Source: Puniceicoccaceae bacterium 5H | Lineage (GTDB): Bacteria; Verrucomicrobiota; Verrucomicrobiia; Opitutales; Oceanipulchritudinaceae | Length of the DNA stretch: 64,000 nt | Assembly: GCA_009772895.1 (NCBI GenBank) | Contig: WOUP01000018.1 | Coordinates: 1 to 64,000 of the forward strand | Reading direction: 5' to 3' | Part shown: positions 1-64,000 of the stretch, piece by piece | Layout of the letters: each line of letters begins with the position of its first letter | Position numbering within the stretch: position 1 is the first letter of the stretch | Position numbers and translations under genes: made by a program | Notes under the pieces: model-generated | Told to the model about the DNA's origin: nothing | The model's database searches: none | The model's input: only the letters and a program-made list of their open reading frames with translations

Positions 1-2
1 GG

Positions 3-134
3 CTCACGCTGGGCGGGCGGGGCATCAGCCTCTCCGGCGCTTGGGAAGGGGATTGGCGGTCGCTCTCCGATCCGGGTCAGGTGGTCGTGCCCGCGACCTC
101 CGCCGTGGTGGTGCGCCTCAATCTGCAGCCGTAG
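3..134 (+). CDS. C-terminal end of a gene cut by the window edge (possible glycoside hydrolase beta-domain)
   Basis: An open frame enters from the left edge and stops at TAG 132-134, giving about 43 residues. The tail has a W-G-D-W-R-S-L pattern followed by V-V-V-P-A-T-S-A-V-V-V-R-L, which looks like the last beta strands of a C-terminal all-beta domain of a sugar-active enzyme. That resemblance is impressionistic; the family cannot be named from so little. It converges on the esterase gene downstream and their 3' ends overlap by 17 bases. Confidence 0.45.
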   Translation, partial: LTLGGRGISLSGAWEGDWRSLSDPGQVVVPATSAVVVRLNLQP

Positions 135-1707
135 CCGCTTCGCCCAGCAGCGCCACCAGCCCCTGGGCAAAGCCAAACTGCCAGGCGTAATCGTCGTGGC
201 CCCCGGCAAACTCCCGGTAGGTGACGTCGTAGCCTTTGGCGTGCAGGATGTCGCGCAGGGCCCGGTTGGTTGGGCGGATGTCGGAGGCGGTTTCCAACGT
301 CCCGGCTTCCAGATAGAAGCGGATGAGTCGGTGGTCGCTCGCGGCGAACTGACGGTTCAGCCAGGCCGGCTCGCTTTCCGCCCCAGCGGGCCCCTCGGCC
401 CCTTCCGGCGCCCACCAATAGGAGCCGGACTGGCTGAGCACGGCGCCAAAGGCCGCGGGTTGGAAAAAGGCGACCGAGCTGGCGGCCAGCCCCCCGTAGC
501 TGGCGCCGGCCAGCACGCGCTGCTGCGGATCGTCCGTAAACGTGCAGTAGTGCTCCAGCCAGGGTAATAGTTCTGTGGCCAGGCTCTCCGCGAATACCGG
601 ATTGGCCGGCAGTTCCTCGCTGCGGGACTGGCTGGTCGGATTGGAGACGAAGACGGCGATCGTAGGCGGAATCTGCCCCTCCGCGATCAGGTGATCGAGG
701 ATCGCCGGCCCCGGGATCTGCTCCAGATAGCGGTCGGCATCGAAGACGATCAGCAGCGGCATCTCCGGTCCTCCCTCGGGGGCCTGGGCGGGCGTGTAGA
801 GCGTGATATCGCGGCGGTTGCCCAGCAGCTGACTCTCGAACCAGTGCGTCTGCAGCTTTCCGGCAGGGACATCGGTTTGCTCCCACATGGGTGCTGCGCC
901 CGTCAGGTCGATGCACGAATGGGCCTCAAAGCGGTCCAGTGCGGCCGCTGACGGCCAACGGTGCGGGTTCAAGGGGTCGGCCTGCGTCACCGCCAGAATC
1001 GCGCGGCGTAGTTCCTGCCGCGTCGATCCCGGCCCGAATGGTGCGTTGGGGGCCAGCTTGTAGGTCATGCGCAGCCCGCGCGGCATTTCGGCTGTGTAAT
1101 ACCAGACGTTCGTCCCCGGTAGCTGCTGAAAGAGGTTGTCTTCCTTGCGAGGGCTGAAGACGGGCCAATTGAGAAACACGCTGCGGGTCTGCGCGTCCCC
1201 GTGCCAGAGAAAGGTCACCCATACATGGGCCTCGTCCTTGGGCTCGATCAGGGGCGCACCCTGTTGCGCGACGGCCTGCCAGAACGCAGCTTCGGCGGTG
1301 GCGTTGCCTGCCTCGACCGCATCCCGCAACGCCTGCAGGCGCGGGCTCTGCAGGTCCACGGCGCAGCGGTCCGGCGTCGGTTGTTGCGCCGGAGGCACGA
1401 TGGCGCCGACCGCAAGCTCGGCAGGGGGCTCGGGCGCGGCAAACCCGAGGGTATAGGTGCCGGAGGCCTCGGCGACAAAACCGAAGGTTTTCGGGCCGCC
1501 TTCCCAGGCAAAGGTGCGTATATGCTCGTGTTGAGGCCCGGCGAGTTGGAGTTCGCGCGGCACACCGGGCGCGGTCCGGGCGGTGAAGGTCACGTAGTCA
1601 CCCCGGTCGAGATCGAGCGTAGTGGTGGGGCTGCCGCACAGGAAGGCCGCGAGCGGAAACATTCCGCTCGCGGCCAACCGCAGCAAGAGGCGGATCTTGC
1701 GTGGCAT
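118..1707 (-). CDS. Enterochelin-esterase-like alpha/beta hydrolase (Fes type)
   Basis: A 529-residue protein with an N-terminal signal-like segment (basic start, hydrophobic to about residue 25), a beta-rich N-terminal region and a C-terminal esterase-D/Fes-type hydrolase domain from about residue 285. The nucleophile elbow G-A-S-Y-G-G places the catalytic Ser near residue 403, and a late G-G-H motif places the catalytic His near residue 504. Fes-family enzymes hydrolyse the trilactone backbone of catecholate siderophores to release iron. E. coli Fes is cytoplasmic; the possible signal sequence here suggests a periplasmic or lipid-anchored version. It lies 6 bases after the TonB receptor on the same strand, so the two are almost certainly co-transcribed. 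Substrate is inferred from family and context. Confidence 0.85.
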   Translation of the reverse strand: MPRKIRLLLRLAASGMFPLAAFLCGSPTTTLDLDRGDYVTFTARTAPGVPRELQLAGPQHEHIRTFAWEGGPKTFGFVAEASGTYTLGFAAPEPPAELAVGAIVPPAQQPTPDRCAVDLQSPRLQALRDAVEAGNATAEAAFWQAVAQQGAPLIEPKDEAHVWVTFLWHGDAQTRSVFLNWPVFSPRKEDNLFQQLPGTNVWYYTAEMPRGLRMTYKLAPNAPFGPGSTRQELRRAILAVTQADPLNPHRWPSAAALDRFEAHSCIDLTGAAPMWEQTDVPAGKLQTHWFESQLLGNRRDITLYTPAQAPEGGPEMPLLIVFDADRYLEQIPGPAILDHLIAEGQIPPTIAVFVSNPTSQSRSEELPANPVFAESLATELLPWLEHYCTFTDDPQQRVLAGASYGGLAASSVAFFQPAAFGAVLSQSGSYWWAPEGAEGPAGAESEPAWLNRQFAASDHRLIRFYLEAGTLETASDIRPTNRALRDILHAKGYDVTYREFAGGHDDYAWQFGFAQGLVALLGEAATAAD

Positions 1708-1713
1708 GGAGGC

Positions 1714-3756
1714 CTAGAAATGGTAGGTGGCCGAGACGAAGTAGCGGCGGCCATCTTCGTTGTATTCGCTGCTCTCGGTGCGCTCGATGCGCTTGTCACC
1801 GATATTGAGGATGCCGGTGCGGCAGGTGAAGCTTTCGGACACCTTGTAGCGCAGGCCGACGTCGAAGAGCGTGTAGGCCGACTGCGTGGCGGTCCCGCGT
1901 GTGGAGGCCTGAATGTACTGCTCCCCAATGTATTCGGCGGTGGTGTAGAACGAGAGCACGTCGGTCGGGCGCCAATCGAGGGTCACGCTGCCGGAGTGTT
2001 CCGGTTGGTAAATCAGCGGGATCGCGTCTTCATAGGAGAGGTTTTGCGAATCGAGATAGGTGTAGCTGACGCGCAGGCCCACGGTGTCGGTGATGTCGCC
2101 GTTGACGCTGACTTCGACGCCCTCGGACTCGACGCGTGCGATGTTCTGGTAGGAGAAGATCGGGCGGCCGTCTTCGAGGAAGCCGACGAAGTTCGGGTAG
2201 CTCGGGGCGAGGTCGGGGTCGCGCGTGCGGCTGGAGATGTCGATCATGTTTTCCAGCTCGTTGTGGAAGTAGGTGATCGAGGCCGCCCAGCGCACATCGT
2301 CGTAGCGCACGCCAAATTCATAGCTGGTGCTCTCCTCGGGCTCGAGGTCTTCGGAGCCGATGATGTAGCAGCCTTCGGTCGCGCTGCCGCAGGAGACGGA
2401 ACCCCAGTTGGGGCTGTTTTGCAGCAGGGTGGGGGCGCGGAAGGCTTCGGCCCAGCCCGCGCGGAAGCTTAGCTTTTCGATTGGCTTGTAGATCAGGTAG
2501 GCGCGGGGGCTATGATGGCCGCCAAAGTTCTCGTGGTCGTCGAAGCGATCGCCCACGGTCAGCGTCAGATCTTCGAGCAGGCTGATTTCGTCTTCGACGA
2601 AGAACGCGTACTGGTCGACCTGCGTCGTGGGGTCTACGCCATAGTCGGGCGCGCCAGGCCAGCCGGCGAGCAGCGCCGCGTCTTCGAGCTCCTGATGCCG
2701 GAACTCGCCCCCGAAGCTGAAGGTCTGGCGGGCGGCGTCCCAAGGCAGGACCATGCGCGCATCCGTCGTCCAGTTGTTGGCCTCGTTGGGGTTCGTTTCG
2801 CCCGTGGTGCTGCCGTCGAGGTTTTCGATCTTGTCGCCGAAGAAGCGCAGACGCCCATCGCCGAAGTCGAAGAAATGCTCCGCCGTGACCATGTAGTCCT
2901 GGCGCTCCATGGTGAAGTCGTCGTGCGTCTGGCGGCTGAAGCCGTATTGGCCGGAGATGCGCGTGTCCTCCGAAGGCGTCCAGTCCATCGTGCCGTTGAC
3001 GAACTTCTCGTCCTGCTCGGGCATGCCTTCGAGACCGGAGGGGTTGAGCGTGTCGTCGTCCGCCTCGCGGTGGTCATAGCCACCCCACACCTTGACGCCC
3101 AGTGTGTTGTCGATGATTGGGCCGCTGACGAAGAAGCCGGCCTTGTAGGAGTCGCCGGCGTCGCGCTCTTCCTGGAACACATAATCGGCGCTGAGGGAGC
3201 CGCTCCAGGTGCTGCCCACGGGCTTGGTGATGACGTTGATCACGCCGCCGATCGCATCCGAGCCGTAGAGTGACGACATCGGGCCGCGCACGACCTCGAT
3301 GCGCTGGATGGCCTCGATCGGCACCCAGCTGGCATCGTAGTCGTTGCCGCGAAACATGGCGGACTCCGAGTTGACGCGTTTGCCGTCGATCATGATCAGC
3401 GTGTAGGCGCTGGAGAGGCCGCGCAGCTGCAGCTTGCGCTGGTTGCCGCTGCGACTCACGGTGACGCCTTCCACCAGGCCGAGCGCCTGCGTGATGTCCT
3501 GGATCGGGCGCATCTCCAGATCTTCGTTCGAGACGACCGAGATGCTGGCCGGCGCGTCTTCGATCAGCATGGAGCGAGACGAGGCCGTGACGACCTGGGG
3601 CGCCAGTTCGAAGGCGTTTTCGCTGTCGTCGGCTGTTTGGGCTAGGAGGGAAACCGTTCCCGTAGCCGCCAAAAGGCCGAGCGCGAGCGACTGTTGCAGG
3701 CTGCCGAAACGATGCAGCTTGGAGTGAGCGCGAGAGGGTGTGGTACGAACCAACAT
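1714..3756 (-). CDS. TonB-dependent receptor, catecholate-siderophore/colicin type (FepA/CirA-like)
   Basis: A 680-residue outer-membrane receptor. It has an N-terminal signal peptide ending near A-Q (residue 40), a plug domain (about 55-165) with the family-typical stretches L-R-G-L-S-S, M-I-D-G-K-R and I-E-V-V-R-G-P, G-S-D-A-I-G-G-V-I-N-V-I-T, then a 22-strand-type barrel ending in Y-H-F. It probably imports a ferric catecholate or a breakdown product, with energy from TonB. The esterase gene follows at once. The start codon at 3756 is the only plausible one before the signal peptide; there is no Shine-Dalgarno sequence, and the ATG overlaps one copy of the TGATATTGAGAC element that is probably the iron-responsive control site. 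Confidence 0.93.
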   Translation of the reverse strand: MLVRTTPSRAHSKLHRFGSLQQSLALGLLAATGTVSLLAQTADDSENAFELAPQVVTASSRSMLIEDAPASISVVSNEDLEMRPIQDITQALGLVEGVTVSRSGNQRKLQLRGLSSAYTLIMIDGKRVNSESAMFRGNDYDASWVPIEAIQRIEVVRGPMSSLYGSDAIGGVINVITKPVGSTWSGSLSADYVFQEERDAGDSYKAGFFVSGPIIDNTLGVKVWGGYDHREADDDTLNPSGLEGMPEQDEKFVNGTMDWTPSEDTRISGQYGFSRQTHDDFTMERQDYMVTAEHFFDFGDGRLRFFGDKIENLDGSTTGETNPNEANNWTTDARMVLPWDAARQTFSFGGEFRHQELEDAALLAGWPGAPDYGVDPTTQVDQYAFFVEDEISLLEDLTLTVGDRFDDHENFGGHHSPRAYLIYKPIEKLSFRAGWAEAFRAPTLLQNSPNWGSVSCGSATEGCYIIGSEDLEPEESTSYEFGVRYDDVRWAASITYFHNELENMIDISSRTRDPDLAPSYPNFVGFLEDGRPIFSYQNIARVESEGVEVSVNGDITDTVGLRVSYTYLDSQNLSYEDAIPLIYQPEHSGSVTLDWRPTDVLSFYTTAEYIGEQYIQASTRGTATQSAYTLFDVGLRYKVSESFTCRTGILNIGDKRIERTESSEYNEDGRRYFVSATYHF

Positions 3757-3823
3757 GATATTGAGACACAGTCTACTCGCTAAAATTAAGTCAAGCTTCT
3801 ATCGCGATGAAGTCTCAATATCA
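3756..3823. promoter_or_regulatory. Inverted pair of 12-bp elements upstream of the siderophore receptor (candidate operator)
   Basis: TGATATTGAGAC occurs at 3756-3767 and its exact reverse complement at 3812-3823, 44 bases apart, flanking the AT-rich promoter region of the receptor gene. A near copy (TGATATTGAAAC) sits at 4479-4490 upstream of the DsbA-like gene. It is not a classical Fur box, but repetition at the iron genes fits a Fur-like or other metal regulator. The sequence match is seen; the function is inferred. Confidence 0.55.
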
Positions 3824-3835
3824 ATTGCGACAACT

Positions 3836-4474
3836 TTAGCGCATCTGCTGTAGCTGCGCGATCTTGCGGCGGACCGCTTCCACCGTCGTATCGCCTTCGA
3901 TGCGCAGCTCGATGGTGGCGCCATCCCAACGCTGCTTGCGCAGGATGAGCGTCGGCAGGGTGGTGATTTTCAGTTCTTTCACCGCTGCGAGTTGCGCCTG
4001 CACATATGCCTCTGTCTCATCGGCCTCCAGGCAGGCTTGCAAGGCCTCCATCTCGACGCTCTCCAGATCTTCAGTCTCGAAGATGAGAAAGGCCGGGCGC
4101 TGATCGCTGTGCGCAAAGAGGAACGCGTTATTTTGCCAATACAGCCCCTGTGCGTGCAGGCAATGCGCTACCCTCAGGATCGTCGCGTCCTCGCCTGGAT
4201 CGGTCAGGGTGTCGAGCATGGACCAAGACACTTTGCCGGTGTCGATGAACTGCTGCTTGAGCGGCGGGAAAATGGCTTCGTGAAACTGCTGGCAGTGCGA
4301 GCAGCCAAAGCTGCGGACCTCCAGGATGGAGATGGGAGCGTCTGCCGCGCCCAGGGTCGGGCGTTCCGGGGCACCGAAGAGGCTCTGGCCGAGGGCAAGC
4401 AAGCTCACGCCGAGCACAAGCCAGAACTGCGGGCGTAGGAGAAAGGCGACTGGAGGGAACGGCAGGTGTTGCAT
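3836..4474 (-). CDS. DsbA-like thioredoxin-fold protein, membrane-anchored or exported
   Basis: A 212-residue protein starting at ATG 4474; the open frame continues upstream but the extension is antisense to the next gene and looks non-coding. Residues 8-35 form a hydrophobic signal/anchor. The thioredoxin-like domain follows, with C-S-H-C as the redox-active CxxC motif and T-T-L-P-T as the cis-proline loop. The family makes or shuffles disulphides in the periplasm, or serves as a DsbA/DsbG-type protein. It lies between the siderophore receptor and a second esterase, suggesting it helps fold these exported proteins, though that link is inferred from position. The 12-bp element found at the receptor is only 4 bases before this ATG. 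Confidence 0.82.
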   Translation of the reverse strand: MQHLPFPPVAFLLRPQFWLVLGVSLLALGQSLFGAPERPTLGAADAPISILEVRSFGCSHCQQFHEAIFPPLKQQFIDTGKVSWSMLDTLTDPGEDATILRVAHCLHAQGLYWQNNAFLFAHSDQRPAFLIFETEDLESVEMEALQACLEADETEAYVQAQLAAVKELKITTLPTLILRKQRWDGATIELRIEGDTTVEAVRRKIAQLQQMR

Positions 4475-4478
4475 CTTC

Positions 4479-4490
4479 TGATATTGAAAC
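4479..4490. promoter_or_regulatory. Third copy of the 12-bp candidate iron-control element
   Basis: TGATATTGAAAC matches 11 of 12 positions of the elements at 3756 and 3812. It lies in the 60-base divergent gap between the thioredoxin-fold gene (minus) and the IroE-like esterase (plus), so one regulator could control both. Confidence 0.5.
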
Positions 4491-4534
4491 TTAATCGCAA
4501 ATAGGCTGTGCTTGTAAATCATTTCCACCTGCTC

Positions 4535-5401
4535 ATGCGCATTTTCTTCTCTTTGATCCTGATCGCCTTCGGCGGCCTCGCGCTGGAGGCCCGCCCCAAC
4601 CTCGACCAGCCGATGGCTGCCTCGATGCTCGACCACGGTTCCGCCTATTATCGCGTGGAGACGCTGCCTTTCACCTCGATCGACGGGGAGCGTGCCTACC
4701 GCGTCTACGTCGCGATCCCCAAGCGGGAGGCTCCGGAGTCGGGCTTTCCGGTGCTCTATCTGCTGGATGGTAATGCATCCTTGCCGTTGCTGACAGACGA
4801 CGTGCTGGCGGAACTCGCGCCGGAAGGTCTGCCCGCCATCGTGGCGATTGGCTCGCCCAACGGCCTGCGGCTCGACCCGGAGACGCGCGCCTACGATTAC
4901 ACCGCGCGGGCGGGGCAAGACCCCCACGGGCGCGCCACCGGCGGGGCGGACGCGTTTCTGGAGCTGATCGAAACGCGCATCCAGCCGGCGGTGGCGGAAC
5001 AGGTATCCGTCGATCCGGCGCGCCAGACGTTGTGGGGGCACTCCTACGGCGGGCTGTTTGTCTTGCACACGCTCTTCACTCATCCAGAAGCATTTACGCG
5101 CTACGCGGCGGCGAGCCCGTCCCTGTGGCTCGACCCGTCGCAGATGGCTGCCGATGAGGCCGCGTTTGCCGCAAAGTCACGCTCGGCCCCGGTGCCGCTG
5201 CTCCTGATGGCGGGGACTGCCGAAGACGGCCGCGGCCACCGCAAGGACCACGATCCGCACGCGCGGCAGAAGTTTGTGCAGCGCTTGCACGCATTGGATG
5301 GCTTGAACCTGCGCTTCGTGGAATTCGAAGGCCTCGGCCACGGCCCGATGTTCAACGCCTCTCTGCTGCGCACCCTGCAATGGCTCGCACCGGAGGAGTG
5401 A
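4535..5401 (+). CDS. Siderophore esterase-like alpha/beta hydrolase (IroE/BesA family), exported
   Basis: A 288-residue protein if it starts at ATG 4535, which gives a clean signal peptide (M-R-I-F-F-S-L-I-L-I-A-F-G-G). An in-frame GTG at 4508 would add nine residues. The fold is an esterase-D type hydrolase: V-L-Y-L-L-D-G-N near residue 85, nucleophile elbow G-H-S-Y-G-G (Ser near 170), and a C-terminal G-L-G-H-G-P-M carrying the catalytic His. IroE and BesA cleave linear or cyclic catecholate siderophores such as salmochelin and bacillibactin. With the Fes-like gene and receptor in the same locus this gives two complementary siderophore hydrolases. Exact substrate is unknown. Confidence 0.85.
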   Translation: MRIFFSLILIAFGGLALEARPNLDQPMAASMLDHGSAYYRVETLPFTSIDGERAYRVYVAIPKREAPESGFPVLYLLDGNASLPLLTDDVLAELAPEGLPAIVAIGSPNGLRLDPETRAYDYTARAGQDPHGRATGGADAFLELIETRIQPAVAEQVSVDPARQTLWGHSYGGLFVLHTLFTHPEAFTRYAAASPSLWLDPSQMAADEAAFAAKSRSAPVPLLLMAGTAEDGRGHRKDHDPHARQKFVQRLHALDGLNLRFVEFEGLGHGPMFNASLLRTLQWLAPEE

Positions 5402-5493
5402 GCGGCGGGATCAGCAGCAGCCCAAATGCGGCGTCACCGGTATGAAGGTCGCTGGTGGCACCCGCTACGGGGTGCGGGCGTGGGGGCTGGGGC

Positions 5494-5733
5494 CCGGTGG
5501 TGTCGGACGCCTGCGGCTCCCTCAACCACCGGCTATAAGCTATGACCCCTCCGGGGTCGGCAAGGGGGGGGATTGCTCGATTGGGAGGTGGAGTGCGGGG
5601 TGCTGCACCGTTAGGTACTAGACGTGCTAACACCCAACGCGGCATAGGTGGCCGCGCCTTCCACCACCCGCATCCCGGCGGGATGCCAGCCTCTAGCCGG
5701 TGGTTGAGCCTGCTATGCGGGCGACACCACCGG
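5494..5733. repeat. Pair of inverted hairpin repeats (REPIN-like, about 240 bp)
   Basis: The left unit reads CCGGTGGTGTCG (5494-5505), 15 nt, then CTCAACCACCGGCTA (5521-5535). The right unit contains the exact reverse complements TAGCCGGTGGTTGAG (5694-5708) and CGACACCACCGG (5722-5733), 13 nt apart. Inside each unit, next to the arms, is a short hairpin: GACCCC-TCC-GGGGTC (5544-5558) on the left and GCATCCC-GGC-GGGATGC (5670-5686) on the right. The two small hairpins differ in sequence but both pair, so structure seems kept. This fills most of the 380-base gap between the esterase and the DUF5107 gene, with no gene visible in it. Confidence 0.75.
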
Positions 5734-5782
5734 AACCCATGAGGTAATGCGGGGGCACCTTGAAGAGGTGCTAGCAATGTCC

Positions 5783-8700
5783 TTATCCCAAGGCCTTGCG
5801 AGCGAGCTTTTCCAGTCGGTCGAGCTGGGCGTCGCGGGTCTCCTGTGGGTCTTCGTCGAAGACGAGCAGATTGGGCAGGGAGGTGGCGAAGTAATCGATT
5901 TTGGCCGGTTGGGGACGCGTCTCGGCAACGTAGGCCAGGATGCGCTGGAACAACGCCTGCGCATCGTCCGTGCGCCCCAACTCCTGCAGCGCACGACCGG
6001 CGTAGATCGAGAGCTCCGAAAACGGCACGACGGCCATCTGCTGGAAATCGCCTGTGGTCTGCACGCAACGCTCGAACGCCGCGACCGCTTCATCTTCGCG
6101 CCCCAGCGCACGCAAGGCCTTGCCGCGCCAGAAGTGGATGTCGGCCTGATTCTGCAACGGGTGGTAGGTCTCACCCAAGGTCTGCGGCGGCTCCAGGGCG
6201 CGCTCGCAATGATCGAGCGCGCGTTTGGGCTGCGGTGCTTTCAGGGCGGCTTGCGCGAGTAGCAGGTGGGCGCGCTTGTATTGCAGCAACACTTTGCCTT
6301 CGCCGCCCTCCCACGGGTGGAAGCGGCGCGAAAGCAGGAGATCCAGCGCGGCCTCGGGTTGGCGGTCGTCGTTGAGCAGCGTGGCGAACTCCACACAGGC
6401 ATCATCGCGCTCGCGCACGCGCTCCTCGTGCCGCAGCATAAACGCCAACCGGTCGGCGGTCGGGGCCTGCAGCTTCTTCTCCAGCTGGTCGGCCTCGAAA
6501 ACCAGGCGTGCGTCGGCCGGATCGGCGCTCAGGGCGCGACTGTAGGCATGTTGGGCCTGATCACCGTCCCGGCGCACGTTCCAGTAGGCGATGCCGAGGT
6601 TGCGCCAGGCAGTGGCAAAGTCCGGCTCATCGGCTACGCAGCGTTCCCAATGGGCGATGGCGCCCTCCTGCTGGGCCTTGTCGTAGAGGTAATTGCCGAG
6701 GCCAAATGCGGCGGTGGCGTCCGAGGGCTCTTGTTGCAGGGCCCAGTTGAGCACGAGCTGCTCATCCAGTCGCGAGGGGAAAAAGTAGTCGCGGGAAAGG
6801 CTATGGGCTTCGGTCAACTCGGCGGCCGCGGCATCGGTAAGCCCCATGCGGTCCAGCAGGAAGGCCAGCAAATAGTGGGTTGAAGGGCTGGCTGAGAGCA
6901 GCGGCGGCACTGCGACGGGCACCGGTGGCGTCTGGTGGTGCCAGAGCAATACCTGTACGGCATCCTCATCCAGTCCGGCGTTGGCGTAGGCAAACGCGAT
7001 GTCGAGCACCGTCTGGGCGTCGTTGCGCGTGCGTTGGTGCAGGGTATCGAAATCGTCCCGCAGCAGCGCCTCCTCCGCCAACGCCCACGGATCGAGCGGA
7101 TCGCGTTGCAGCACACGCTGCAGCCGGGCGAGTGCCTGGGGCTCGCGCTGATTGCGCCGGTCGAGCGCGGCCAGCAACACGAGAGCCTGATGGTGCCGCC
7201 GATTGGTCTCCAGCGCCTCCTCGGCGTGCTCGCGCGCCTTGCGCTCGTCGCTACGGCGCAGGTCGAGGCAGGCCAACTCAAAATAGGCCGGCGCGCGCCA
7301 GGCGTAGTTCCAGGTGGATTTATAGAGCGCCGCGTAGGCCTCCTCGCATCGTCCCAGGTAGCGCAGGGCGAGGCCGAGGTAGTAATGGGCTTCGCCGGTT
7401 TCGGGGTTGGGATGACGCGCAGTCAGCCGGTCGACCGCTCGTTGCAACGCGGCGCGGGCTTTTTCGAAAGCGCCTTGCCGCAGCAGCTTGCGCCCCAGCC
7501 CGAGGTGGGCGCGTGCTTCCCCGGGATCGCGGCGCAGCGCCTCTTGCCAATACGGCTCCGGCGCGCGGGTGGGGTGGCGGTATTGCTCCAGGTGTTCGGC
7601 GATCAGGATCAGCTCGTCGAGCGTGTCCGTTTCGGTGGGCGCGGGCGGTTCGGTGGCTTGTTCGCGATGGCGCACCGTTTGCGTTTGGGCTGCCGGGCGA
7701 TACCGCAGCAGCAACTTTCCGTGGGCGTCCATTACCCGTAGCTCGAAGTCGCTCAGCGGATGCCCCTCCAATGCAAAATCGGAACGTTGCCACGGCTGGT
7801 CGGGGGCGAGCGTGACCGTCGCCTGATGCACGGTGGTATCGCCGCGTTTCAGCTCGATCTGCGCCTGCTCGAACCGTCGGGAAGCGACCACCGCCGCCTC
7901 GAACTTGCCGTCTTCAAGCGCGACCAGGCGGATGGCTGCCTCTTCGCTGGCCTCCTGCACTGGCCCGATTTGCTGAAACGGCCACCAGCATTGCGAGAAG
8001 TGCTTTTCCTCCGTGGGCATGAGGTAGCTGAAGTCCGGCTGATTGTCCGTGTAGACACCTGCCATCAATTCCACGTAGGGGCCGCCAGTGTCGGTCAATT
8101 CGCGATCCCAGGCCCAGCCAAACGGATGGTTGCCCCAGGTCCACTGCTTCTTGCCTGGCGAGATGTGCCGGTTGGCGACGTGAATGAAGCCGCCTTGTTG
8201 GGCGAAGTCGTAGCCGCCGAAGAAGCCGTAGCCCGTCTCGCACACCATGTAGCTGGTGGGCACGGGAATGTTCTTGTACCAGCTCAGATCGTTGGCCCCT
8301 GGGCGGGCGGCATAGTCGATGCCGTAGTAGTGATTTTCGGCCTTGGGGAACGAGCTCATCGCCCGCACTGCGTGGTCGGCCACGTAGTGCACATCCGGCG
8401 GGAAAAAGCTCTGGTACTGGTCGTGCACGCGCGCGGCGATGTTGGCCCACCAGAGGAAAGTGTGGGCCCGCGGGGTGCGGTTGTGCAGGCGGGCGCGCAG
8501 CTCCACCACCGCGCTGCCCGGGCGCAGGCGGATGCCGTGCATGCCTTTCAGGCGGGTCAGCGGATCGAGCTCGGACATCCAGACCGTGCGCGCGCCGTCG
8601 TCCTCTTCCTCAATGTAGACGTCGGTCGGCAGGAAGGTGCCCGGGCGGTGGTGCTGGGGCCAGTTAAACTCGGCTCCGCCTGAGATCCAGGGGCCGGCGA

Positions 8701-9016
8701 GGCCGACCAGTGCGGGCTTGATCACCTCCTGCCGGTAGAAAAAGTCGTAGCCGGCATTGGCCTTGTCCTGCGCCTTGAAGATGCGCCCGCCGATCTCGGG
8801 CAGCAGCTCGAGGTAGACGTAGTCGTTTTCGAGCACCACCAACTGGTAGTTCACGTCGCGGGGCTCGTCGTAGACCTTGTCGATAAACGGCAGCGGATAG
8901 ATCTTGCCGCTGGAGCCCTGATAGACCCGCTTGTCGAAAAACATCGGGTTTTTGTCGGGCGTGCCGACGGGGTAGGTCGGGATGCTCTGTTGGCGGAGGG
9001 TTGCTTGGACGGACAT
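5783..9016 (-). CDS. DUF5107 domain protein with C-terminal TPR array
   Basis: A 1077-residue protein without a signal peptide. Residues 1-400 match the DUF5107 pattern: aromatic-rich, with the order L-P-E-I-G-G-R-I-F, W-I-S-G-G-A-E-F-N-W-P-Q-H-H-R and P-F-G-W-A-W-D-R-E-L, resembling a galactose-mutarotase-like beta-sandwich. Residues about 460-1077 are repeated helical TPR units, including A-H-L-G-L-G-R and A-Y-W-N-V. The biochemical role of DUF5107 is not established to my knowledge; the conserved Glu/His/Trp-rich face suggests sugar binding or catalysis. It is the third gene of the GH2-GH35 run, 19 bases after GH35, so it is likely used in breakdown of the same galactoside. Confidence 0.85.
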   Translation of the reverse strand: MSVQATLRQQSIPTYPVGTPDKNPMFFDKRVYQGSSGKIYPLPFIDKVYDEPRDVNYQLVVLENDYVYLELLPEIGGRIFKAQDKANAGYDFFYRQEVIKPALVGLAGPWISGGAEFNWPQHHRPGTFLPTDVYIEEEDDGARTVWMSELDPLTRLKGMHGIRLRPGSAVVELRARLHNRTPRAHTFLWWANIAARVHDQYQSFFPPDVHYVADHAVRAMSSFPKAENHYYGIDYAARPGANDLSWYKNIPVPTSYMVCETGYGFFGGYDFAQQGGFIHVANRHISPGKKQWTWGNHPFGWAWDRELTDTGGPYVELMAGVYTDNQPDFSYLMPTEEKHFSQCWWPFQQIGPVQEASEEAAIRLVALEDGKFEAAVVASRRFEQAQIELKRGDTTVHQATVTLAPDQPWQRSDFALEGHPLSDFELRVMDAHGKLLLRYRPAAQTQTVRHREQATEPPAPTETDTLDELILIAEHLEQYRHPTRAPEPYWQEALRRDPGEARAHLGLGRKLLRQGAFEKARAALQRAVDRLTARHPNPETGEAHYYLGLALRYLGRCEEAYAALYKSTWNYAWRAPAYFELACLDLRRSDERKAREHAEEALETNRRHHQALVLLAALDRRNQREPQALARLQRVLQRDPLDPWALAEEALLRDDFDTLHQRTRNDAQTVLDIAFAYANAGLDEDAVQVLLWHHQTPPVPVAVPPLLSASPSTHYLLAFLLDRMGLTDAAAAELTEAHSLSRDYFFPSRLDEQLVLNWALQQEPSDATAAFGLGNYLYDKAQQEGAIAHWERCVADEPDFATAWRNLGIAYWNVRRDGDQAQHAYSRALSADPADARLVFEADQLEKKLQAPTADRLAFMLRHEERVRERDDACVEFATLLNDDRQPEAALDLLLSRRFHPWEGGEGKVLLQYKRAHLLLAQAALKAPQPKRALDHCERALEPPQTLGETYHPLQNQADIHFWRGKALRALGREDEAVAAFERCVQTTGDFQQMAVVPFSELSIYAGRALQELGRTDDAQALFQRILAYVAETRPQPAKIDYFATSLPNLLVFDEDPQETRDAQLDRLEKLARKALG

Positions 9017-9035
9017 CGGAAAGAGGGGGGGCGGA

Positions 9036-11432
9036 TTACTTGGCGGCGGGCAGCGCGAGGCCGGTGGCGTATTGTGGGGTCAGGGTAACGCGGCGGATTT
9101 GCAGGAGTCGGTTCTCGCCAGCGGGGAACTCGGGTTGGTGCGCGGGGTCGAAGTCTTTGAGAAAGGTGGCGTCGCGGCGGAGCGGGGCAAAGACGATGAT
9201 CATATCGTGTGGGTCCAGGCGGTCGGCGAACTTGCGCAAGCCGATGCGCCACGGTTTGCCGTGAAACAGGTGGTCGGCCACCAGCTCACCGTCGATGAAG
9301 GCCAGGGCGCGGTCGCCCACGTAGTCGATATCGAGGTAGACGTCGTGCAGGCCGTTGAGCCCTTCGCTTTGGTGGACCCGCAACTTGTCCCCGCCGATGC
9401 GTTCGATCGCGTAGCCCGGTTCGCGCTCCGGCAGCTGCAGCGTGTAGGTGGTCAGGCCGGCGTGGGCGGCAGGAGTGGGCTGGAGCGTGCCGTTTTCAGC
9501 CTCCGGGGAGGCGGAAAGAAGCGGATAGAATGCGATCTGGGTGTCGGGCGCGCCGGTGGCGATGATTTGCAGGTCTTCGCCCTGGGGCAGCACGAGGGCA
9601 GGCGAGATGGCGATGTGCGCCGCGTCTGCGCGGTAGGTTTGCAGCGCGGTGCGATACGGCAGCACGAGCACGTCGACCTCCGGCAGGTGGACCTCGAAGG
9701 GCGCGTCGGCCTTGCCCTGCACGACGGTGGGCTGGGCTTGGCCGGGCAGATCGAAGACCAGCTCGGGATCCATGCCCGGATGGGCGACGAAGACGTAGCG
9801 GGGGCGCTCGCCCGCGAGGCGCAGCAGCGGCTGCACGGTCGCATAGCGCAGGGTGTAGGGGCCGACCGGGAAGTTGACCGGCAGCACGGCCCAGGTCCCC
9901 TCCGGCACATCGAAGCCGCCCTCGTCGGGGATGCGGATTGTCTTGCCCTGCAGGGTCACCTCGAGGCTCTGGTCGTGTAGATCGGGCAGGTCGAGGTGAT
10001 CCTGAAAATTGTGCAGAAAGATAAAGCCGCTCTCGCCATCGGTGCGGGCCGCGAAACGCAGCTGGCTCGTGCTTTGCGGCTCGAGGGCGGCGTTCGATTC
10101 GGGCAGGACGGTGCGCATGGGCGCGAGCTGATCCCCGAAGTTCTGCAGGAAGAAGTGCAACAGCTTGACGCTCTGGAAGTGAGAACGCACTTGCCCGAAT
10201 TCTCCCACCGGAGCCTGAAAGTCGTAATTGATCTTCAGGTGGCCGTTGGGCGCCTCGTTGTAATAGTGGCCGAAGACGGGGGTGGAGCCGCCGTGAAACA
10301 TGTAGTAGCCGATGCCGTTGGAGCCGCTGCCGAGGGCGCGTGTGATCAGCGGAGCGAGGCTCTCCTCGCGGTAATATGGGCGGCGGCGGTAGATCGGCAT
10401 GATGCCCGGCCCGATCTCGGCGGAAAGCGAGGGATACAGCTCGGGCTCATAGCTGACGGGGCTGTAATCCGGATGCTGATGTAAGTCGGTGTAGAGGTAA
10501 AAGGGGCTGGGCTTGGGATCCGACCAGAAGGTGTAGGCGTAGCAGCCGGAGACGGGCAGACTGCCTTGCGGCACGATCGCGGCGTTGCCCCAGCCGGTGG
10601 CGGTGTAGAGCGGCGTCTCCATGCCGTGCTTCTGCGCCAGCTGCTTGAGCGTGCGCATGTGTTCGCGTCCGTAGGCCGCATGCGGGTTTACGCCGTCGGT
10701 ATCCGAAATCTGGCTGTAGGTGACGCTCTCGTTGAGGTCCGCCACGGTGTATTCGTGCGGCGAATCCCCATAGGTAAAGGACCAGGGCGAGGCCGAGTGC
10801 TGGTATTCGTTCTCCAACTGGATGCCGATGATCGGACCGCCGTCCTTGAAATACAGGCCCTTTAGCTGGTCCGCCACGTGCGCATACCAGTGATCCACAT
10901 ACTCCAGGTAACCCGGATCGTTGGAACGCACCTCAAAGGGCCGCCCGTAGAGCCAGTCCGGCAGGCCGCCGTTGCGCATCTCTCCGTGGCAGAAGGGGCC
11001 GACGCGGGCGATGACGTCGAAGCCCTCCTCCTGACACAGTTCCACGAAGGCGCGCAGGTCGAGGTCGTCGCTGAAGTCGAACTGGCCGGGCCGCCGCTCG
11101 TGCAGGTTCCAGAAGACGTAGGTTGCGACGGTGTTGATGCCGCCGGCCTTGAGCTTGCGCAGCGATTCCTGCCAGTAAGCCCGCGGGTAGCGCGAGAAGT
11201 GGAACTCCGCGACGATGGGAATGAAGGGCTCGCCGTTGCGCTCCAGGTAAAAGCTGTTGACCTCGATGCGCGTGCCATCGGGCGCGGTGCCGCCGAGATC
11301 GAGATGGCCGCGCCGGATCTCCGGCAACGGCTGGTCGAGGTCGATCGTATTCACGTGCTGCCCCGCAGCGAGCGGCAGGCCGCACCAGGGGCAGAGTAAC
11401 AGGAGCAGGGGGAACGGACGAAAGGGGGTCAT
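9036..11432 (-). CDS. Glycoside hydrolase family 35 (beta-galactosidase type), exported
   Basis: A 798-residue protein with a signal peptide (M-T-P-F-R-P-F-P-L-L-L-L-L-C-P). The GH35 barrel covers about residues 45-390: F-H-F-S-R-Y-P-R-A-Y-W, then G-I-N-T-V-A-T-Y-V-F-W-N-L-H-E, V-G-P-F-C-H-G-E-M, and I-G-I-Q-L-E-N-E-Y, where the Glu of the last N-E-Y is the expected acid/base. S-A-E-I-G-P-G near residue 336 carries the likely nucleophile. The C-terminal half is beta-rich and lacks strong motifs. GH35 enzymes remove terminal beta-galactosyl residues. It follows the GH2 gene by 95 bases on the same strand and precedes the DUF5107 gene. Confidence 0.92.
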   Translation of the reverse strand: MTPFRPFPLLLLLCPWCGLPLAAGQHVNTIDLDQPLPEIRRGHLDLGGTAPDGTRIEVNSFYLERNGEPFIPIVAEFHFSRYPRAYWQESLRKLKAGGINTVATYVFWNLHERRPGQFDFSDDLDLRAFVELCQEEGFDVIARVGPFCHGEMRNGGLPDWLYGRPFEVRSNDPGYLEYVDHWYAHVADQLKGLYFKDGGPIIGIQLENEYQHSASPWSFTYGDSPHEYTVADLNESVTYSQISDTDGVNPHAAYGREHMRTLKQLAQKHGMETPLYTATGWGNAAIVPQGSLPVSGCYAYTFWSDPKPSPFYLYTDLHQHPDYSPVSYEPELYPSLSAEIGPGIMPIYRRRPYYREESLAPLITRALGSGSNGIGYYMFHGGSTPVFGHYYNEAPNGHLKINYDFQAPVGEFGQVRSHFQSVKLLHFFLQNFGDQLAPMRTVLPESNAALEPQSTSQLRFAARTDGESGFIFLHNFQDHLDLPDLHDQSLEVTLQGKTIRIPDEGGFDVPEGTWAVLPVNFPVGPYTLRYATVQPLLRLAGERPRYVFVAHPGMDPELVFDLPGQAQPTVVQGKADAPFEVHLPEVDVLVLPYRTALQTYRADAAHIAISPALVLPQGEDLQIIATGAPDTQIAFYPLLSASPEAENGTLQPTPAAHAGLTTYTLQLPEREPGYAIERIGGDKLRVHQSEGLNGLHDVYLDIDYVGDRALAFIDGELVADHLFHGKPWRIGLRKFADRLDPHDMIIVFAPLRRDATFLKDFDPAHQPEFPAGENRLLQIRRVTLTPQYATGLALPAAK

Positions 11433-11486
11433 CGGATAAGTTTATCATCCTTACCCGCGGCCCCAAAGCGTGCCAGTTTGCGAGGA

Positions 11487-11499
11487 TCAGACGGTCTGA
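11487..11499. promoter_or_regulatory. 13-bp palindrome between GH2 and GH35 genes
   Basis: TCAGAC-G-GTCTGA is a perfect palindrome with 6-bp arms in the 95-base gap. It could be an operator or a short mRNA hairpin that adjusts expression of the downstream gene; no T-run follows, so it is not an obvious terminator. Confidence 0.35.
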
Positions 11500-11527
11500 C
11501 TGCCCCCTGCGCCGTAGCGGGCGTCCG

Positions 11528-14319
11528 CTATTCGCGATCCTGCGCCTGGGCTTCGACTTCCATCTGGGCCTGCTCGAGCCCTTCGCCCCTGGCAGTCAGG
11601 GTGATGGTGCCGGATTCGCCCGTGTTCTGCACGATGACCTGAGCGAGGCCATTGAAGGCCTTGCGCTGGTAGGGCGCCGCCGGGGTGCGGAAGTTCCAGC
11701 GTGCGGGCTCGGCGTTGGCCGTCGTCTCGCGCTCGCGCCAGTCCTTGAACGGCAGGGCGTCGATCTCCAGGACGTTGCCCTTGTCGCGCAGCGGCAGGTC
11801 TTGCATGGGGAACTCAGCGGTGGCCGCTTCGCGGTCCGCCTTGTGGTAGAGCTTCTGGCCGTTGAGGGTGACGGTCTGCTCGCGTCCGATGGCGGTCAGC
11901 AAGAGGCGTGCTTGCTCACGATCCTGCAGGTCCGGGCGGTCGAAGCGGGCTTCGAAGTGGACCGGCGTTTCGGTGTCGGCCGCGGGCGGAGCCTCCCAAT
12001 CGCCGATCGTCTGGCTGCGCATGCTCGGCACGTTGCGTTCAGCTTCGTGGGAAGAAGGGTTGCCGTTGCCGACGCCGATGATCTTGCCGGGACCGTCGAT
12101 CTCGAAATGCACGAGGTCGTCGGCGGTCGGAACGGTATGGCCGTTCCGGTCCTCGATGCTCACCTTGATCACGGCCACATCGCTCCCATCGGCGGCGATG
12201 GTGGGGCGATCGGCTTCCAGCGCCACGGCGGCACTCGGGCCGGTGGTCACGCGCTTGTCCTCCAGCACCAGCTTGCCGTCGGTGTAGCCCTTGGCCACGA
12301 TCTCGCCCGGTTCGTAGGTCACGTCCCAGGCGAGGCTGCCGTTTTCGGGCATCTCCTTGCGGCCTTGCGACTCGCCGTTGACGAAGAGTTCGACCTCCTC
12401 GCAGTTGCTGTGGGCGTGCACCGTGATGGTTTCGCCTTCGCGCCCTTCCCAATTCCAGTGCGGGAAGACGTGCAGCACGGGCGCGTCCTGCCACCAGGAC
12501 TTCAGGTAGTAAAAGCCGTCCTTGGGGAAGCCGCAGTTGTCCAGGATGCCGAACTGCGACAGCACCGCCGGCCAACCATAAGGCGTCGGCTCGCCGCGGT
12601 AGTCGAAGCCCGTCCAGTAAAAGACGCCTGCCGCGTAGTCGCGGGCGGCATAGTGCTGCCAGCCCAGCTCGGCATTACCGCCGGAAGAGCCGTCCTCCTG
12701 GGGCGGCAGGTGGGCGAGGTCCGCATTTTCGTAGTAGATGCCGCGCGTCGCCTGGGTCGTGGTTTCCTCGGTGCCGACGATGATCTGCTCCGGGTATTCG
12801 CGGTGCTGCTGATCGGTGTCGCCGTGCTTGATGTAATTGACGCCCATCACCTCGATGGTGGTCGAGATGCCGCCCCAGCCGCCGCTGATCGCCGCCGTCA
12901 CCCGGCGGGTGGGGTCGAGACGCTTGGTGAAGCGCTGCATGTAATCCGCGATGCGCGCGCCCTTGATGTTGCCCTCGATGGCCCATTCCTCGTTGCCGAC
13001 CGACCACAGGATCACGCTCGGGTGATTGCGGTCGCGCACGATCAGGTGTTCGAGCTGGTCGAGGTGGTAATCGTTGATGCCCATCAGGCGGTTCTCGTCG
13101 ATCACGAGCATGCCGAGGCGGTCGCAGGCATCCAGCAGGGCGGGGGAGGCCGGATGGTGGGACACGCGGTAGGCATTGCTGCCCATCTCCTTCAGCTTGC
13201 GGATGCGGTATTCCTGCATCGCATCGGGCAGGGCGACCCCGATCCCGGCGTGGTCCTGGTGGTTGTTGGTGCCCTTCAGCTTCACGTGGCGCCCGTTGAG
13301 GAAGAACCCGTGGTCCGGATCGAAACGGATCTCGCGGATGCCGAAATCGGTGGTGTAGCGGTCGACTTCCCGGCCCGCTTCGTCGGTGATGCGGGTGACC
13401 AGCTGGTAGAGGTAAGGTGTGTCCAGATCCCACAGTTGCGGATCCCCGACTTCGACCGCCTGGTCGTGCTTCAGCGTCTGGCCTGGATCGAGGCTCAGTT
13501 CGGTCGGATCGCTCTCGACGACCACGTTGCCGTCGGCGTCGACCACCGTTTGCTGGAGCTGGAAGGTCGCGCGCTCAGTGCGCTCGTTCACGACCTGCGT
13601 CTCGACCGCGACCGTAGCGCCGCCGCCGTCGTGGAGATCCGTCCGGACGAAGGTGCCGTATTGGCGACGTGCAAGGGGTTGGTCTTGAGCAGGTAAGCGT
13701 GGCGGTAGATGCCGGCGCCCTCATAATACCAACCCTCTTCCATCGAGGCATCGGCGCGGACCACGACCACGTTTTCGCCGCCGTAGTTGAGGTATTCGGA
13801 AATGTCGTAGCTCTGGGAGACGTAGCCGCTGGGTTCCTGGCCGACGAAGAAGCCGTTTACGAAGACGGCGGCGTCGCGGTAGATGCCGTTGAACTCCACG
13901 CGGATGCGTTTGCCGAGGTCGGACTCCGGGATGTCGAAGGTCTTGCGGTACCAGCCGACGCTGTGCTCGGGGTAACCGGGCCCGACCGTCTTGAAGCCGT
14001 GGCTGTAGCTCGCGTCTTCCGCGAAGCCGAGCGCCGGCACCCAGTCGTGGGGCAGGGACAGCTCGCGCCAGCCGCGGTCGTCGAACAACGGGTTGGCCGG
14101 GCCGTCGCCATAGCCCGTTTTGGCAAGGTAAGAAAAATACCCGGTGGCAAAGTTCCAATCGGCGTCCTTGTCGGTCGCATGACCCAGCGCAAAGCGCCAG
14201 TCTTCATCGATATTGGAGCGGGTACGGGATTCAGAATGAGCGATACTAGCTTGTGCGCTGGGGGCGTAGACGAGGGCGCCCAGGAGGCACAAGGGAAGGA
14301 ACCTGCGGGGGATGTGCAT
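11528..14319 (-). pseudogene. GH2 beta-galactosidase-type enzyme split by a one-base frameshift near 13,663
   Basis: Two minus-strand frames together make one GH2 enzyme of about 930 residues. The N-terminal part (start 14319, stop 13588) has a signal peptide, the jelly-roll sugar-binding domain (L-P-H-D-W, G-W-Y-R-K-T-F) and the motif E-G-A-G-I-Y-R-H. After P-L-H-V-A the frame goes wrong; the sense continues in another frame as Y-G-T-F-V-R-T-D-L and is open to the stop at 11528. That part carries the catalytic domain, with acid/base Glu in W-S-V-G-N-E-E-W and probable nucleophile in G-T-E-E-T-T, then a DUF4982-like and Ig-like C-terminus. Adding one base in the run at 13661-13665 restores the frame. 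It may be a sequencing slip or a true recent mutation. Confidence 0.88.
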
Positions 14320-14354
14320 GGGAGTCAGTTTTGTGCGGTTGGGGGACCGGCCAT

Positions 14355-14370
14355 GAAACTTTGCAGTTTC
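14355..14370. promoter_or_regulatory. Inverted repeat upstream of the GH2-GH35-DUF5107 operon
   Basis: GAAACT-TTGC-AGTTTC (6-bp perfect arms, 4-base centre) lies 36 bases before the GH2 start, in the gap shared with the isomerase gene end. Position and symmetry fit a repressor or activator site for the cluster; the regulator is not in the window. Confidence 0.4.
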
Positions 14371-14470
14371 GTCTGGCTCGAATCAACCCCGATTCACAAA
14401 AAAGCGCCCAACGGTGCCGCGAAAAGCGCGCATCCCCGGCGATTTCGTCAGCCCGCGTATCAGTTTGCGC

Positions 14471-16087
14471 CTACCATGGCTGGCCGTCGGCCCGGGTGCC
14501 GCAGAGCTGCACGGCGAGGCCGAGGCGGTGGGCCAGCTCTGCCTTGGCATACAGGCAGTGGTCGGCTTCGGCGGCGCTGTGGGCGTAGGCCACGTTGAGG
14601 TGGTTGGCCTTGTGCTGGGCCATCATCTGATCGCGGCTGATCCCGTAGGTGACGGCGTGCATGATGGGCCATTGCGGCGTGGTTGCGTCCAGGCGGCGAC
14701 GCGTTTCCGCCTCGGGTAGTTCGATCGCCCTGGCGCGGCCGAGGTCCATCTTCAGGCGTCGGTCTTCAATGTAGATGCGGCTCCAGACGATTTCCCCCGC
14801 CTTGGCCACCCCTTGCAGGGTGCTGCCTCCGAGTTGGAAGAACATGGGCGGCTGGCGATAGCCATGGCTGCCCGGCCAGCCGCCGGCGTGGTGCTCGACG
14901 GGAGCAGCGCCGCTGATGAGCAAGACCCATATGTAGGCGTCGGTCGTGCCGGAGGCATCCCAGTCGCCCCAGCGCAAGTCGTGTAGCGTCGTCTCCGGCG
15001 GCTGTTTGAGCGCGCGATGGACGCGGTTGGTGAGGATGGCATCGAGGCCCGCGCATTCGTCCACTTCGTTGAAGTGCGGGTAGGGCAGGCCCTCCTTGAT
15101 CACTGCGCCGCGGCCATTCCTGACGGGTGGGCGCTCGCTGCTGTTGAGCATGCCTTCCACGAGGTCGGAGGCAGGGCAGAGGTCCTTCAGCCCTTGCTGG
15201 TATTGGATGCCGATGGCTTCGCAGCCAAAACGGTCACCTATCCGGCAGGCGGCGATGTACATGCGGCACTGTTCGAGCACTTGCGCGCGCGTCAGGTCCG
15301 TCCGGGGATCCTCGCCGTAGTGAAAGTTGAAGCCCCGTTCTTCGATGAAGCGGTAGACGGCTGCGGCTTCGTCGTCGCTCACCTCGCGCATGGCGGCGTA
15401 GAGCGCGCTTTGGCTCAAGCGCTCCTTGCAGATGCCCAGGGGAAACAGCAACTCATCAGGGATCAAGGCGTTGTACATGCCCATGCAGAACTCGTCGAAG
15501 ACGCCCATGATCGCCTTGTGCCGGTCGAGATCGGCGGCGATCTGGGCGGCCACCATCTTGAACTCGCCGGGCGTGCGGCTGTGGTCGTAGAGCTGCACGT
15601 GGTTGCGCGCATGTTCACAACGCCCGGTCTCCAGCCACGTCTTCAGCTTTTGGCGAAAGGCGGTGTCTTGCGCGAAGTCTTCGCTCCAGAGCGTGCTGTA
15701 GCGCACCCCCGCCTTGGTCAACGAGCCGTTGAGGTTGAGCAGGCCGACGAGCCCGGGCCAGGTGCCGGACCAGTTGGCAACGGTCAGGATGGGGCCGCGG
15801 TGAGCGATGAGGCCGGCCAGGACGTGATGCGAATATTGCCAAACGGCTTCGGCCACGATCAGCGGGGCATCGCGGTCGACCTGCGCAAAGACGTCGAGGC
15901 CCTCGCGCTGGCTGGCAATGAAGCCGTGCTGCTCGTCCGGCTTGAAAGGGTGGGCGCGCTGCAGCGAATAGCCGCAGCTGTTGACGGCGCGTTCGAGCGC
16001 GGATTCCAGCTCAGCCTGGGCGGGCCAGCATTGTTGGTTGGCGGCCGGACGCAGGTCTCCGTTGGCGATCAAGAGAATTTCGGGCAT
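14471..16087 (-). CDS. L-fucose/L-arabinose isomerase-like protein
   Basis: A 538-residue cytoplasmic protein starting at ATG 16087 ([11 protein letters not shown]). The frame is open further upstream, but that stretch is low-quality sequence antisense to the GH172 gene. The order of motifs fits the fucose/arabinose isomerase fold: [11 protein letters not shown] near residue 115, a central [21 protein letters not shown] and a C-terminal [10 protein letters not shown]. Members interconvert aldoses and ketoses with a bound divalent metal; many in this phylum are only called isomerase-like. It is divergent from GH172 and probably acts on the sugar that enzyme releases. Confidence 0.78.
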
Positions 16088-16234
16088 GGGATGGGGTGTG
16101 GAGGGTGAAGCGTTCTCACCAGATGGGCGATCGGCCGACGCGGGCGAGTGGCGGGCTATGAAACGTTGAGTGCACCGAGGGATTCCTCCCGGGCTTCGAT
16201 TATGCTGATTTGCGCGCTGAAGCTTGGAATCGAG

Positions 16235-16256
16235 TGTCTGCAAATGTTTGCATACA
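16235..16256. promoter_or_regulatory. LacI-family-type palindromic operator shared by the isomerase and GH172 genes
   Basis: The arms TGTCTGCAAA (16235-16244) and TTTGCATACA (16247-16256) pair with one mismatch around a two-base centre. The TGCAAA..TTTGCA core is the form commonly seen for LacI/GalR-family sugar repressors. It is 46 bases before the GH172 start and 148 bases before the isomerase start, inside the only divergent gap between them, so one repressor could control both. Confidence 0.7.
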
Positions 16257-16301
16257 TCTCCCTTTGACGACAAGCTTACCTCAGCAACGCCTACCCCTCC
16301 C

Positions 16302-17459
16302 ATGATCGACCCCCACGATTTGTTCCGTCTGCCCGCCGGTGTGGAAACCCGGTGGACGAGCCCTGAAAACTGGACCGGTGCCGTCGGCGCCGGCGGCAAG
16401 ACCCTGCGGGGTCGCAAAGGCGCGCCGTGCTTTTCCCTGGCCGCGGGAGCATCGCGGGTGCTGGCGGAGGAGGCCGGCCGGCCCGGTATGCTGCGGCGGA
16501 TCTGGGCGACCGTCGAACGGCGCGACCCGGAGGTGCTGCGCGGCCTGAGAATCGAGATCTTTTGGGATGGCGCGGCAACGCCGGCGGTCAACGCGCCCTG
16601 GGGAGACTTCTTTGGCCAACCTTTGGGCCGTTGCGCGACTTTTGAGTCGGCCCTGCTCTCCGACCCGGAGGGACGCAGTTTCAATTGCTGCATTCCGATG
16701 CCGTTTCGCCAAGGCATGCGCGTGGTGGTGCACAATGAGAGCGCTGTGGATATCCAGAAGTTTTACTTCGACGTTAACTATACGCTCGGGGACCGCCATC
16801 CGGAGGACATGCTTTATTTCCATGCCTGGTGGCACCGTGAGGCCCCGACGCAGTTACGTCAGGATTTTGCCTTGTTGCCTTACGTGGAGGGCGCAGGCCG
16901 CTTCCTCGGCGTCGTGGTGGGGGTGGTGGCCGACAAGCAACGCTATGGCGATTGCTGGTGGGGCGAAGGCGAATGCAAAGCTTACCTCGACGGCGATCAT
17001 GCGCATCCGACGCTTTGCGGCACGGGCACGGAGGACTACATCGGCACGGCTTGGGGCCAAGGCCAATACGCCCATCGCTATCAAGGCTCACATCTGTTCG
17101 ACGATGCGTCGGGGCTTTACGGCTTTTATCGGTGGCACGTGCCCGACCCGGTCTATTTTCGCCGGTCGATTCAGGTCACGATGCAACAGATCGGCTGCCT
17201 TTTTCCGGCGCAGGCCAAGGATCTGCAGGCGCGTGGCACCGAGGTCTACTCGATCTATGAGCCGGACGAACCGCTGGACCTGGCGGCTTTTTCGCAGGAG
17301 GAGGAAGTAACGCTCTTTGAGCGGCAGGACGACTGGAGTGCGTGCGCGTATTTTTATCTGGATCGCCCTACCAACAACCTGCCTCCGTTGGCCGAGGCGC
17401 GGTCTCGTATCCAAGGTCTCAGCGTGGCGTCCGGGGCGTCCGCGCGCATGGATCAGTGA
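16302..17459 (+). CDS. Glycoside hydrolase family 172 (DUF2961), cytoplasmic
   Basis: A 385-residue protein from ATG 16302; the frame is open 26 codons further but that region holds the operator. No signal peptide. The GH172 double jelly-roll pattern is clear: W-T-S-P-E-N-W-T-G at the start, G-M-L-R-R-I-W, F-Y-F-D-V-N-Y, and [13 protein letters not shown], whose Glu is one of the conserved catalytic acids. Characterised members are inulin-related difructose-dianhydride enzymes, alpha-D-fructofuranosidases and alpha-D-arabinofuranosidases. Neighbouring an isomerase whose family can take L-fucose and D-arabinose suggests a D-arabinofuranoside or related furanoside pathway; that is inference. 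Confidence 0.88.
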
Positions 17460-17475
17460 CGCTGCCGGGCGCTCT

Positions 17476-18186
17476 TTAAGCCGCTTGGCCGACCAGGGTC
17501 ATGATGGCGAGCCACTGGCAGACGGAGCCGCCGAGCACGAAGAGGTGCCAGATAGCGTGGTGAAACTTCATCCGGTGGCACAGGTAAAAGATCACACCGA
17601 CGGAATAGGCGGCGCCACCTGAAAAGAGCAGGATGAAGCCGAGGCTGCTGAGCTTGATAAACAGGGGGACGACTGCCACCACGCACAACCAGCCCATAGC
17701 CAGATAAATGAGGCTGGAGAGCAGGCCGCCGCGTTTGCACGAGATCGCTTCCTTGACGACGCCGGCCACGGCGAGCGCCCAGACGATGCCGAAGAGGGTC
17801 CAGCCGAGCGGCCCGCGCAGGGGCCCCAGCATAAAGGGCGTATAGGTGCCGGCGATCAGCAGATAAATGCACGCGTGGTCCAACTTCAGGAAGAGCCGCT
17901 TGAGGTTCATCCGCCGCACCGTGTGATAGAGAAAGCTGGAGAGGTAGAGCACGATGAGGCTGGCCCCGTAGACCGAGCACGCGACGATCAGCCACGGCGT
18001 GGCATTGAGGCTCGCGTACACGACGGCGAGCACCAGCGCAGTGACCGCCCAGATGAAGCCCAGCCCATGGGTGAGGCTGTTCATCACCTCTTCCGCCGCG
18101 GTGTAGCCGCTGGTCGGATGCACCTCCCCGGTATAGGTGGCCCGGGTGGGCGTCTCTGCTGCTGGCGTCGATTCGGATTCGTGCAT
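17476..18186 (-). CDS. trhA: Hemolysin III family membrane protein (TrhA/YqfA, PAQR superfamily)
   Basis: A 236-residue integral membrane protein with seven hydrophobic segments after a hydrophilic 35-residue N-terminus. Family markers are E-V-M-N-S-L-T-H-G, Y-L-S-S-F-L-Y-H, L-D-H-A-C-I-Y-L-L-I-A-G-T-Y-T-P-F and the C-terminal F-H-H-A-I-W-H-L-F-V-L-G-G, which supply the conserved His/Asp/Ser of the presumed zinc site. Related proteins affect membrane fluidity homeostasis; the hemolysin name is historical. It stands alone between the GH172 and GH43 genes, converging on GH172 with a 16-base gap. Confidence 0.92.
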   Translation of the reverse strand: MHESESTPAAETPTRATYTGEVHPTSGYTAAEEVMNSLTHGLGFIWAVTALVLAVVYASLNATPWLIVACSVYGASLIVLYLSSFLYHTVRRMNLKRLFLKLDHACIYLLIAGTYTPFMLGPLRGPLGWTLFGIVWALAVAGVVKEAISCKRGGLLSSLIYLAMGWLCVVAVVPLFIKLSSLGFILLFSGGAAYSVGVIFYLCHRMKFHHAIWHLFVLGGSVCQWLAIMTLVGQAA

Positions 18187-18271
18187 GTGCCCTATCTTTT
18201 ACCACGGATATGGGATGCCCGCAAGCGGCAGGCCGGGCTTGTCCAAGCATGAGCAGTTGCCGTGATAGGCC

Positions 18272-19897
18272 TTAGTCCACGGGATAAAGGGCCAGCGCGA
18301 AGTCGACGCTCTGCCCGTCTTTTTCCTGCGCCAGCGATCGGTCGACGTAGGCGGCCCCCTCGGGGTAAGCGTCCGCACGGCTGCGGCGCCAGAAGAGGGA
18401 GGCGTTGCCGCGTTCACCTTGGAGTTCGAGCACGTAGCGGTGGCCCGCCTGGAGTTCGACCTGCAGGGAGCGGCTCAAGTCGATTTCGAGCAGTCCGGGG
18501 GCCTGAACGGCGTAGGCGAGATCCACGGCCTGCTCACGGCCGAGCAGGTTGTGCGCTGCGGTATAGGAGGCCGTGGCAGCCTGCGTGTCTTCTTGCGGGC
18601 CCAGGTCGTAAAGCGCGAGCGTCAGGAGATGCCCCGGCTGTGTGCCCAGGCCGTCGCCCGCATAGAAGGCGATCCGTCCCAGCGTCATATCCTGCGCGGG
18701 CACAAAGCTCTGGCCGATGCTCGTGGCATTGTCACGGTTGAAGCTGGCCGCGACCGGGGTGTCGTAAAAGGGGTTGGCCACCGTGCTCAAGGCCGGCTGG
18801 CCGCTCCAGCTCTCGGGAAAGAAGCGCGTGATGTCGTGCACCTTCAGGCCGCGCTCACTTTTGCCGGGCTTGTCTTTCGCCTTCTGGACCTTCGCCGGCT
18901 GCGGGGGCACGCTGACCCCGGCTTCGGTCTGCTCGACGGGCTGCATTGTGCCGTCGGGATTGTAGTGGAGGTATTCGACGCGGACGGCGCGGCGGCCCAG
19001 ACCGCCGGTCTGACCATCGGGCAGCGTGAGGGTGGCGTTGTGATAAAACAGGTAGGAATGGCCCTTGAAGTCGTTCAGAATCCCCGGGTGGATGGTGTAG
19101 CTGTTTTCGGCCTCACCTGTCAGCTGGCCTCGATAGGTCCAGGGGCCGGTGACGGCCGGGGCGGTGGCGTAGCACATGCGCTCGGAAAAGCCCTGGTGGG
19201 CGAAGGCGGGGTAGGTGAGGTAATAGATGTCGCCGCGTTTCGAGAGCCAGGGGCCTTCCGTGTAGTTGGGCAACGGCAGCCTCTGGATCGGGCCGTCGAG
19301 TTCGATCATGTTGGGCTTGAGTTTGACGAGATAGCAGGTGGGGTTGCCCCAGGCCAGCCAGGGGGTGCCGTCGTCGTCGATCAGCACGGTGGGATCGATG
19401 TCGTCCCAACCATACGGGCTGGGGGTCGTGTCGTCGGTGATCAGCGCCGAGCCGCGCGCATCCTCGAAGGGACCGGTCGGCTGGTCCGAGACCGCCACAC
19501 CGATCGCTTTGCCCGGATGCGTTTTATCGTGCTGGACGGTGGCGTAGAGGTAGTATCTGCCGTCGCGCTCCACGACTTGAGCCGCCCAGGCATCCCGGAT
19601 GGCCCAAGCGAAATCCGTCGCCTGCATGATCGGGCCGTGGGCCTTCCAGTGCTTCATGTCCTGCGAGGAGTAGCACAGCCACTCATTCATGTTGAACATC
19701 TCGCCTTCCTTGGCTTCGTCGTGCCCGACATAGAGGTAGACGGTGTCGTCTACGGCGAGCGGGGCGGGGTCGGCGGTGAACTTGTCATGGACGAGCGGAT
19801 TGCTGCCCGGTGCCGGTTGGCGCGCGCTTTCGGCATGGAGACAGCCAGCAACGGTCAAGAGAAGCCATGGGGTGATGCGTTGGAGGCGCGTGAACAT
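18272..19897 (-). CDS. Glycoside hydrolase family 43 lipoprotein with C-terminal beta-sandwich
   Basis: A 541-residue protein from ATG 19897; longer starts exist at 19918 and 19981, but 19897 gives a compact lipoprotein signal with lipobox V-A-G-C (Cys 19). The GH43 five-blade propeller covers about residues 30-330, with the three catalytic acids in D-K-F-T-A-D-P-A-P (base), D-D-I-D-P-T-V-L (pKa Asp) and Y-T-E-G-P-W (acid Glu). The rest is a beta-sandwich, possibly carbohydrate-binding. GH43 enzymes are mostly beta-xylosidases, alpha-L-arabinofuranosidases or galactanases; the subfamily cannot be told by eye. It is divergent from the large TonB receptor, which may import its products. Confidence 0.9.
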   Translation of the reverse strand: MFTRLQRITPWLLLTVAGCLHAESARQPAPGSNPLVHDKFTADPAPLAVDDTVYLYVGHDEAKEGEMFNMNEWLCYSSQDMKHWKAHGPIMQATDFAWAIRDAWAAQVVERDGRYYLYATVQHDKTHPGKAIGVAVSDQPTGPFEDARGSALITDDTTPSPYGWDDIDPTVLIDDDGTPWLAWGNPTCYLVKLKPNMIELDGPIQRLPLPNYTEGPWLSKRGDIYYLTYPAFAHQGFSERMCYATAPAVTGPWTYRGQLTGEAENSYTIHPGILNDFKGHSYLFYHNATLTLPDGQTGGLGRRAVRVEYLHYNPDGTMQPVEQTEAGVSVPPQPAKVQKAKDKPGKSERGLKVHDITRFFPESWSGQPALSTVANPFYDTPVAASFNRDNATSIGQSFVPAQDMTLGRIAFYAGDGLGTQPGHLLTLALYDLGPQEDTQAATASYTAAHNLLGREQAVDLAYAVQAPGLLEIDLSRSLQVELQAGHRYVLELQGERGNASLFWRRSRADAYPEGAAYVDRSLAQEKDGQSVDFALALYPVD

Positions 19898-20480
19898 AGT
19901 CGATGGATTTTTAGGCATTGTATTTATCACTAGTGTGGTCTCGTTTGAATTTAATGACGATGCCGGATTTAGTGAATGCACCTGTTTTATGTTGTACTAT
20001 GACTTTGGTTATGGTTTTACTATGACGCAGGCGTAAACCTTGGTTGGCTGCCAGAGAGGGCCGTGAAAAAAAATGGGTTGGCGGATCGAAAGGAATGATT
20101 ACAAACGGTGTTGTGTTAGGATATCGCTACAATGTTAGCGCGCTATTGGCGGTAAAATGAAGCATAGAAGCTAAGTAACGTTTATAATGTAGTTTAATTA
20201 TAAATACGTTTAGTAATGGGCTTTGAAGCGGCATTTGTCTTGTGTCAATACGTTAGAATCGGCTGGGCTTCTTTGTGCTATAATTTGAATTTCACAGCCG
20301 TTGATGCGCAGAAAGGGGGTCGCTAATCAATAAGCACGGTCTTTAGGTCGTACGTTAGTTACCCCCCCCCCAGATAGTCCTATCCCCTCCCTGAATATAC
20401 CCCAAGTGTTGGCTGTCTAACCTCCGCTCAAGGCGGTCGTGTGTCTATGTCTTGGGGTCCATCAAACTACTCATACTCCA
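19898..20480. promoter_or_regulatory. AT-rich divergent intergenic region between GH43 and the large TonB receptor
   Basis: About 580 bases without a convincing gene and clearly lower in GC than the flanks. It contains an imperfect inverted repeat (AACGTTTATAAT at 20177-20188 with ATTATAAATACGTT at 20197-20210), and a run of ten C at 20362-20371 located 110 bases before the receptor start. Promoters for both genes must lie here, but no clear -35/-10 pair was identified. Confidence 0.6.
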
Positions 20481-23400
20481 ATGAAACATACCCCAAATGT
20501 CTTCGGGCGACTTGTGCGTTTCAGTACGTTGCTGCTCGCCTGTGCGCCGCTCGCGGCCCAGACAACAGAAGCTGATGATGAGGAAGTCTTCGAGCTTTCT
20601 CCGTTTGAAGTAAGTGGAAGCAACGATGTCGGCTATACCGCTACCAGCACGCTGGCGGGTACCCGTATCCGCACGGACCTGCGCGACGTAGGTTCGGCCA
20701 TTACCGTGGTGACGGGCGAATTTCTGAGTGATGTCGGTGCAACGGATACCAGCACGCTGCTGCAGTACACCGTAAATGCCGAAGTATCAGGCACCCAAGG
20801 GACCTATGCTGGTCTCGGCAACGGCACCACTTTGGATGAAACCGACCAGTTGCGCGCCCCTGGTGGTGCCCAGCGTGTGCGTGGTCTGGCCGCCGCCGAC
20901 AATACGCGCGACTTCTACATTACGGATATCCCTTGGGATAGTTATATCACGAGCCGCGTGGACATCCAGCGCGGTCCGAACGCCTTGCTTTTCGGCCTGG
21001 GCAGCCCGGCCGGTATCGTAAACGCTTCGCTCGATTCCGCCCAATATTTCGACAGTGGCGAAGTTCAAACCCGCGTCGGTTCCTACGGAAGCCTGCGCGG
21101 CAGCTTCGACGTGAATCGCGAAGTGATCGAAGACGTGTTGGCCGTCCGGGTGGAAGGGCTATGGGATCACCAGAAGTTCCAGCAGGAGCCGGCCTATGAA
21201 AACGACGAACGCTACTTCGGTGCCGTGCGTTTCAACCCCCAGATCCTCGATCCGAAGAAGTTCAGCACTACCATTCGCGCGAACTTCGAGCATGGCACGA
21301 TCGACGCCAATCGCCCGCGTATCCTGCCGCCTTACGACAGCATTACGCCGTGGTTCGAGTCTCTGCCGGGAGATGGCGAGTGGACTACGGAGAGCGGCAT
21401 GGGCAAGATACCAGTCACGAACCCTTACGATGCGCGAAGGGAAGACTTTGACAACTTCCCGACCGCCGCCGATACGCCCTATTACCAATTCTGGGGCATG
21501 AACATCCGCAATGATGAAAACCCCAACTATCAGCCCTGGCTCGGCACGGTCGTGAATCAGCAGCAGCCCCTCTATTTCATGAACGGGGCGACCGGTGAGA
21601 TCATGGGGGCTTCCGCCGGTTACATCAACGTCGGGGCGCGCTGGCCCGACGGCACCCTCCGTGGACCCTCCGACGGTTTGCTGGGCCGACAGTATTCCGA
21701 GCAGTTCTTCCGCCTGAATTCCTACAGCAGCTACGCCAACAACGCCTCGCTGCCCCTCTTTGGTTCGGGCCAATACCGCGACCAGTCGCTCACCGATCCG
21801 AGCGTGTTCGACTTTTACAACAACCTGATCGACGGGCCGAACAAGAATGAGTGGGAAGACTGGGATGCCTACAATGTCACCATCACCCAGACGGCTTTTT
21901 CCGACCGGGTCGGGGTGGAGCTGGCCTACGACAAGCAGGAATATGAGCGCGGTGGCTTCAGCTTCCTGCCCTACACGCCTGCGTTGACCATGGATGTCAT
22001 GCGCAACGGTCAGGACTTCTACACCAATACCGGGGCGGATGGGATGGAATCGCAGACCAACCCCAATTACGGTCGTCCGTATGTGACCTCGGATGCGGGC
22101 GGGCGCGGTAGCTCCTACACCAGTGATCGCGAATACTACCGAGCTTCCGCCTACGGTGAGTTCCGGACGGAGGACGTGACCGATAACAGCTTGCTGATCA
22201 AAATCTTTGGTCGCCAGCGCTTCAATGCCGCCTTCAACAAGGAGAAGTATTTCTTCGAAAACCGCAGCTGGCGTGGCGTGGCCAACGATCAGGCGTGGGG
22301 CGGCTACTGGAACGACTCCGATGGCAGCCGGTCGCCCTACAACGACCGTGCACCTTATGGCATCGTTTACCTCGGCGAGTCGATCGCCGGCCGTGATTCT
22401 GCCTCCGGGGCCAACATCCCACGGGTCGAGGATTCGCTGGCCTTCCAGGATTACTCCGTCCGCGTCTTCGACTCCACCTGGCAGCGCTACGACGTGCCCT
22501 TCGGGGCGCCCTGGACAGTCCCGGCCAATCTGGCAAAGGTGTTCCACCTCGATGCCGACGGCAATGCGCCCAGCTGGGGTAACGCCTCCGGCGTGCCCGA
22601 TGGCTATGCCCACCCGCCCGCCGATTACTCTGGGCCGATGGAAGGCGACGACTGGTACTGGACGCAGGCCTCCAACCCCGCCAACTATACCGGCTGGACG
22701 AGCTATCCGCTCAACCTGATCGAGAACAACTACCGCGGCGATAACGAGAACCTGCTCGACAGCGCGTCCAAGACCCAGCGGGAGACGACTTCCGAGGTGC
22801 TGACCTGGCAGGGCTACTTCTGGCGCGACGCCATTGTGCCGACCCTGGGCTGGCGCAAGGACGAAGTGAAAACCAAGGATGTGCGGGCCGAGGCCGTGCC
22901 GGCCAATCGCAGTATCCTCGACATGGGTGCCTACGAGCTGCCGGCCGAGTATCCCGAAGCGCAGATCTTCGAGGACGAGTCGTTCAGCTACGGCGCCGTC
23001 GTTCACATCAACCAGCTCTTGGGCAAGTGGGACAAGCTGCCGCTCAACGTCAGCCTCTCCTACAACAAGTCCAGCAACTTCCAGGTGGTGCCAGTGCGTC
23101 GCAACCTTTACGGCACGCCGATCAGCAATCCGACCGGCGATACCAAGGACTACGGCATCCTCCTGTCCACCAAGGACAACAAATATACCCTCCGCGTCGT
23201 CAAATACGAGACCAAGCTCGAGAAGGCCACCTCGACGCTGAGCAACGCCGATGGTCTGGGCAGTATCGTCTCCAACGGCCTGAACTGGCGCAACGTCTTC
23301 CTCTACGACCTGGCAGCCTACGACTACGGTGGCCGCGAAGCCCCCAGCTATCGCAACACCTGGACGAATGCCTACCCGATCGAGGGCTACGACGACATGA

Positions 23401-24356
23401 CGCCCGAACAGCAGGCCGCCGCCGACGCCGAGGTGCAGGCGACCGAAGATGCGGCGATCCGTGGCTGGAACGAGATTCAGGCCTGGTTGACGGACAAGGG
23501 CTTCTTCGAGGCCTGGAACTTCGACCCGGTGCCGCTTCAATACTTGACGGACCGCTCCACCTACGAAGCCACCCTCACGGATAACGGTGACGGCCTGCCG
23601 CTGCCGGCGGCGCAGTATCAGCCGCCGCTCGACAACGTCTATGCCTACAGCCCCTCGGCTCCCTCGGGCTTTACGGTGACTTCGGACACGCTGTCGGAAG
23701 GCTATGAATTCGAGTTCACCGCGAATCCGATCCCCGGCCTGCGGCTCTCGATCAACGGCTCGCGGACGGAAGCGACTCAGACCAATGTGGGCGGTCCCGA
23801 ACTCGAGGAATTCATCGACTATATGGACTCGATGCTGGTGGACGCCAACGGCGATCCTACGCCGGCCGGTATGGTACCTCGCTGGGGCGGAGCGGGTAAT
23901 GCCCAATACGTTAGCGTTTACGCTCCGTGGAGGGCCAACTACGTGCAGCTCAAGCTGAACGAAGGCTCCAGCAATCCGGAAATCCGCAAATGGCGCTGGA
24001 ACTTCATCGCCAACTACACGGTGCAGGAAGGCATGTTCGAGAACGTGAGCGTCGGCGGCAGCTACCGCTGGCAGGACAAGGCCGCGATTGGCTATCCCGT
24101 CATCGAAACCGATACCGGCTACGAGTTCGACATCGACAACCCGGTCTATGGCCCCTCCGAGGACGCCATCGACGTCTGGATCGGCTACGAGCGCGAGCTC
24201 AGCGACAAGATCGGCTGGCGCATCCAGCTCAACATCCGCAACCTCGCGGCCGACGAAGGCCTCATCCCGGTCTCGATCCAGCCCGACGGTTCCTATGCCG
24301 GCGTCCGTATCAAGCCGACGCAGGAGTGGTTCATCACCAACACCTTCACCTTCTAG
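20481..24356 (+). CDS. Large TonB-dependent receptor of the Opitutae type
   Basis: A 1291-residue outer-membrane receptor from ATG 20481; an upstream in-frame start would add 14 poorly placed residues. The signal peptide ends at A-A-Q (near 33), followed by E-E-V-F-E-L-S-P-F-E-V-S-G-S, the TonB-box-region pattern typical of Verrucomicrobial receptors, then a plug with T-R-I-R-T-D-L-R-D-V-G-S-A-I-T-V-V-T, V-R-G-L-A-A-A-D and R-V-D-I-Q-R-G-P-N-A-L-L-F-G. The barrel is unusually long and ends in T-F-T-F. Such receptors are expanded in this group and likely import oligosaccharides as well as siderophores; no SusD partner is present. The neighbour GH43 suggests a glycan. Strong terminator follows. 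Confidence 0.92.
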   Translation: MKHTPNVFGRLVRFSTLLLACAPLAAQTTEADDEEVFELSPFEVSGSNDVGYTATSTLAGTRIRTDLRDVGSAITVVTGEFLSDVGATDTSTLLQYTVNAEVSGTQGTYAGLGNGTTLDETDQLRAPGGAQRVRGLAAADNTRDFYITDIPWDSYITSRVDIQRGPNALLFGLGSPAGIVNASLDSAQYFDSGEVQTRVGSYGSLRGSFDVNREVIEDVLAVRVEGLWDHQKFQQEPAYENDERYFGAVRFNPQILDPKKFSTTIRANFEHGTIDANRPRILPPYDSITPWFESLPGDGEWTTESGMGKIPVTNPYDARREDFDNFPTAADTPYYQFWGMNIRNDENPNYQPWLGTVVNQQQPLYFMNGATGEIMGASAGYINVGARWPDGTLRGPSDGLLGRQYSEQFFRLNSYSSYANNASLPLFGSGQYRDQSLTDPSVFDFYNNLIDGPNKNEWEDWDAYNVTITQTAFSDRVGVELAYDKQEYERGGFSFLPYTPALTMDVMRNGQDFYTNTGADGMESQTNPNYGRPYVTSDAGGRGSSYTSDREYYRASAYGEFRTEDVTDNSLLIKIFGRQRFNAAFNKEKYFFENRSWRGVANDQAWGGYWNDSDGSRSPYNDRAPYGIVYLGESIAGRDSASGANIPRVEDSLAFQDYSVRVFDSTWQRYDVPFGAPWTVPANLAKVFHLDADGNAPSWGNASGVPDGYAHPPADYSGPMEGDDWYWTQASNPANYTGWTSYPLNLIENNYRGDNENLLDSASKTQRETTSEVLTWQGYFWRDAIVPTLGWRKDEVKTKDVRAEAVPANRSILDMGAYELPAEYPEAQIFEDESFSYGAVVHINQLLGKWDKLPLNVSLSYNKSSNFQVVPVRRNLYGTPISNPTGDTKDYGILLSTKDNKYTLRVVKYETKLEKATSTLSNADGLGSIVSNGLNWRNVFLYDLAAYDYGGREAPSYRNTWTNAYPIEGYDDMTPEQQAAADAEVQATEDAAIRGWNEIQAWLTDKGFFEAWNFDPVPLQYLTDRSTYEATLTDNGDGLPLPAAQYQPPLDNVYAYSPSAPSGFTVTSDTLSEGYEFEFTANPIPGLRLSINGSRTEATQTNVGGPELEEFIDYMDSMLVDANGDPTPAGMVPRWGGAGNAQYVSVYAPWRANYVQLKLNEGSSNPEIRKWRWNFIANYTVQEGMFENVSVGGSYRWQDKAAIGYPVIETDTGYEFDIDNPVYGPSEDAIDVWIGYERELSDKIGWRIQLNIRNLAADEGLIPVSIQPDGSYAGVRIKPTQEWFITNTFTF

Positions 24357-24432
24357 AGATAGCAGAAACGGCGGTGATTCCCTGAGTCATCGCCGCGTTA
24401 TGCTGTCGGGTCGAGCAATCGGCAACAAGCGG

Positions 24433-24461
24433 GCGGGCCTGTTCAACGCAGGCCCGCTTTT
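24433..24461 (+). terminator. Rho-independent terminator after the large TonB receptor
   Basis: A perfect 9-bp stem GCGGGCCTG / CAGGCCCGC with a 7-base loop is followed by TTTT. It ends just before the stop of the convergent FAD oxidoreductase gene. Confidence 0.85.
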
Positions 24462-24464
24462 GCG

Positions 24465-25550
24465 TTAGAGCGGCTCCGGGTACTGCTGGAGGATGGGCGA
24501 GTCGATCCAACGGCTGAGGTCGGTCTCGCCCAGGTCGACGGCCTGCCCGCCAAGGCGATCGGCGAGACGTGCCGCCCAGAGCGGGGTGGCGAGGGCGCCT
24601 TTGGAGCCAAACCCGTTGAAGAGCACCAGCTGCGCGTGCTCCGGGTGAAAGCCGATGATCGGTAGCCGGTCGTGGGTGCAGGGGCGCACGCCGGCTTCGT
24701 GGCGCACTACGGCCGGCATCTCTTCCCAGTTCAGCATCTTGCGCATGCCCTCGAACAGCCCCGTGCGCCCTTGGGAGGTAATGACCGTGTCGATGTGGTC
24801 GTGCGACCAGGTGGAGCCGACGCGACAGCGGCCGTCGGGCAGCGGCAGCACCCATTTCTGGCGATTGAGCACGTAATCCTGCTCGGGCAGGGCGCGGGCG
24901 AAGGTCAGGATCTCGCCTTTGGCGGGCGCAAACGGCAGCCAATTGAACCACGGATTGCGGCGCACTTGGAAGCCCTCGCAGAAGACGACCGAGCCGAATT
25001 GATCGCCCTCGTAGCTGGCGCCCTCCGCGTTCAGCTTGAGACGTCCGTGGTCGAAGGTCTCCTGCCGCAAAATCCCGCGCTCGAGGTAGCGGGCCTGCAA
25101 GGCTTCCAGCAGCTCGGCGATAGCCAGATTGCCGCCGCGCAGGATCTCGAAGCTGCCCCACGGGTCGTGGATTTCGTCGCAGATCTCGCCCGGTGCAAAC
25201 TGGCGGCCCAGGTAGCCCTCGTAGGCTGGAGAGAGCCGGCGTTTTTCCCAGCGCTTGGGCTCGTCCGCCGATTGATAGACGCGCAGGATGCGCCGTGGGG
25301 TGAGCCACGAGCCGCCCAGCTCCGTTTCCAGTTCGCGGTAGAGGTGATGGGCCGCCGGCAACAGCTCATCGACGAGCCAGCTCTTGACCAGGCGCTTGCC
25401 GGTGACGGGGTTGAGGATGCCCGCCGAGACACGCGAAGCGCAGTCCACCCCGCGATCGACGATCCGCACGCTACGGCCCCGGCGCAGGAGTTCCCACGCC
25501 AGCAGGCTGCCCGCGATGCCTTGCCCTACCACCAAATGATCATACCTCAT
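24465..25550 (-). CDS. FAD-dependent oxidoreductase, DAO (glycine/D-amino-acid oxidase) family
   Basis: A 361-residue cytoplasmic flavoprotein. The N-terminus has the dinucleotide-binding motif V-V-G-Q-G-I-A-G-S-L-L-A-W-E-L followed by I-V-D-R-G at the end of the second strand. Late motifs R-P-C-T-H-D-R-L-P-I-I-G and N-G-F-G-S-K-G are the second FAD-contact region of the DAO family. Members oxidise secondary or primary amines (ThiO, DadA, MnmC C-terminal domain). Substrate cannot be assigned and no pathway gene is adjacent. Confidence 0.85.
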   Translation of the reverse strand: MRYDHLVVGQGIAGSLLAWELLRRGRSVRIVDRGVDCASRVSAGILNPVTGKRLVKSWLVDELLPAAHHLYRELETELGGSWLTPRRILRVYQSADEPKRWEKRRLSPAYEGYLGRQFAPGEICDEIHDPWGSFEILRGGNLAIAELLEALQARYLERGILRQETFDHGRLKLNAEGASYEGDQFGSVVFCEGFQVRRNPWFNWLPFAPAKGEILTFARALPEQDYVLNRQKWVLPLPDGRCRVGSTWSHDHIDTVITSQGRTGLFEGMRKMLNWEEMPAVVRHEAGVRPCTHDRLPIIGFHPEHAQLVLFNGFGSKGALATPLWAARLADRLGGQAVDLGETDLSRWIDSPILQQYPEPL

Positions 25551-25613
25551 GCGCGCAGGCTGACGCTCGGTTCCGCCCGGTGCAAGGTCGCAGACAGGCG
25601 GGGGAGGGGAATG

Positions 25614-25838
25614 CTATTGGGCAGCTGGGGAAGGCGCAGGCGTTGTCTTATCCTTCAGCACTCTCCGAAAAAAAGCCGCGGAATAACGGCTGGTGTAAAA
25701 GTACAACATACTGACAATCCCGAGAAGAAGGAGCATGCTGGCCGCAACGGAGCCTCGGTTTGTGAAGAAGGTGGCACTGCCGAGCGCAAAAAACCACAGG
25801 CAAATCAGTATTCTGGCCCAAGACTTTCGGGCGAGCAT
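25614..25838 (-). pseudogene. Small membrane protein, probably the surviving 3' part of a truncated gene
   Basis: From ATG 25838 the product has 74 residues with two hydrophobic helices (about 9-25 and 33-49) and a basic/Pro-rich tail. Reading the same frame upstream of the ATG to about 25,880 still gives sensible membrane-protein sequence (E-A-Y-G-L-Y-S-A-A-T-V-F-S), with no start codon before it runs into recombinase-like sequence on the other strand. I therefore infer that the 5' end was lost at a junction near 25,880. No family is recognised. It may still be expressed as the 74-residue form. Confidence 0.45.
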
Positions 25839-25877
25839 GCTGAAGACAGTCGCCGCGGAATAGAGACCGTAAGCCTC

Positions 25878-25958
25878 GAAGAACGACGACGCCTCGACGC
25901 GGAGCGCATGAACGAAGCGGAGGTCCGGGAGGCGATGGCAAGCTTCGATCCGCGTTGA
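25878..25958 (+). pseudogene. Remnant of a large serine recombinase (C-terminal coil fragment)
   Basis: Twenty-six codons reading E-E-R-R-R-L-D-A-E-R-M-N-E-A-E-V-R-E-A-M, then A-S-F-D-P-R and a stop. This is the type of coiled segment found near the C-terminus of resolvase/invertase-family large recombinases, where it normally continues past F-D-P into a W-x-x-L-x-P-x-E region. Here that continuation is gone and the sequence jumps straight to the HTH reading frame. Recognition rests on memory of the family pattern. Confidence 0.5.
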
Positions 25959-26212
25959 AGTTCGACCGACTGGTCCGCGTAGGCTTGGTCGAGGACTACG
26001 CCGACCTCGCCCGCCTCGGCCATGTATCCCGCGTCCGGGTAACGCAGATCATGGGTCTGCTCAACCTTGCCACTGACATCCAAGAGGAGATTCTCTTTCT
26101 ACCGAAAACGGTGAAGGGTCGTGATCCAGTCAGCGCCCGCGAAGTGCTGAAGCTCGGGGCCATCGAGGACTGGGAGGAGCAGCGGAGGGGGTGGGAGAGG
26201 CTTCAGGCTTGA
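25955..26212 (+). pseudogene. HTH protein normally found downstream of serine recombinases (5' truncated)
   Basis: About 85 residues: F-D-R-L-V-R-V-G-L-V-E-D-Y-A-D-L-A, then R-L-G-H-V-S-R-V-R-V-T-Q-I-M-G-L-L-N-L, a helix-turn-helix, followed by I-Q-E-E-I-L-F-L-P and a Trp-rich end. In related genomes this HTH segment follows recombinase genes of mobile elements. There is no good start codon (only TTG 25955), and the upstream part is fused onto the recombinase scrap, so I regard it as debris. Confidence 0.5.
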
Positions 26213-26265
26213 TCGACCTTGCAACAGAGCTTGCATTTGCTGCGAATGCTGCGATTGTTTCGATT

Positions 26266-26730
26266 ATGAGCACATTCGCCCTTCAGTATCAGGATGCCTT
26301 TGCCCCGGCCGATCACGACCGGACATTGGCCCGGCGGTCCAGCCGGGACTTGTCCCGTTTCCTGGGTGTTGATCGCGATTTGAAGCTCCGGGTGGAAGAT
26401 CAGGAAATGTCGACCGAGGTGATTATCCCGCCTTCAGCCGTTCGATTTCTGGTCGAGTTGCTGTCTGAGATGGCGCGAGGCAACGCGGTTACGCTAATTC
26501 CGGTTCATGCCGAGTTGACCACCCAGCAGGCCGCAGAGCTTCTCAACGTTTCCAGGCCTTCGCTGATCAAGCTTTTGGAGGATGGGGAGATCCCGCACCG
26601 CCGGGTGGGTTCGCACCGTCGCATTCTGTTCCGCGACCTCATGGGCTACAAGGACCGCATCGACGCGGCCCGGCGCAAGTCACTCGACGAGCTGGCGGAA
26701 CAAGCGCAGGAACTCGGCATGGGCTACTGA
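26266..26730 (+). CDS. Antitoxin-like HTH (excisionase-type) protein of a PIN toxin pair
   Basis: A 154-residue protein from ATG 26266. Residues about 85-150 form an excisionase/MerR-like winged HTH: E-L-T-T-Q-Q-A-A-E-L-L-N-V-S-R-P-S-L, then L-L-E-D-G-E-I-P-H-R-R-V-G-S-H-R-R-I, the classic order of this DNA-binding fold. Its stop is one base before the PIN gene, the arrangement of type II toxin-antitoxin operons in which the first gene is the DNA-binding antitoxin and autorepressor. The N-terminal 80 residues are family-typical helical sequence without a named domain. Confidence 0.85.
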   Translation: MSTFALQYQDAFAPADHDRTLARRSSRDLSRFLGVDRDLKLRVEDQEMSTEVIIPPSAVRFLVELLSEMARGNAVTLIPVHAELTTQQAAELLNVSRPSLIKLLEDGEIPHRRVGSHRRILFRDLMGYKDRIDAARRKSLDELAEQAQELGMGY

Positions 26731-26731
26731 G

Positions 26732-27301
26732 ATGTCCCGCTACACGGCCATCTACGATGCCTGCGTCCTGTATCCCGCACCGTTGCGGGATCTGCTGTTG
26801 GAGTTGGCCGTAACTGACCTCTTCAAGGCTCGTTGGTCGAATCGCATCCACGACGAATGGATGCGGAATCTGCTGAAGAACCGCCCTGACCTGACCCTGC
26901 AGCAGCTGGAACGGACTCGCGACCTGATGAACGCGCACGTCCGCGACTGTCTCGTCGATGGCTTCGAAGGTCTGGAGGAGACGATCCAGTTGCCGGACCC
27001 GGATGACCGGCACGTGGTCGCCGCCGCGATCAAGGGTCGTGCCGACGTCATCGTGACCTTCAATCTGAGCGATTTCCCGGCCAGCGCACTGGAGCCTTGG
27101 GGGCTTGAAGCTCAACACCCGGACGAGTTTCTCGCCAACCTCATCGACTTGGCACCGGACCCGGTGGCTGCCGCCGCCAGAACGTGCCGCCTGCGATTGA
27201 AGCGACCGCCGAAGACCATCGACGAATACCTTGATATCCTTGCCCGGCAAGGGCTCCCGGAGTCCACCACGATGCTTCGCCGGATGCGGGAGAAGCTCTG
27301 A
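26732..27301 (+). CDS. PIN-domain ribonuclease toxin
   Basis: A 189-residue protein whose ATG follows the antitoxin stop by one base. The PIN fold acids are visible: Asp in I-Y-D-A-C-V-L-Y (residue 9), Glu in R-I-H-D-E-W, Asp in L-P-D-P-D-D-R-H-V-V-A-A-A, and Asp in V-T-F-N-L-S-D-F-P. These coordinate Mg for RNA cleavage. The C-terminal 60 residues extend beyond a minimal VapC (about 130 residues) and are shared by the HTH-PIN class. The pair sits between recombinase debris and tRNA-Asn and was probably brought in with a mobile element. Confidence 0.87.
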   Translation: MSRYTAIYDACVLYPAPLRDLLLELAVTDLFKARWSNRIHDEWMRNLLKNRPDLTLQQLERTRDLMNAHVRDCLVDGFEGLEETIQLPDPDDRHVVAAAIKGRADVIVTFNLSDFPASALEPWGLEAQHPDEFLANLIDLAPDPVAAAARTCRLRLKRPPKTIDEYLDILARQGLPESTTMLRRMREKL

Positions 27302-27540
27302 TCGGCTCGACCTTAACGTTTCCGAAAACCGTTCCAAAACCCGTCTCAGACAATCTCTTCACCAACTCGGAGAGAGGGGCGGAGAAACAGAGATCCGAGC
27401 GCAGCGACAACCCTCACACGGGAAGAATCGGGTTCTCCGGGCGAAAACTGGTGAACAGGCGGGGTTCACCGGAGTGGTGGCGGAGGCCTCTGGAGAGGGC
27501 GCGGACGGTTCCGTAAGTCTTTGCCATCAGCGGGATACAG

Positions 27541-27569
27541 AAAAACCCGAGCCGGTAATGGTCTCGGGT
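27541..27569 (-). terminator. Rho-independent terminator after tRNA-Asn
   Basis: Read on the minus strand: ACCCGAG, 11-base loop, CTCGGGT, then TTTTT. It lies about 40 bases past the tRNA 3' end. The rest of the 27302-27610 gap holds a second hairpin (GGTGAAC...GTTCACC, 27448-27473) and no gene that I can see. Confidence 0.7.
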
Positions 27570-27610
27570 ATCGAAAGTGAATCGGAAACGTGTTCCGAAA
27601 AGGTTTTCCA

Positions 27611-27685
27611 TGGCTGCTCGGGCTGGGATCGAACCAGCGACCAAGTGGTTAACAGCCACCTGCTCTACCGCTGAGCTACCGAGCA
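27611..27685 (-). tRNA. tRNA-Asn (anticodon GTT), CCA encoded
   Basis: On the minus strand a complete cloverleaf folds: acceptor TGCTCGG / CCGAGCA, D arm GCTC...GAGC, anticodon stem GGTGG/CCACT around loop CTGTTAA with GTT at positions 34-36, T arm GCTGG-TTCGATC-CCAGC, discriminator G and genomic CCA (27611-27613). Confidence 0.95.
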
Positions 27686-27811
27686 ACTGCGGAATTTCCT
27701 CTCAAGGAAAAGCCCTGAATAAAGGCAAGGGTCGGGCGTGGTGTCAACGGCTTTTTGTGAGAAAACGCATACTTTTTCGCTCCGAGCTTTCGGACCATCT
27801 GAGCGGGGCGC

Positions 27812-28222
27812 TCAGTAGGCGAGGAAGCGGTCGCGCACGGAAGCGTCGGGCACGTATTTGTGATCGATGGTGCCCATGGCTTTGGAGAGGACAGGGCGGT
27901 TTTGCGAGACCCCCTCGTAGGGGATGTCGCGCAAGGCCTTGGGCACGATGCGGAAGCGGCGCAGGAAGCTCCAGGGTTGTTTGCAGCGGGAGAGTGCGCG
28001 CAGGACGGCATCGGAGCGGAAGTAGGCCTTGTTCGGTTCGATCAGGACGACGGACTTGATGTAGTCCTCGGGGATGTCGTGCTGCCGAAGCAGTTCCTTG
28101 CCGGGCTCGCTTTGCAGGGGCGCGTAGTGGAGGTTGCCCGCCGGGTCGTGCTGGACGAGCCAGTGGACGGCCGCGCGGCAAAAGTTGCACTCGCCATCGA
28201 AGAGCAATACGGGATGAGCCAT
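27812..28222 (-). CDS. Thiol-disulfide oxidoreductase DCC family protein (DUF393)
   Basis: A 136-residue protein with the diagnostic N-terminal L-L-F-D-G-E-C-N-F-C-R (DGxCxxC) motif, then W-L-V-Q-H-D and a basic C-terminal half containing V-P-K-A-L-R-D. The family has a thioredoxin-like fold with unknown physiological redox partners. Length is normal. It stands alone between tRNA-Asn and menC. Confidence 0.9.
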   Translation of the reverse strand: MAHPVLLFDGECNFCRAAVHWLVQHDPAGNLHYAPLQSEPGKELLRQHDIPEDYIKSVVLIEPNKAYFRSDAVLRALSRCKQPWSFLRRFRIVPKALRDIPYEGVSQNRPVLSKAMGTIDHKYVPDASVRDRFLAY

Positions 28223-28321
28223 GTTTGCAGTATACGCATAATCCGCAGCGTTTCACCCCCTGGGAGCGTTGAGCGGTCCTGAGGGCTTGCGTGCTGTCCG
28301 TAGCGTGCGTTTGCTGGAGTC

Positions 28322-29335
28322 GTGACAGACTGTCGATTGGAGTGGGTCCCTTACGAGCGATCGTTTGTGGTGCCTTTGCAGACGGCGAGCGGCCCGTGGT
28401 TCGAGCGACGTGGCATCCTGCTGCGCGTGTCCGACGGCGAGGGCCGTGAGGGCTGGGGCGAGATCGCGCCGGTGCCGGAGTTTGGGAGCGAATCCTGGAC
28501 GCAGGCCATGGTCTACCTCAAGGAGTCGGACCAGGAGGCGTTGGAGCATCCGGAGGCGGTTCCCGCTTACCTGACGGCTACCCGCTTTGCGATCGAAACG
28601 GCGTTGAGCAGCCTGGATGCGCCGCCGGCGGAGTTCGGTTTTGAGAACACCGTGCTGCTGCCGGGAGGTGAGGCGTCGCTGGAGGCCCTGCATGAGCGGA
28701 GGGAACAGGGCTTTCGCTGCTACAAGCTGAAGCTGGGCGTGTTGGAGCCGGCGGCCGAGCTGGCGCTGGTGCAGGCCTTGTGGGATGTCTTGCCGGAAGA
28801 GGCGGAGCTGCGGCTGGATGCCAACGGTAGCTTTACGGCGCGCCAGTTGCGTTGGTGGCTGGAGCATCTGGAGGGTATGGACCGGATTGGTTTTATCGAG
28901 CAGCCGCTGCCGCCGGGGCACGAATCGACGATGCAGCGTATTCTGGACGAGGGTGGCATCCCGCTGGCGCTGGACGAGTCGCTGGCGGGGGTCGACGGGC
29001 TGCAGCAGGCGTTCGAGGAATGGCGCTGGACGGGGCCGATGATCCTGAAACTGTCGATCCTGGGTGCCCTGGATCCGCTGCGCCGCCGTGTGCAGGGTGC
29101 GCATGAGCGCCTGATCGCGTCCTCCGTTTTCGAGACGGCCATCGGGCTGTATCAGTCGCTGCGCATCGCGCACGAACTGGGGGTCGAACGCGCGGTGGGG
29201 TATGGGACCTTAGCCTTTTTTGACGATGGTTGGAACGGATTTAAGCTGGAGCCGCAGTTGACCTCGACCATGGTTTGCCCCGAGATTTTCAGAGAGATAT
29301 GGAATCAAGCCTGTCATCGCTGGTCGAAGGTCTAG
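28322..29335 (+). CDS. menC: o-Succinylbenzoate synthase
   Basis: A 337-residue enolase-superfamily enzyme starting at GTG 28322. Active-site features are in order: K-L-K in C-Y-K-L-K-L-G (catalytic Lys pair, near 140), metal ligands in R-L-D-A-N-G-S, F-I-E-Q-P-L and A-L-D-E-S-L, and the second Lys in I-L-K-L-S. It dehydrates SHCHC to o-succinylbenzoate in classical menaquinone synthesis. menE overlaps its 3' end by 37 bases in another frame. Promiscuous dipeptide epimerases share the fold, but the menE partner supports MenC. Confidence 0.9.
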   Translation: MTDCRLEWVPYERSFVVPLQTASGPWFERRGILLRVSDGEGREGWGEIAPVPEFGSESWTQAMVYLKESDQEALEHPEAVPAYLTATRFAIETALSSLDAPPAEFGFENTVLLPGGEASLEALHERREQGFRCYKLKLGVLEPAAELALVQALWDVLPEEAELRLDANGSFTARQLRWWLEHLEGMDRIGFIEQPLPPGHESTMQRILDEGGIPLALDESLAGVDGLQQAFEEWRWTGPMILKLSILGALDPLRRRVQGAHERLIASSVFETAIGLYQSLRIAHELGVERAVGYGTLAFFDDGWNGFKLEPQLTSTMVCPEIFREIWNQACHRWSKV

Positions 29336-30558
29336 CCAACTGGGGCTGGTCGCCCGGCGCTCCATCGGAGCATGAGCGAGTGGGGCCGAGCCTGTTGCGG
29401 ATTGCCCCCGCCGACCCACGCGAATACGTCGAGCAAATGGTCGGCTCGCTGATGGCAGGGGAGTCGGTGGTGTTGCGCCCACAAGGGCTCGAGATCGAGG
29501 AAGATCCGGCCGTACCCATCCTGCGCGGTTTCGAGCCTCGGGCGGACTTGGGGCCGTGCATCCTCATTGCGACCGGCGGCACTACGGGGGGCATTCGTTT
29601 TGCGATCCATACTCCCTCGACGCTCTGGACGGCGGCCCAGGGCTTTGCCCAGCAATTCCGCCAGTGGCCGCGGCGTCACGTGAGCCCGCTGCCGCTGGAG
29701 CACGTGGGTGGCATCATGCCGGTTTTTCGCGCCATTGCCGCAGGGGGGCGGGCGGTCTTTGCCGACTACAAGGACTGGATGGAGAAGGCGCCTTCGGAGA
29801 ATGAGCTGCCGTCGATCGTTTCGCTGGTGCCCACGCAGTTGCGGCGCTTGATGAACAGCGAAACCGGCCTGGCCTGGCTGCATACCTTTCGCTGCATCCT
29901 GATGGGGGGAGCGCCGCTGGAAGAAACCGACCGCAACCGTGCCCGCGAATTGGGGCTGCGCGTGTCGCCCTGCTACGGCATGACGGAGACCTCGGCGATG
30001 ATCACCGTCAATCCGCCCGAGGCCTTTCTCGCGGGGGACGATACGGTGGGGCTGCCCTTGCCGCACGCCCGCATTACCCTGCTACCGCCAGAGCAGCGCA
30101 TCATCGTGATGGGCGATATGCTGTGTCACGGCTATTGGCCGGTGCGGCCCGACTTCTCCCGCGACCCCCTGTTTACGGGCGATCGTGGAGCCTGGGAGCC
30201 CGCCGGGCACCTGCGCGTGCTGGGCCGGCTGGACCGCATGATCAATACCGGGGGGGAAAAGGTGGACCCCTCTGTCGTGGAAGAGCGCGTGATGACCCTG
30301 CCCGGGGTGACGGAGGCCCTGGCGTTTGGTCTCGATGATTCCGATTGGGGGCAGCGACTCGTCGTGGCCGTGGCGGGTGAGCTGGAGGTAACGGAGGACG
30401 CTGTCTGGAGTGCGTTGCGGGAGACCCGCCGCCCCTGTGAGGTGCCCAAGACCCTGCGTCTCTGGCCTTGGCGCCTGCCGCGCACAGGCACGGGCAAGCC
30501 CAACTGGCGCCGGCTGCGCAGCGCGTTTGAGACCGACGCACCGCCGGCGGCGGAATAG
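29299..30558 (+). CDS. menE: o-Succinylbenzoate-CoA ligase (ANL superfamily)
   Basis: A 419-residue adenylate-forming enzyme, start ATG 29299 with AGAGAGA just upstream, inside the end of menC. ANL motifs: I-A-T-G-G-T-T-G-G (P-loop, near 90), Y-G-M-T-E-T (near 230), F-T-G-D-R-G-A-W and the hinge/A8 G-G-E-K-V-D-P; the A10 Lys is likely in G-T-G-K-P-N-W. It is shorter than MenE of Bacillus (about 485), as in many Gram-negatives. It activates o-succinylbenzoate to its CoA thioester. Other men genes are not in the window. Confidence 0.87.
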   Translation: MESSLSSLVEGLANWGWSPGAPSEHERVGPSLLRIAPADPREYVEQMVGSLMAGESVVLRPQGLEIEEDPAVPILRGFEPRADLGPCILIATGGTTGGIRFAIHTPSTLWTAAQGFAQQFRQWPRRHVSPLPLEHVGGIMPVFRAIAAGGRAVFADYKDWMEKAPSENELPSIVSLVPTQLRRLMNSETGLAWLHTFRCILMGGAPLEETDRNRARELGLRVSPCYGMTETSAMITVNPPEAFLAGDDTVGLPLPHARITLLPPEQRIIVMGDMLCHGYWPVRPDFSRDPLFTGDRGAWEPAGHLRVLGRLDRMINTGGEKVDPSVVEERVMTLPGVTEALAFGLDDSDWGQRLVVAVAGELEVTEDAVWSALRETRRPCEVPKTLRLWPWRLPRTGTGKPNWRRLRSAFETDAPPAAE

Positions 30559-30598
30559 GCTTTCCAAGCCCCAACGCCCGGTCTTATGGTGGGCGATT

Positions 30599-31705
30599 AT
30601 GGCCGTGCCGTTGCTCGATCTTTCCCGTCAGCATCAACCCCTCCAGGTCCAACTGGAAGCCGCCAGCGCAAGCGTCCTGCGCTCCGGGCGCTTTGTCCTC
30701 AGTGAAGAGGTCGCCGCGCTGGAGCAGGAGATCGCGGACTATGCGGGTGTGAAGCGGGCGGTGGCCGTCAGCAGCGGCACCGACGCCTTGCTGGTAGCGA
30801 TGATGGCCCTCGGGATCGGGCCGGGCGACGAAGTTCTGTGCCCCGCGTTTACCTTTTTTGCCACGGCGGGCTGCATCGCGCGTCTCGGGGCGGTGCCGGT
30901 GTGGGTGGATGTGCGCGCAGACGACTTCAATCTCGATCTGGAGGACGCCGAGCAGAAGATCGGCCCCAAAACCAAGGCGATCATCCCGGTGCATCTCTTT
31001 GGGCAGATGGCGTCGATGGACTGCGTGATGGCCCTGGCCCGGCAGAACAATCTGCAGGTGATCGAAGATGCCGCACAGAGCTTGGGAGCCCGCTACGAAG
31101 GCAAGATGGCGGGCAGCATCGGCGAGGTGGGTTGTTACAGCTTCTACCCCACGAAGAACCTGGGCGGCTTTGGCGATGGCGGTATGGTGGTGACGCAGGA
31201 CGAGGCGCTGGCGGACAAGCTGGTGTGGCTGCGCAACCACGGCATGAACCCGCGCTATTACCACCGCTACGTGGGCGGCAACTTCCGCATGGATGCTATC
31301 CAGGCCGCCCTGCTGCGGGTCAAGCTGCCGCACCTGGAGAGCTACCACGACGCCCGTCGGGAGCACGCCGCGGCCTACCTCGAGGCGCTGCCGGATGTGC
31401 AGGCGTTTGCGCTCCCGCGCGAGTTGGAGGGCCGGCACCATGTGTGGAACCAGTTTACGGTGCGCGTGCCGGGTGGCCGCCGCGACGCGTTGCGCCAGTT
31501 CCTGGCCGAGCGCAAGATCGGCAGCGAGATCTACTACCCGGTGACGCTCGACCAGCAGGAGTGTTTCCGCGGGGTGGGGCGCGGCAGTGATCGCCTGCCC
31601 GTCTCTCATCGCATGGCCGAAGAAGTGTTGAGCATCCCCGTCTTCCCGGAGATGACGGTCGAGGAGCGCGATGAAGTGATCGCGGCCCTCAAGGCATTTG
31701 CCTAG
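30599..31705 (+). CDS. DegT/DnrJ/EryC1/StrS-family PLP aminotransferase
   Basis: A 368-residue enzyme from ATG 30599 (M-A-V-P-L-L-D-L). It has S-S-G-T-D-A-L near residue 60, P-V-H-L-F-G-Q, I-E-D-A-A-Q-S-L-G-A and the PLP-lysine motif F-Y-P-T-K-N-L-G-G-F-G-D-G-G (Lys near 187). The family transaminates keto-sugar nucleotides to amino sugars for LPS, capsule or glycoprotein glycans. The specific sugar is unknown; no sugar-nucleotide genes flank it. It follows menE by 40 bases and a strong terminator follows the gene, so it may share the menC-menE transcript. Confidence 0.88.
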   Translation: MAVPLLDLSRQHQPLQVQLEAASASVLRSGRFVLSEEVAALEQEIADYAGVKRAVAVSSGTDALLVAMMALGIGPGDEVLCPAFTFFATAGCIARLGAVPVWVDVRADDFNLDLEDAEQKIGPKTKAIIPVHLFGQMASMDCVMALARQNNLQVIEDAAQSLGARYEGKMAGSIGEVGCYSFYPTKNLGGFGDGGMVVTQDEALADKLVWLRNHGMNPRYYHRYVGGNFRMDAIQAALLRVKLPHLESYHDARREHAAAYLEALPDVQAFALPRELEGRHHVWNQFTVRVPGGRRDALRQFLAERKIGSEIYYPVTLDQQECFRGVGRGSDRLPVSHRMAEEVLSIPVFPEMTVEERDEVIAALKAFA

Positions 31706-31754
31706 AGGCAAAAGACCTCGGGCGTTCTCCTGTTTAGGGGGACGCTTGTTTCCC

Positions 31755-31784
31755 GACACGGATGTCACGCGTCCGTGTCTTTTT
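31755..31784 (+). terminator. Rho-independent terminator after the aminotransferase gene
   Basis: Perfect 8-bp stem GACACGGA / TCCGTGTC with a 9-base loop and a T5 tail. It closes the menC-menE-aminotransferase run. The remaining gap to 32172 contains only the candidate nitrogen element and possible 5' leader hairpins (for example around 32102-32125). Confidence 0.85.
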
Positions 31785-31891
31785 ATGTACGCCTGCGGGA
31801 TGGATAGAGCCTGTCTTGAAAAACGTTTGGGTTGAGCCGGTGCGGGCATTATTGACCGGATGATGAAGGAAAGGCGCCAGTTGTGGGTTGG

Positions 31892-31926
31892 TGGCAAAAA
31901 ATGATCAAATCGTAATACTAGAGCGC
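31892..31926. promoter_or_regulatory. Half version of the shared nitrogen-unit element, upstream of the porin-urt-ure operon
   Basis: The run from the A-tract to GAGCG (AAAAATGATCAAATCG then TAATACTAGAGCG) aligns base for base with the element at 45177-45205 upstream of the second ABC transporter: 24 of 29 positions agree by eye. The left half-site here is TGGCA and not TATTA. It is about 250 bases before the first gene of the operon. Confidence 0.5.
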
Positions 31927-32172
31927 GTCAATTTCGCGCATAAGTCTGCCTGATAGGGGCGATTTGTTGTTGTCTAAAATGAGTCACACGTGGCTTTAGA
32001 TCCGCTTATTCAGCGGGTTTCCAGGATGAGATTCTATCGCTCAACAGTAGGAAGAATCGTGTAAAGATTCATACAGATGAAGGGCCTTCAGGATGCTCAT
32101 GAAGCAGTGGTATACCCGCTGCTCAAAGGGGAAATGTAAGTGCTTCTAAGCTTACCTCAACAAGTTACAACG

Positions 32173-33009
32173 ATGATCCCAAGTAACCTCACTCGCATGT
32201 GCGGCGCTCTGCTGCTTCTCGGCGGCGCTGCGCTTCCTGCTTCCCTCTCGGCGCAAGCCTCCGTTTCCGGCTCGCTCGCGTTCGACTACAATACCCACTT
32301 CATTTCCTATGGTTCCGACGTTTGGGGCACGGGCGATGAACTGAGCGAACCGACTTTCAACCCGTCCGTGGGCGTGACCCTCGACTTCGGCAACGGCTGG
32401 GGCGCCTACACGGGTGCCTGGATGGACATCAACAACAAGGTCGCCAGCAACATCGGCGGCACGCTGCAGGAGGTCGACGTCTGGGTCGGCAGCTACGTGT
32501 CCGTCGGCAATGTGACGCTCGACGCTGCCGTCCAACAGTGGATCTACGGTGGTGACGTCGAAGAGATCTTCGATTTCGCCGTCAGCTATGACACGACCGA
32601 CGCGATCGGCTTCAACCTCAACCCGGCCGTCAAGGCGCACTACCGCTTTGAGGGCAATGGCGCCCAGGACACCGGTCTGATCCTCGACTTCAGCGTCGGT
32701 TACGATCTGGAAGTCAACGAATCACTCTCCCTCAGCTTCCCGGTGGCGATCGGCTACGTGGTCGACAGCGGCTACTACACCGGCACCGCGATGATCGGGG
32801 GCGTCGAGACCACGATCGAGGGTGACTCCGGGATTGGCTACTACACCGCAGGCGTCGGCTTTACCTACGCGCTGCCCTTTGGCGAAGACTTCGGTGCCTG
32901 GGATCTCCACGGCGGCGTCTCGCTCTACCACACGCCCGAAGACGTGATCCCGGCCAACCCCGAGGAGACGTTCGTGACCGCCAACCTGGGCATCGGCCTC
33001 GGCTGGTAA
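32173..33009 (+). CDS. Outer-membrane beta-barrel protein heading the urea operon (TorF-like putative porin)
   Basis: A 278-residue protein from ATG 32173 with a signal peptide ending at S-A-Q-A (near 30). The mature part is an array of amphipathic strands rich in Gly/Tyr, starting V-S-G-S-L-A-F-D-Y-N-T-H-F-I-S-Y-G and ending G-I-G-L-G-W, an aromatic C-terminus typical of Bam-inserted barrels. Glycine-tyrosine spacing and length fit a 12-stranded barrel of the TorF group. It precedes urtA by 27 bases in the same direction, so it is probably the outer-membrane entry pore for urea or amides. That role is inferred from position only. Confidence 0.78.
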   Translation: MIPSNLTRMCGALLLLGGAALPASLSAQASVSGSLAFDYNTHFISYGSDVWGTGDELSEPTFNPSVGVTLDFGNGWGAYTGAWMDINNKVASNIGGTLQEVDVWVGSYVSVGNVTLDAAVQQWIYGGDVEEIFDFAVSYDTTDAIGFNLNPAVKAHYRFEGNGAQDTGLILDFSVGYDLEVNESLSLSFPVAIGYVVDSGYYTGTAMIGGVETTIEGDSGIGYYTAGVGFTYALPFGEDFGAWDLHGGVSLYHTPEDVIPANPEETFVTANLGIGLGW

Positions 33010-33036
33010 CAACCGCATCCCCAACTGCTAAATCAC

Positions 33037-34311
33037 ATGTTCTCTTTTTCCGACAAACTCTCCCGGATCGGCCGCTCCGCCCTCGCGCTGGGCGCGTCGC
33101 TCCTCGGTTTCACTTCCCTCGCCCACGCGGCGGACACGGTCAAGGTCGGCGTGCTGCACTCGCTCAGCGGCACCATGGCCATCAGTGAGACCTCCTTGCG
33201 CGACGTGCTGCTCTTCGCCTTCGACGAAATCAACGCCAATGGCGGCGTGATGGGCAAGCAGATCGAGCCCGTCGTGGTCGACGGTGCTTCCGACTGGCCG
33301 CTTTTTGCCGAAAAGGCCAAACAGCTGCTGGTGCAGGATGACGTGGCGGTGGTCTTTGGCTGCTGGACCTCCGTCAGCCGCAAGTCCGTGTTGCCGGTCT
33401 TCGAACAGGAAAACGGCCTGCTCTTCTACCCCGTGCAATACGAGGGTGAGGAAATGTCGCCCAACATCTTCTACACGGCCGAAGCGGTGAACCAGCAGGC
33501 GATCCCGGCGGTGGACTTCCTGCTGGAGGAGGGGCGCAAGAAGTTTTACCTCATCGGCACCGACTACGTCTACCCGCAGACGACCAACCTCGTGCTGCTC
33601 GAATACCTGCGCAGCAAGGGCGTGCCGGTCGAAAACATCGGCGGTGGTCTGCGCAAGGACGGCAATGGCAACGTGATCTCTGCCGGCACCTACACGCCGT
33701 TCGGCCATACCGATTACCAACAGATCGTGGCCGACATCAAGAAGTTCGCCGCGACCGGTGACGCCTGCGTGATCAACACGATCAACGGCGATTCCAACGT
33801 GGCCTTCTTCAAGGAATTTGCCGCCAGCGGCCTGACCGCCGACGAGTGCCCGGTCGTTTCCTTCTCCCTCTCCGAAGACGAGTTCCGCTCCCTTCCCGCG
33901 GCCGACCTGGCGGGCCACCTGGGTGCCTGGACCTATTTCATGAGCCTCGATACGCCGGAAAACAAGAAGTTCGTGCAGAACTTCCAGCAGTGGCTCAAGA
34001 CGGCCGACGTGGAAGGCCTGGAGCGCGACAACCGCGTGACCTGCTCGCCCATGGTGCTCTCCTACGACGGCGTCTACCTCTGGAAGAAGGCGGTCGAGCA
34101 AGCCGGCTCCTTCGACGTGGACAAGGTGATCGCCGAACTCGAGAAGGGCATCTCCTTCGACGGCCCCGGCGGTGAAGTGACCACGCAGGAGAATCACCAC
34201 CTGACCAAGGACGTCTACATCGGCGAGACCATGCCCAACGGCCAGTTCCGCGTCATCGAATCCTACGAAGACGTCTACGGCGAACCGTTCCTCAAGGGCA
34301 CCTTCGAGTAA
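33037..34311 (+). CDS. urtA: Urea ABC transporter substrate-binding protein
   Basis: A 424-residue periplasmic protein with a signal peptide ending A-H-A-A. UrtA hallmarks: [40 protein letters not shown] and I-N-G-D-S-N. These are specific to the urea branch of the Leu/Ile/Val-binding protein family. It captures urea for the UrtBCDE importer. It sits between the barrel gene and urtB; a hairpin with a T-run separates it from urtB. Confidence 0.96.
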
Positions 34312-34343
34312 GCCGCCGCCTCCGAACGGCTTCCCTTTTTGCG

Positions 34344-34376
34344 GGCGGACGGCGCTGATCCCGCCGTCCGCCTTTT
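34344..34376 (+). terminator. Hairpin with T-run between urtA and urtB (partial terminator/attenuator)
   Basis: A perfect 11-bp stem GGCGGACGGCG / CGCCGTCCGCC, 7-base loop, then TTTT. Within a transport operon such a structure usually lets the binding protein be made in excess over the membrane parts, by partial termination or by protecting the urtA message. Confidence 0.75.
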
Positions 34377-34400
34377 CCGCAGCTTCTACCCGATGACTTT

Positions 34401-36098
34401 ATGCAAGCTTTCTCTCTCACCACTTTCGTCCGCGGCCTCTTCCTGTTGCTGGCCTGTTGTCCGCTCTGGTTGCACGCCCAGGAAAAGACGACGGGTCCCG
34501 ATTCGCGCGCGCTCTTCGTCGAGGCGCTGACGGCGGACAACGACCGGGCCAACGAAATCCTGCAAGAGCTGGCCGCTCGCGGCGCCACCGAGGTGCGCCC
34601 GCTGTTGGAAGAGTGGCGCGCCGGCGGGATCTATGCTTTTGAACGCGCAGACGCGCAACCGCTTTACGTAACCCTCGCCACGACCCCCGCACAGGAGGAG
34701 ACGAGCGAGACCTACATCCGCAACGTCGAGACCGACGAACTGGTCGAAAACGCCGACGGCGACACCCTCGCGGTCGAGAAGGGCGACCTCGATCCGTTGT
34801 TTCCCTCCCGCCGCCTGCGTCGCAACCTGCTGCAGATCGTCGACCTGATCGCCCTGGGCTCGCCGGAAGCTTCCGAACGGGCCGAGGCCGCCATTGCGCT
34901 GGGCCTGAAGGGGGATGCCGGCTATCTGACGGCGCTGCAGGAGCGTCGCGAAATTGAGGAAAACGGCGCAGTGCAGGACGCGCTGGACGAGGGTATCGCG
35001 CTGGCCCAGCTCAGCCTGGGAGACCGCGAGACGAAGCTCGAGGCCGTGCAGCGACTCGACGAGCTCAATTCGATCCCCGCCCTCGACCGCATCCGCGCCC
35101 TGCAGCGTGAGGCCACTGCGGAGGGCTCCGACTGGAGCGCCGAAGACCTGGCCGCGCTCCAGACTGCCATCCACGACCTTGAGGGCTACCTCAAGTGGGT
35201 CGACTTCTTCGGCACGGCCTTCCGTGGGCTCTCTGCCGGCGCGGTGCTGCTGGTCGTGGCCCTCGGCCTGGCCATCACCTTCGGCCTGATGGGCGTCATC
35301 AACATGGCCCACGGCGAGATGATCGCGCTGGGCGCCTACACCGTCTACTTCGTGCAACAGGGCATGGCGGCCGCTTTCGGCCCCATCGGCATGGAGTGGT
35401 ACTTCCCGGTTGCGATCCCGGTGGCGTTTCTCGTCTCCGCGCTGGCCGGGCTTATCCTGGAGCGCAGCGTCATCCAGTTTCTCTACAAGCGTCCGCTCGA
35501 GAGCCTGCTCGCGACCTGGGGCGTATCCTGGATCCTGCAACAGGCCTTCAAGCTGCTTTTCGGCGCGCAAAACAAAAACGTGGAGAGCCCGACCTGGCTG
35601 CTCGGCAACATCACGGTGCACGATATCAGCCTCGGCTACAACCGCCTGTTCATCATCGGCTTTGCCATCCTCATCCTCGTGGGCACCTGGCTGCTGCTGA
35701 CCAAGACGCCCCTTGGCCTCTGCATCCGCGCGGTGATGCAAAACCCGCAGATGGCCGCCAGCATGGGCATCAGCACCTCCCGCACCCGCATGGCCACCTT
35801 CGCCTTCGGCTCCGGGCTCGCCGGGCTGGCGGGCGCCTTCCTCTCGCAGATCGGCAGCGTCGGCTCCGGCCTGGGGCAGACCTACATCGTGGACAGCTTC
35901 ATGGTGGTCGTCGCCGGCGGGGTGGGGAACCTGCTCGGCACCCTCTACACCGCCCTCGGCATCGGCGTGATCGACAACACCCTGCAGCCCTTCCTCGGGC
36001 CTGTGATGGGCAAGATCTGCGTGCTGTTCGCCATCATTCTGTTTCTGCAATGGAAGCCCGGCGGCCTCTTCCCGGCCCGTTCCCGAGCGCTCGATTAA
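34401..36098 (+). CDS. urtB: Urea ABC transporter permease UrtB
   Basis: A 565-residue permease. Residues 1-27 are a signal-like segment, 28-260 a hydrophilic helical domain (HEAT-like counts such as L-Q-E-L-A-A-R-G-A-T-E-V), and 270-560 the LivH-type membrane domain with F-G-L-M-G-V-I-N-M-A-H-G-E-M-I-A-L-G-A-Y and the EAA-like G-L-A-G-L-A-G-A-F. The long N-terminal periplasmic domain is normal for many UrtB proteins and absent from LivH. It forms the channel with UrtC. Confidence 0.95.
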   Translation: MQAFSLTTFVRGLFLLLACCPLWLHAQEKTTGPDSRALFVEALTADNDRANEILQELAARGATEVRPLLEEWRAGGIYAFERADAQPLYVTLATTPAQEETSETYIRNVETDELVENADGDTLAVEKGDLDPLFPSRRLRRNLLQIVDLIALGSPEASERAEAAIALGLKGDAGYLTALQERREIEENGAVQDALDEGIALAQLSLGDRETKLEAVQRLDELNSIPALDRIRALQREATAEGSDWSAEDLAALQTAIHDLEGYLKWVDFFGTAFRGLSAGAVLLVVALGLAITFGLMGVINMAHGEMIALGAYTVYFVQQGMAAAFGPIGMEWYFPVAIPVAFLVSALAGLILERSVIQFLYKRPLESLLATWGVSWILQQAFKLLFGAQNKNVESPTWLLGNITVHDISLGYNRLFIIGFAILILVGTWLLLTKTPLGLCIRAVMQNPQMAASMGISTSRTRMATFAFGSGLAGLAGAFLSQIGSVGSGLGQTYIVDSFMVVVAGGVGNLLGTLYTALGIGVIDNTLQPFLGPVMGKICVLFAIILFLQWKPGGLFPARSRALD

Positions 36099-36110
36099 AT
36101 CCCTGCAGCC

Positions 36111-37268
36111 ATGTCTACTTTAACACCCGCATCCAAAGACAAGAACCTCTGGGCGATCGCCGTCTTCGTGCTGATCGGCGCGATCCTGCTGCCCCTGCTC
36201 AACATGGGCGGCGTGGTCGCGGAGTTCCAGCTCAACACCTGGGGCAAGTATCTCTGTTACGCCACCCTGGCCGTCAGCGTGAACCTGCTCTGGGGCTACA
36301 CCGGTTTGCTCAGCCTCGGGCAGGCCCTTTTCTTCGCGCTGGGGGGCTACGCCTTCGGCATGTATCTCATGCTCATGATCGGGGAAGACCCGAACTACCA
36401 CACCCGCCTGCCGGACTTCATGGACTTCATGGGCTACCAGGAGCTGCCGTGGCACTGGCAGCCGTTCGAGCACGCCTGGTTTGCCGTGGCGGCCGTCGTG
36501 CTCGTGCCGGGCATCTTCGCGCTCATCTTTGGCTTTCTCGCCTTCCGGGCGCGCATCAAGGGCGTGTATTTCTCGATCATCACGCAGACGCTCACTTACG
36601 CCGCCGCGCTGCTGTTCTTCCGCAACGAATTCACCTTCGGCGGCAACAACGGCTTTACGGACTTCAAGGAGATGTTCGGGCTCAACCTGCACGCCGTCTC
36701 CACCCAGCGCGGGCTCTTCATCGCCAGCGTGCTCTACCTCGCGGCCTGCCTGCTCTTCAACTGGTGGCTCACGCGCACCAAGTTCGGCAAGGTGCAGCAG
36801 GCGATCCGCGACAGCGAGAACCGCGTGCGTTTCTCCGGCTACGACACCCTGCAATACAAGATGCTGATCTTTACCGCCGCGGCCATCATCGGCGGCGTGG
36901 GCGGGGCGCTTTATGTGCCGCAAGTCGGCATCATCAATCCCAACGAGATGATGCCCGTCAAGTCGCTCGAGGCGGTCGTCTGGGTCGCCGTGGGCGGTCG
37001 CGGGCGCCTCTGGGGGCCGGTCATCGGCGCCATCCTGGTCAACGCGATCAAGAGCTGGGCCACGGTGCAGTTCCCCAACTACTGGCTGATCATGCTCGGA
37101 GCGCTCTTCCTCTTCGTCGTGCTCTTCCTGCCCGGCGGCGTGGCCAGCATCCCCGAACAGTTCCGCCACTGGCGCAAGAAGATGGATGCCCGTCGCCAGG
37201 CGCCTGCCGAGCCCATGAAAGCCGCGGAGCCGGTCGCCGAAGTCGAAACCGCCAAAAGCTCGACCTGA
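36111..37268 (+). CDS. urtC: Urea ABC transporter permease UrtC
   Basis: A 385-residue LivM-type permease with about ten membrane segments. Typical stretches are [32 protein letters not shown] and [12 protein letters not shown]. It starts 12 bases after urtB and its stop overlaps the urtD start (ATGA), showing translational coupling. The C-terminal 40 residues are an Ala/Glu-rich cytosolic tail. Confidence 0.95.
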
Positions 37269-38089
37269 TGAACGATTTGCAAGCTTCTCCCGCCCGCGCG
37301 GAGCTCGAACGCCCGCGGCAGTGGATCCTGACCATCGAGAACCTGAACAAGGCCTTCGACGGCTTTCAGGTGATCCGCGACCTCAACTTCTACCTCGATA
37401 AGGGTGAACTGCGCACGATCATCGGCCCTAACGGCGCCGGCAAGAGCACGCTGCTCGACATGATCACGGGGCGCACGGTGCCCGATTCCGGCACGATCGA
37501 GTTTGGGCCCGACCACCGCTACAACCTCACGCGGCTGCCGGAGCACCGCATCAACCGGCTCGGCATCGCCCGCAAGTTCCAGTCGCCCAGCGTCTATAAG
37601 GAGCAGACCGTCTACGACAACCTGCTGCTGTCGTTGCCGCACTCGCGGGGCGTTTTCTCGGCCCTGTTTTACCGCGAGAGCCAGGAAGACCGCGACCGCA
37701 TCCACGAGGTGTTGCAGACGATTCGCCTCGAAGACCGCAAGCACGAGCTGGCGGGCAGCCTTTCGCACGGGCAGAAGCAGTGGCTCGAGATCGGCATGTT
37801 GCTGGCGCAAGACCCGCAGCTGCTGCTGGTCGACGAACCCGCTGCCGGCATGACCGACGAAGAGACCGAGCGCACCGGCGAGCTGCTGATCTCCCTTGAG
37901 GGCAAGCACAGCATCATCGTGATCGAGCACGATATGGACTTCGTGCGCCAGATCGCGCGCAAGGTCACCGTCTTGCACCAGGGCTCCGTGCTCTGTGAAG
38001 GCCCGGTCGACAAGGTGCAGAGCGATCCGCATGTGATCGAAGTCTACCTCGGCCGCAAGGCCGGCCGCCCCGACCCCGCCGCCCACTAA
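37268..38089 (+). CDS. urtD: Urea ABC transporter ATP-binding protein UrtD
   Basis: A 273-residue ATPase of the LivG type, ATG overlapping the urtC stop. Walker A G-P-N-G-A-G-K-S-T near 57, signature L-S-H-G-Q-K-Q-W-L-E, Walker B L-L-L-V-D-E-P and switch His in I-E-H-D-M. H-G-Q-K-Q in the signature is a UrtD trait. It pairs with UrtE to power urea import. Confidence 0.95.
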   Translation: MNDLQASPARAELERPRQWILTIENLNKAFDGFQVIRDLNFYLDKGELRTIIGPNGAGKSTLLDMITGRTVPDSGTIEFGPDHRYNLTRLPEHRINRLGIARKFQSPSVYKEQTVYDNLLLSLPHSRGVFSALFYRESQEDRDRIHEVLQTIRLEDRKHELAGSLSHGQKQWLEIGMLLAQDPQLLLVDEPAAGMTDEETERTGELLISLEGKHSIIVIEHDMDFVRQIARKVTVLHQGSVLCEGPVDKVQSDPHVIEVYLGRKAGRPDPAAH

Positions 38090-38095
38090 GCCGCC

Positions 38096-38851
38096 ATGAC
38101 CGCTACGACTCTTCCCGAACCCACCGCCAAAACCGATGCCGCACCCCGCGAAACCGTGCTGACGGTCAAGGGCCTCTGCGCCAGCTACGACCACTCGCTC
38201 ATCCTGCGCCAGGTCGACCTCGATGTGCGCCAGGGCGAGATTCACTGCCTGATGGGGCGCAACGGCGTAGGCAAGACCACCACGCTCAAGTCCATCATGG
38301 GCATCGTCGAGGCCGATTCCGGCGACATCCAGCTGCGCGGCAAGCGCCTCAAGGGCCTTTCGCCCGAGAAGCGCGCGCGTCTGGGCATTGGCTACGTGCC
38401 GCAGGGCCGCGACATCTTCTCCAGCCTCACCGTGCGGGAAAACCTGCAGGTGCCGGTCGTGGTCTACGGGCGCAAGGCCCGGGACCAGATGGATCGCGTG
38501 CTCGAACTGTTTCCCGTGCTCAAGGAGATGCTGCACCGCAAGGGCGGGGTGCTCTCCGGCGGGCAACAGCAACAGTTGGCCCTCGCCCGGGCCCTGCTGA
38601 CCGACCCGAAGTTGCTGATCCTCGACGAGCCGACCGAGGGCATTCAGCCGAGCATCATCGACTTGATCGAAGACACGCTAAAGCTGTTGCGTGAGGAAGG
38701 GCGCATGGGCATCCTGCTGGTCGAGCAGAGTCTCGACTTCGCCCAGGCCGTCGGCGACCGCTTTTCCATCATGAATCGCGGCAGTATCGCGGCCCACGGA
38801 GCGATGGCGAGCCTGGGACAGGACCTCATCGAAAAACACCTGACCGTCTAG
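38096..38851 (+). CDS. urtE: Urea ABC transporter ATP-binding protein UrtE
   Basis: A 251-residue LivF-type ATPase: Walker A G-R-N-G-V-G-K-T-T-T near 60, Y-V-P-Q-G-R-D-I-F-S, signature L-S-G-G-Q-Q-Q-Q-L and Walker B L-L-I-L-D-E-P-T-E-G-I-Q-P. The G-R-N-G-V-G-K-T-T form is characteristic for UrtE. It begins 6 bases after urtD and ends 3 bases before ureA, so importer and urease share one transcript. Confidence 0.95.
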   Translation: MTATTLPEPTAKTDAAPRETVLTVKGLCASYDHSLILRQVDLDVRQGEIHCLMGRNGVGKTTTLKSIMGIVEADSGDIQLRGKRLKGLSPEKRARLGIGYVPQGRDIFSSLTVRENLQVPVVVYGRKARDQMDRVLELFPVLKEMLHRKGGVLSGGQQQQLALARALLTDPKLLILDEPTEGIQPSIIDLIEDTLKLLREEGRMGILLVEQSLDFAQAVGDRFSIMNRGSIAAHGAMASLGQDLIEKHLTV

Positions 38852-38854
38852 TAC

Positions 38855-39157
38855 ATGCACCTTACCCCACGCGAACAAGAGAAGCTGTTGATCGTGGTCG
38901 CGGCCGACCTGGCCCGGCGTCGCCAGCAGCGAGGCTTGAAGCTGAACTACCCGGAGTCGGTCGCCATCCTCACCTATGAGCTGCTGGAGGGCATCCGCGA
39001 CGGCAAGAGCATCTCCGAACTCATGGACTATGGCCGCACCATCCTGCAGCGCGACGACGTGATGGAGGGCGTGCCCGAGATGCTGACCGAAGTCCAGGTG
39101 GAAGGCACCTTCCCCGACGGCACCAAACTCGTCACCGTGCACTACCCCATCGCATGA
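38855..39157 (+). CDS. ureA: Urease gamma subunit
   Basis: A 100-residue subunit, the usual length. Family motifs: [26 protein letters not shown] and [17 protein letters not shown]. Forms the UreABC heterotrimer. Its stop overlaps the ureB start (ATGA). Confidence 0.97.
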
Positions 39158-39483
39158 AGCCCGGAGAAATCATCACCCCCGCCGACGCCCCGCCGCTGGA
39201 AGCCAACGTAGGTCTGCCCACCGTGCAACTGGTCGTCACCAACGTGGGCGACCGCCCGATCCAGGTCGGCAGCCACTTTCACTTTGCCGAGGTCAACACC
39301 AGCCTCGAGTTCGACCGCACCGCCGCGTCGGGCTTTCGCCTCAACATTCCCGCCGGGACCGCCGTGCGCTTCGAGCCCGGCGACGAACGCGAAGTCGAGC
39401 TGGTCGCCCTGGCCGGCCGCCGCGAAGTCCACGGCCTCAACGGCCGGACCAACGGAAAACTGCCCCCGCTACCTCAAGCCTGA
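39154..39483 (+). CDS. ureB: Urease beta subunit
   Basis: A 109-residue beta subunit: [27 protein letters not shown] and R-F-E-P-G-D-E-R. Structural role in the urease trimer. Start overlaps the ureA stop by 4 bases; ureC begins 6 bases after its stop. Confidence 0.97.
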
Positions 39484-39489
39484 TCCGCC

Positions 39490-41223
39490 ATGTCTTTGAA
39501 ACTGACGCGACAACAGTATGCCGAGATGTTCGGCCCCACCGTGGGCGACCGCGTGCGTCTGGCCGACACGGAGCTCTTCGTGGAGGTCGAGCGCGACTGG
39601 ATCGCCGAGAACGGCGGCTACGGCAACGAAGTGAAGTTTGGCGGCGGCAAGGTCATCCGCGACGGCATGGGCCAATCGCCTACGCACCTCGCGGCGGACT
39701 GCCTCGACCTCGTGCTGACCAACGCGCTGCTGCTCGACCCGGTCCACGGCGTCGTGAAGTGCGACATCGGGGTGAAGAACGGTCGCATTGCGGGCGTCGG
39801 CCATGCGGGCAACCCGTTGATCCAGGACGGCGTGACCGAGGGCATGATTGTCGGCGCTTCGACCGAGGTGATTGCGGCGGAAGGCAGCATCGTCACCGCC
39901 GGCGGCATCGACTCGCACATCCACTTTATCTGCCCGCAACAGATTGACGAGGCGCTCGCGAGCGGCGTCACGACCATGATGGGCGGCGGCACCGGCCCCG
40001 CCACAGGCACCAACGCCACCACCTGCACCCCCGGCGCCTGGAACATCCACCGCATGCTCCAGTCTGCCGACGCCTTCCCGATGAACCTCGGCTTCATGGG
40101 CAAGGGCAACAGCTCCAACGCGGACGCCCTGCGCGAGCAGGTAGCCGCCGGGGCGATGGGCCTCAAGCTGCATGAGGACTGGGGCACCACGCCGATGGCG
40201 ATCGACACCTGCCTCTCCGTGGCGGATGAGATGGACATCCAGGTGGCGATCCACACCGACACGCTCAACGAAAGCGGCTTTGTCGAGACGACTATCGCCG
40301 CCTTCAAGGGCCGGGTGATCCACACCTTTCACAGCGAGGGTGCGGGCGGCGGGCACGCGCCGGACATCCTCAAGGTCTGCGGCGAGGCCAACGTGCTGCC
40401 CTCGTCGACCAACCCGACCCGGCCCTTCACGGTCAATACGATCGACGAGCACCTCGACATGCTCATGGTTTGCCACCACCTCGATGCCAGCATCCCCGAG
40501 GACGTGGCCTTTGCCGAGAGCCGCATCCGCCCGCAGACCATCGCGGCCGAGGACATCCTGCACGACCGCGGCGCCATCTCCATCATGGCCAGCGATAGCC
40601 AGGCGATGGGCCGGGTGGGCGAGGTGTTGATCCGCACCTGGCAGACGGCAGACAAGATGAAGCGTCAGTTCGGCGAATTGAAGGCCGAGGCGCATCCGGC
40701 GGCGGACAACTTCCGCGTGCTGCGTTACCTCGCCAAATACACCATCAATCCGGCGATCGCCTGCGGTTTTGCGCAGGAGGTGGGCTCGGTCGAGGTAGGC
40801 AAGCTGGCGGACCTCGTGGTGTTCAAGCCCGCGTTCTTTGGCGTGAAACCGGAGCTGGTGCTGAAGGGCGGCATGATCGCGCTCGCCAACATGGGCGACC
40901 CCAACGCCTCGATCCCTACGCCGCAACCGACCTTTTACCGGCCCCAGTTCGGGGCCTACGCCGGGGCGCGCGAGGCCACCTGCGTCACATTCGTCAGCCA
41001 GGCCGCGCTCGCAGCCGGGGTGCCGGCCCAGCTGGGCTTGCGCAAGCGCTGTGTGGCGGTCCAGAGCTGCCGCCAGCTCTCGAAAAAGGACATGGTGCTC
41101 AACGACTACCTGCCGCAGATTTCCGTCGATCCCGAGACTTACGAGGTGAAGGCCGACGGCGAATTGCTGACTTGTGAGCCCGCGACCGAATTACCGATGG
41201 CGCAACGCTACTTCCTGTTTTAG
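39490..41223 (+). CDS. ureC: Urease alpha (catalytic) subunit
   Basis: A 577-residue alpha subunit that looks complete and active. All nickel-site elements are present: H-x-H in D-S-H-I-H-F (near 138), the lysine to be carbamylated in [10 protein letters not shown] in A-I-H-T-D-T-L-N, H in [15 protein letters not shown], the mobile flap V-C-H-H-L with its catalytic His, and Asp in M-A-S-D-S-Q-A-M-G. It splits urea to ammonia and carbamate in the cytoplasm. Next to a dedicated urea importer it makes a complete urea-nitrogen pathway. Confidence 0.98.
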
Positions 41224-41232
41224 TATCGACCC

Positions 41233-41724
41233 ATGAAATTGGTAAGAGCAGCGATTCCCGCCAGTGAGACCGCTGGCGTGCAGGAGTGGATTGGCCTCAA
41301 GGCGGACCGTCGCAACCTCGCCCGTCGCCGCTGGCGTGCGCTGGCGGAAGACGGCGCGGACATCGGTTTCGACCTGAGCCAGCCGCTCAACCACGGTGAC
41401 TGCATCCTCATCGAGGGCACCAAGGGTTACCGTGTCGAACAAGCACCGGAGCCGGTCGTCGTACTGCCTTATGCCTCGGCGCAAGAGGCGGGCCGCGTCG
41501 GCTGGCAGGTCGGCAACCTGCACTTTCTGGCCGAGTTTGCCGCCGACGGCATGGTGGTGGAGGAAGACCTTGCCATCATGCAGCTGGTGGAGCGCGAGGG
41601 GCTCGCGTTTCGCCGCGAAGAGCGCGTCTTCTGTCCGCCGGTCACCGGGATGGGCCACCATCACCACGACCACGACGAAGGCCATCACCATCACCACCCG
41701 CACAAGCCTCACGGGCATGGTTGA
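41233..41724 (+). CDS. ureE: Urease accessory nickel metallochaperone UreE
   Basis: A 163-residue protein with an N-terminal UreE domain (C-I-L-I-E-G, L-H-F-L-A-E-F) and a His-rich C-terminal tail: 12 of the last 24 residues are His, for nickel storage and delivery to UreG. The conserved N-L-H pattern appears as V-G-N-L-H-F. It overlaps ureF by 8 bases. Confidence 0.95.
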   Translation: MKLVRAAIPASETAGVQEWIGLKADRRNLARRRWRALAEDGADIGFDLSQPLNHGDCILIEGTKGYRVEQAPEPVVVLPYASAQEAGRVGWQVGNLHFLAEFAADGMVVEEDLAIMQLVEREGLAFRREERVFCPPVTGMGHHHHDHDEGHHHHHPHKPHGHG

Positions 41725-42430
41725 CGATCGCCTCCAGTCAGGCGCGCCGGATGCACTGGCGTGGCTGCCGTATCTGTTGCAGACGGGCGACCCGACCTTC
41801 CCGACGGGCGCCTATGCGCACTCTTACGGTCTGGAAGGGGCGGTCGAGCTCGGGCTGGTGCACGATGCGGATTCGCTCGACGCGTTTCTGCGGCACGAGG
41901 TGCTGGCCGCGCTGGAAGGGCTCGAGTTGCCTTACCTGCGCTTTGCCTACGCGGCGGACGACCTCGAGACGTTGCAGGCGCTCGACGACGAATTGGAGGC
42001 TGCCATCTTGCCCGCCGAAGCCCGTCAGGCCAGCCGCCAGCAGGGCCAGCGGCGGCTTTCTATCCTCAACCGTGTCTATGACGAGCCGCGCCTGCGGGCG
42101 TTTCAGGCCGCCGTGCAGGCGCAGCAAACGCCCGCCCATCAGGTGATCGTGGCCGGGATGCAGGCGCGGGTGGGGCAGGTCCCGCTCGAGGCTGCGCTGA
42201 CGGCCCACGCTTACCAGACGGTAGCCAACGTGTTGCAGGCCTCCATGAAGCTGATCCGCATCGGCCAGGAGGGTTGCCAGCGCCTGTTGACGCCCATCCT
42301 GCCACTCCTTCCCGCCGTCGTCGCCGTCTCCCACCGGCTCGAGCGTGAGGACGCCGGCGTCTCGCTCGTGACGCTCGACCTGGCTTCGAGCCGCCACGCC
42401 ACCGCCTTCTCCCGCCTTTTCATTTCCTGA
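41717..42430 (+). CDS. ureF: Urease accessory protein UreF
   Basis: A 237-residue helical protein from ATG 41717, which lies within the end of ureE; longer frames upstream are shadows of ureE. UreF motifs: [20 protein letters not shown] near 20, F-L-R-H-E-V-L and [15 protein letters not shown]. With UreD and UreG it forms the GTP-dependent urease activation complex. Confidence 0.93.
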
Positions 42431-42434
42431 CCCT

Positions 42435-43082
42435 ATGATCCAAGCGAAAACCGAAGCTCCCCAGCCCCGTCCCGTGCGCATTGGCGTCGGCGGCCCCGTC
42501 GGCTCCGGCAAGACGATGCTGCTCCTGCGGCTCTGCCAGGCCCTGCGCGACCGCTACGAACTGGCGGTGGTGACCAATGATATTTACACCAAGGAAGACG
42601 CCGAATTCCTCGTGCGTCATCAAGCGTTGCCCGCCGAACGCGTCGTTGGCGTCGAGACCGGCGGCTGCCCGCACACCGCCGTGCGCGACGATACGAGCAT
42701 GAACGATGCGGCCATCGCCGATCTCTGCCAGCAGCACCCGGAGCTGCAGGTGATTCTGGTCGAGAGCGGCGGCGACAACCTCTCCGCCACCTTCTCGCCC
42801 GAGCTGGTGGACGCCTTCGTCTACGTGATCGACGTCGCCGAAGGGGACAAGATCCCGCGCAAGGGCGGCCCGGCGATCCGCTTCTCCGACCTGTTGATCA
42901 TCAACAAGACCGAGCTTGCGCCCTATGTGGGGGCCGATCTCGACGTGATGGACCGCGACGCCAAGGCCCAGCGCGGGCCACGGCCTTTTGTGTTCTGCGA
43001 TTTGAAGAGCGAAAAGGGCCTGCCCGAGGTCCTGGACTGGCTCGAACGCCAATGCTTTTTTCCGCTGCACCAACCCGCGTGA
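42435..43082 (+). CDS. ureG: Urease accessory GTPase UreG
   Basis: A 215-residue SIMIBI GTPase: P-loop [13 protein letters not shown] near 18, [19 protein letters not shown] (nickel-binding C-P-H), [15 protein letters not shown] and the guanine-recognition I-N-K-T-E. It delivers nickel to apo-urease on GTP hydrolysis. Confidence 0.97.
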
Positions 43083-43921
43083 CGCCGGCGGCTCCTTCGC
43101 GAGGGCGCGCCCTGCGCGGCGGCCTCTGGGCCGAAGCCACGTCTCATGATGGCGTGGCCCGGCTGGTGCGTTGCCGTCACATGGCTCCGGCGCACGTCAG
43201 CAAGCCCTCCTGGCAGGGCGGCCATTTGCTGCTGCAGGTCAATTGCCCCTCTACCGGACTCTTCGGCGGCGACCGCCTGGAGCTGGACGTGACGGTGCGT
43301 GACGGTGCGGCCATGACGCTGACCTCGCAGGCCGCCATGCGCATCCACCCGATGGTGGACGGCGATCAGGCGGAGGCAGTGAACACTTTTCGCGTAAGCG
43401 GGGAGGGGGCCTGGCTCGAATATTGGCCGGAGGCGACGGTGTTGCAGCGCGCGAGCCATTTTGACCAGCGGCTGGAGGTGCGTTGTGCGGGGGGCGCCGA
43501 AGCCCTGCTGCTCGACCTCGTCTGGCCCGGGCGTCTGCGTCGCGGGGAGGCGTTTGCCTTCGGGCGCTTTAGCAGCCGGGTCGACGCTTCGGTCGACGGC
43601 CAGCCCGTGGTGCGCGAACGGGGGCGATTCGAGCCCGGAAGCCGGTCCCGCCAGGCCTGGGAACACGCGCTGCACCCGGCGGTGCAGGCGACCCTTCTGT
43701 TGCTTTCGTCGCGCGACCTCACTCCCGTGGTCGCCGAATTGCACGCCTGGGAGCTCAGCGACGACTGCTGGCTGGGCGCGACGCCCTTGCGCTCCGGCGG
43801 GCTGGCCGTGCGGGTGCTGAGTCGCGACCTGCGCGCGCTACCCGCTCTGCTGCAGCGTGTGCGTACGATCCTTTATGCCGCGGTGGAGCGCCCGGAGCCC
43901 TCCCTGCGTCGCCTGCTTTAA
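43052..43921 (+). CDS. ureD: Urease accessory protein UreD (UreH)
   Basis: A 289-residue protein if started at ATG 43052, which overlaps ureG by 31 bases; GTG 43079, overlapping the ureG stop as GTGA, would also be a good start and gives 280 residues. UreD motifs: G-G-L-F-G-G-D-style [31 protein letters not shown]. Scaffold for UreF/UreG and nickel channel to urease. Its position last in the urease genes is not the usual first place, but complete. Confidence 0.92.
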
Positions 43922-43935
43922 TCTTCACTCACCCA

Positions 43936-44523
43936 ATGCTCACGATGAAAACGATTCGCACCTCTCTGCTTTCCCGTACTTTGCTCGCCACGGCCGCCGT
44001 TACGCTGCCGGTGCTCGCCCAGGCCCACCCCGGTCACGGCCTGCACGGGCTTTCCGACGGCCTGGCGCACCCCATTCTGGGCCTCGATCACCTCTGTGGC
44101 CTGCTGGCGCTGGGCGCGGTGTCTGCTCGCTTTCGCGGGGCGGCGGCTGGCGTCTTTGCCGGGGCGATTGCCGCCGCGCTGGCGGGCGGGATCCTGCTGG
44201 GCAACGTGATCGGGGGCTTCAGCGGCCTCGAATACGCTCTGAGCCTCAGCCTCGCGCTGGTGGCGGTGCCGCTGCTCTGGCAACGGGCCGGCAACCTCGC
44301 GGTCGCGACCGCCATCGGTGTGGTCGTGGCCGGGGTGCACGCGATGGCCCACGGGATCGAGCTACAGGGCAACGCGGCGCTGCTCGGATTTGTGCTCAGT
44401 AGCACATTTCTGCTGGCCTGTGGGCACGCGCTCGGTCGCCTGCTGGTGGCACAACCGCGCGTGCAAGCCGTGCTTGGGGCCGGTGTCGCCTGCTTCGGCC
44501 TCTGGTCGCTGCTCGGTGCCTGA
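43936..44523 (+). CDS. HupE/UreJ family nickel permease
   Basis: A 195-residue membrane protein with a signal peptide ending A-Q-A and the HupE signature H-P-G-H-G-L-H-G-L then H-P-I-L-G-L-D-H-L-C, followed by about six membrane helices and H-A-M-A-H-G-I-E near 135. HupE/UreJ proteins import nickel for hydrogenase or urease. Here it ends the urease operon, 14 bases after ureD. The ligand His residues are intact. Confidence 0.92.
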   Translation: MLTMKTIRTSLLSRTLLATAAVTLPVLAQAHPGHGLHGLSDGLAHPILGLDHLCGLLALGAVSARFRGAAAGVFAGAIAAALAGGILLGNVIGGFSGLEYALSLSLALVAVPLLWQRAGNLAVATAIGVVVAGVHAMAHGIELQGNAALLGFVLSSTFLLACGHALGRLLVAQPRVQAVLGAGVACFGLWSLLGA

Positions 44524-44528
44524 TCGCG

Positions 44529-45014
44529 CTAGGCTGGCCCCGGTTCCTCGGCGTCGGCGTCCTGCTGGCGTCGGGCGTGCACGGGCGGCAACAACTTGGA
44601 GGTCACCGTGAGGTTGACCGAGCTGACGCCGCGGGTGCCGACGAGTTGGTCGGTAATCGCCTGCAGCCGGTGCACGGGTCCTTGCACCACCCATACTTCC
44701 ATCACGTGTGCATTCTCGAGCAGTACGTGTTGGGATCCAATGACTTCGGCTACGTGATCGCGCTGGATCTTGACGAGCTTCTGCATCAGACCCCGGCGTG
44801 ATTCGTCGTACACGAGTGTCACCATGCCCGCCATGACCTCGGCCGGATCGTTCTGGTAATAGCTGAGCAGCCCCGTCTGGATCATGTCGGCGATGGCCTG
44901 CGAGCGGTTGTGGAAACCGCGGTTCTCCATCATCTCGTCCAGCGACTGCAAGAGGGCGTTGGGCAGCGATATACTGATGCGACTGACGTTCTGTGGGAGG
45001 GGTTCCTGGGACAT
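44529..45014 (-). CDS. NikR-family (RHH plus ACT-like) regulator lacking most canonical nickel ligands
   Basis: A 161-residue regulator from ATG 45014; ATG 45026 would add four residues. The N-terminal ribbon-helix-helix (S-R-I-S-I-S-L-P, M-M-E-N-R-G-F-H-N-R-S-Q-A-I) matches NikR, and the C-terminal domain aligns along its length with E. coli NikR without gaps. At the four high-affinity nickel positions, only His87 is kept: His76 is Arg, His89 is Leu and Cys95 is Val. It therefore probably does not sense nickel by the canonical square-planar site. It converges on the hupE gene with a 5-base gap and is divergent from the second ABC transporter, making it a good candidate for the regulator of the nitrogen units. 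Confidence 0.85.
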   Translation of the reverse strand: MSQEPLPQNVSRISISLPNALLQSLDEMMENRGFHNRSQAIADMIQTGLLSYYQNDPAEVMAGMVTLVYDESRRGLMQKLVKIQRDHVAEVIGSQHVLLENAHVMEVWVVQGPVHRLQAITDQLVGTRGVSSVNLTVTSKLLPPVHARRQQDADAEEPGPA

Positions 45015-45026
45015 CTCAGTGTCCAT

Positions 45027-45306
45027 CGTCGCTGAGCGGGGCGCAACTGGCAAGCCTGCGCGCGATTTCCCCCTACAGTAGAGGCGCCCCCACTGGTCAG
45101 TATTGAAATCCTTACTGTTCAATCTTGCCCATTTTGAATCGAAAAGGTATGGGTGGTATAGCACCTGCAAGTATTAAAAAACGAACAAAACGTAATACTT
45201 GAGCGGTGCGAGCTCGCCACTTCTGCGCGAAAATGAACAGAACGGCGGGCGAATGCTGCCACGGGACGTTTTGGGCAACTTAAGAACACCCATTCCTGCA
45301 ATTGCT
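45027..45306. promoter_or_regulatory. Divergent control region between the NikR-like gene and the ABC importer
   Basis: About 280 bases, AT-rich in the middle, no gene seen. It carries the perfect inverted repeat at 45168-45201, a weaker one (CAGTA...TACTG, 45098-45117) closer to the regulator gene, and a 10-bp palindrome GCGAGCTCGC (45208-45217). I find no guanidine riboswitch pattern in it. Confidence 0.55.
45168..45201. promoter_or_regulatory. Perfect 9-bp inverted repeat, CAAGTATTA / TAATACTTG (candidate nitrogen-unit operator)
   Basis: The arms (45168-45176, 45193-45201) are separated by 16 A-rich bases ending AAAACG. The same TATTA-16-TAATA layout recurs at 48687-48712, and the right half with flanks recurs at 31897-31925. 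Centre-to-centre spacing of two helical turns fits a dimeric or tetrameric regulator such as an RHH protein; the NikR-like gene next door is a candidate. An alternative is that TAATAC is a -10 box. Confidence 0.6.
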
Positions 45307-46305
45307 ATGAACAACCCAATCGCATCGTGGTTCCGTCGGGCCGGTCTCGCCGCCCTGACTCTGATGGTCGGCGCCGTCGCTTCCCTTTCTGCCAAAGAGC
45401 CTCTCAAGATCGCCTACAGTGACTGGCCCGGCTGGGTCGCCTGGGAGATCGGCATCAAGAAGGGCTGGTTCGAGGAAGAGGGCGTGGACGTCGATTTCCT
45501 CTGGTTCGACTACGTCGCCTCGATGGATGCCTACGTTGCGGGCAACGTGGACGCCGTCTGCATGACCAATGGCGACGCGCTCGTGACCGGAGCCACCGGC
45601 AAGCCCTCCGTCGGCATCATCCTGAACGATTTCTCCAACGGCAACGACATGGTCGTGGCTGCCCCGGGCATTGACTCGATCCAAGACCTCAAGGGCAAGA
45701 AGGTCGGCCTCGAAGAAGGCTTCGTGGAGCACCTGATGTTCCTCACCGCGCTGAAGAAGGCCGGCATGAACCCCTCGGACGTCACCATCGTGAACACGCC
45801 GACGAACGAGACGCCGCAGGTGCTCGCTTCCGGTGCCGTGGACGCGATTGCGGCCTGGCAGCCCAACTCCGGCCAGGCGCTCAAGACAGTGGCCGGCTCG
45901 CAGCCGATCTTCACCTCCGCTGACGCCCCGGGCATCATCTACGACTTGCTTTACGTCTCGCCCGAGAGCCTCGAATCGCGTCGCGACGACTGGATGAAGG
46001 TGACGAAGGTCTGGTACCGCATCGTCGACTACCTGCAGGACGAGAGCAATTTCGACGAAGCCCTCGCCATCCTCGCCAGCCGCGTGTCGGTCGACCCGGC
46101 GGAATACGAGCCGTTTTTCCAGGGCACCTACATCCTGAGCTACGACGAGGCGATGGAACGCTGGCAGGATGCCTCCGGTCTGGACTCCGTCTACGGTTCC
46201 AGCCGTGCGGTCGACGCCTTCAACCGTTCCGTCGGCGTTTACAGCGAGCGCCAGGACATCCAGAAGTATCTCGATCCGAGCCTGACCGAAGCGCTCGACC
46301 AGTAA
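45307..46305 (+). CDS. ABC transporter substrate-binding protein (NMT1/taurine-nitrate type), probable guanidine system
   Basis: A 332-residue periplasmic protein from ATG 45307 with a signal peptide ending S-L-S-A-K. It opens [18 protein letters not shown], then [12 protein letters not shown] and the mid-domain [11 protein letters not shown], the pattern of the SsuA/TauA/THI5 fold group that accompanies urea-carboxylase-type clusters. The cluster context favours guanidine, or a related small N compound, as ligand; the sequence alone does not show it. A 72-base GC-rich gap with weak hairpins separates it from the permease. Confidence 0.85.
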
Positions 46306-46377
46306 GCTTTCACCCCGTGGGGCGGGGCGCTTGATCGCCACCCCGTCCCGGCGGCCCATCCTTTTCCCTTCCCGATT

Positions 46378-47763
46378 TTGAAACGCGCCTCCCGCAGTTC
46401 CGACACCGTGTCGTGGTTTGCCATCCGCAAGCCCCTCCCGGGCGAGCGACGCCTGCTGCTCACCGTGCTTTCCTTTGTGCTGCCGCTCGCCCTCTGGTGC
46501 CTTGTCAGCTACGTGCCCTTTATCTGGCACCCGGATATCAAGCTGACGGTGGCGGCCGACCGCGAAGGCGTCACGACGGTCTACACCGCCGGTGACCACG
46601 TGGCGCGCTCCTACTTCGATGAATACGCCAATGCCGTGCGCCGGGAAAACGAGGCGGTGCAGGCGGGCGAGGGCACGACCCGCAGCGGTTTTTCGGCCCG
46701 GCGCAACAACGTGAAGATTCTCCGTGCGGTCGCGCCGCTGGCGATCGAGCAAGGCTGGATCTCTGAGAACCAGGTGACGGACAACGCGGCGATCTTCGAC
46801 GTCTGGGAAGGGCTCGCCACGGGCCGCCTCGTTTCGGAAAAACCGGAGCTGACGCCGGAGAATCTCGCGATTGTCCAGGAGGACTGGCAGACGCTGCAGG
46901 CCCATTGGGCGGAGGATCCCGAGCACGAGATGCCGAGCGATCCGCTGCTGAAGCTGATCCCGCAGGGGCGTCTGAGCAACCCCGTCTACCTGCCCGAGCC
47001 GCACGCGGTGCTGCTCACCGGGTGGAAGGACTGGAACGCCGAACCGGCCGAGGGGCGTCCCTCGTTGCCCGAGCGCTACCGGCACTCGCTCTATATCGTG
47101 TTCTCCGGCTTCTTCCTCGCGGCGCTTGCGGGGGTGCCGATCGGCATCCTCAGTGGCACCTACGACTTTTTCTCGAAGCTCTTCGAGCCGTTCATCGACT
47201 TTTTCCGCTACATGCCGGCGCCGGCCTTCAGCACGCTGCTGGTGGCGATCTTTCTCGCGCACGATGCGCCCAAGATCGCGCTGGTCTTCGTCGGCACCTT
47301 CTTTCAGCTCGTGCTCGTCGTGGCCAACACCACACGCCAGCTCGACTATTCGCTGCTGGAGGCCGCGCAGACGCTGGGGGCCAAGCGCCTCGACCTGCTG
47401 CGCCGCGTCATCCTGCCCGGCATTACGCCCTCCCTCTACAACGACTTGCGCATCCTGCTCGGCTGGGCCTGGACGTGGCTCGTCATCGCCGAACTGATCG
47501 GGGTGAAGAGCGGTCTGACGGAGGTGATCGAGACGCAGGGGCGCTGGCGCAACTTCGAGAGCGTCTTTCCTGTCATCATCCTGATTGGCCTGACCGGCTT
47601 CTTTACCGATCAGCTGCTGGCCAACCTGCGCCCACTGCTCTTCCCGTGGACGCCTGAGGCCATCGGCCAGAAACAGGGCCCGCTGGTGCGCTTCTACCGT
47701 TGGGTGACCGACCAGCAGGTGTATGTGCGCGACGACAAACCCACAACTTCCGACCCCGCATGA
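46378..47763 (+). CDS. ABC transporter permease with a long N-terminal periplasmic insert
   Basis: A 461-residue protein starting at TTG 46378. One membrane helix (residues about 20-45) is followed by about 185 hydrophilic residues lacking a recognised domain, then the standard BPD-type permease domain (240-430) with Y-M-P-A-P-A-F and the EAA loop [14 protein letters not shown]. Most SsuC/TauC permeases are about 260 residues, so the insert is unusual, although versions exist in urea-carboxylase-linked clusters. Its stop overlaps the ATPase start. Confidence 0.85.
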
Positions 47764-48662
47764 GCGACCACCTCGACCTTCCCGATTACCGCGAACAGAG
47801 CCCGGAAGTCGCCGCACGCTTCGCCTCCATCCGGCAGCGCCCGGTGAAGCTGGAGGTGTGCGGGCTGGAGAAGCGCTTCCATTCGCCCGAGGGCGAGCGC
47901 GTGGTGCTGCAAGACATCTCCTTCAAGGCCCACCGGCGCGAATTCATCTCCATCATCGGCCCTTCCGGCTGCGGCAAATCCACGTTGATCCGTATCCTGG
48001 CCGGCCTCGAAACCATCTCGGGAGGCGACGTGCTGCTGGAGGGCAACGCCGTCAAGGGGCCCAGTCGCGAGCGCGGCATGGTCTTCCAGGGCTATACGCT
48101 TTTCCCGTGGCTGACGGTGAAGAAGAACGTGATGTTCGGCCTCGAAGTCAGCGGGCGCTCCGGGCCGGCGGTCGAGAGCGAGGCGATGGACTGGATCAAT
48201 CTCGTCGGGCTCGCCCGCTATGCCAACGCCTATCCCAGCGAGCTTTCCGGCGGCATGAAGCAGCGCGTGGCCATTGCGCGTTCGCTGGCCAATCAGCCGC
48301 AGATCCTCTTCATGGACGAGCCCTTCGGCGCGCTCGATGCCCAGACGCGGGCGCAGATGCAGGCCTACCTGTTGCAAATCTGGAAAAACGTCGACGTCAC
48401 CATCCTCTTCGTCACGCACGACCTCGACGAAGCGATCTACCTTTCCGACCGCATCCTCGTGCTCAAGGCCAACCCGGGCGAAATCCAGGAGTTCATCGAA
48501 GTGCCGGTGCCGCGCCCGCGCGATCCGGAGCAGTTCATCAGCCCGACCTTCCTCGCGACCAAAAACCGCCTCGAACACCTCATCCACCCGCGTCAGCCCG
48601 GCCAGGAGCAGGCCCGCCTGCCCATCACCAAGATGACCGCGGCGGGAGACGAGGTGGAGTAG
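47760..48662 (+). CDS. ABC transporter ATP-binding protein (SsuB/TauB type)
   Basis: A 300-residue ATPase, ATGA overlap with the permease. Walker [11 protein letters not shown] near 75, Q-loop [10 protein letters not shown], signature [10 protein letters not shown], Walker [13 protein letters not shown] and switch V-T-H-D-L-D-E-A. It completes the importer with the two genes before it. Fifty bases of AT-rich sequence follow before the DUF1989 gene. Confidence 0.92.
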
Positions 48663-48683
48663 GCTTGCCTTTTTTGACTTAAA

Positions 48684-48712
48684 TAGTATTACAAAAATAT
48701 AAAAACGTAATA
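48684..48712. promoter_or_regulatory. TATTA-16-TAATA element abutting the DUF1989 gene start
   Basis: TAGTATTA (48684-48691) and TAATA (48708-48712) are spaced exactly as in the element at 45168-45201, with a similar A-rich spacer ending AAAACG. The right half touches the ATG at 48713, so regulator binding could block translation or transcription initiation of this unit; the gene has no Shine-Dalgarno. Confidence 0.55.
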
Positions 48713-49456
48713 ATGAATCAGCTTTCACCCATTTCCGAAACCGACCTGCTGCACCGGGAGACGATCCGCGGCGGCGGCATGTGGTCCAAGGTGATCGGGC
48801 GCGGCAAGACCATGCGCCTGACCGATCTCGAGGGCGGCGCCAACGTCGGCCTCCTGCTCTACAATGCCTTTGAGCGCCAGGAGCGTTACAACATGCCCGA
48901 CACGTTGAAGGGCCAGCACATCTTTTTCCTGACCGCGCCGTATTGCCTGCACTCCGACATGGGGCGCATCCTGTGCTCCGTCACCGGTGATTCGTCTGGC
49001 TGGCACGATACGGTCTGCGGTTGCAGCGATGCCAAGCTCGTGCGCCAGAAGTATGGCGAAAAGTCCTACCAGCAGGCGCACAACGACTTTCACCGCAACG
49101 GCCGGGAGTGCTTTCTGATCGAGCTGGCCAAGTGGGGCCTCGGCGAAAAGGACCTCGTGCCCAACCTGAACCTCTTCAGCAAGGTCGTCTCGGACGAAGA
49201 GGGCGTGCTGTCCTTCGACGCGAGCCACGCCAAAGCCGGGGCCGCGATCGACCTGCGCTGCGAGCTCGACACCCTCGTCGTCTTCAACACCTGCCAGCAC
49301 CCGCTCGACCCGAATCCGGAATACGCGCCCAAGCCGGTGCAGCTGGAGGTCTACCGCAGCGCGCCGGTGGCCGAAGACGACCCCTGTCGCCTGTCGCGCC
49401 CCGAGAACGGCCGCGCCTTCCAGAATACCGAGGTCTACAACCGCCTGCGCTTCTAG
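48713..49456 (+). CDS. DUF1989 protein, carboxyguanidine deiminase subunit (urea carboxylase-associated protein 2)
   Basis: A 247-residue protein. DUF1989 traits: [48 protein letters not shown], and H-N-D-F-H-R-N-G. Proteins of this pair, long called urea carboxylase-associated, were shown to form the heteromeric carboxyguanidine deiminase that converts carboxyguanidine to allophanate. Cys/His residues here are compatible with the zinc site of the family. It is followed by the second subunit after 37 bases. Confidence 0.9.
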
Positions 49457-49493
49457 CGCGCCCCCCCGCCGCCCACCTCAACTTACGCACACC

Positions 49494-50141
49494 ATGTTGA
49501 CCGAAAGTCCTTACCAGCCCGATCAGGCCGTCTACCGCCACGTCATCCCGGCGGGCGACCGCTGGATGCACACCATCCGTCAGGGCCAGATCTTCCGCAT
49601 CCACGACCTCGAGGGCAACCAGGCCGCCGATACGCTCTTTTACGACGCCCACCACCCGGACGACCGCTACAGCGCCAGCGACACGATTCAGCGCCAGGGC
49701 AAGCTCTACCTGACGACGGGCAGCGTGCTCTATTCGAGCCTCGGCCATCCGCTGCTGACCATCACCGCCGATACCTGCGGTCGGCACGACACGCTGGGCG
49801 GCGCCTGCTCCCGCGAGAGCAATACGATGCGCTACGCCCTCGACAAGGAGCACATGCACGCCTGCCGCGACAGCTTTATCCGCGGCGTCCAGGAGTGCTG
49901 CGAGCACCACCTCGATAAGCGCGACATCACCTGCAACATCAATTTCTTCATGAATGTGCCGGTGACGCCGGACGGTCGCCTGACCTTCGAAGACGGCATC
50001 TCCGCCCCCGGGCGCTACGTCGAGATGCGGGCCGAGCGCGACGTCTACGTGCTGATCTCCAACTGCCCGCAGCTCAACAACCCCTGCAACGCCTATCACC
50101 CGACCCCGGTCGAAGTCCTGATCTGGGACGAAGACCGCTAA
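49494..50141 (+). CDS. DUF1989 protein, carboxyguanidine deiminase subunit (urea carboxylase-associated protein 1)
   Basis: A 215-residue DUF1989 protein: [47 protein letters not shown] and [10 protein letters not shown]. It is the partner of the upstream subunit. The pair links a guanidine carboxylase to allophanate hydrolase, both present immediately downstream. Confidence 0.9.
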
Positions 50142-50192
50142 GCCGGAACATTTCCGCCTCGCCACCCCCGCACACCGCCCGAACGCACCGTC

Positions 50193-53100
50193 ATGTTTCA
50201 GAAAGTCCTCATCGCCAATCGCGGCGAAATCGCCTGCCGTATCATCCGCACCCTGCGCCAGCTCGGCGTCCAGTCCGTCGCCATCTACTCGGATGCGGAC
50301 GCCTACGCCGCCCACGTGGGGCTGGCGGACGAAGCCGTGCGCGTCGGTCCGGCCCCGGTGGCCGAGAGCTACCTGAATACCAACGCGATCCTGCAGGCGG
50401 TGCGCGAAACCGGTGCGCAGGCGGTGCATCCGGGCTACGGGCTATTGAGTGAAAACGCGGCCTTTGCCGAAGCTTGCGAGGCCGCCGGCGTGACTTTTAT
50501 CGGGCCGACGCCGGAGCAGATGCGCCAGTTTGGCCTCAAGCATACCGCGCGTGAAATCGCCCAACAGGCCGCGGTGCCGCTCGTGCCCGGCACCGGCGTG
50601 CTCGAGGGCGTGGACGACGCGCTCCGGCAGGCGGGCGAGATCGGCTATCCGGTCATGCTCAAGAGCAGTGCGGGCGGCGGGGGCATCGGGATGCGGCTCT
50701 GCCGCGACGCCCGCGAGCTGGAGCAGGCCTATGCGGCGGTCGAACGCCTGTCGCGCAACAACTTCAACGACGCCGCGCTCTTTCTCGAAAAATACCTGGA
50801 ACGCGCCCGCCACATCGAAGTCCAGCTCTTCGGCGACGGGCAGGGCAGGGTGGTCACGCTCGGCGAGCGCGATTGCTCCGTCCAGCGCCGTAACCAGAAG
50901 GTGATCGAGGAAACGCCCGCGCCGGGCATCACCGGCGAGCTGCGCGTGGCCCTCGCGGAGGCCGCCCGTCGGCTGGGCGAACGCATCGCCTACCGCTCGG
51001 CGGGCACGGTGGAGTTTATCTACGATGTCGGCTCCGGGCAGTTCTATTTCCTCGAAGTCAACACCCGCTTGCAGGTCGAGCACGGCGTAACGGAACTCGT
51101 CACCGGCGTGGACCTCGTGGCATGGATGGTCCGCCTCGCGGCGGGTGGATGGCAACCGCCCGCGCAGGAGGAGATCCGCAGCGTCGGCCACGCGATCCAG
51201 ACCCGCCTCTACGCCGAGGATCCGCTGAAGCATTTCCAGCCCAGCACCGGTGAATTGACCGAGGCCCGTTTTCCGGAGTGGACGCGGGTCGACCGCTGGA
51301 TCGAGCGCGGCACGGAAGTCAGCCCCTACTACGATCCGATGCTGGCCAAGGTGCTGGTGCAGGGCGATGACCGCAAGCAGGCCATCGGCCGGATGCAGCG
51401 CGCGCTGGCGGAGACCCGTGTGGCCGGGGTGGAGACCAACCTCGAGTTCACGCGCCAGATTTTCGACGAGTCTGCCTTCCAGCGGGGCCAGGTGCACACG
51501 CGCTTCCTCGAAGGCTTTGCCTACGTCAGCCGTACGGTAGATGTGCTGGCGCCGGGCACCTTGACGACAGTGCAGGACTATCCAGGCCGTGTCGGCTATT
51601 GGGACGTCGGCGTGCCGCCGTCCGGCCCGATGGACAGCCTGGCCTTCCGCCTGGGCAACCGCATCCTCGGCAACGACAAGGCCGCGGCGGGCCTCGAGAT
51701 CACCCTGACCGGCCCGACGCTGAAGTTCCAGGGGGCCACCACGATTTGCCTGACGGGCGCAGAGATCGAAGCAACGCTCGACGGCACCCCCGTGCCCCAC
51801 TGGCAGGCTGTGCCGGTGGCGGCGGGGGCCACTTTGACGCTCGGCAAGGTCACGGGCACCGGTTGCCGGGCCTATCTGGCGTTCGCGGGCGGCCTGGATG
51901 TGCCGGACTACCTCGGCAGCAAGGCGACCTTTACCCTCGGCAAGTTCGGGGGGCACAACGGCCGCACACTGCAGGCGGGCGACGTCCTGCACCTGAGCGA
52001 AGCCGTGGAGGCCGACGCCGCCCCGCTGCCCAGCGCCCTCCAGCCGCACTACGGCGACACCTGGCAGGTGCGCGTGCTCTACGGCCCGCATGGCGCGCCG
52101 GACTACTTTACGGACGAAGACATCGACATGTTCTTCGCGACCGATTGGGAGGTGCACTACAACTCCGCGCGCACCGGCGTGCGCCTCATCGGTCCGAAGC
52201 CCAAATGGGCACGCGCCGACGGCGGCGAGGCGGGGCTGCATCCCTCGAACATCCACGACAATGCCTACGCCGTCGGCGCGGTCGACTTTACCGGCGACAT
52301 GCCGATCATCCTCGGCCCCGACGGCCCCAGCCTGGGCGGCTTCGTCTGCCCGGCGACGATCGTGGCCGCCGACCTCTGGAAAATGGGCCAGTTCCGCCCG
52401 GGCGACAAGGTGCGCTTTGTGCGCGTCGATCATCAGGAGGCCGACCGCCTGCTGGAGGAACAGGAGCGCATGCTGGTGACCCTGCAGGCCCCGACCGCCC
52501 CCGCCGCCGCGCCGAGTCAAGGCGATCCGGCGCTCATCACCCAGCTCGAGCCCAACGCCGACCGCCGCCTCGCGGTGACCTACCGCCGCTCGGGCGACCA
52601 CGCGGTGCTGATCGAATACGGCGAGATGGTGCTCGACCTCAACCTGCGCTTCCGCGTACACGCCTTGATGCAGGCCCTGCAGGAGCGTCCGCTGCCCGGC
52701 TTGCTCGAGCTGACGCCGGGTATCCGCTCCCTCCAGGTGCGCTACGACCCCCTGCAACTCAAGCTTTCCGCGCTGATGGATCACCTGCTGGCGCTCGAGG
52801 CGGAACTGCCGTCGGTCACCGAGATGACGCTGTCCACCCGCATCGTGCACCTGCCGCTGTCCTGGGACGACGAGCAGACGCAGCTCGCGATTCGCAAATA
52901 CGACCAGATCGTGCGCAAGAACGCGCCTTGGGCTCCTAGCAACATCGAGTTCATCCGCCGTATCAACGGGCTGGATTCGGTCGAGGACGTGAAGGACATC
53001 GTGTTCAACGCCAGCTACCTCGTGATGGGGCTGGGCGACGTCTACCTCGGCGCGCCGGTGGCCACGCCCATCGACCCGCGCCACCGCCTCGTCACGACCA

Positions 53101-53801
53101 AATACAACCCCGCCCGCACGTGGACGCCGGAGAACGCGGTCGGCATCGGCGGCGCCTACCTCTGCGTCTACGGCATGGAGGGCCCCGGCGGCTACCAGTT
53201 TGTGGGCCGCACGGTGCAGGTGTGGAACCGCCAGCGCACCACCCCTTATTTCGAGCCTGGCAAGCCCTGGCTGCTGCGCTTTTTCGACCAGATCCGTTTC
53301 TATCCGGTCAGCCACGACGAGCTGATGCAGATGCGCGCGGACTTCCCGCACGGGCGCTTTTCGCCCAAGATCGAGGAAACGACCTTCGATCTGGGCGACT
53401 ATCAGCGCTTCCTGCGCGACAACGCCGACAGCATCCACGCCTTCAAGCAGCACCAGCAGGCCTCCTTTGAGGCCGAACGGGATCGTTGGGTACAAAACGG
53501 TCAGGCGACCTTCGAGGCCGAAGACGGCTTTGCGGACGGCATCCTCGACGAAGCCGAGGAGCTGCCCGAGGGGTGTGAGCTGCTCACCGCCCAGGTGACG
53601 GGCAATGTCTGGAAGATCACCGCCGAGCCCGGCCAACGCATCTCCGCTGGCGACCCGCTGGTGGTGCTCGAATCCATGAAGATGGAGGTCGGCTGCCCCG
53701 CGCCGCAGGACTGCGAGGTGGTCGAAGTCCGTTGCCACGAAGGCACCGCCGTGCAGACCGGCCAGGCCCTCTGCGTCATCCGTCCGCTCGCCACCGCCTG
53801 A
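50193..53801 (+). CDS. Biotin-dependent urea/guanidine carboxylase
   Basis: A 1202-residue multidomain enzyme. Residues 1-445: biotin carboxylase ([25 protein letters not shown]-grasp [19 protein letters not shown]). About 455-765: KipA-like (AHS2) half, [14 protein letters not shown]. About 795-1085: KipI-like half, [10 protein letters not shown] then G-Q-type [12 protein letters not shown]-terminal biotin carrier with E-S-M-K-M-E (Lys 1163). Enzymes adjacent to DUF1989 pairs are mostly guanidine carboxylases; true urea carboxylases usually lack that pair and urease. I therefore favour guanidine, giving carboxyguanidine. Confidence 0.9.
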
Positions 53802-53812
53802 AAACGCCCGCC

Positions 53813-55537
53813 ATGCCTCAATCGCTCGACCTCACCAGCCTCCGCGCCGCCTATTGTCAGGGCCGCCTCACGCCGCGCCAGCTTCTCGCCCAACTCGATG
53901 CCCGCTGGGCGGAAGTGGACGACCCGGCGATCTACATCCATCGGCTGACGCAGGAGGAGCTGGAGCCCTACCTGCAACGGCTAGACCAATCCACCCCCGC
54001 AGACCTGCCGCTCTACGGCATCCCTTTCGTAATCAAGGACAATATCGACCTCGCGGGCGTGCCCACTACCGCCGCCTGCGAGGCCTACCGCTACGTGCCG
54101 GAGGAGTCGGCCCATGTGGTGCAGCGGCTGATCGCGCTCGGCGCGATCCCGATGGGCAAGGGCAACCTCGACCAGTTTGCGACCGGCCTCGTCGGCGTGC
54201 GCTCGCCCTACGGCGTGCCGCGCAATGCCCTGTCGCCCGAGCACATCCCAGGCGGTTCCAGCTCGGGTTCGGCGGTGGCCGTGGCTCAAGGGCTGGCGAG
54301 CTTTTCCCTGGGCACCGACACGGCGGGTTCGGGGCGCGTGCCGGCGGCCTTCAATCACCTCTTCGGCGTTAAACCGACGCGCGGCATCGTCAGCGCGCGC
54401 GGCGTGGTGCCGGCGTGTCGCTCGCTGGACTGCGTTTCGATCTTTGCCCTCAACGCCACCGACGCGCAAACGCTGCTGCAGGCCTGCACGGACTACGATC
54501 CGGCAGACGCCTATGCGCGCCCGGACGCGACGCCCGCCTACCCGGAGCACGCCACGCCCGTGGTTGGGGTCGTGGCGCCGGAGCAGTGCGCCTTTTTCGG
54601 CAATGCGGAATACGAGCGCCTGTATCGCGAGCTGCTTGCGCGGCTGGAGGCGCAGGGCGTACGCACGCAGGTGGTCGACTTCACCGTCTTCACCGAGGCC
54701 GCACGCCTGCTCTACGAGGGCCCGTGGGTCAGCGAACGCTATTGCGCGATCGAGGAGCTGATCGAGCGGGACCCGGAGGCGCTCCACCCGGTCACGCGCC
54801 GGATTATCGCCGGCGGCAAAGACCTGAAGGCCCCCGACCTCTTCAAGGCCATGTATCGCCTGGAGGAATTGAAGCGCGCCGCCGAGGCCGTCTGGCGGTC
54901 GGTGGACGTCTTGCTGACCCCCACCGCCGGCACGATCTACACGCAGGCAGAAGTCGAGGCCGACCCGGTCCAGACCAACCGCAACCTGGGCTACTACACC
55001 AATTTCATGAACCTGCTGGATTGCTGCGCTCTGGCGGCTCCGGCCGGTTTTACGGCTCAGGGACTTGCGTTTGGCGTGACGCTGGTCGGCCCGGCTTTCA
55101 GCGACCGGCGTCTGCTGGATCTTGCAGGGCAGCTGCCGCTCGAGCCCGAGAGCACCCAGCCCATCGTGGTCTGCGGCGCGCACCTGCAAGGCCTGCCGCT
55201 CAACCATCAGCTGACGGATCTCGGCGCGACGCGGCGCGAAACGACCTATACCGCGCCCGTCTATCGTGCGTATGCTTTACCGGGAGCCGTACCCAAGCCG
55301 GGTCTGGTGCGCGTATCCGCAGGTGGGGCCGCACAGCAGGTGGAAGTCTGGGATCTGCCGACGCGCCACTGGGGCACCTTCGCCGCTCAGATCGCATCCC
55401 CGCTCGGCCTGGGCTGGGTCGAACTGGCCGACGGCCGCCGTGTGCTCGGTTTCCTCTGCGAAGCCGTTGCCACCGCCGACGCCGAAGACATTACCGTCCA
55501 CGGAGGATGGCGTAACTACCTGCAGTCCAAAGGCTAG
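53813..55537 (+). CDS. atzF: Allophanate hydrolase
   Basis: A 574-residue amidase-signature enzyme from ATG 53813. Catalytic triad: Lys 75 in F-V-I-K-D-N-I-D, cis-Ser in G-G-S-S-S-G-S (near 150) and nucleophile Ser 173 in T-D-T-A-G-S-G-R-V-P-A. The C-terminal 130 residues are the extra AtzF-type domain that finishes conversion of N-carboxycarbamate. It turns allophanate into ammonia and CO2, the last step after the carboxylase and deiminase. It begins 11 bases after the carboxylase stop. Confidence 0.94.
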   Translation: MPQSLDLTSLRAAYCQGRLTPRQLLAQLDARWAEVDDPAIYIHRLTQEELEPYLQRLDQSTPADLPLYGIPFVIKDNIDLAGVPTTAACEAYRYVPEESAHVVQRLIALGAIPMGKGNLDQFATGLVGVRSPYGVPRNALSPEHIPGGSSSGSAVAVAQGLASFSLGTDTAGSGRVPAAFNHLFGVKPTRGIVSARGVVPACRSLDCVSIFALNATDAQTLLQACTDYDPADAYARPDATPAYPEHATPVVGVVAPEQCAFFGNAEYERLYRELLARLEAQGVRTQVVDFTVFTEAARLLYEGPWVSERYCAIEELIERDPEALHPVTRRIIAGGKDLKAPDLFKAMYRLEELKRAAEAVWRSVDVLLTPTAGTIYTQAEVEADPVQTNRNLGYYTNFMNLLDCCALAAPAGFTAQGLAFGVTLVGPAFSDRRLLDLAGQLPLEPESTQPIVVCGAHLQGLPLNHQLTDLGATRRETTYTAPVYRAYALPGAVPKPGLVRVSAGGAAQQVEVWDLPTRHWGTFAAQIASPLGLGWVELADGRRVLGFLCEAVATADAEDITVHGGWRNYLQSKG

Positions 55538-55540
55538 CCG

Positions 55541-55557
55541 CCGGGGTAACCCGGATT

Positions 55558-55559
<2 letters not shown>
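55541..55559 (+). terminator. Short hairpin plus T-run at the end of the nitrogen island
   Basis: CCGGG-GTAA-CCCGG followed by ATTTT, 4 bases after the allophanate hydrolase stop and overlapping the end of convergent pyrD. The 5-bp stem is short but GC-only, nested within a wider CCGCCG/CGGCGG pairing. Confidence 0.5.
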
Positions 55560-56643
<1,084 letters not shown>

Positions 56644-56793
56644 GTGAAGGGCATCATTGAGAGAGGGCGGGAAAACACAAGCGCCATGTTATTTGACCTA
56701 ATCCGACAAAAACCTTTTGACTTCACTCGCTCCCCCCTGAACAACAACGGCCCAAGAAACCTGTTGAATACTTTCTGATACCATTGACTCCTT

Positions 56794-57537
56794 ATGGCGG
56801 CCAATAACAACAAGCTCGAATGGTGCATCGTGCGCCTTGGTGAAGACATGAACTGGTGGGTGATGGAGGTCTCCGACCCCATCCGCTGGGATGTCGACGG
56901 CCTCGGCATCATTGACCCCCGGCAGATGGCCTACATCCTCGAGCAATGCGAGGCCCTGCGTGAATACGGCTTCGACAGCGACGTGATCGAAGAAGCCTTC
57001 TTCTCCTTCGCCATTGAGCGCGAAGCCGGCGAAGGCAAGGTGCGTCTGAACCGTTCACGCGACAGCCTGCTCGAAGATGACGAGGTGACCCTTTTCGCTC
57101 TGCCCGACGTGGTGGACGAGGAGAAGGGCCCGTATGCCGACTTCATCGACCAGATCACGCGACACCGCGTGAAGATGCTCAACGACCTCATCGACTTCGA
57201 CCAGAACCTGACGGTCGACGAACTCGAGGAAGAGATCCGCGAGCGTCAGAACCAGGAATACCTGGAAGGTCGTGCGGTCCACCCGTTCTCCGAAATCACT
57301 GCGATCCTCGACTACGTGCCCGAAGGCTACGAGCTGGAAGACGAAGAGGGCAGCAAGCGCGGCGAAGGCGACGACATCGACGACATCCCCGACTTCGAAG
57401 ACGAAAACGACGAGAAGATCGAGGAAGACGAGACGATGCGCTGGGACGACGACGACGATGACGACGACAACGATGACGACGACTTCGACGACGAAGACAG
57501 CGACGAGGATGAGGATGACGATGACGATCGTCACTAA
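56794..57537 (+). CDS. Highly acidic protein with poly-Asp/Glu C-terminus, function unknown
   Basis: A 247-residue protein. Residues 1-175 look globular (L-E-W-C-I-V-R-L-G-E-D, I-I-D-P-R-Q-M-A-Y-I-L-E-Q-C-E), without a family I recognise. From about residue 176 the chain is strongly acidic, and the last 45 residues are mainly Asp and Glu with runs of up to eight Asp. The DNA there is a GAC/GAT/GAG repeat that could slip. Similar tails mimic nucleic acid, bind cations or occur in delta subunits of RNA polymerase; no similarity to RpoE is evident in the N-terminal part. A 150-base gap with AT-rich sequence precedes it. Confidence 0.82.
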   Translation: MAANNNKLEWCIVRLGEDMNWWVMEVSDPIRWDVDGLGIIDPRQMAYILEQCEALREYGFDSDVIEEAFFSFAIEREAGEGKVRLNRSRDSLLEDDEVTLFALPDVVDEEKGPYADFIDQITRHRVKMLNDLIDFDQNLTVDELEEEIRERQNQEYLEGRAVHPFSEITAILDYVPEGYELEDEEGSKRGEGDDIDDIPDFEDENDEKIEEDETMRWDDDDDDDDNDDDDFDDEDSDEDEDDDDDRH

Positions 57538-57581
57538 ACGCCTTCACTGAGGGCTTGCGCCTCGACTCACACCTTCGGCTG

Positions 57582-58196
57582 ATGCAACCTGTGGCCATGA
57601 TGCGCCGGATGGCCGCAGTCCTGTTGGTGATGTGCCTGTGCTGGTGGCCTTTGGGGTGCCAGCAGGTCGGGGGTGGAGCGGAACCCGGTGGCCGCCATAA
57701 TCCGCAACCGCCCGCAGCCGACGTCGCCACCCTGCGCCCCGGGGACACCGTGCTGGTGGAGTTGCAGGGCATCCCGGACCCCGCCCAGTTCAACCTGCAG
57801 ATCGACGATCAGGGCCAGCTGAGCCTGCGTTACCTCGGCAAGGTCGAGGCGGCGGGCGAAACGGCTTCCACGCTGGCCGAACGCATTCACGCGCTCTACC
57901 TCGAGCGCGACATCTACCGGCAGATCAACGTCTCCGTCGTGCTCTCGGAGCGACTGGTCTACGTGGGCGGCGAAGTGCAGCGCCCGGGGCCGGTCACGTG
58001 GTCCAACGACCTGACGCTGACCAAGGCGATCACCGCGGCGGGCGGCTTCGGCCTCTATGCGCGGGAGCAGGGCGTGCAACTCAGCCGCGACGAGCGCAGC
58101 TACACCGTCGATGCCCGCCTGGCGCAGGAACGCCCGGGCGAGGACGTGCGCCTGTTGCCCGGCGATACCCTCTACGTGCCCCGCAGCGCGTTCTAG
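57582..58196 (+). CDS. Polysaccharide export lipoprotein (Wza-like, SLBB domain)
   Basis: A 204-residue protein from ATG 57582 (57597 is also possible). The signal ends with a lipobox P-L-G-C (Cys 26), so it is a lipoprotein. Then comes the Poly_export domain, L-R-P-G-D-T-V-L-V-E-L-Q-G and I-D-D-Q-G-Q-L-S-L-R-Y-L-G-K-V, and an SLBB-like part, Y-V-G-G-E-V-Q-R-P-G-P-V-T-W. It is shorter than Wza (about 380) and lacks the membrane-spanning helix end, as in many minimal Gram-negative versions. It likely belongs with the exosortase and glycosyltransferase. Its TAG and that of the TPR gene share the same CTAG. Confidence 0.9.
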   Translation: MQPVAMMRRMAAVLLVMCLCWWPLGCQQVGGGAEPGGRHNPQPPAADVATLRPGDTVLVELQGIPDPAQFNLQIDDQGQLSLRYLGKVEAAGETASTLAERIHALYLERDIYRQINVSVVLSERLVYVGGEVQRPGPVTWSNDLTLTKAITAAGGFGLYAREQGVQLSRDERSYTVDARLAQERPGEDVRLLPGDTLYVPRSAF

Positions 58197-60508
58197 ATCG
58201 TCCGGGCCTGGTCGTCTGCCTGCTCGGCCTCGTCCGCCTCTTCATCGGCGGGCTTTTCGAGGTATTCCGGGTGGTGGGTCACCAGCTCGTGGCGGCGCTG
58301 CTCCAGCTCCCCCAGCGCCCCGGAGCGATCGGTCGTGCGGTTCAGAATCAGGTCTACGTTCTTGATCCAGAGGGGCCATACGTCGTCGCGGTCGAACTGC
58401 TGGAACTCGTCCAGCGCGCGGATGGCATAGCGGGCGGCCGTCTGCAAGTCGTCGGGCTGCGCCAGCTTGGGATCGTAGGAGTGGCGGTAGTAAAGGGTGC
58501 GCAGGGCCGCGTAGATGGAGCCGATGCGTTCCGGGTGGAGGCGGCGATTCCACTCCAGCGCCTGATCGAAGTGCTCCAGCGCCTTGTTCCAATAGCGCAA
58601 CCGACGGTTGATCACGCCCAGGCGGTAGTGGATCAGCCCGGCGTCCCACTCTTCAATCCAGTCGCGCTCGGTTTCGTTCCAGTAGAGCGCTGCCTCGTAG
58701 GCTGAGATCGCGGCCTGCCACTTGTGCTGCGCGGAAAAGGTGCGCCCGAGTTGGTAATAGAGCGCGCCCAGATCGTCGCTTTCACCGATTTCCTGCTCCA
58801 GAGTGATGCCCTTTTTCACCAGATCGACCGACGCATCGTAGCGTTCCATGATCTCGTAAAGGCGGGCCAGGTCGCGGTAGGTGGGCACCGGGCAGCCTGG
58901 ACAAGTGGCGTCGTAGGAGGCGAGCGCATGGCGGAAGGCGCTTTCCGAGAGCTCGTAGAGGTCCTGTCGCATGTAGGCGACCCCCATGCGGTGATAGATC
59001 ATGCCCAGAACTCGCGGAGCACCCTCCTGGGCGTAGGCCAGCGCCTTCCGATAGCTCTGCATGGCGCGGTCCCACGCCTTGGCTTCGGTCTGCATCCATC
59101 CCAGATCGGCGTAAAATCGCGCTTTCGTGCCCGCCGTGTAGGACGACTCCGGGATGTTGCGGTCGAGATCGAGCAGCACCATCTCGGCCGTTTCCGGATC
59201 GCCTTTGTCAACATAGGTCTTGGCCATGGCCACCATGGCATCGGTGACGGCCTGGTCCTTTCGGTGATCCAGAGCCCACTGCTTGGCACGCTGGTAGGCA
59301 TCCAGCGCGTCCTGCCACTGCCGCTGTTGCTTGTAAAGATCGCCGATCAGCTGATCGGTCGGTTGTTCGAGCTTGCGCTGGATGGGCCGAGACGGATCTT
59401 CCCACGCCAGCGCCTGTTCGTAAGCTTCCATCGCATCGTCGTAGCGTTTGAGGCGCACATAGCTCTGACCCAGCTGCTGATAGTAAAACGCCATGTAGGC
59501 CAGGTCGGTATCAGCATTGCGGTCAAACACCTCCAGGGCGTTCCGATAGGCGGTGGCGCTCTGCGCCCAGGCCTGCTGTTCATCATACAGCTTCGCCAGG
59601 TCGACGTAGATCCAGCCGCGGCTGTAATACTGGTTGCCGCGCCGCATCGCCTCGATCGCGCTCCGATACGCCTGTTCGGCTTCCTCCAGCTTGTGCTGTT
59701 GATACTGATAGCTGTCGCCCATCAGGTTGTAGACTTTGCCCACCTGGTTGGACTGATCGGTTGCCTCGTACCAGTGGATGGCCTCCCGATAGGCGTCGAT
59801 CGCGGCAGCATAGGCCCCCGTCTTGTTGTAGTAAAAGCCGATGTCGCGGAAATTATCGCCGTAGAGCGTGCGCTTGCCGTCCTGCCGGTTGTACTTCAAC
59901 GCCTCCTGGGCCATGATCAGTGCTTCCGCGTAGCGCTCGGCGTTCCCATAGACATAGGTCAGTTCGCTATAGGTAGCTCCCAGTTCGCTATTCCGGGCAC
60001 GCTGTTTCCAACGCACGGCCTCGCGCAGGTAGCGCAGCGCCTCCCGTTCGTTGTGGAGGTGTTTGCGATACAGCTCGCCGATCGCATGATAGATCCGACC
60101 GATGAGGGCCGGAGACGTTTCTGCATCCAGCCATTGCAGGCTGTACTGGTAGTAGGCCACAAACAATTCGGGGTTGCCGCGCTTCGCCTCGATCATGCCC
60201 ATGCGCAACCAGATGCCGACCGTTTCGGAGGGCGTGGCACCCTCTGACAGCTGGGCTGCCTGCTCGAGCACCTGCATCGCGCGCTGCAGGTCGCCGGTGG
60301 TCTGCAGCGAATCGGCCTGTTGCAGATAGGCACGGATCGCCTGATCCATTTCACCCGCCGCGACGGCTTCTTCCGCTTGCTGATCGAGGTAGGCGCGGTA
60401 TCCGGCGACGGTCTCGAATTGAGGCCGGGCGGGGGGTGCGTCTGCGCTCGGCGGCGCGTAGCCGAAGGTGACGACGGCGGTGAGGAGTTTGGCGAATGCG
60501 ACTAACAT
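58193..60508 (-). CDS. Exported tetratricopeptide-repeat protein
   Basis: A 771-residue protein with a signal-like N-terminus (A-F-A-K-L-L-T-A-V-V-T-F-G-Y-A) followed by about fifteen TPR units, for example A-I-D-A-Y-R-E-A-I-H-W-Y and A-M-Q-S-Y-R-K-A-L-A-Y. TPRs are protein-interaction scaffolds; exosortase/EPS regions often encode one (PEP-CTERM TPR proteins). No C-terminal sorting signal is visible. It converges on the polysaccharide export gene with a 4-base overlap. Confidence 0.87.
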   Translation of the reverse strand: MLVAFAKLLTAVVTFGYAPPSADAPPARPQFETVAGYRAYLDQQAEEAVAAGEMDQAIRAYLQQADSLQTTGDLQRAMQVLEQAAQLSEGATPSETVGIWLRMGMIEAKRGNPELFVAYYQYSLQWLDAETSPALIGRIYHAIGELYRKHLHNEREALRYLREAVRWKQRARNSELGATYSELTYVYGNAERYAEALIMAQEALKYNRQDGKRTLYGDNFRDIGFYYNKTGAYAAAIDAYREAIHWYEATDQSNQVGKVYNLMGDSYQYQQHKLEEAEQAYRSAIEAMRRGNQYYSRGWIYVDLAKLYDEQQAWAQSATAYRNALEVFDRNADTDLAYMAFYYQQLGQSYVRLKRYDDAMEAYEQALAWEDPSRPIQRKLEQPTDQLIGDLYKQQRQWQDALDAYQRAKQWALDHRKDQAVTDAMVAMAKTYVDKGDPETAEMVLLDLDRNIPESSYTAGTKARFYADLGWMQTEAKAWDRAMQSYRKALAYAQEGAPRVLGMIYHRMGVAYMRQDLYELSESAFRHALASYDATCPGCPVPTYRDLARLYEIMERYDASVDLVKKGITLEQEIGESDDLGALYYQLGRTFSAQHKWQAAISAYEAALYWNETERDWIEEWDAGLIHYRLGVINRRLRYWNKALEHFDQALEWNRRLHPERIGSIYAALRTLYYRHSYDPKLAQPDDLQTAARYAIRALDEFQQFDRDDVWPLWIKNVDLILNRTTDRSGALGELEQRRHELVTHHPEYLEKPADEEADEAEQADDQARTI

Positions 60509-60561
60509 GGCGAAGACATTGCCAGTCCAGCAAACGGTGATCCCCTGAGCAAGCCCTTAGG

Positions 60562-61689
60562 CTAGGGAATCGCCTCTAGTGCTGTGCGCAGGCCGTCGCG
60601 GAAGGATGCGACGGTATAGTGCCGCGCATAGTGAGCCCGCAATTGCCGCATCAGATCGCCTCGGGGGGCTGCGAGCAGCGACTCGACCGCGGCGGCGGTG
60701 GTGGCGGGGCTCTGATCCGGCACGAAGTGCGGATAATCCGGAGGCAAGAGGTCGGGGATGCCGCGCCAGTGCGTCGTCACGACGGGCAGGCCGGCGCTCA
60801 GGGCCTCGATCAGCACCAGCGGAAAGCCCTCGTTGCGGTAGCGGGTGGGAAAGAGCAGCACGTCGGCCTCGCGCAGCAGTTCGCGCTTGGTCGCCTCGTC
60901 GGCGAAGCCCAGTCGCTCGACCTGGGCGAGCCCCGGAGCCTGGCACGCCGCTTCGATTGCTTCCCGCTCTTGTCCCGAGACGTAAGCGCCTGCCAGTCGC
61001 AGGCGGACAGGGCGGTGTTCGGCCAGCCGATGGGCGGCGGCGATGGCCGTGAGCACGCCTTTTTCACGTTGCAGGTTGGAGAGGTAGAGCAGTTCCAGCG
61101 GGCGGTCCGGATCGGCCGAGCGCTGCTCCCGAGCCGCGATGACCGCCGCCGCGTCCGGGAAGGCGTCGGGAACGCCGTTGGGCAACACCACCGTGCGCCG
61201 GGAGGCGAAATAGGCCGCGTCGAAGCCCGTGCCCGGGCTCTGCACCAGCGAGAGATCCGCCCGCGCATAGAGCGCCCGGAACAGCCACCGCAGCGGGGCG
61301 GGCAGTTGTCGCACGCGCTGGCTGAGCCCCACCGCCTGCCAATGCAGTATCGTCTGCGGCACCAGCGCGCGCACCACGGGCAGAACCAGCAGATCGCGCA
61401 GCATTGGCACCGCGCGGCCTGGCGCGGGCACATAGTAGAAGGCATCGGGCCGCTCCCGCCGGATCACCTGCAAAGCAGTCCAGAGGCACTGTAGCAAGGC
61501 CCAGAGCTTGCGCCCCTGGGGTTCTCCGATTTCCTCGCTGGTGGTCGAAAGCCGCAGGTTGACGTGATGCAGGCGCACGTCCGGCGCCCCTGCCAGCGCT
61601 TCCTGGACCCGCTGCACCATGCGGCTCTGCCCGTGATGAGGCGGCGGCGTTTGCGCGAGCAGCAGCAGGTTGAGGCGAGGGCGCGGCAT
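60562..61689 (-). CDS. Glycosyltransferase family 4
   Basis: A 375-residue GT-B enzyme: N-terminal Q-T-P-P-P-H-H-G-Q-S-R-M (sugar-acceptor side), V-L-P-N-G-V-P-D-A-F, L-L-Y-L-S-N-L-Q-R-E-K-G-V-L-T-A, and the nucleotide-sugar motif F-P-T-R-Y-R-N-E-G-F-P-L-V-L-I-E-A (E-x7-E form). Probably adds a sugar during exopolysaccharide synthesis. It lies upstream of the TPR gene on the same strand with a 53-base gap and is divergent from the exosortase. Confidence 0.92.
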   Translation of the reverse strand: MPRPRLNLLLLAQTPPPHHGQSRMVQRVQEALAGAPDVRLHHVNLRLSTTSEEIGEPQGRKLWALLQCLWTALQVIRRERPDAFYYVPAPGRAVPMLRDLLVLPVVRALVPQTILHWQAVGLSQRVRQLPAPLRWLFRALYARADLSLVQSPGTGFDAAYFASRRTVVLPNGVPDAFPDAAAVIAAREQRSADPDRPLELLYLSNLQREKGVLTAIAAAHRLAEHRPVRLRLAGAYVSGQEREAIEAACQAPGLAQVERLGFADEATKRELLREADVLLFPTRYRNEGFPLVLIEALSAGLPVVTTHWRGIPDLLPPDYPHFVPDQSPATTAAAVESLLAAPRGDLMRQLRAHYARHYTVASFRDGLRTALEAIP

Positions 61690-61776
61690 CGGGGGCTCAG
61701 CTTGGCAGCCGGCGGACGGAGGGCAACGCTAGGCTTTCGCGCCCCCAGCATTGCCCTCGGTCGCAGGATCTACACG

Positions 61777-63429
61777 ATGGCCGCGTCGATGGGATCGCAC
61801 ACGTTGGGCAGTGACAAGCAGGACTGGCGCCGCTGGGCGCTCGGGGCATGGCTCGCGCTGCTCGGCCTCGTGCTGTTTCAGTGGTGGGCTAACGCCACGC
61901 GCGGTTACATCGACACCGGCTCGGTCTTCTATTGGTGGATGAGCCAATGGTTCAACGACGGGTCCGACTCCGAGCACGGGCCGCTGGTGCTGCTGCTCGC
62001 GCTCTACCTGCTGTATCACAACCTCCGGCGTTGGTCGGCCCTCGATGCCTCCCCGCGCGTGAGGATCGGTGTGCTCTGGCTGCTCGGCGCGGTGGCGCTC
62101 AATGCGCTCGGCTACTTCGTGCAGGAGACGCGGCTGAACATCCTGGCGGTGCTGGCCTGGCTACAGGGCATGGCCTGGTGGCTGGGCGGCGCACGCTGGG
62201 GCCGGGCGGCAGGCTTTCCACTGCTGCTGATGCTCTTCAGCATCCCCCTCAATTTCGTGCAAGACCTCATTGGCGCGCACTTGCGCTACTGGGTGATCGC
62301 CAGCGTGCACGGCCTTACGGACCTGCTGGGGCTGGAGATCCAACGCGTGGGCACCGTCCTGTCCTCGCCCGGACGTGATTACGTCTACGACGTGGCCCCC
62401 GCCTGCTCGGGCATCCGTTCGCTGCTCGTGGTGGGGGTATTGTCGCTCGTAGCCGGATATTTTGTCTTCCGCCGCTGGTGGCGCCGCGGTCTGCTGCTGG
62501 CCCTGGCGCTGCCCTTTGCCTTCGTCGGCAACCTCCTGCGTGTGTTGCTGATCGTGTTGGCCGGGCACTTCTGGGGCGCAGAATGGGGGCGGCGTGTGCA
62601 CGACTACAGCGGGCTGCTCGTCTTTGGCGTGGTGTTGGGCCTCGCCTTGCTTACCGCCCAGTTGCTGGAGCGTTGCTGGCCCGAAGGTGCGGCCCCCGAC
62701 GACACCCCTGCTCGCCGCCCGTCGCGTTTCGGCCGCCTGTGGCCGGCGACGGCGGCGGTGACGCTCCTGCTGCTGGCGAGTATCGGCTGGCTGAGCCAAC
62801 TGGGGCAGGGGGACGCCCGCCTGCACTGCGGGGTGGCCTTGACGGAGGCGGGGCAGCCCTTGCCGCTGCCCACCTTGCTGGATGGAGGCTGGATGGGCCG
62901 CCGGCTGCCGATGATGGACGCGGAAAGGCAGGTGCTGCCGGCAGACACCGGGTTCGCCCGGGCGCTCTACCGTCGCTTCAATGGCGATCAGGTGCTCTAT
63001 TCGGTGGTGGTCAGCGGCGCGGACCGCAGCTCGATCCACCGGCCGGAGATCTGCCTGCGCGCTCAGGGTTGGGAAATTCTACGGCGTGACGTGGCGCCTT
63101 TGGGAGCTTCGGAAGGCGCACCGTGGGAGGCCACCTTGATGTTGGCCGAGCGGGAACAGGCGGGTAGTGATCCCGCCTATGCGCTGCTGGGTTACTGGTT
63201 TGTCAGTGGCAACGACACGGCGGCCACGCATTGGCAACGGCGTTGGTTGGACCTGCGTTATCGGTTGGGAGGCGAGGCGCATCGCTGGGCCTATGTGCTC
63301 GTGCAGACCCCGTTACGTGAAGAAGAGGTTAAAAATCTGCAAGCCACTGGTATAACGCCCCAGGCGAAACAGCGTTTGGCCGCGATTTCGGCCAAGGTCG
63401 CTGCGGAAACGGGCATTGGCCTGCAATAA
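61777..63429 (+). CDS. Exosortase fused to an EpsI-like domain
   Basis: A 550-residue membrane protein from ATG 61777. About eight helices make up the exosortase part, with the Cys-Arg-His active site in A-C-S-G-I-R-S-L (Cys near 212), N-L-L-R-V-L-L-I and R-R-V-H-D-Y-S-G. After a helix near residue 335 there is an extracytoplasmic EpsI-type domain with R-P-E-I-C-L-R-A-Q-G-W and a late W-A-Y-V-L-V-Q. Exosortases cut and sort proteins with PEP-CTERM-like tails to the surface, usually together with EPS synthesis. No target with such a tail is found in this window. Confidence 0.93.
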   Translation: MAASMGSHTLGSDKQDWRRWALGAWLALLGLVLFQWWANATRGYIDTGSVFYWWMSQWFNDGSDSEHGPLVLLLALYLLYHNLRRWSALDASPRVRIGVLWLLGAVALNALGYFVQETRLNILAVLAWLQGMAWWLGGARWGRAAGFPLLLMLFSIPLNFVQDLIGAHLRYWVIASVHGLTDLLGLEIQRVGTVLSSPGRDYVYDVAPACSGIRSLLVVGVLSLVAGYFVFRRWWRRGLLLALALPFAFVGNLLRVLLIVLAGHFWGAEWGRRVHDYSGLLVFGVVLGLALLTAQLLERCWPEGAAPDDTPARRPSRFGRLWPATAAVTLLLLASIGWLSQLGQGDARLHCGVALTEAGQPLPLPTLLDGGWMGRRLPMMDAERQVLPADTGFARALYRRFNGDQVLYSVVVSGADRSSIHRPEICLRAQGWEILRRDVAPLGASEGAPWEATLMLAEREQAGSDPAYALLGYWFVSGNDTAATHWQRRWLDLRYRLGGEAHRWAYVLVQTPLREEEVKNLQATGITPQAKQRLAAISAKVAAETGIGLQ

Positions 63430-63534
63430 AGAAGTCTGACCAGCAGCTTGACACCCATTTCAGTAACTGTTTCTCATCCCGCGTCGCGGTATCGCCTCGC
63501 AATGTTCAAAAATACCGCTACATTTTAGTAAAAT

Positions 63535-64000
63535 ATGCTCCTTCTCGCTCAGACCTCCCTTGCTACGCATTTGGCTCTTTTCATCGGTGGAGCCGTTTTG
63601 GCCGTAGTGATTGGCTACTGGTGGGTCATCCGCTGGATCCGCAGTGCCAAGGAACAGCTGGAGGAACAGCGCAAGATGGGCGAGCGCGAGAATGAGCTGC
63701 AGTTGCGCGACCTGAAGGCCCAGCAGGACCTGGAATGGGAGAAAAAGCGCATGCAGCTGGAGAGCGAATGGCAGCAGCGCCTGCGCGAGGCCGAACACCA
63801 GGAGCGCGTGGCCGGTCAGCACCGCGAAGAGCTGGAAGACCAGCAGCGCCGCCTGCAGGAGGAAAAGCAGGAACAGGAAGACGCCCGCCAGAAGCTGCGC
63901 GAACAGCGCGAGCAGCTGAACAAGGAGCAGCAGGAGCTGCAGGGGCGGCTGGAATCGATGACCCACTTTGACCGTGACGCCGCCCGTGAGGCCTTGATGG
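63535..64000 (+). CDS. rny: Probable ribonuclease Y, N-terminal part (cut by window end)
   Basis: 155 complete codons from ATG 63535. A single N-terminal membrane helix (residues 13-34) is followed by an uninterrupted, Gln/Glu/Arg-rich coiled coil and the start of the next segment, L-E-S-M-T-H-F-D-R-D-A-A-R-E-A-L, which fits the pattern just before the KH domain of RNase Y (G-L-T-x-E-E-A-K-E). RNase Y is a membrane-anchored endoribonuclease initiating mRNA decay. The KH and HD domains lie outside the window, so another coiled-coil membrane protein is not fully excluded. Confidence 0.72.
   Translation, partial: MLLLAQTSLATHLALFIGGAVLAVVIGYWWVIRWIRSAKEQLEEQRKMGERENELQLRDLKAQQDLEWEKKRMQLESEWQQRLREAEHQERVAGQHREELEDQQRRLQEEKQEQEDARQKLREQREQLNKEQQELQGRLESMTHFDRDAAREALM

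Follow-up and report, generated by a model that had tools for sequence, protein, structure and literature searches.

A NikR-like protein with altered nickel-ligand positions as a candidate regulator of guanidine genes

A DNA stretch of 64,000 nucleotides (hereafter the window) encodes a NikR-like RHH-ACT protein that very probably acts as a nickel-independent regulator of the adjacent guanidine gene cluster, binding at two predicted operators within that cluster. The leading guess for its effector is guanidine or an intermediate of the guanidine pathway, and this part of the reading has roughly an even chance of being correct. The proposal is based on an alignment and phylogenetic analysis of the protein, on the conserved linkage of its relatives to guanidine genes, and on a predicted operator that recurs at these loci.

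A NikR-like protein and its subfamily

The regulator gene (44529..45014, minus strand) is an open reading frame of 161 amino acids with an ATG start and a stop codon at 44529. A phmmer search aligned residues 11-135 to residues 2-126 of Escherichia coli NikR (zero gaps, E=5e-14) and residues 11-139 to residues 4-132 of Pyrococcus horikoshii NikR (E=4e-21). Positions 76, 87, 89, and 95 are the nickel ligands of E. coli NikR (PMC7055735), and the residues H76, H87, H89, and C95 correspond to R85, H96, L98, and V104 in the window protein, which confirms the ungapped R-H-L-V reading of the original prediction. A sequencing artefact was ruled out because an orthologue from the same genus (88% identity) carries the identical four residues. 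The RHH domain and the ACT-like core had been described as preserved, and this description holds: the PF08753 NikR_C domain scores 75 bits (cut-off 22), the RHH_1 domain falls slightly below its cut-off (20.1, cut-off 20.5), and the predicted fold matches NikR. The AlphaFold model was built from a shallow alignment (mean pLDDT 64; 75-86 across residues 61-130) and displays RHH helices and an ACT-like fold with best PDB matches that are all NikR; it confirms the fold and is too weak to define a pocket. The window regulator has the architecture of the NikR family (RHH N-terminus and NikR_C ACT-like domain, ungapped over the full length) and lacks the nickel site formed by His76, His87, His89, and Cys95. 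The warning that automated naming as NikR would mislead points to a real risk, as the protein passes the NCBIfam equivalog NF003381 (“nickel-responsive transcriptional regulator NikR”), but the risk is marginal: the margin is 1.5 bits and the protein fails TIGR02793 nikR (80.6 vs. 175 needed). No further NikR homologue was found in the 4.1 Mb genome of the window, and a contig scan with the single window protein as query returned one distant canonical NikR and nothing else.

Relatives were sought in the class (141 genomes), the order (273 genomes), and the phylum (241 genomes), and up to 20 kb was retrieved around the matches; six weak matches in the class sample were left out of the retrieved set. 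The comparison set consisted of 43 intact relatives without Cys95 (including the window protein), with 21 canonical HHHC NikRs as controls. A tree containing 42 of the 43 variants (one near-identical copy was omitted) placed variants and canonical NikRs on the two sides of one branch with a support of 100/99, and the window regulator lies across this branch from the canonical cluster. Judged by these sequences, the window protein is a member of a distinct NikR-like subfamily.

The ligand positions within the subfamily range from ligand-rich patterns (HHHY, HHHS, HLHS, HRHS, and YHHS) through intermediate ones (HHLT, HRLT, and YHLT) to ligand-poor ones (RHLT, RHQT, RHLI, and RHLV), with RQLV and RQMN members retaining none of the four ligands. 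Metal binding might persist in the basal members, whose ligand positions retain three histidines (HHHY) or two to three (HHHS, HLHS). Near-invariant and specific to the subfamily are Arg23, Glu91, and Gln102 (E. coli numbering) and a proline in a C-terminal extension; within the subfamily alignment, Gln is found at position 102 in 42/42 and Glu at position 91 in 41/42 sequences.

A tblastn search of plasmid records identified further members in Novosphingobium, Sphingobium, Asticcacaulis, and Acinetobacter that are annotated, where at all, as CopG family or transcriptional regulator. Their ligand positions read AHFS, LHFS, QHQV, or QHQI, and in a tree that includes them they fall outside the canonical clade and form two groups. 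No published function was found for the CopG-family proteins that are located beside “urea carboxylase” genes in these four genera.

Linkage to the guanidine pathway

Genes for urease and urea transport are located on one side of the regulator gene and a uca-type ABC transporter on the other, in agreement with its predicted place between a nickel-enzyme operon and an importer. On the plus strand follow the genes for the substrate-binding protein (NMT1/SsuA-like, 45307..46305), permease (46378..47763), and ATPase (47760..48662) of the transporter, UAAP1 (TIGR03425, 48713..49456) and UAAP2 (TIGR03424, 49494..50141) of the carboxyguanidine deiminase subunit families, a guanidine carboxylase (TIGR02712, 1897 bits, 50193..53801), and an allophanate hydrolase (53810..55537). 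UAAP1 and UAAP2 have been placed in the guanidine pathway as subunits of carboxyguanidine deiminase (PMC11410670), and the target cluster contains both deiminase subunits and the allophanate hydrolase. Asp residues at Kluyveromyces lactis positions 1330 and 1584 are the criterion for a guanidine carboxylase, and Asp versus Asn at the K. lactis N1330 position separates guanidine from urea carboxylases (PMC11410670). The window carboxylase carries Asp at both positions (D698 = K. lactis N1330 and D949 = D1584). The importer is better called a guanidine importer than a urea importer because the adjoining carboxylase has the guanidine-type Asp, and its earlier designation as a probable guanidine importer stands. 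Within the neighbouring urease operon, an Rfam match to the 5' ureB sRNA is located antisense to ureC (39654-39952, minus strand; also at loci L035, L037, and L039), which probably reflects conserved ureC coding sequence and no real sRNA.

All 43 intact variants in the phylum adjoin UAAP1, UAAP2, and carboxylase genes or uca-type ABC transporter genes, and none of the 21 canonical HHHC NikRs adjoins guanidine carboxylase or uca transporter genes. Among the 141 genomes of the class, 16 contain a urea/guanidine carboxylase (15 above the TIGR02712 cut-off and one cut by a contig end) and the same 16 contain an intact variant. The guanidine-type Asp is present in every readable neighbouring carboxylase (38/38), and the proteobacterial members likewise adjoin UAAP1/2, a guanidine-type carboxylase, and the transporter. 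One genome (G127) serves as a control: it carries a guanidine-type cluster and also a second carboxylase (L172, C4) of the Asn/urea type, which is located with an allophanate hydrolase beside UrtABC. This urea-type locus contains neither a NikR-like gene nor the operator described below, and UAAP genes were undetected. Urea as the substrate of the window pathway was ruled out by Asp698 together with the G127 control.

Decayed copies were also encountered. A truncated member gene in G075 lacks neighbouring guanidine genes, and a broken regulator gene at ~10188-10700 of L073 (genome G166) is located beside an allophanate hydrolase remnant; the regulator and the pathway appear to have decayed jointly in this genome.

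Operators, promoter elements, and riboswitches

Two operators of the form AGTATTA-N16-TAATACT are predicted in the window, each with two inverted half-sites separated by N16 as in the geometry of NikR operators. Operator 1 (AAGTATTA-N16-TAATACTT, 45169..45200) is a perfect dyad in the intergenic region that separates the regulator from the substrate-binding protein gene, and operator 2 (TAGTATTA-N16-TAATAATG, 48684..48715) overlaps the UAAP1 start codon. In a set of 78 upstream regions, perfect 7-bp dyads are enriched at spacings of 14 and 16 (11 and 7 dyads vs. ~1.3 expected), and an unsupervised palindromic EM search recovered the motif AGTATTAC-N14-GTAATACT with a log-likelihood of 337 compared with 56-73 for shuffled sequences. 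Written in the spacing of the E. coli NikR operator, GTATGA-N16-TCATAC (PMC7055735), the motif becomes GTATTA-N16-TAATAC. A site matrix trained on loci from the order and class of the window identified 14 sites scoring ≥15 in the held-out Proteobacteria (0.3 expected) and 11 such sites in the phylum loci outside the training set (0.1 expected). A dyad by chance was rejected based on the spacing enrichment, the motif likelihood, and the held-out sites.

The 4.1 Mb genome contains two operator sites with at most one mismatch and both are located at guanidine genes in the window, so that nickel uptake and nickel enzyme genes do not appear among the targets. A scan of this genome found no near-perfect operator near the urease or HupE genes or at nickel transporter genes; regulation of urease by the window protein is unsupported, the near-perfect operator being absent there. 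Operator 1 and the element preceding it form a conserved island in an intergenic region that has otherwise diverged from the relative within the genus.

The sites of some ligand-richer members (L046, L043, and L040) either match the E. coli operator exactly or are hybrids with it. Several canonical NikRs of the phylum (among L084-L098 and L166-L171) appear to use a GTGTTAC-N14-GTAACAC dyad, or one closely resembling it, at the start of their own genes, as seen in L092, L166, L167, and L168. From the E. coli-like sites and the canonical dyads it would follow that DNA recognition was largely retained across the subfamily while the metal site was lost.

A sigma-54 promoter-like element (TGGTATAGCACCTGCA, 45154..45169, plus strand) ends at the start of operator 1; it reads TGGCATAGGTCCTGCA in the relative from the same genus, and sigma-54 is encoded in the window genome. 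Since the element ends where the operator begins, operator 1 would cover the transcription start, where repressors classically bind. A sigma-54 (-24/-12) element is located within 60 bp of 50 out of 95 operator sites (~5 expected), and in a strand-aware analysis the end of most of these elements falls in the interval from 1 bp inside the operator to 13 bp before its start. In a minority of relatives the operator is located upstream of the element (gaps of -45 to -69), an arrangement that would suit activation or a divergent promoter. Operator 2 of the window has no sigma-54-like element, and scans for sigma-70 promoters and terminators around the operators found nothing. In the stretch 48674-48713, where operator 2 overlaps the UAAP1 start codon, a TTGACT-N18-TATAAA sequence is located upstream; this arrangement would imply a leaderless transcript or one with a very short leader.

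In Rfam searches, neither the window nor 14 variant loci of its class contained a guanidine riboswitch. The guanidine-I riboswitch was found in 0/141 class genomes under stricter filters that may lose weak matches, and the guanidine-II riboswitch is present in a few genomes, away from the variant loci. At three Acinetobacter loci, the UAAP1 leader carries a guanidine-I riboswitch with the operator immediately upstream of it, which ties the operator independently to guanidine.

Two additional gene neighborhoods were observed. Creatininase-family and glutamine-synthetase-like genes are present at L032 (13983-16206), L042 (7492-9700), L045 (10332-12644), L078, L080, and L158, where the pair separates the uca transporter from the regulator or UAAP1. 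An extra operator is found in this stretch at L032, L068, and L072, and the one at L032 immediately precedes the glutamine-synthetase-like gene; these observations suggest that creatinine or methylguanidine is used within the same regulon. In sphingomonads, operators are also located between the transporter and a divergently oriented gene for a TonB-dependent receptor (L177, 6180; L178, 5950 and 6247; L182, 5832 and 6167; L186; L187), making the receptor a candidate outer-membrane importer of guanidine.

Proposed regulation, alternatives, and comparison with known systems

The preferred reading is that the window protein is a repressor of the NikR family that does not use nickel and that is dedicated to the local regulation of guanidine import and degradation. 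Its RHH domains would bind the paired half-sites of the common motif at operator 1, before the transporter operon and over the predicted start site of the sigma-54 promoter, and at operator 2, before the deiminase, carboxylase, and hydrolase genes. Transcription would need both activation under nitrogen limitation through sigma-54 and release of the repressor, which would dissociate from the DNA in the presence of guanidine or a compound of its pathway. We infer repression, from the position of the operator, as well as the use of sigma-54 and the independence from nickel. The inducer, most likely guanidine or a pathway intermediate, would be bound by the ACT-like domain. A polar pocket close to the old metal interface is suggested by Arg76 together with the conserved Glu and Gln. 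A change of effector had been considered likely from the window protein alone, and the separate clade (100/99), the graded ligand loss, the gene linkage, and the common operator strongly support it.

A bolder version regards the subfamily as the first class of transcription factors known to sense guanidine, with a metal pocket converted in steps, sigma-54 promoters, and a role that replaces the guanidine-I riboswitch in the class. The conversion would broadly have affected Cys95 first, then His89 and His76, and finally His87, turning the pocket into a receptor for guanidinium or its immediate metabolite. This version is tentative and falls a little short of an even chance.

Three other readings of the effector were weighed. 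The protein could be a local repressor that adds a second nitrogen input by responding to a general nitrogen signal or to urea or allophanate, which is possible although unlikely. The Acinetobacter transcripts that combine the operator with a guanidine-I riboswitch favor this reading, as guanidine is already sensed there by the RNA and the protein could respond to something else, two different signals being sensible; the urease and urea-transporter genes adjoining the regulator in the window point the same way. However, the urea-type carboxylase locus of G127 lacks both regulator and operator, sigma-54 would already supply the nitrogen status, and two guanidine sensors on one operon are already known (Gd-I and Gd-II, PMC12508155).

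Alternatively, the protein might have no effector, with Arg76 replacing the metal as a tie across the interface, possibly through a salt bridge to the conserved Glu97, and constitutive binding setting a basal level of expression or an architecture. The strong conservation of the RHH residues and the operators is consistent with this improbable reading, but the subfamily-specific invariant residues kept by the ACT-like domain (Gln102, Glu91, and the C-terminal proline) suggest a retained ligand or allosteric function.

Least probable, with only a slight chance, is a protein that still senses nickel or another metal through an altered site of H78, H87, H94, and acidic residues, shutting off the guanidine route, which needs no nickel, whenever nickel-dependent enzymes are able to function: the regulator gene is located beside the urease operon, the three histidines are all present in the window protein, basal members keep most of the ligand histidines and some of their operators match or resemble that of E. 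coli, but the RQMN and RQLV members lack all ligands and His94 and keep the gene linkage, and urease and HupE have no near-perfect operator nearby. The window protein does have the alternate His78/His94 site named in the original prediction, but its sister clade (Y/Y, H/Y) and others lack it. Between the effectors that this prediction had offered, another metal or a small nitrogen compound, the nitrogen compound fits the whole subfamily better because of the members with zero ligands.

Under the preferred reading of a nickel-independent guanidine regulator, a candidate protein family, a DNA site, and promoters can be named in at least two phyla, which opens the question to bench testing. Extant members of the subfamily form graded intermediates, their metal-sensing site apparently dismantled and their DNA recognition kept, and proteins labelled NikR or CopG in guanidine clusters would be misnamed or under-named. 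The open-access literature yielded no previous description of a regulator of the NikR or CopG type for guanidine or urea carboxylase genes, and the window protein is a candidate for the first regulatory protein of the guanidine pathway, one that would act in bacteria mostly without the guanidine riboswitches known to switch these genes.

The window protein shares the domain order, an ungapped alignment, and the fold with the nickel-responsive RHH-ACT repressor NikR of E. coli, Helicobacter pylori, and P. horikoshii, and its half-sites are likewise split by N16 (GTATTA-N16-TAATAC vs. GTATGA-N16-TCATAC in E. coli, PMC7055735). It differs from NikR in the substitutions at three nickel-ligand positions out of four (as many as all four in relatives), in its predicted guanidine gene targets, and in the extended C-terminus with a conserved proline. 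The CopG-family RHH proteins of Novosphingobium, Sphingobium, Asticcacaulis, and Acinetobacter resemble it in tree position, linkage, and operator but differ at the ligand positions (AHFS, LHFS, QHQV, and QHQI vs. RHLV). Control by guanidine-I and guanidine-II riboswitches concerns the same targets (carboxylase, UAAP1/2, ABC transporter, and allophanate hydrolase), whereas the window cluster would use a protein and a predicted DNA operator in place of RNA; in Acinetobacter, the guanidine-I riboswitch and the operator share one leader.

Follow-up and report, generated by a model that had tools for sequence, protein, structure and literature searches.

Does the carboxylase operon at positions 45307-55537 of the window (the whole stretch of DNA analysed, 64,000 nucleotides) serve guanidine or urea, and what controls it? 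The preliminary description had proposed a guanidine route made up of an importer, a DUF1989 pair, a carboxylase and an allophanate hydrolase, in that order, and had expected the carboxylase to be annotated as urea carboxylase. Profile matches and coordinates bore out this layout, as all seven genes are intact, lie on the + strand and follow the proposed order (Table 1), and the NCBI model gives the carboxylase exactly the predicted name. UAAP1 and UAAP2, the genome's only DUF1989 genes, scored 342 bits against TIGR03425 (cut-off 206) and 332 bits against TIGR03424 (cut-off 285), respectively; the carboxylase scored 1897 bits against TIGR02712 (cut-off 1304) and the allophanate hydrolase 725 bits against TIGR02713 (cut-off 511). 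For the importer binding protein, the nearest NCBIfam models were TIGR03427 and the SsuA family, both under cut-off, and residues 1 to about 200 of the ABC permease gave no match in the Pfam search. The urease region said to adjoin the operon is present, with UreD and HupE/UreJ recognised by Pfam and UreC, UreG and UrtA recognised from their translations, read without a profile. It is plausible that a urease next door would make a urea route redundant.

Table 1. Features of the guanidine operon locus, with predicted functions (window positions).
Feature	Position	Strand	Basis
NikR-family regulator, proposed for the guanidine operon	44529-45014	-	PF08753, PDB NikR match
Operator 1 (predicted), GTATTA-N16-TAATAC	45171-45198	.	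0 mismatches; score 13/14
Periplasmic binding protein of importer	45307-46305	+	PF09084, PF13379
ABC permease	46378-47763	+	PF00528
ABC ATPase	47760-48662	+	PF00005
Operator 2 (predicted), GTATTA-N16-TAATAA	48686-48713	.	1 mismatch; score 13/14
DUF1989 protein UAAP1, putative carboxyguanidine deiminase subunit	48713-49456	+	TIGR03425, PF09347
DUF1989 protein UAAP2, putative other carboxyguanidine deiminase subunit	49494-50141	+	TIGR03424, PF09347
Biotin-dependent carboxylase, predicted guanidine carboxylase	50193-53801	+	TIGR02712, 3va7/5i8i match, D698 and D949
D698 codon, K. lactis position 1330, guanidine (Asp) versus urea (Asn)	52284-52286	+	Alignment
Allophanate hydrolase with C-terminal domain	53807-55537	+	TIGR02713, PF01425, PF21986

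The methods of PMC11410670 call guanidine carboxylases by K. lactis positions 1330 and 1584. Residues 2-1196 of the window carboxylase are matched by the K. lactis structures 3va7 and 5i8i, and in the alignment Asn1330 of the K. lactis urea amidolyase is replaced by Asp698. The second signature aspartate, D949 (in GLGD), corresponds to the shared Asp at position 1584, which was counted by hand on the 5i8i alignment row. The comparison of carboxyltransferase substrate residues, for which a match to urea carboxylases was to have refuted guanidine, gave no such match, and the published Asp signature supports guanidine over urea as the probable substrate. Four carboxylases of the same order are of the Asn type. 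Their urt-uca-atzF clusters carry a carboxylase and an allophanate hydrolase homologous to those of the window, but differ in having urt-type urea transporter genes with a UrtA-type importer ahead of the carboxylase and in lacking the DUF1989 pair, NikR and the operator, whereas loci of the window type combine an SsuA/NitT-like importer with the pair.

The guanidine pathway itself is known biochemistry. The Gca, CgdA/CgdB and AtzF pathway of Pseudomonas syringae, Raoultella, Klebsiella and Vreelandella boliviensis has the same four enzyme genes and an ABC importer, and the signature Asp residues are the same in the window carboxylase. By analogy with characterised relatives, the importer would bring in guanidine, the carboxylase would carboxylate it using ATP and biotin, the DUF1989 pair would deiminate carboxyguanidine to allophanate, and allophanate hydrolase would release ammonia and CO2. 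The window operon differs from this pathway in that its carboxylase and hydrolase abut, with no mgdH/mgdL pair separating them. Neither the window nor the genome yielded a guanidine riboswitch, and DNA operators, two of them, stand in its place together with a gene of the NikR family. As in V. boliviensis, the operon has control elements at two points.

The new part is this NikR-family regulator with its operators, beginning just outside 45307-55537; the preliminary description had passed over the gene and both NikR-type sites. The encoded protein combines a ribbon-helix-helix domain with the genome's only NikR_C domain (PF08753, 74 bits), matches NikR in the PDB with an E value of 4e-21, and is named NikR by NCBI model NF003381 (106.5 bits, cut-off 105). 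When it was searched against named genomes, the single hit was a NikR carrying all four nickel ligands. It is predicted to share the two-domain fold of NikR from E. coli, P. horikoshii and H. pylori. The nickel ligands of NikR are His76, His87, His89 and Cys95 in E. coli numbering, and the window protein has R, H, L and V at these positions, so that three of the four ligands are lost.

Operator 1 lies between the regulator gene and the divergent importer genes and is the longest conserved island in comparison with the same-genus genome G055; operator 2 overlaps the UAAP1 gene at its start and is partly conserved in G055. Both are 28 bp long and are the sole two such sites in the window, and one more place in the genome (C2:224032) matches the short operator pattern with one mismatch. 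As predicted sites they fit the 27-28 bp inverted-repeat format of NikR operators near target genes, and they resemble the published GTGTTAC-N13/14-GTAACAC (delta-proteobacteria) and GTATGA-N16-TCATAC (E. coli). A site scoring at least 12/14 was found at 37/38 class loci, compared to 1.2% of Markov controls and 1/122 control windows. Weaker candidates upstream of the urt genes (31891 and 32047, score 11/14) were set aside because G055 has equally low-scoring sites there, at other spots. Promoter scans found no sigma-70 consensus promoter at either operator, and a repressor geometry is therefore unsupported.

The class survey covered 76 NikR-family loci, 38 without Cys95 and 38 with the full His/His/His/Cys set. 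Linkage to the guanidine operon, made across contig ends for G049 and G057, was found for 16 of the 18 NikR-like genes in the 132 genomes of the order, which lie beside or inside it, and in the class for 38/38 Cys95-less NikRs versus 0/38 full-site NikRs (Fisher 3e-22, counts that are not independent events since the Cys-less proteins form one clade). The remaining two genes of the order are broken, one of them beside an allophanate hydrolase remnant. Outside the class, where 32 of 72 places were examined, 9/9 Cys-less NikRs were linked versus none of the other 23. The Cys-less proteins fall into a single clade of 53 (support 100/99), and they are set apart from other NikRs by the lost ligands, by Glu at E. 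coli position 91 (52/55, versus Asp in 40/41 others), by Gln at position 102 (54/54, versus Arg/Lys in 40/41 others), by a C-terminal IPPxH tail and by their guanidine-operon target. Five Asp-type carboxylases (G041, G280, G305, G392 and G420) have neither this NikR nor a preceding operator, so the regulator is not universal.

Guanidine control, as described in the literature consulted here, is exerted by riboswitches. The guanidine-I and -II riboswitch operons do the same job, with guanidine genes under control both from the beginning of the operon and from within it, but there the switch is RNA. An Rfam search of the window found no guanidine riboswitch, and none was found at the 14 operon loci scanned, with classes III and IV covered there and in the window as represented in Rfam 15. 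Guanidine-I is absent from the window genome, from all 132 order genomes and from all 384 class genomes. Guanidine-II is absent from G000 and present in 3/132 genomes of the order, and all three are without this NikR and without a carboxylase match. A riboswitch before the operon was rejected as its control, none being found at the places scanned.

We consider it probable, with fair assurance, that this is a guanidine assimilation operon under a former nickel sensor NikR. The divergent NikR-family protein would control the operon as a descendant of NikR that lost the nickel site but kept both domains of the fold and operators in the form of 28-bp inverted repeats. It probably acts by repression, not activation, at one operator ahead of the importer and another ahead of the enzyme genes, and binding of guanidine or a close derivative at the former nickel position would release it. 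That the ligand is guanidine seems likely to us, if with less assurance. On balance we lean towards the broader reading that the NikR descendant is a guanidine-sensing transcription factor, in which the nickel site was lost once, the operator was kept, and the job of the riboswitch was taken over class-wide and in some genomes outside the class.

The regulator could control the operon and respond to another signal, such as carboxyguanidine, allophanate, methylguanidine, some other guanidino compound or a nitrogen-status metabolite. We infer the ligand rather than observe it, and related operons also carry creatininase and glutamine-synthetase-like genes, which suggest a wider traffic in guanidino compounds. 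We nevertheless regard another signal as rather unlikely, as the NikR linkage is restricted to Asp-type carboxylases (15/15 and 34/34 of those typable) and guanidine itself switches known guanidine operons elsewhere.

That the protein still senses nickel or another metal, with the nickel-free carboxylase route set by the nickel supply to the adjoining urease, is improbable. Its NikR ancestry, the adjacent urease and HupE/UreJ genes and the retained equivalents of H87 and E97 would suit a metal sensor, and according to the excerpt of PMC545781, NikR is predicted to repress nickel-free isozymes with nickel. Early-branching Cys-less members keep three histidines (HHHY, HHHS), and some metal binding is possible for these. 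However, Cys95 is gone from every linked class member and kept in every unlinked one, a single ligand of four is left in the window protein, and no urease or HupE match was found in the region at 33/38 linked class loci. We had initially supposed that nickel gates the choice between urease and the nickel-free route, an idea demoted on the lost ligands and the complete linkage partition.

A second urea route built on a true urea carboxylase would agree with the NCBIfam names (urea carboxylase, urea amidolyase associated proteins) and with the urea-type operons of relatives, but is very improbable given Asp at K. lactis position 1330 and a DUF1989 pair that the four Asn-type clusters lack. It is equally hard to credit that the NikR-like protein acts on its own gene or on the urease/HupE genes alone and stands beside the operon incidentally, as its place between HupE/UreJ and the importer might suggest, since operator 2 is distant from nikR and sits at the first DUF1989 gene, nikR is inside the operon in nine relatives (one at a contig end), and the urease genes have no site scoring at least 12.

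In the open-licence PMC literature, NikR was not found together with guanidine carboxylase, urea amidolyase or a guanidine riboswitch, nor was nickel-responsive found together with guanidine carboxylase. Of two co-mentions of NikR and urea carboxylase, one (PMC2667541, in the portion available) names urea carboxylase solely as a yeast enzyme and the other (PMC12153308) arises through an author's name. NikR and allophanate hydrolase are mentioned together in one paper. If the proposed reading is true, the protein would be a guanidine sensor and an example of a metalloregulator that came to respond to a small molecule, in which a square-planar nickel site became an organic-cation site with the fold unchanged. 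Such a regulator would supply a ready biosensor part and would explain how guanidine use is controlled in these bacteria. Some proteins listed in databases as 'nickel-responsive regulator NikR' are probably no nickel sensors, and nickel regulons built on such annotations would be wrong.

The seven genes placed by the preliminary description in a single run, encoding a three-part importer, the DUF1989 pair, a carboxylase and an allophanate hydrolase, were all present, intact and in that order. NCBIfam and Pfam models identified their products as an NMT1-type binding protein, an ABC permease, an ABC ATPase, UAAP1 and UAAP2 (DUF1989), a carboxylase and an allophanate hydrolase, and the DUF1989 genes occur only at this locus in the whole genome. 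The carboxylase matched TIGR02712 (1897 bits), and "urea carboxylase" is its expected annotation, as had been anticipated. The urease region upstream was likewise recovered, with UreD and HupE/UreJ identified by Pfam and UreC, UreG and UrtA by reading translations.

Excerpts of PMC11410670 give Asp at Kluyveromyces lactis position 1330 as the criterion separating guanidine from urea carboxylases, with Asp at 1584 also required, and the Asp/Asn rule is given likewise in part of a review (PMC12186494). Asp698 of the window's carboxylase aligns with N1330 of the K. lactis structure 5i8i, and Asp949 aligns with D1584, a position counted on the printed alignment row. Carboxylases were found in 19 of the 132 genomes searched in the order Opitutales, and 20 of the 21 genes could be typed (16 Asp, 4 Asn). 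The four Asn genes lie downstream of urt-type transporter genes and lack DUF1989 genes. The signature residues and the different context of the Asn types therefore support guanidine, as the preliminary description had proposed, as the predicted substrate.

Divergent from the operon lies the genome's sole NikR_C protein, which NCBI models name nickel-responsive regulator NikR. The nickel ligands of E. coli NikR are His76, His87, His89 and Cys95 (PMC7055735, in part); aligned to it, the window protein has Arg, His, Leu and Val. Two predicted operators (table) were the only sites in the 64-kb window scoring at least 12/14, a score taken over seven-base arms with NikR-type variants permitted. Their format matches published NikR operators, namely GTGTTAC-N13/14-GTAACAC, including reversed half-sites (PMC545781, in part), and GTATGA-N16-TCATAC (PMC7055735). 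Operator 1 is the longest conserved island in comparison with the same-genus genome G055, the rest of the spacer having diverged, and operator 2 is partly kept there. No sigma-70 consensus was found at either operator.

Predicted operators and other located features (+ and -, strand)
Feature	Location	Remark
Operon	window 45307-55537 (+)	seven genes
NikR-family gene	window 44529-45014 (-)
Operator 1, predicted	window 45171-45198	GTATTA-N16-TAATAC, perfect inverted repeat
Operator 2, predicted	window 48686-48713	second copy, one mismatch; at start of first DUF1989 gene
ABC permease segment	window 46378-47000	about 200 N-terminal residues without Pfam match
5_ureB_sRNA match (Rfam)	window 39654-39952 (-)	55 bits; antisense to ureC start
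Operator near-match (L004)	same genome, C2:224032	between AraC-type regulator and TonB-receptor-like genes, named from translations
Creatininase-family + glutamine-synthetase-like pair	L030:13522-15741
Same pair	L037:3946-6106
Same pair	L041:9373-11465
Same pair	L042:7462-9672
Same pair	L044:10133-12445
Same pair	L068:3943-6150

NikR-like genes were present in 18 of the 132 order genomes, and 16 of the 18 were inside the operon or divergent and adjoining the importer. Both exceptions are broken genes: that of G032 has an early stop in the DNA-binding domain and adjoins an allophanate hydrolase remnant, and that of G102 has lost its N-terminal part, with no operon genes seen nearby. All NikR-linked carboxylases of the order were Asp (15/15), the linkage in G049 and G057 spanning contig ends, and where both carboxylase types are present (G022, G071) NikR accompanies the Asp type only. 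In 384 genomes of the class Verrucomicrobiia we located 87 NikR-family places, of which 76, all beyond the set already read, formed the class test. The 38 with His/His/His/Cys had guanidine-operon genes in none of their regions; the 38 without the Cys had the DUF1989 pair and/or carboxylase in every one, and the carboxylase, typeable at 34, was always Asp. At 37 of these 38 loci an operator scoring at least 12/14 stood ahead of the binding-protein gene, the first DUF1989 gene or nikR itself; such a score was reached in 1.2% of Markov controls and in 1 of 122 windows preceding other genes of the operon. The remaining locus (G306) has a broken nikR. A search of 288 genomes of the phylum gave 72 places outside the class. 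Of the 32 examined, the nine Cys-less ones all belonged to Asp-type guanidine operons, and none of the 23 full-ligand NikRs was near guanidine-operon genes; both kinds occur in G557, once each.

A maximum-likelihood tree was built from 94 NikR proteins, leaving out those from beyond the class and the broken ones of G032, G102 and G306. Its 53 guanidine-linked proteins formed one side of one branch (support 100/99), with a single change of label between guanidine-linked and not. Besides the loss of Cys95, two changes are specific to the group (E. coli numbering): Glu replaces Asp at 91 (E100 of the window protein; 52/55), and Gln replaces Arg/Lys at 102 (Q111 of the window protein; 54/54). Because early branches of this clade keep the three histidines, with Tyr or Ser replacing Cys, the Cys was probably lost first, and once, and the histidines later.

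Across 56 class genomes with carboxylases, 46 had the Cys-less NikR; carboxylases without it (those of ten genomes, and one extra copy each from G022 and G071) comprised four Asn, five Asp and three Cys genes. The Asp-type guanidine operons without a NikR-like gene (L221, L222, L223, L226 and L068, in G280, G305, G392, G420 and G041) had neither operators before their genes nor an Rfam riboswitch. At the Cys-type loci (L224, L225 and L227, in G320, G389 and G422), importer and DUF1989 genes are ordered differently and guanidine-type NikR is absent nearby; in L225, Rieske oxygenase, polysaccharide-deacetylase-like and FGE-like genes separate importer from carboxylase. The substrate of this third type may be other than guanidine and urea. 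Some related operons carry creatininase-family (PF02633) and glutamine-synthetase-like (PF00120) genes between the ATPase and DUF1989 genes (table; Pfam was run on the L030 pair), and the window operon has neither.

Guanidine-predicted urea carboxylase genes are described, in part of PMC12186494, as mostly riboswitch-controlled, and urea-specific ones as not. Rfam searches found no guanidine riboswitch in the window, no guanidine-I in this genome, the 132 order genomes or, under stricter filters, the 384 class genomes, and no riboswitch at fourteen further loci. Guanidine-II occurred in 3 of the 132 order genomes, none of which had a NikR-like gene or carboxylase match. The V. boliviensis guanidine operon has two riboswitches (PMC12508155, in part), and the operator pair resembles this arrangement, one site lying at the promoter of the importer and the other ahead of the enzyme genes. 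In the simplest mechanism, the NikR-family protein would repress the operon and guanidine would relieve repression. Judged by alignment, the surroundings of the former nickel site would have gained a carboxylate and lost a positive residue, changes that could accommodate an organic cation.

The preliminary description was right about the operon, which, alone, is a further case of a known pathway. No description of its proposed regulator was found in the open-licence PMC literature searched, and the added value lies in this protein encoded just upstream, which is conserved and cleanly separate from true NikR.
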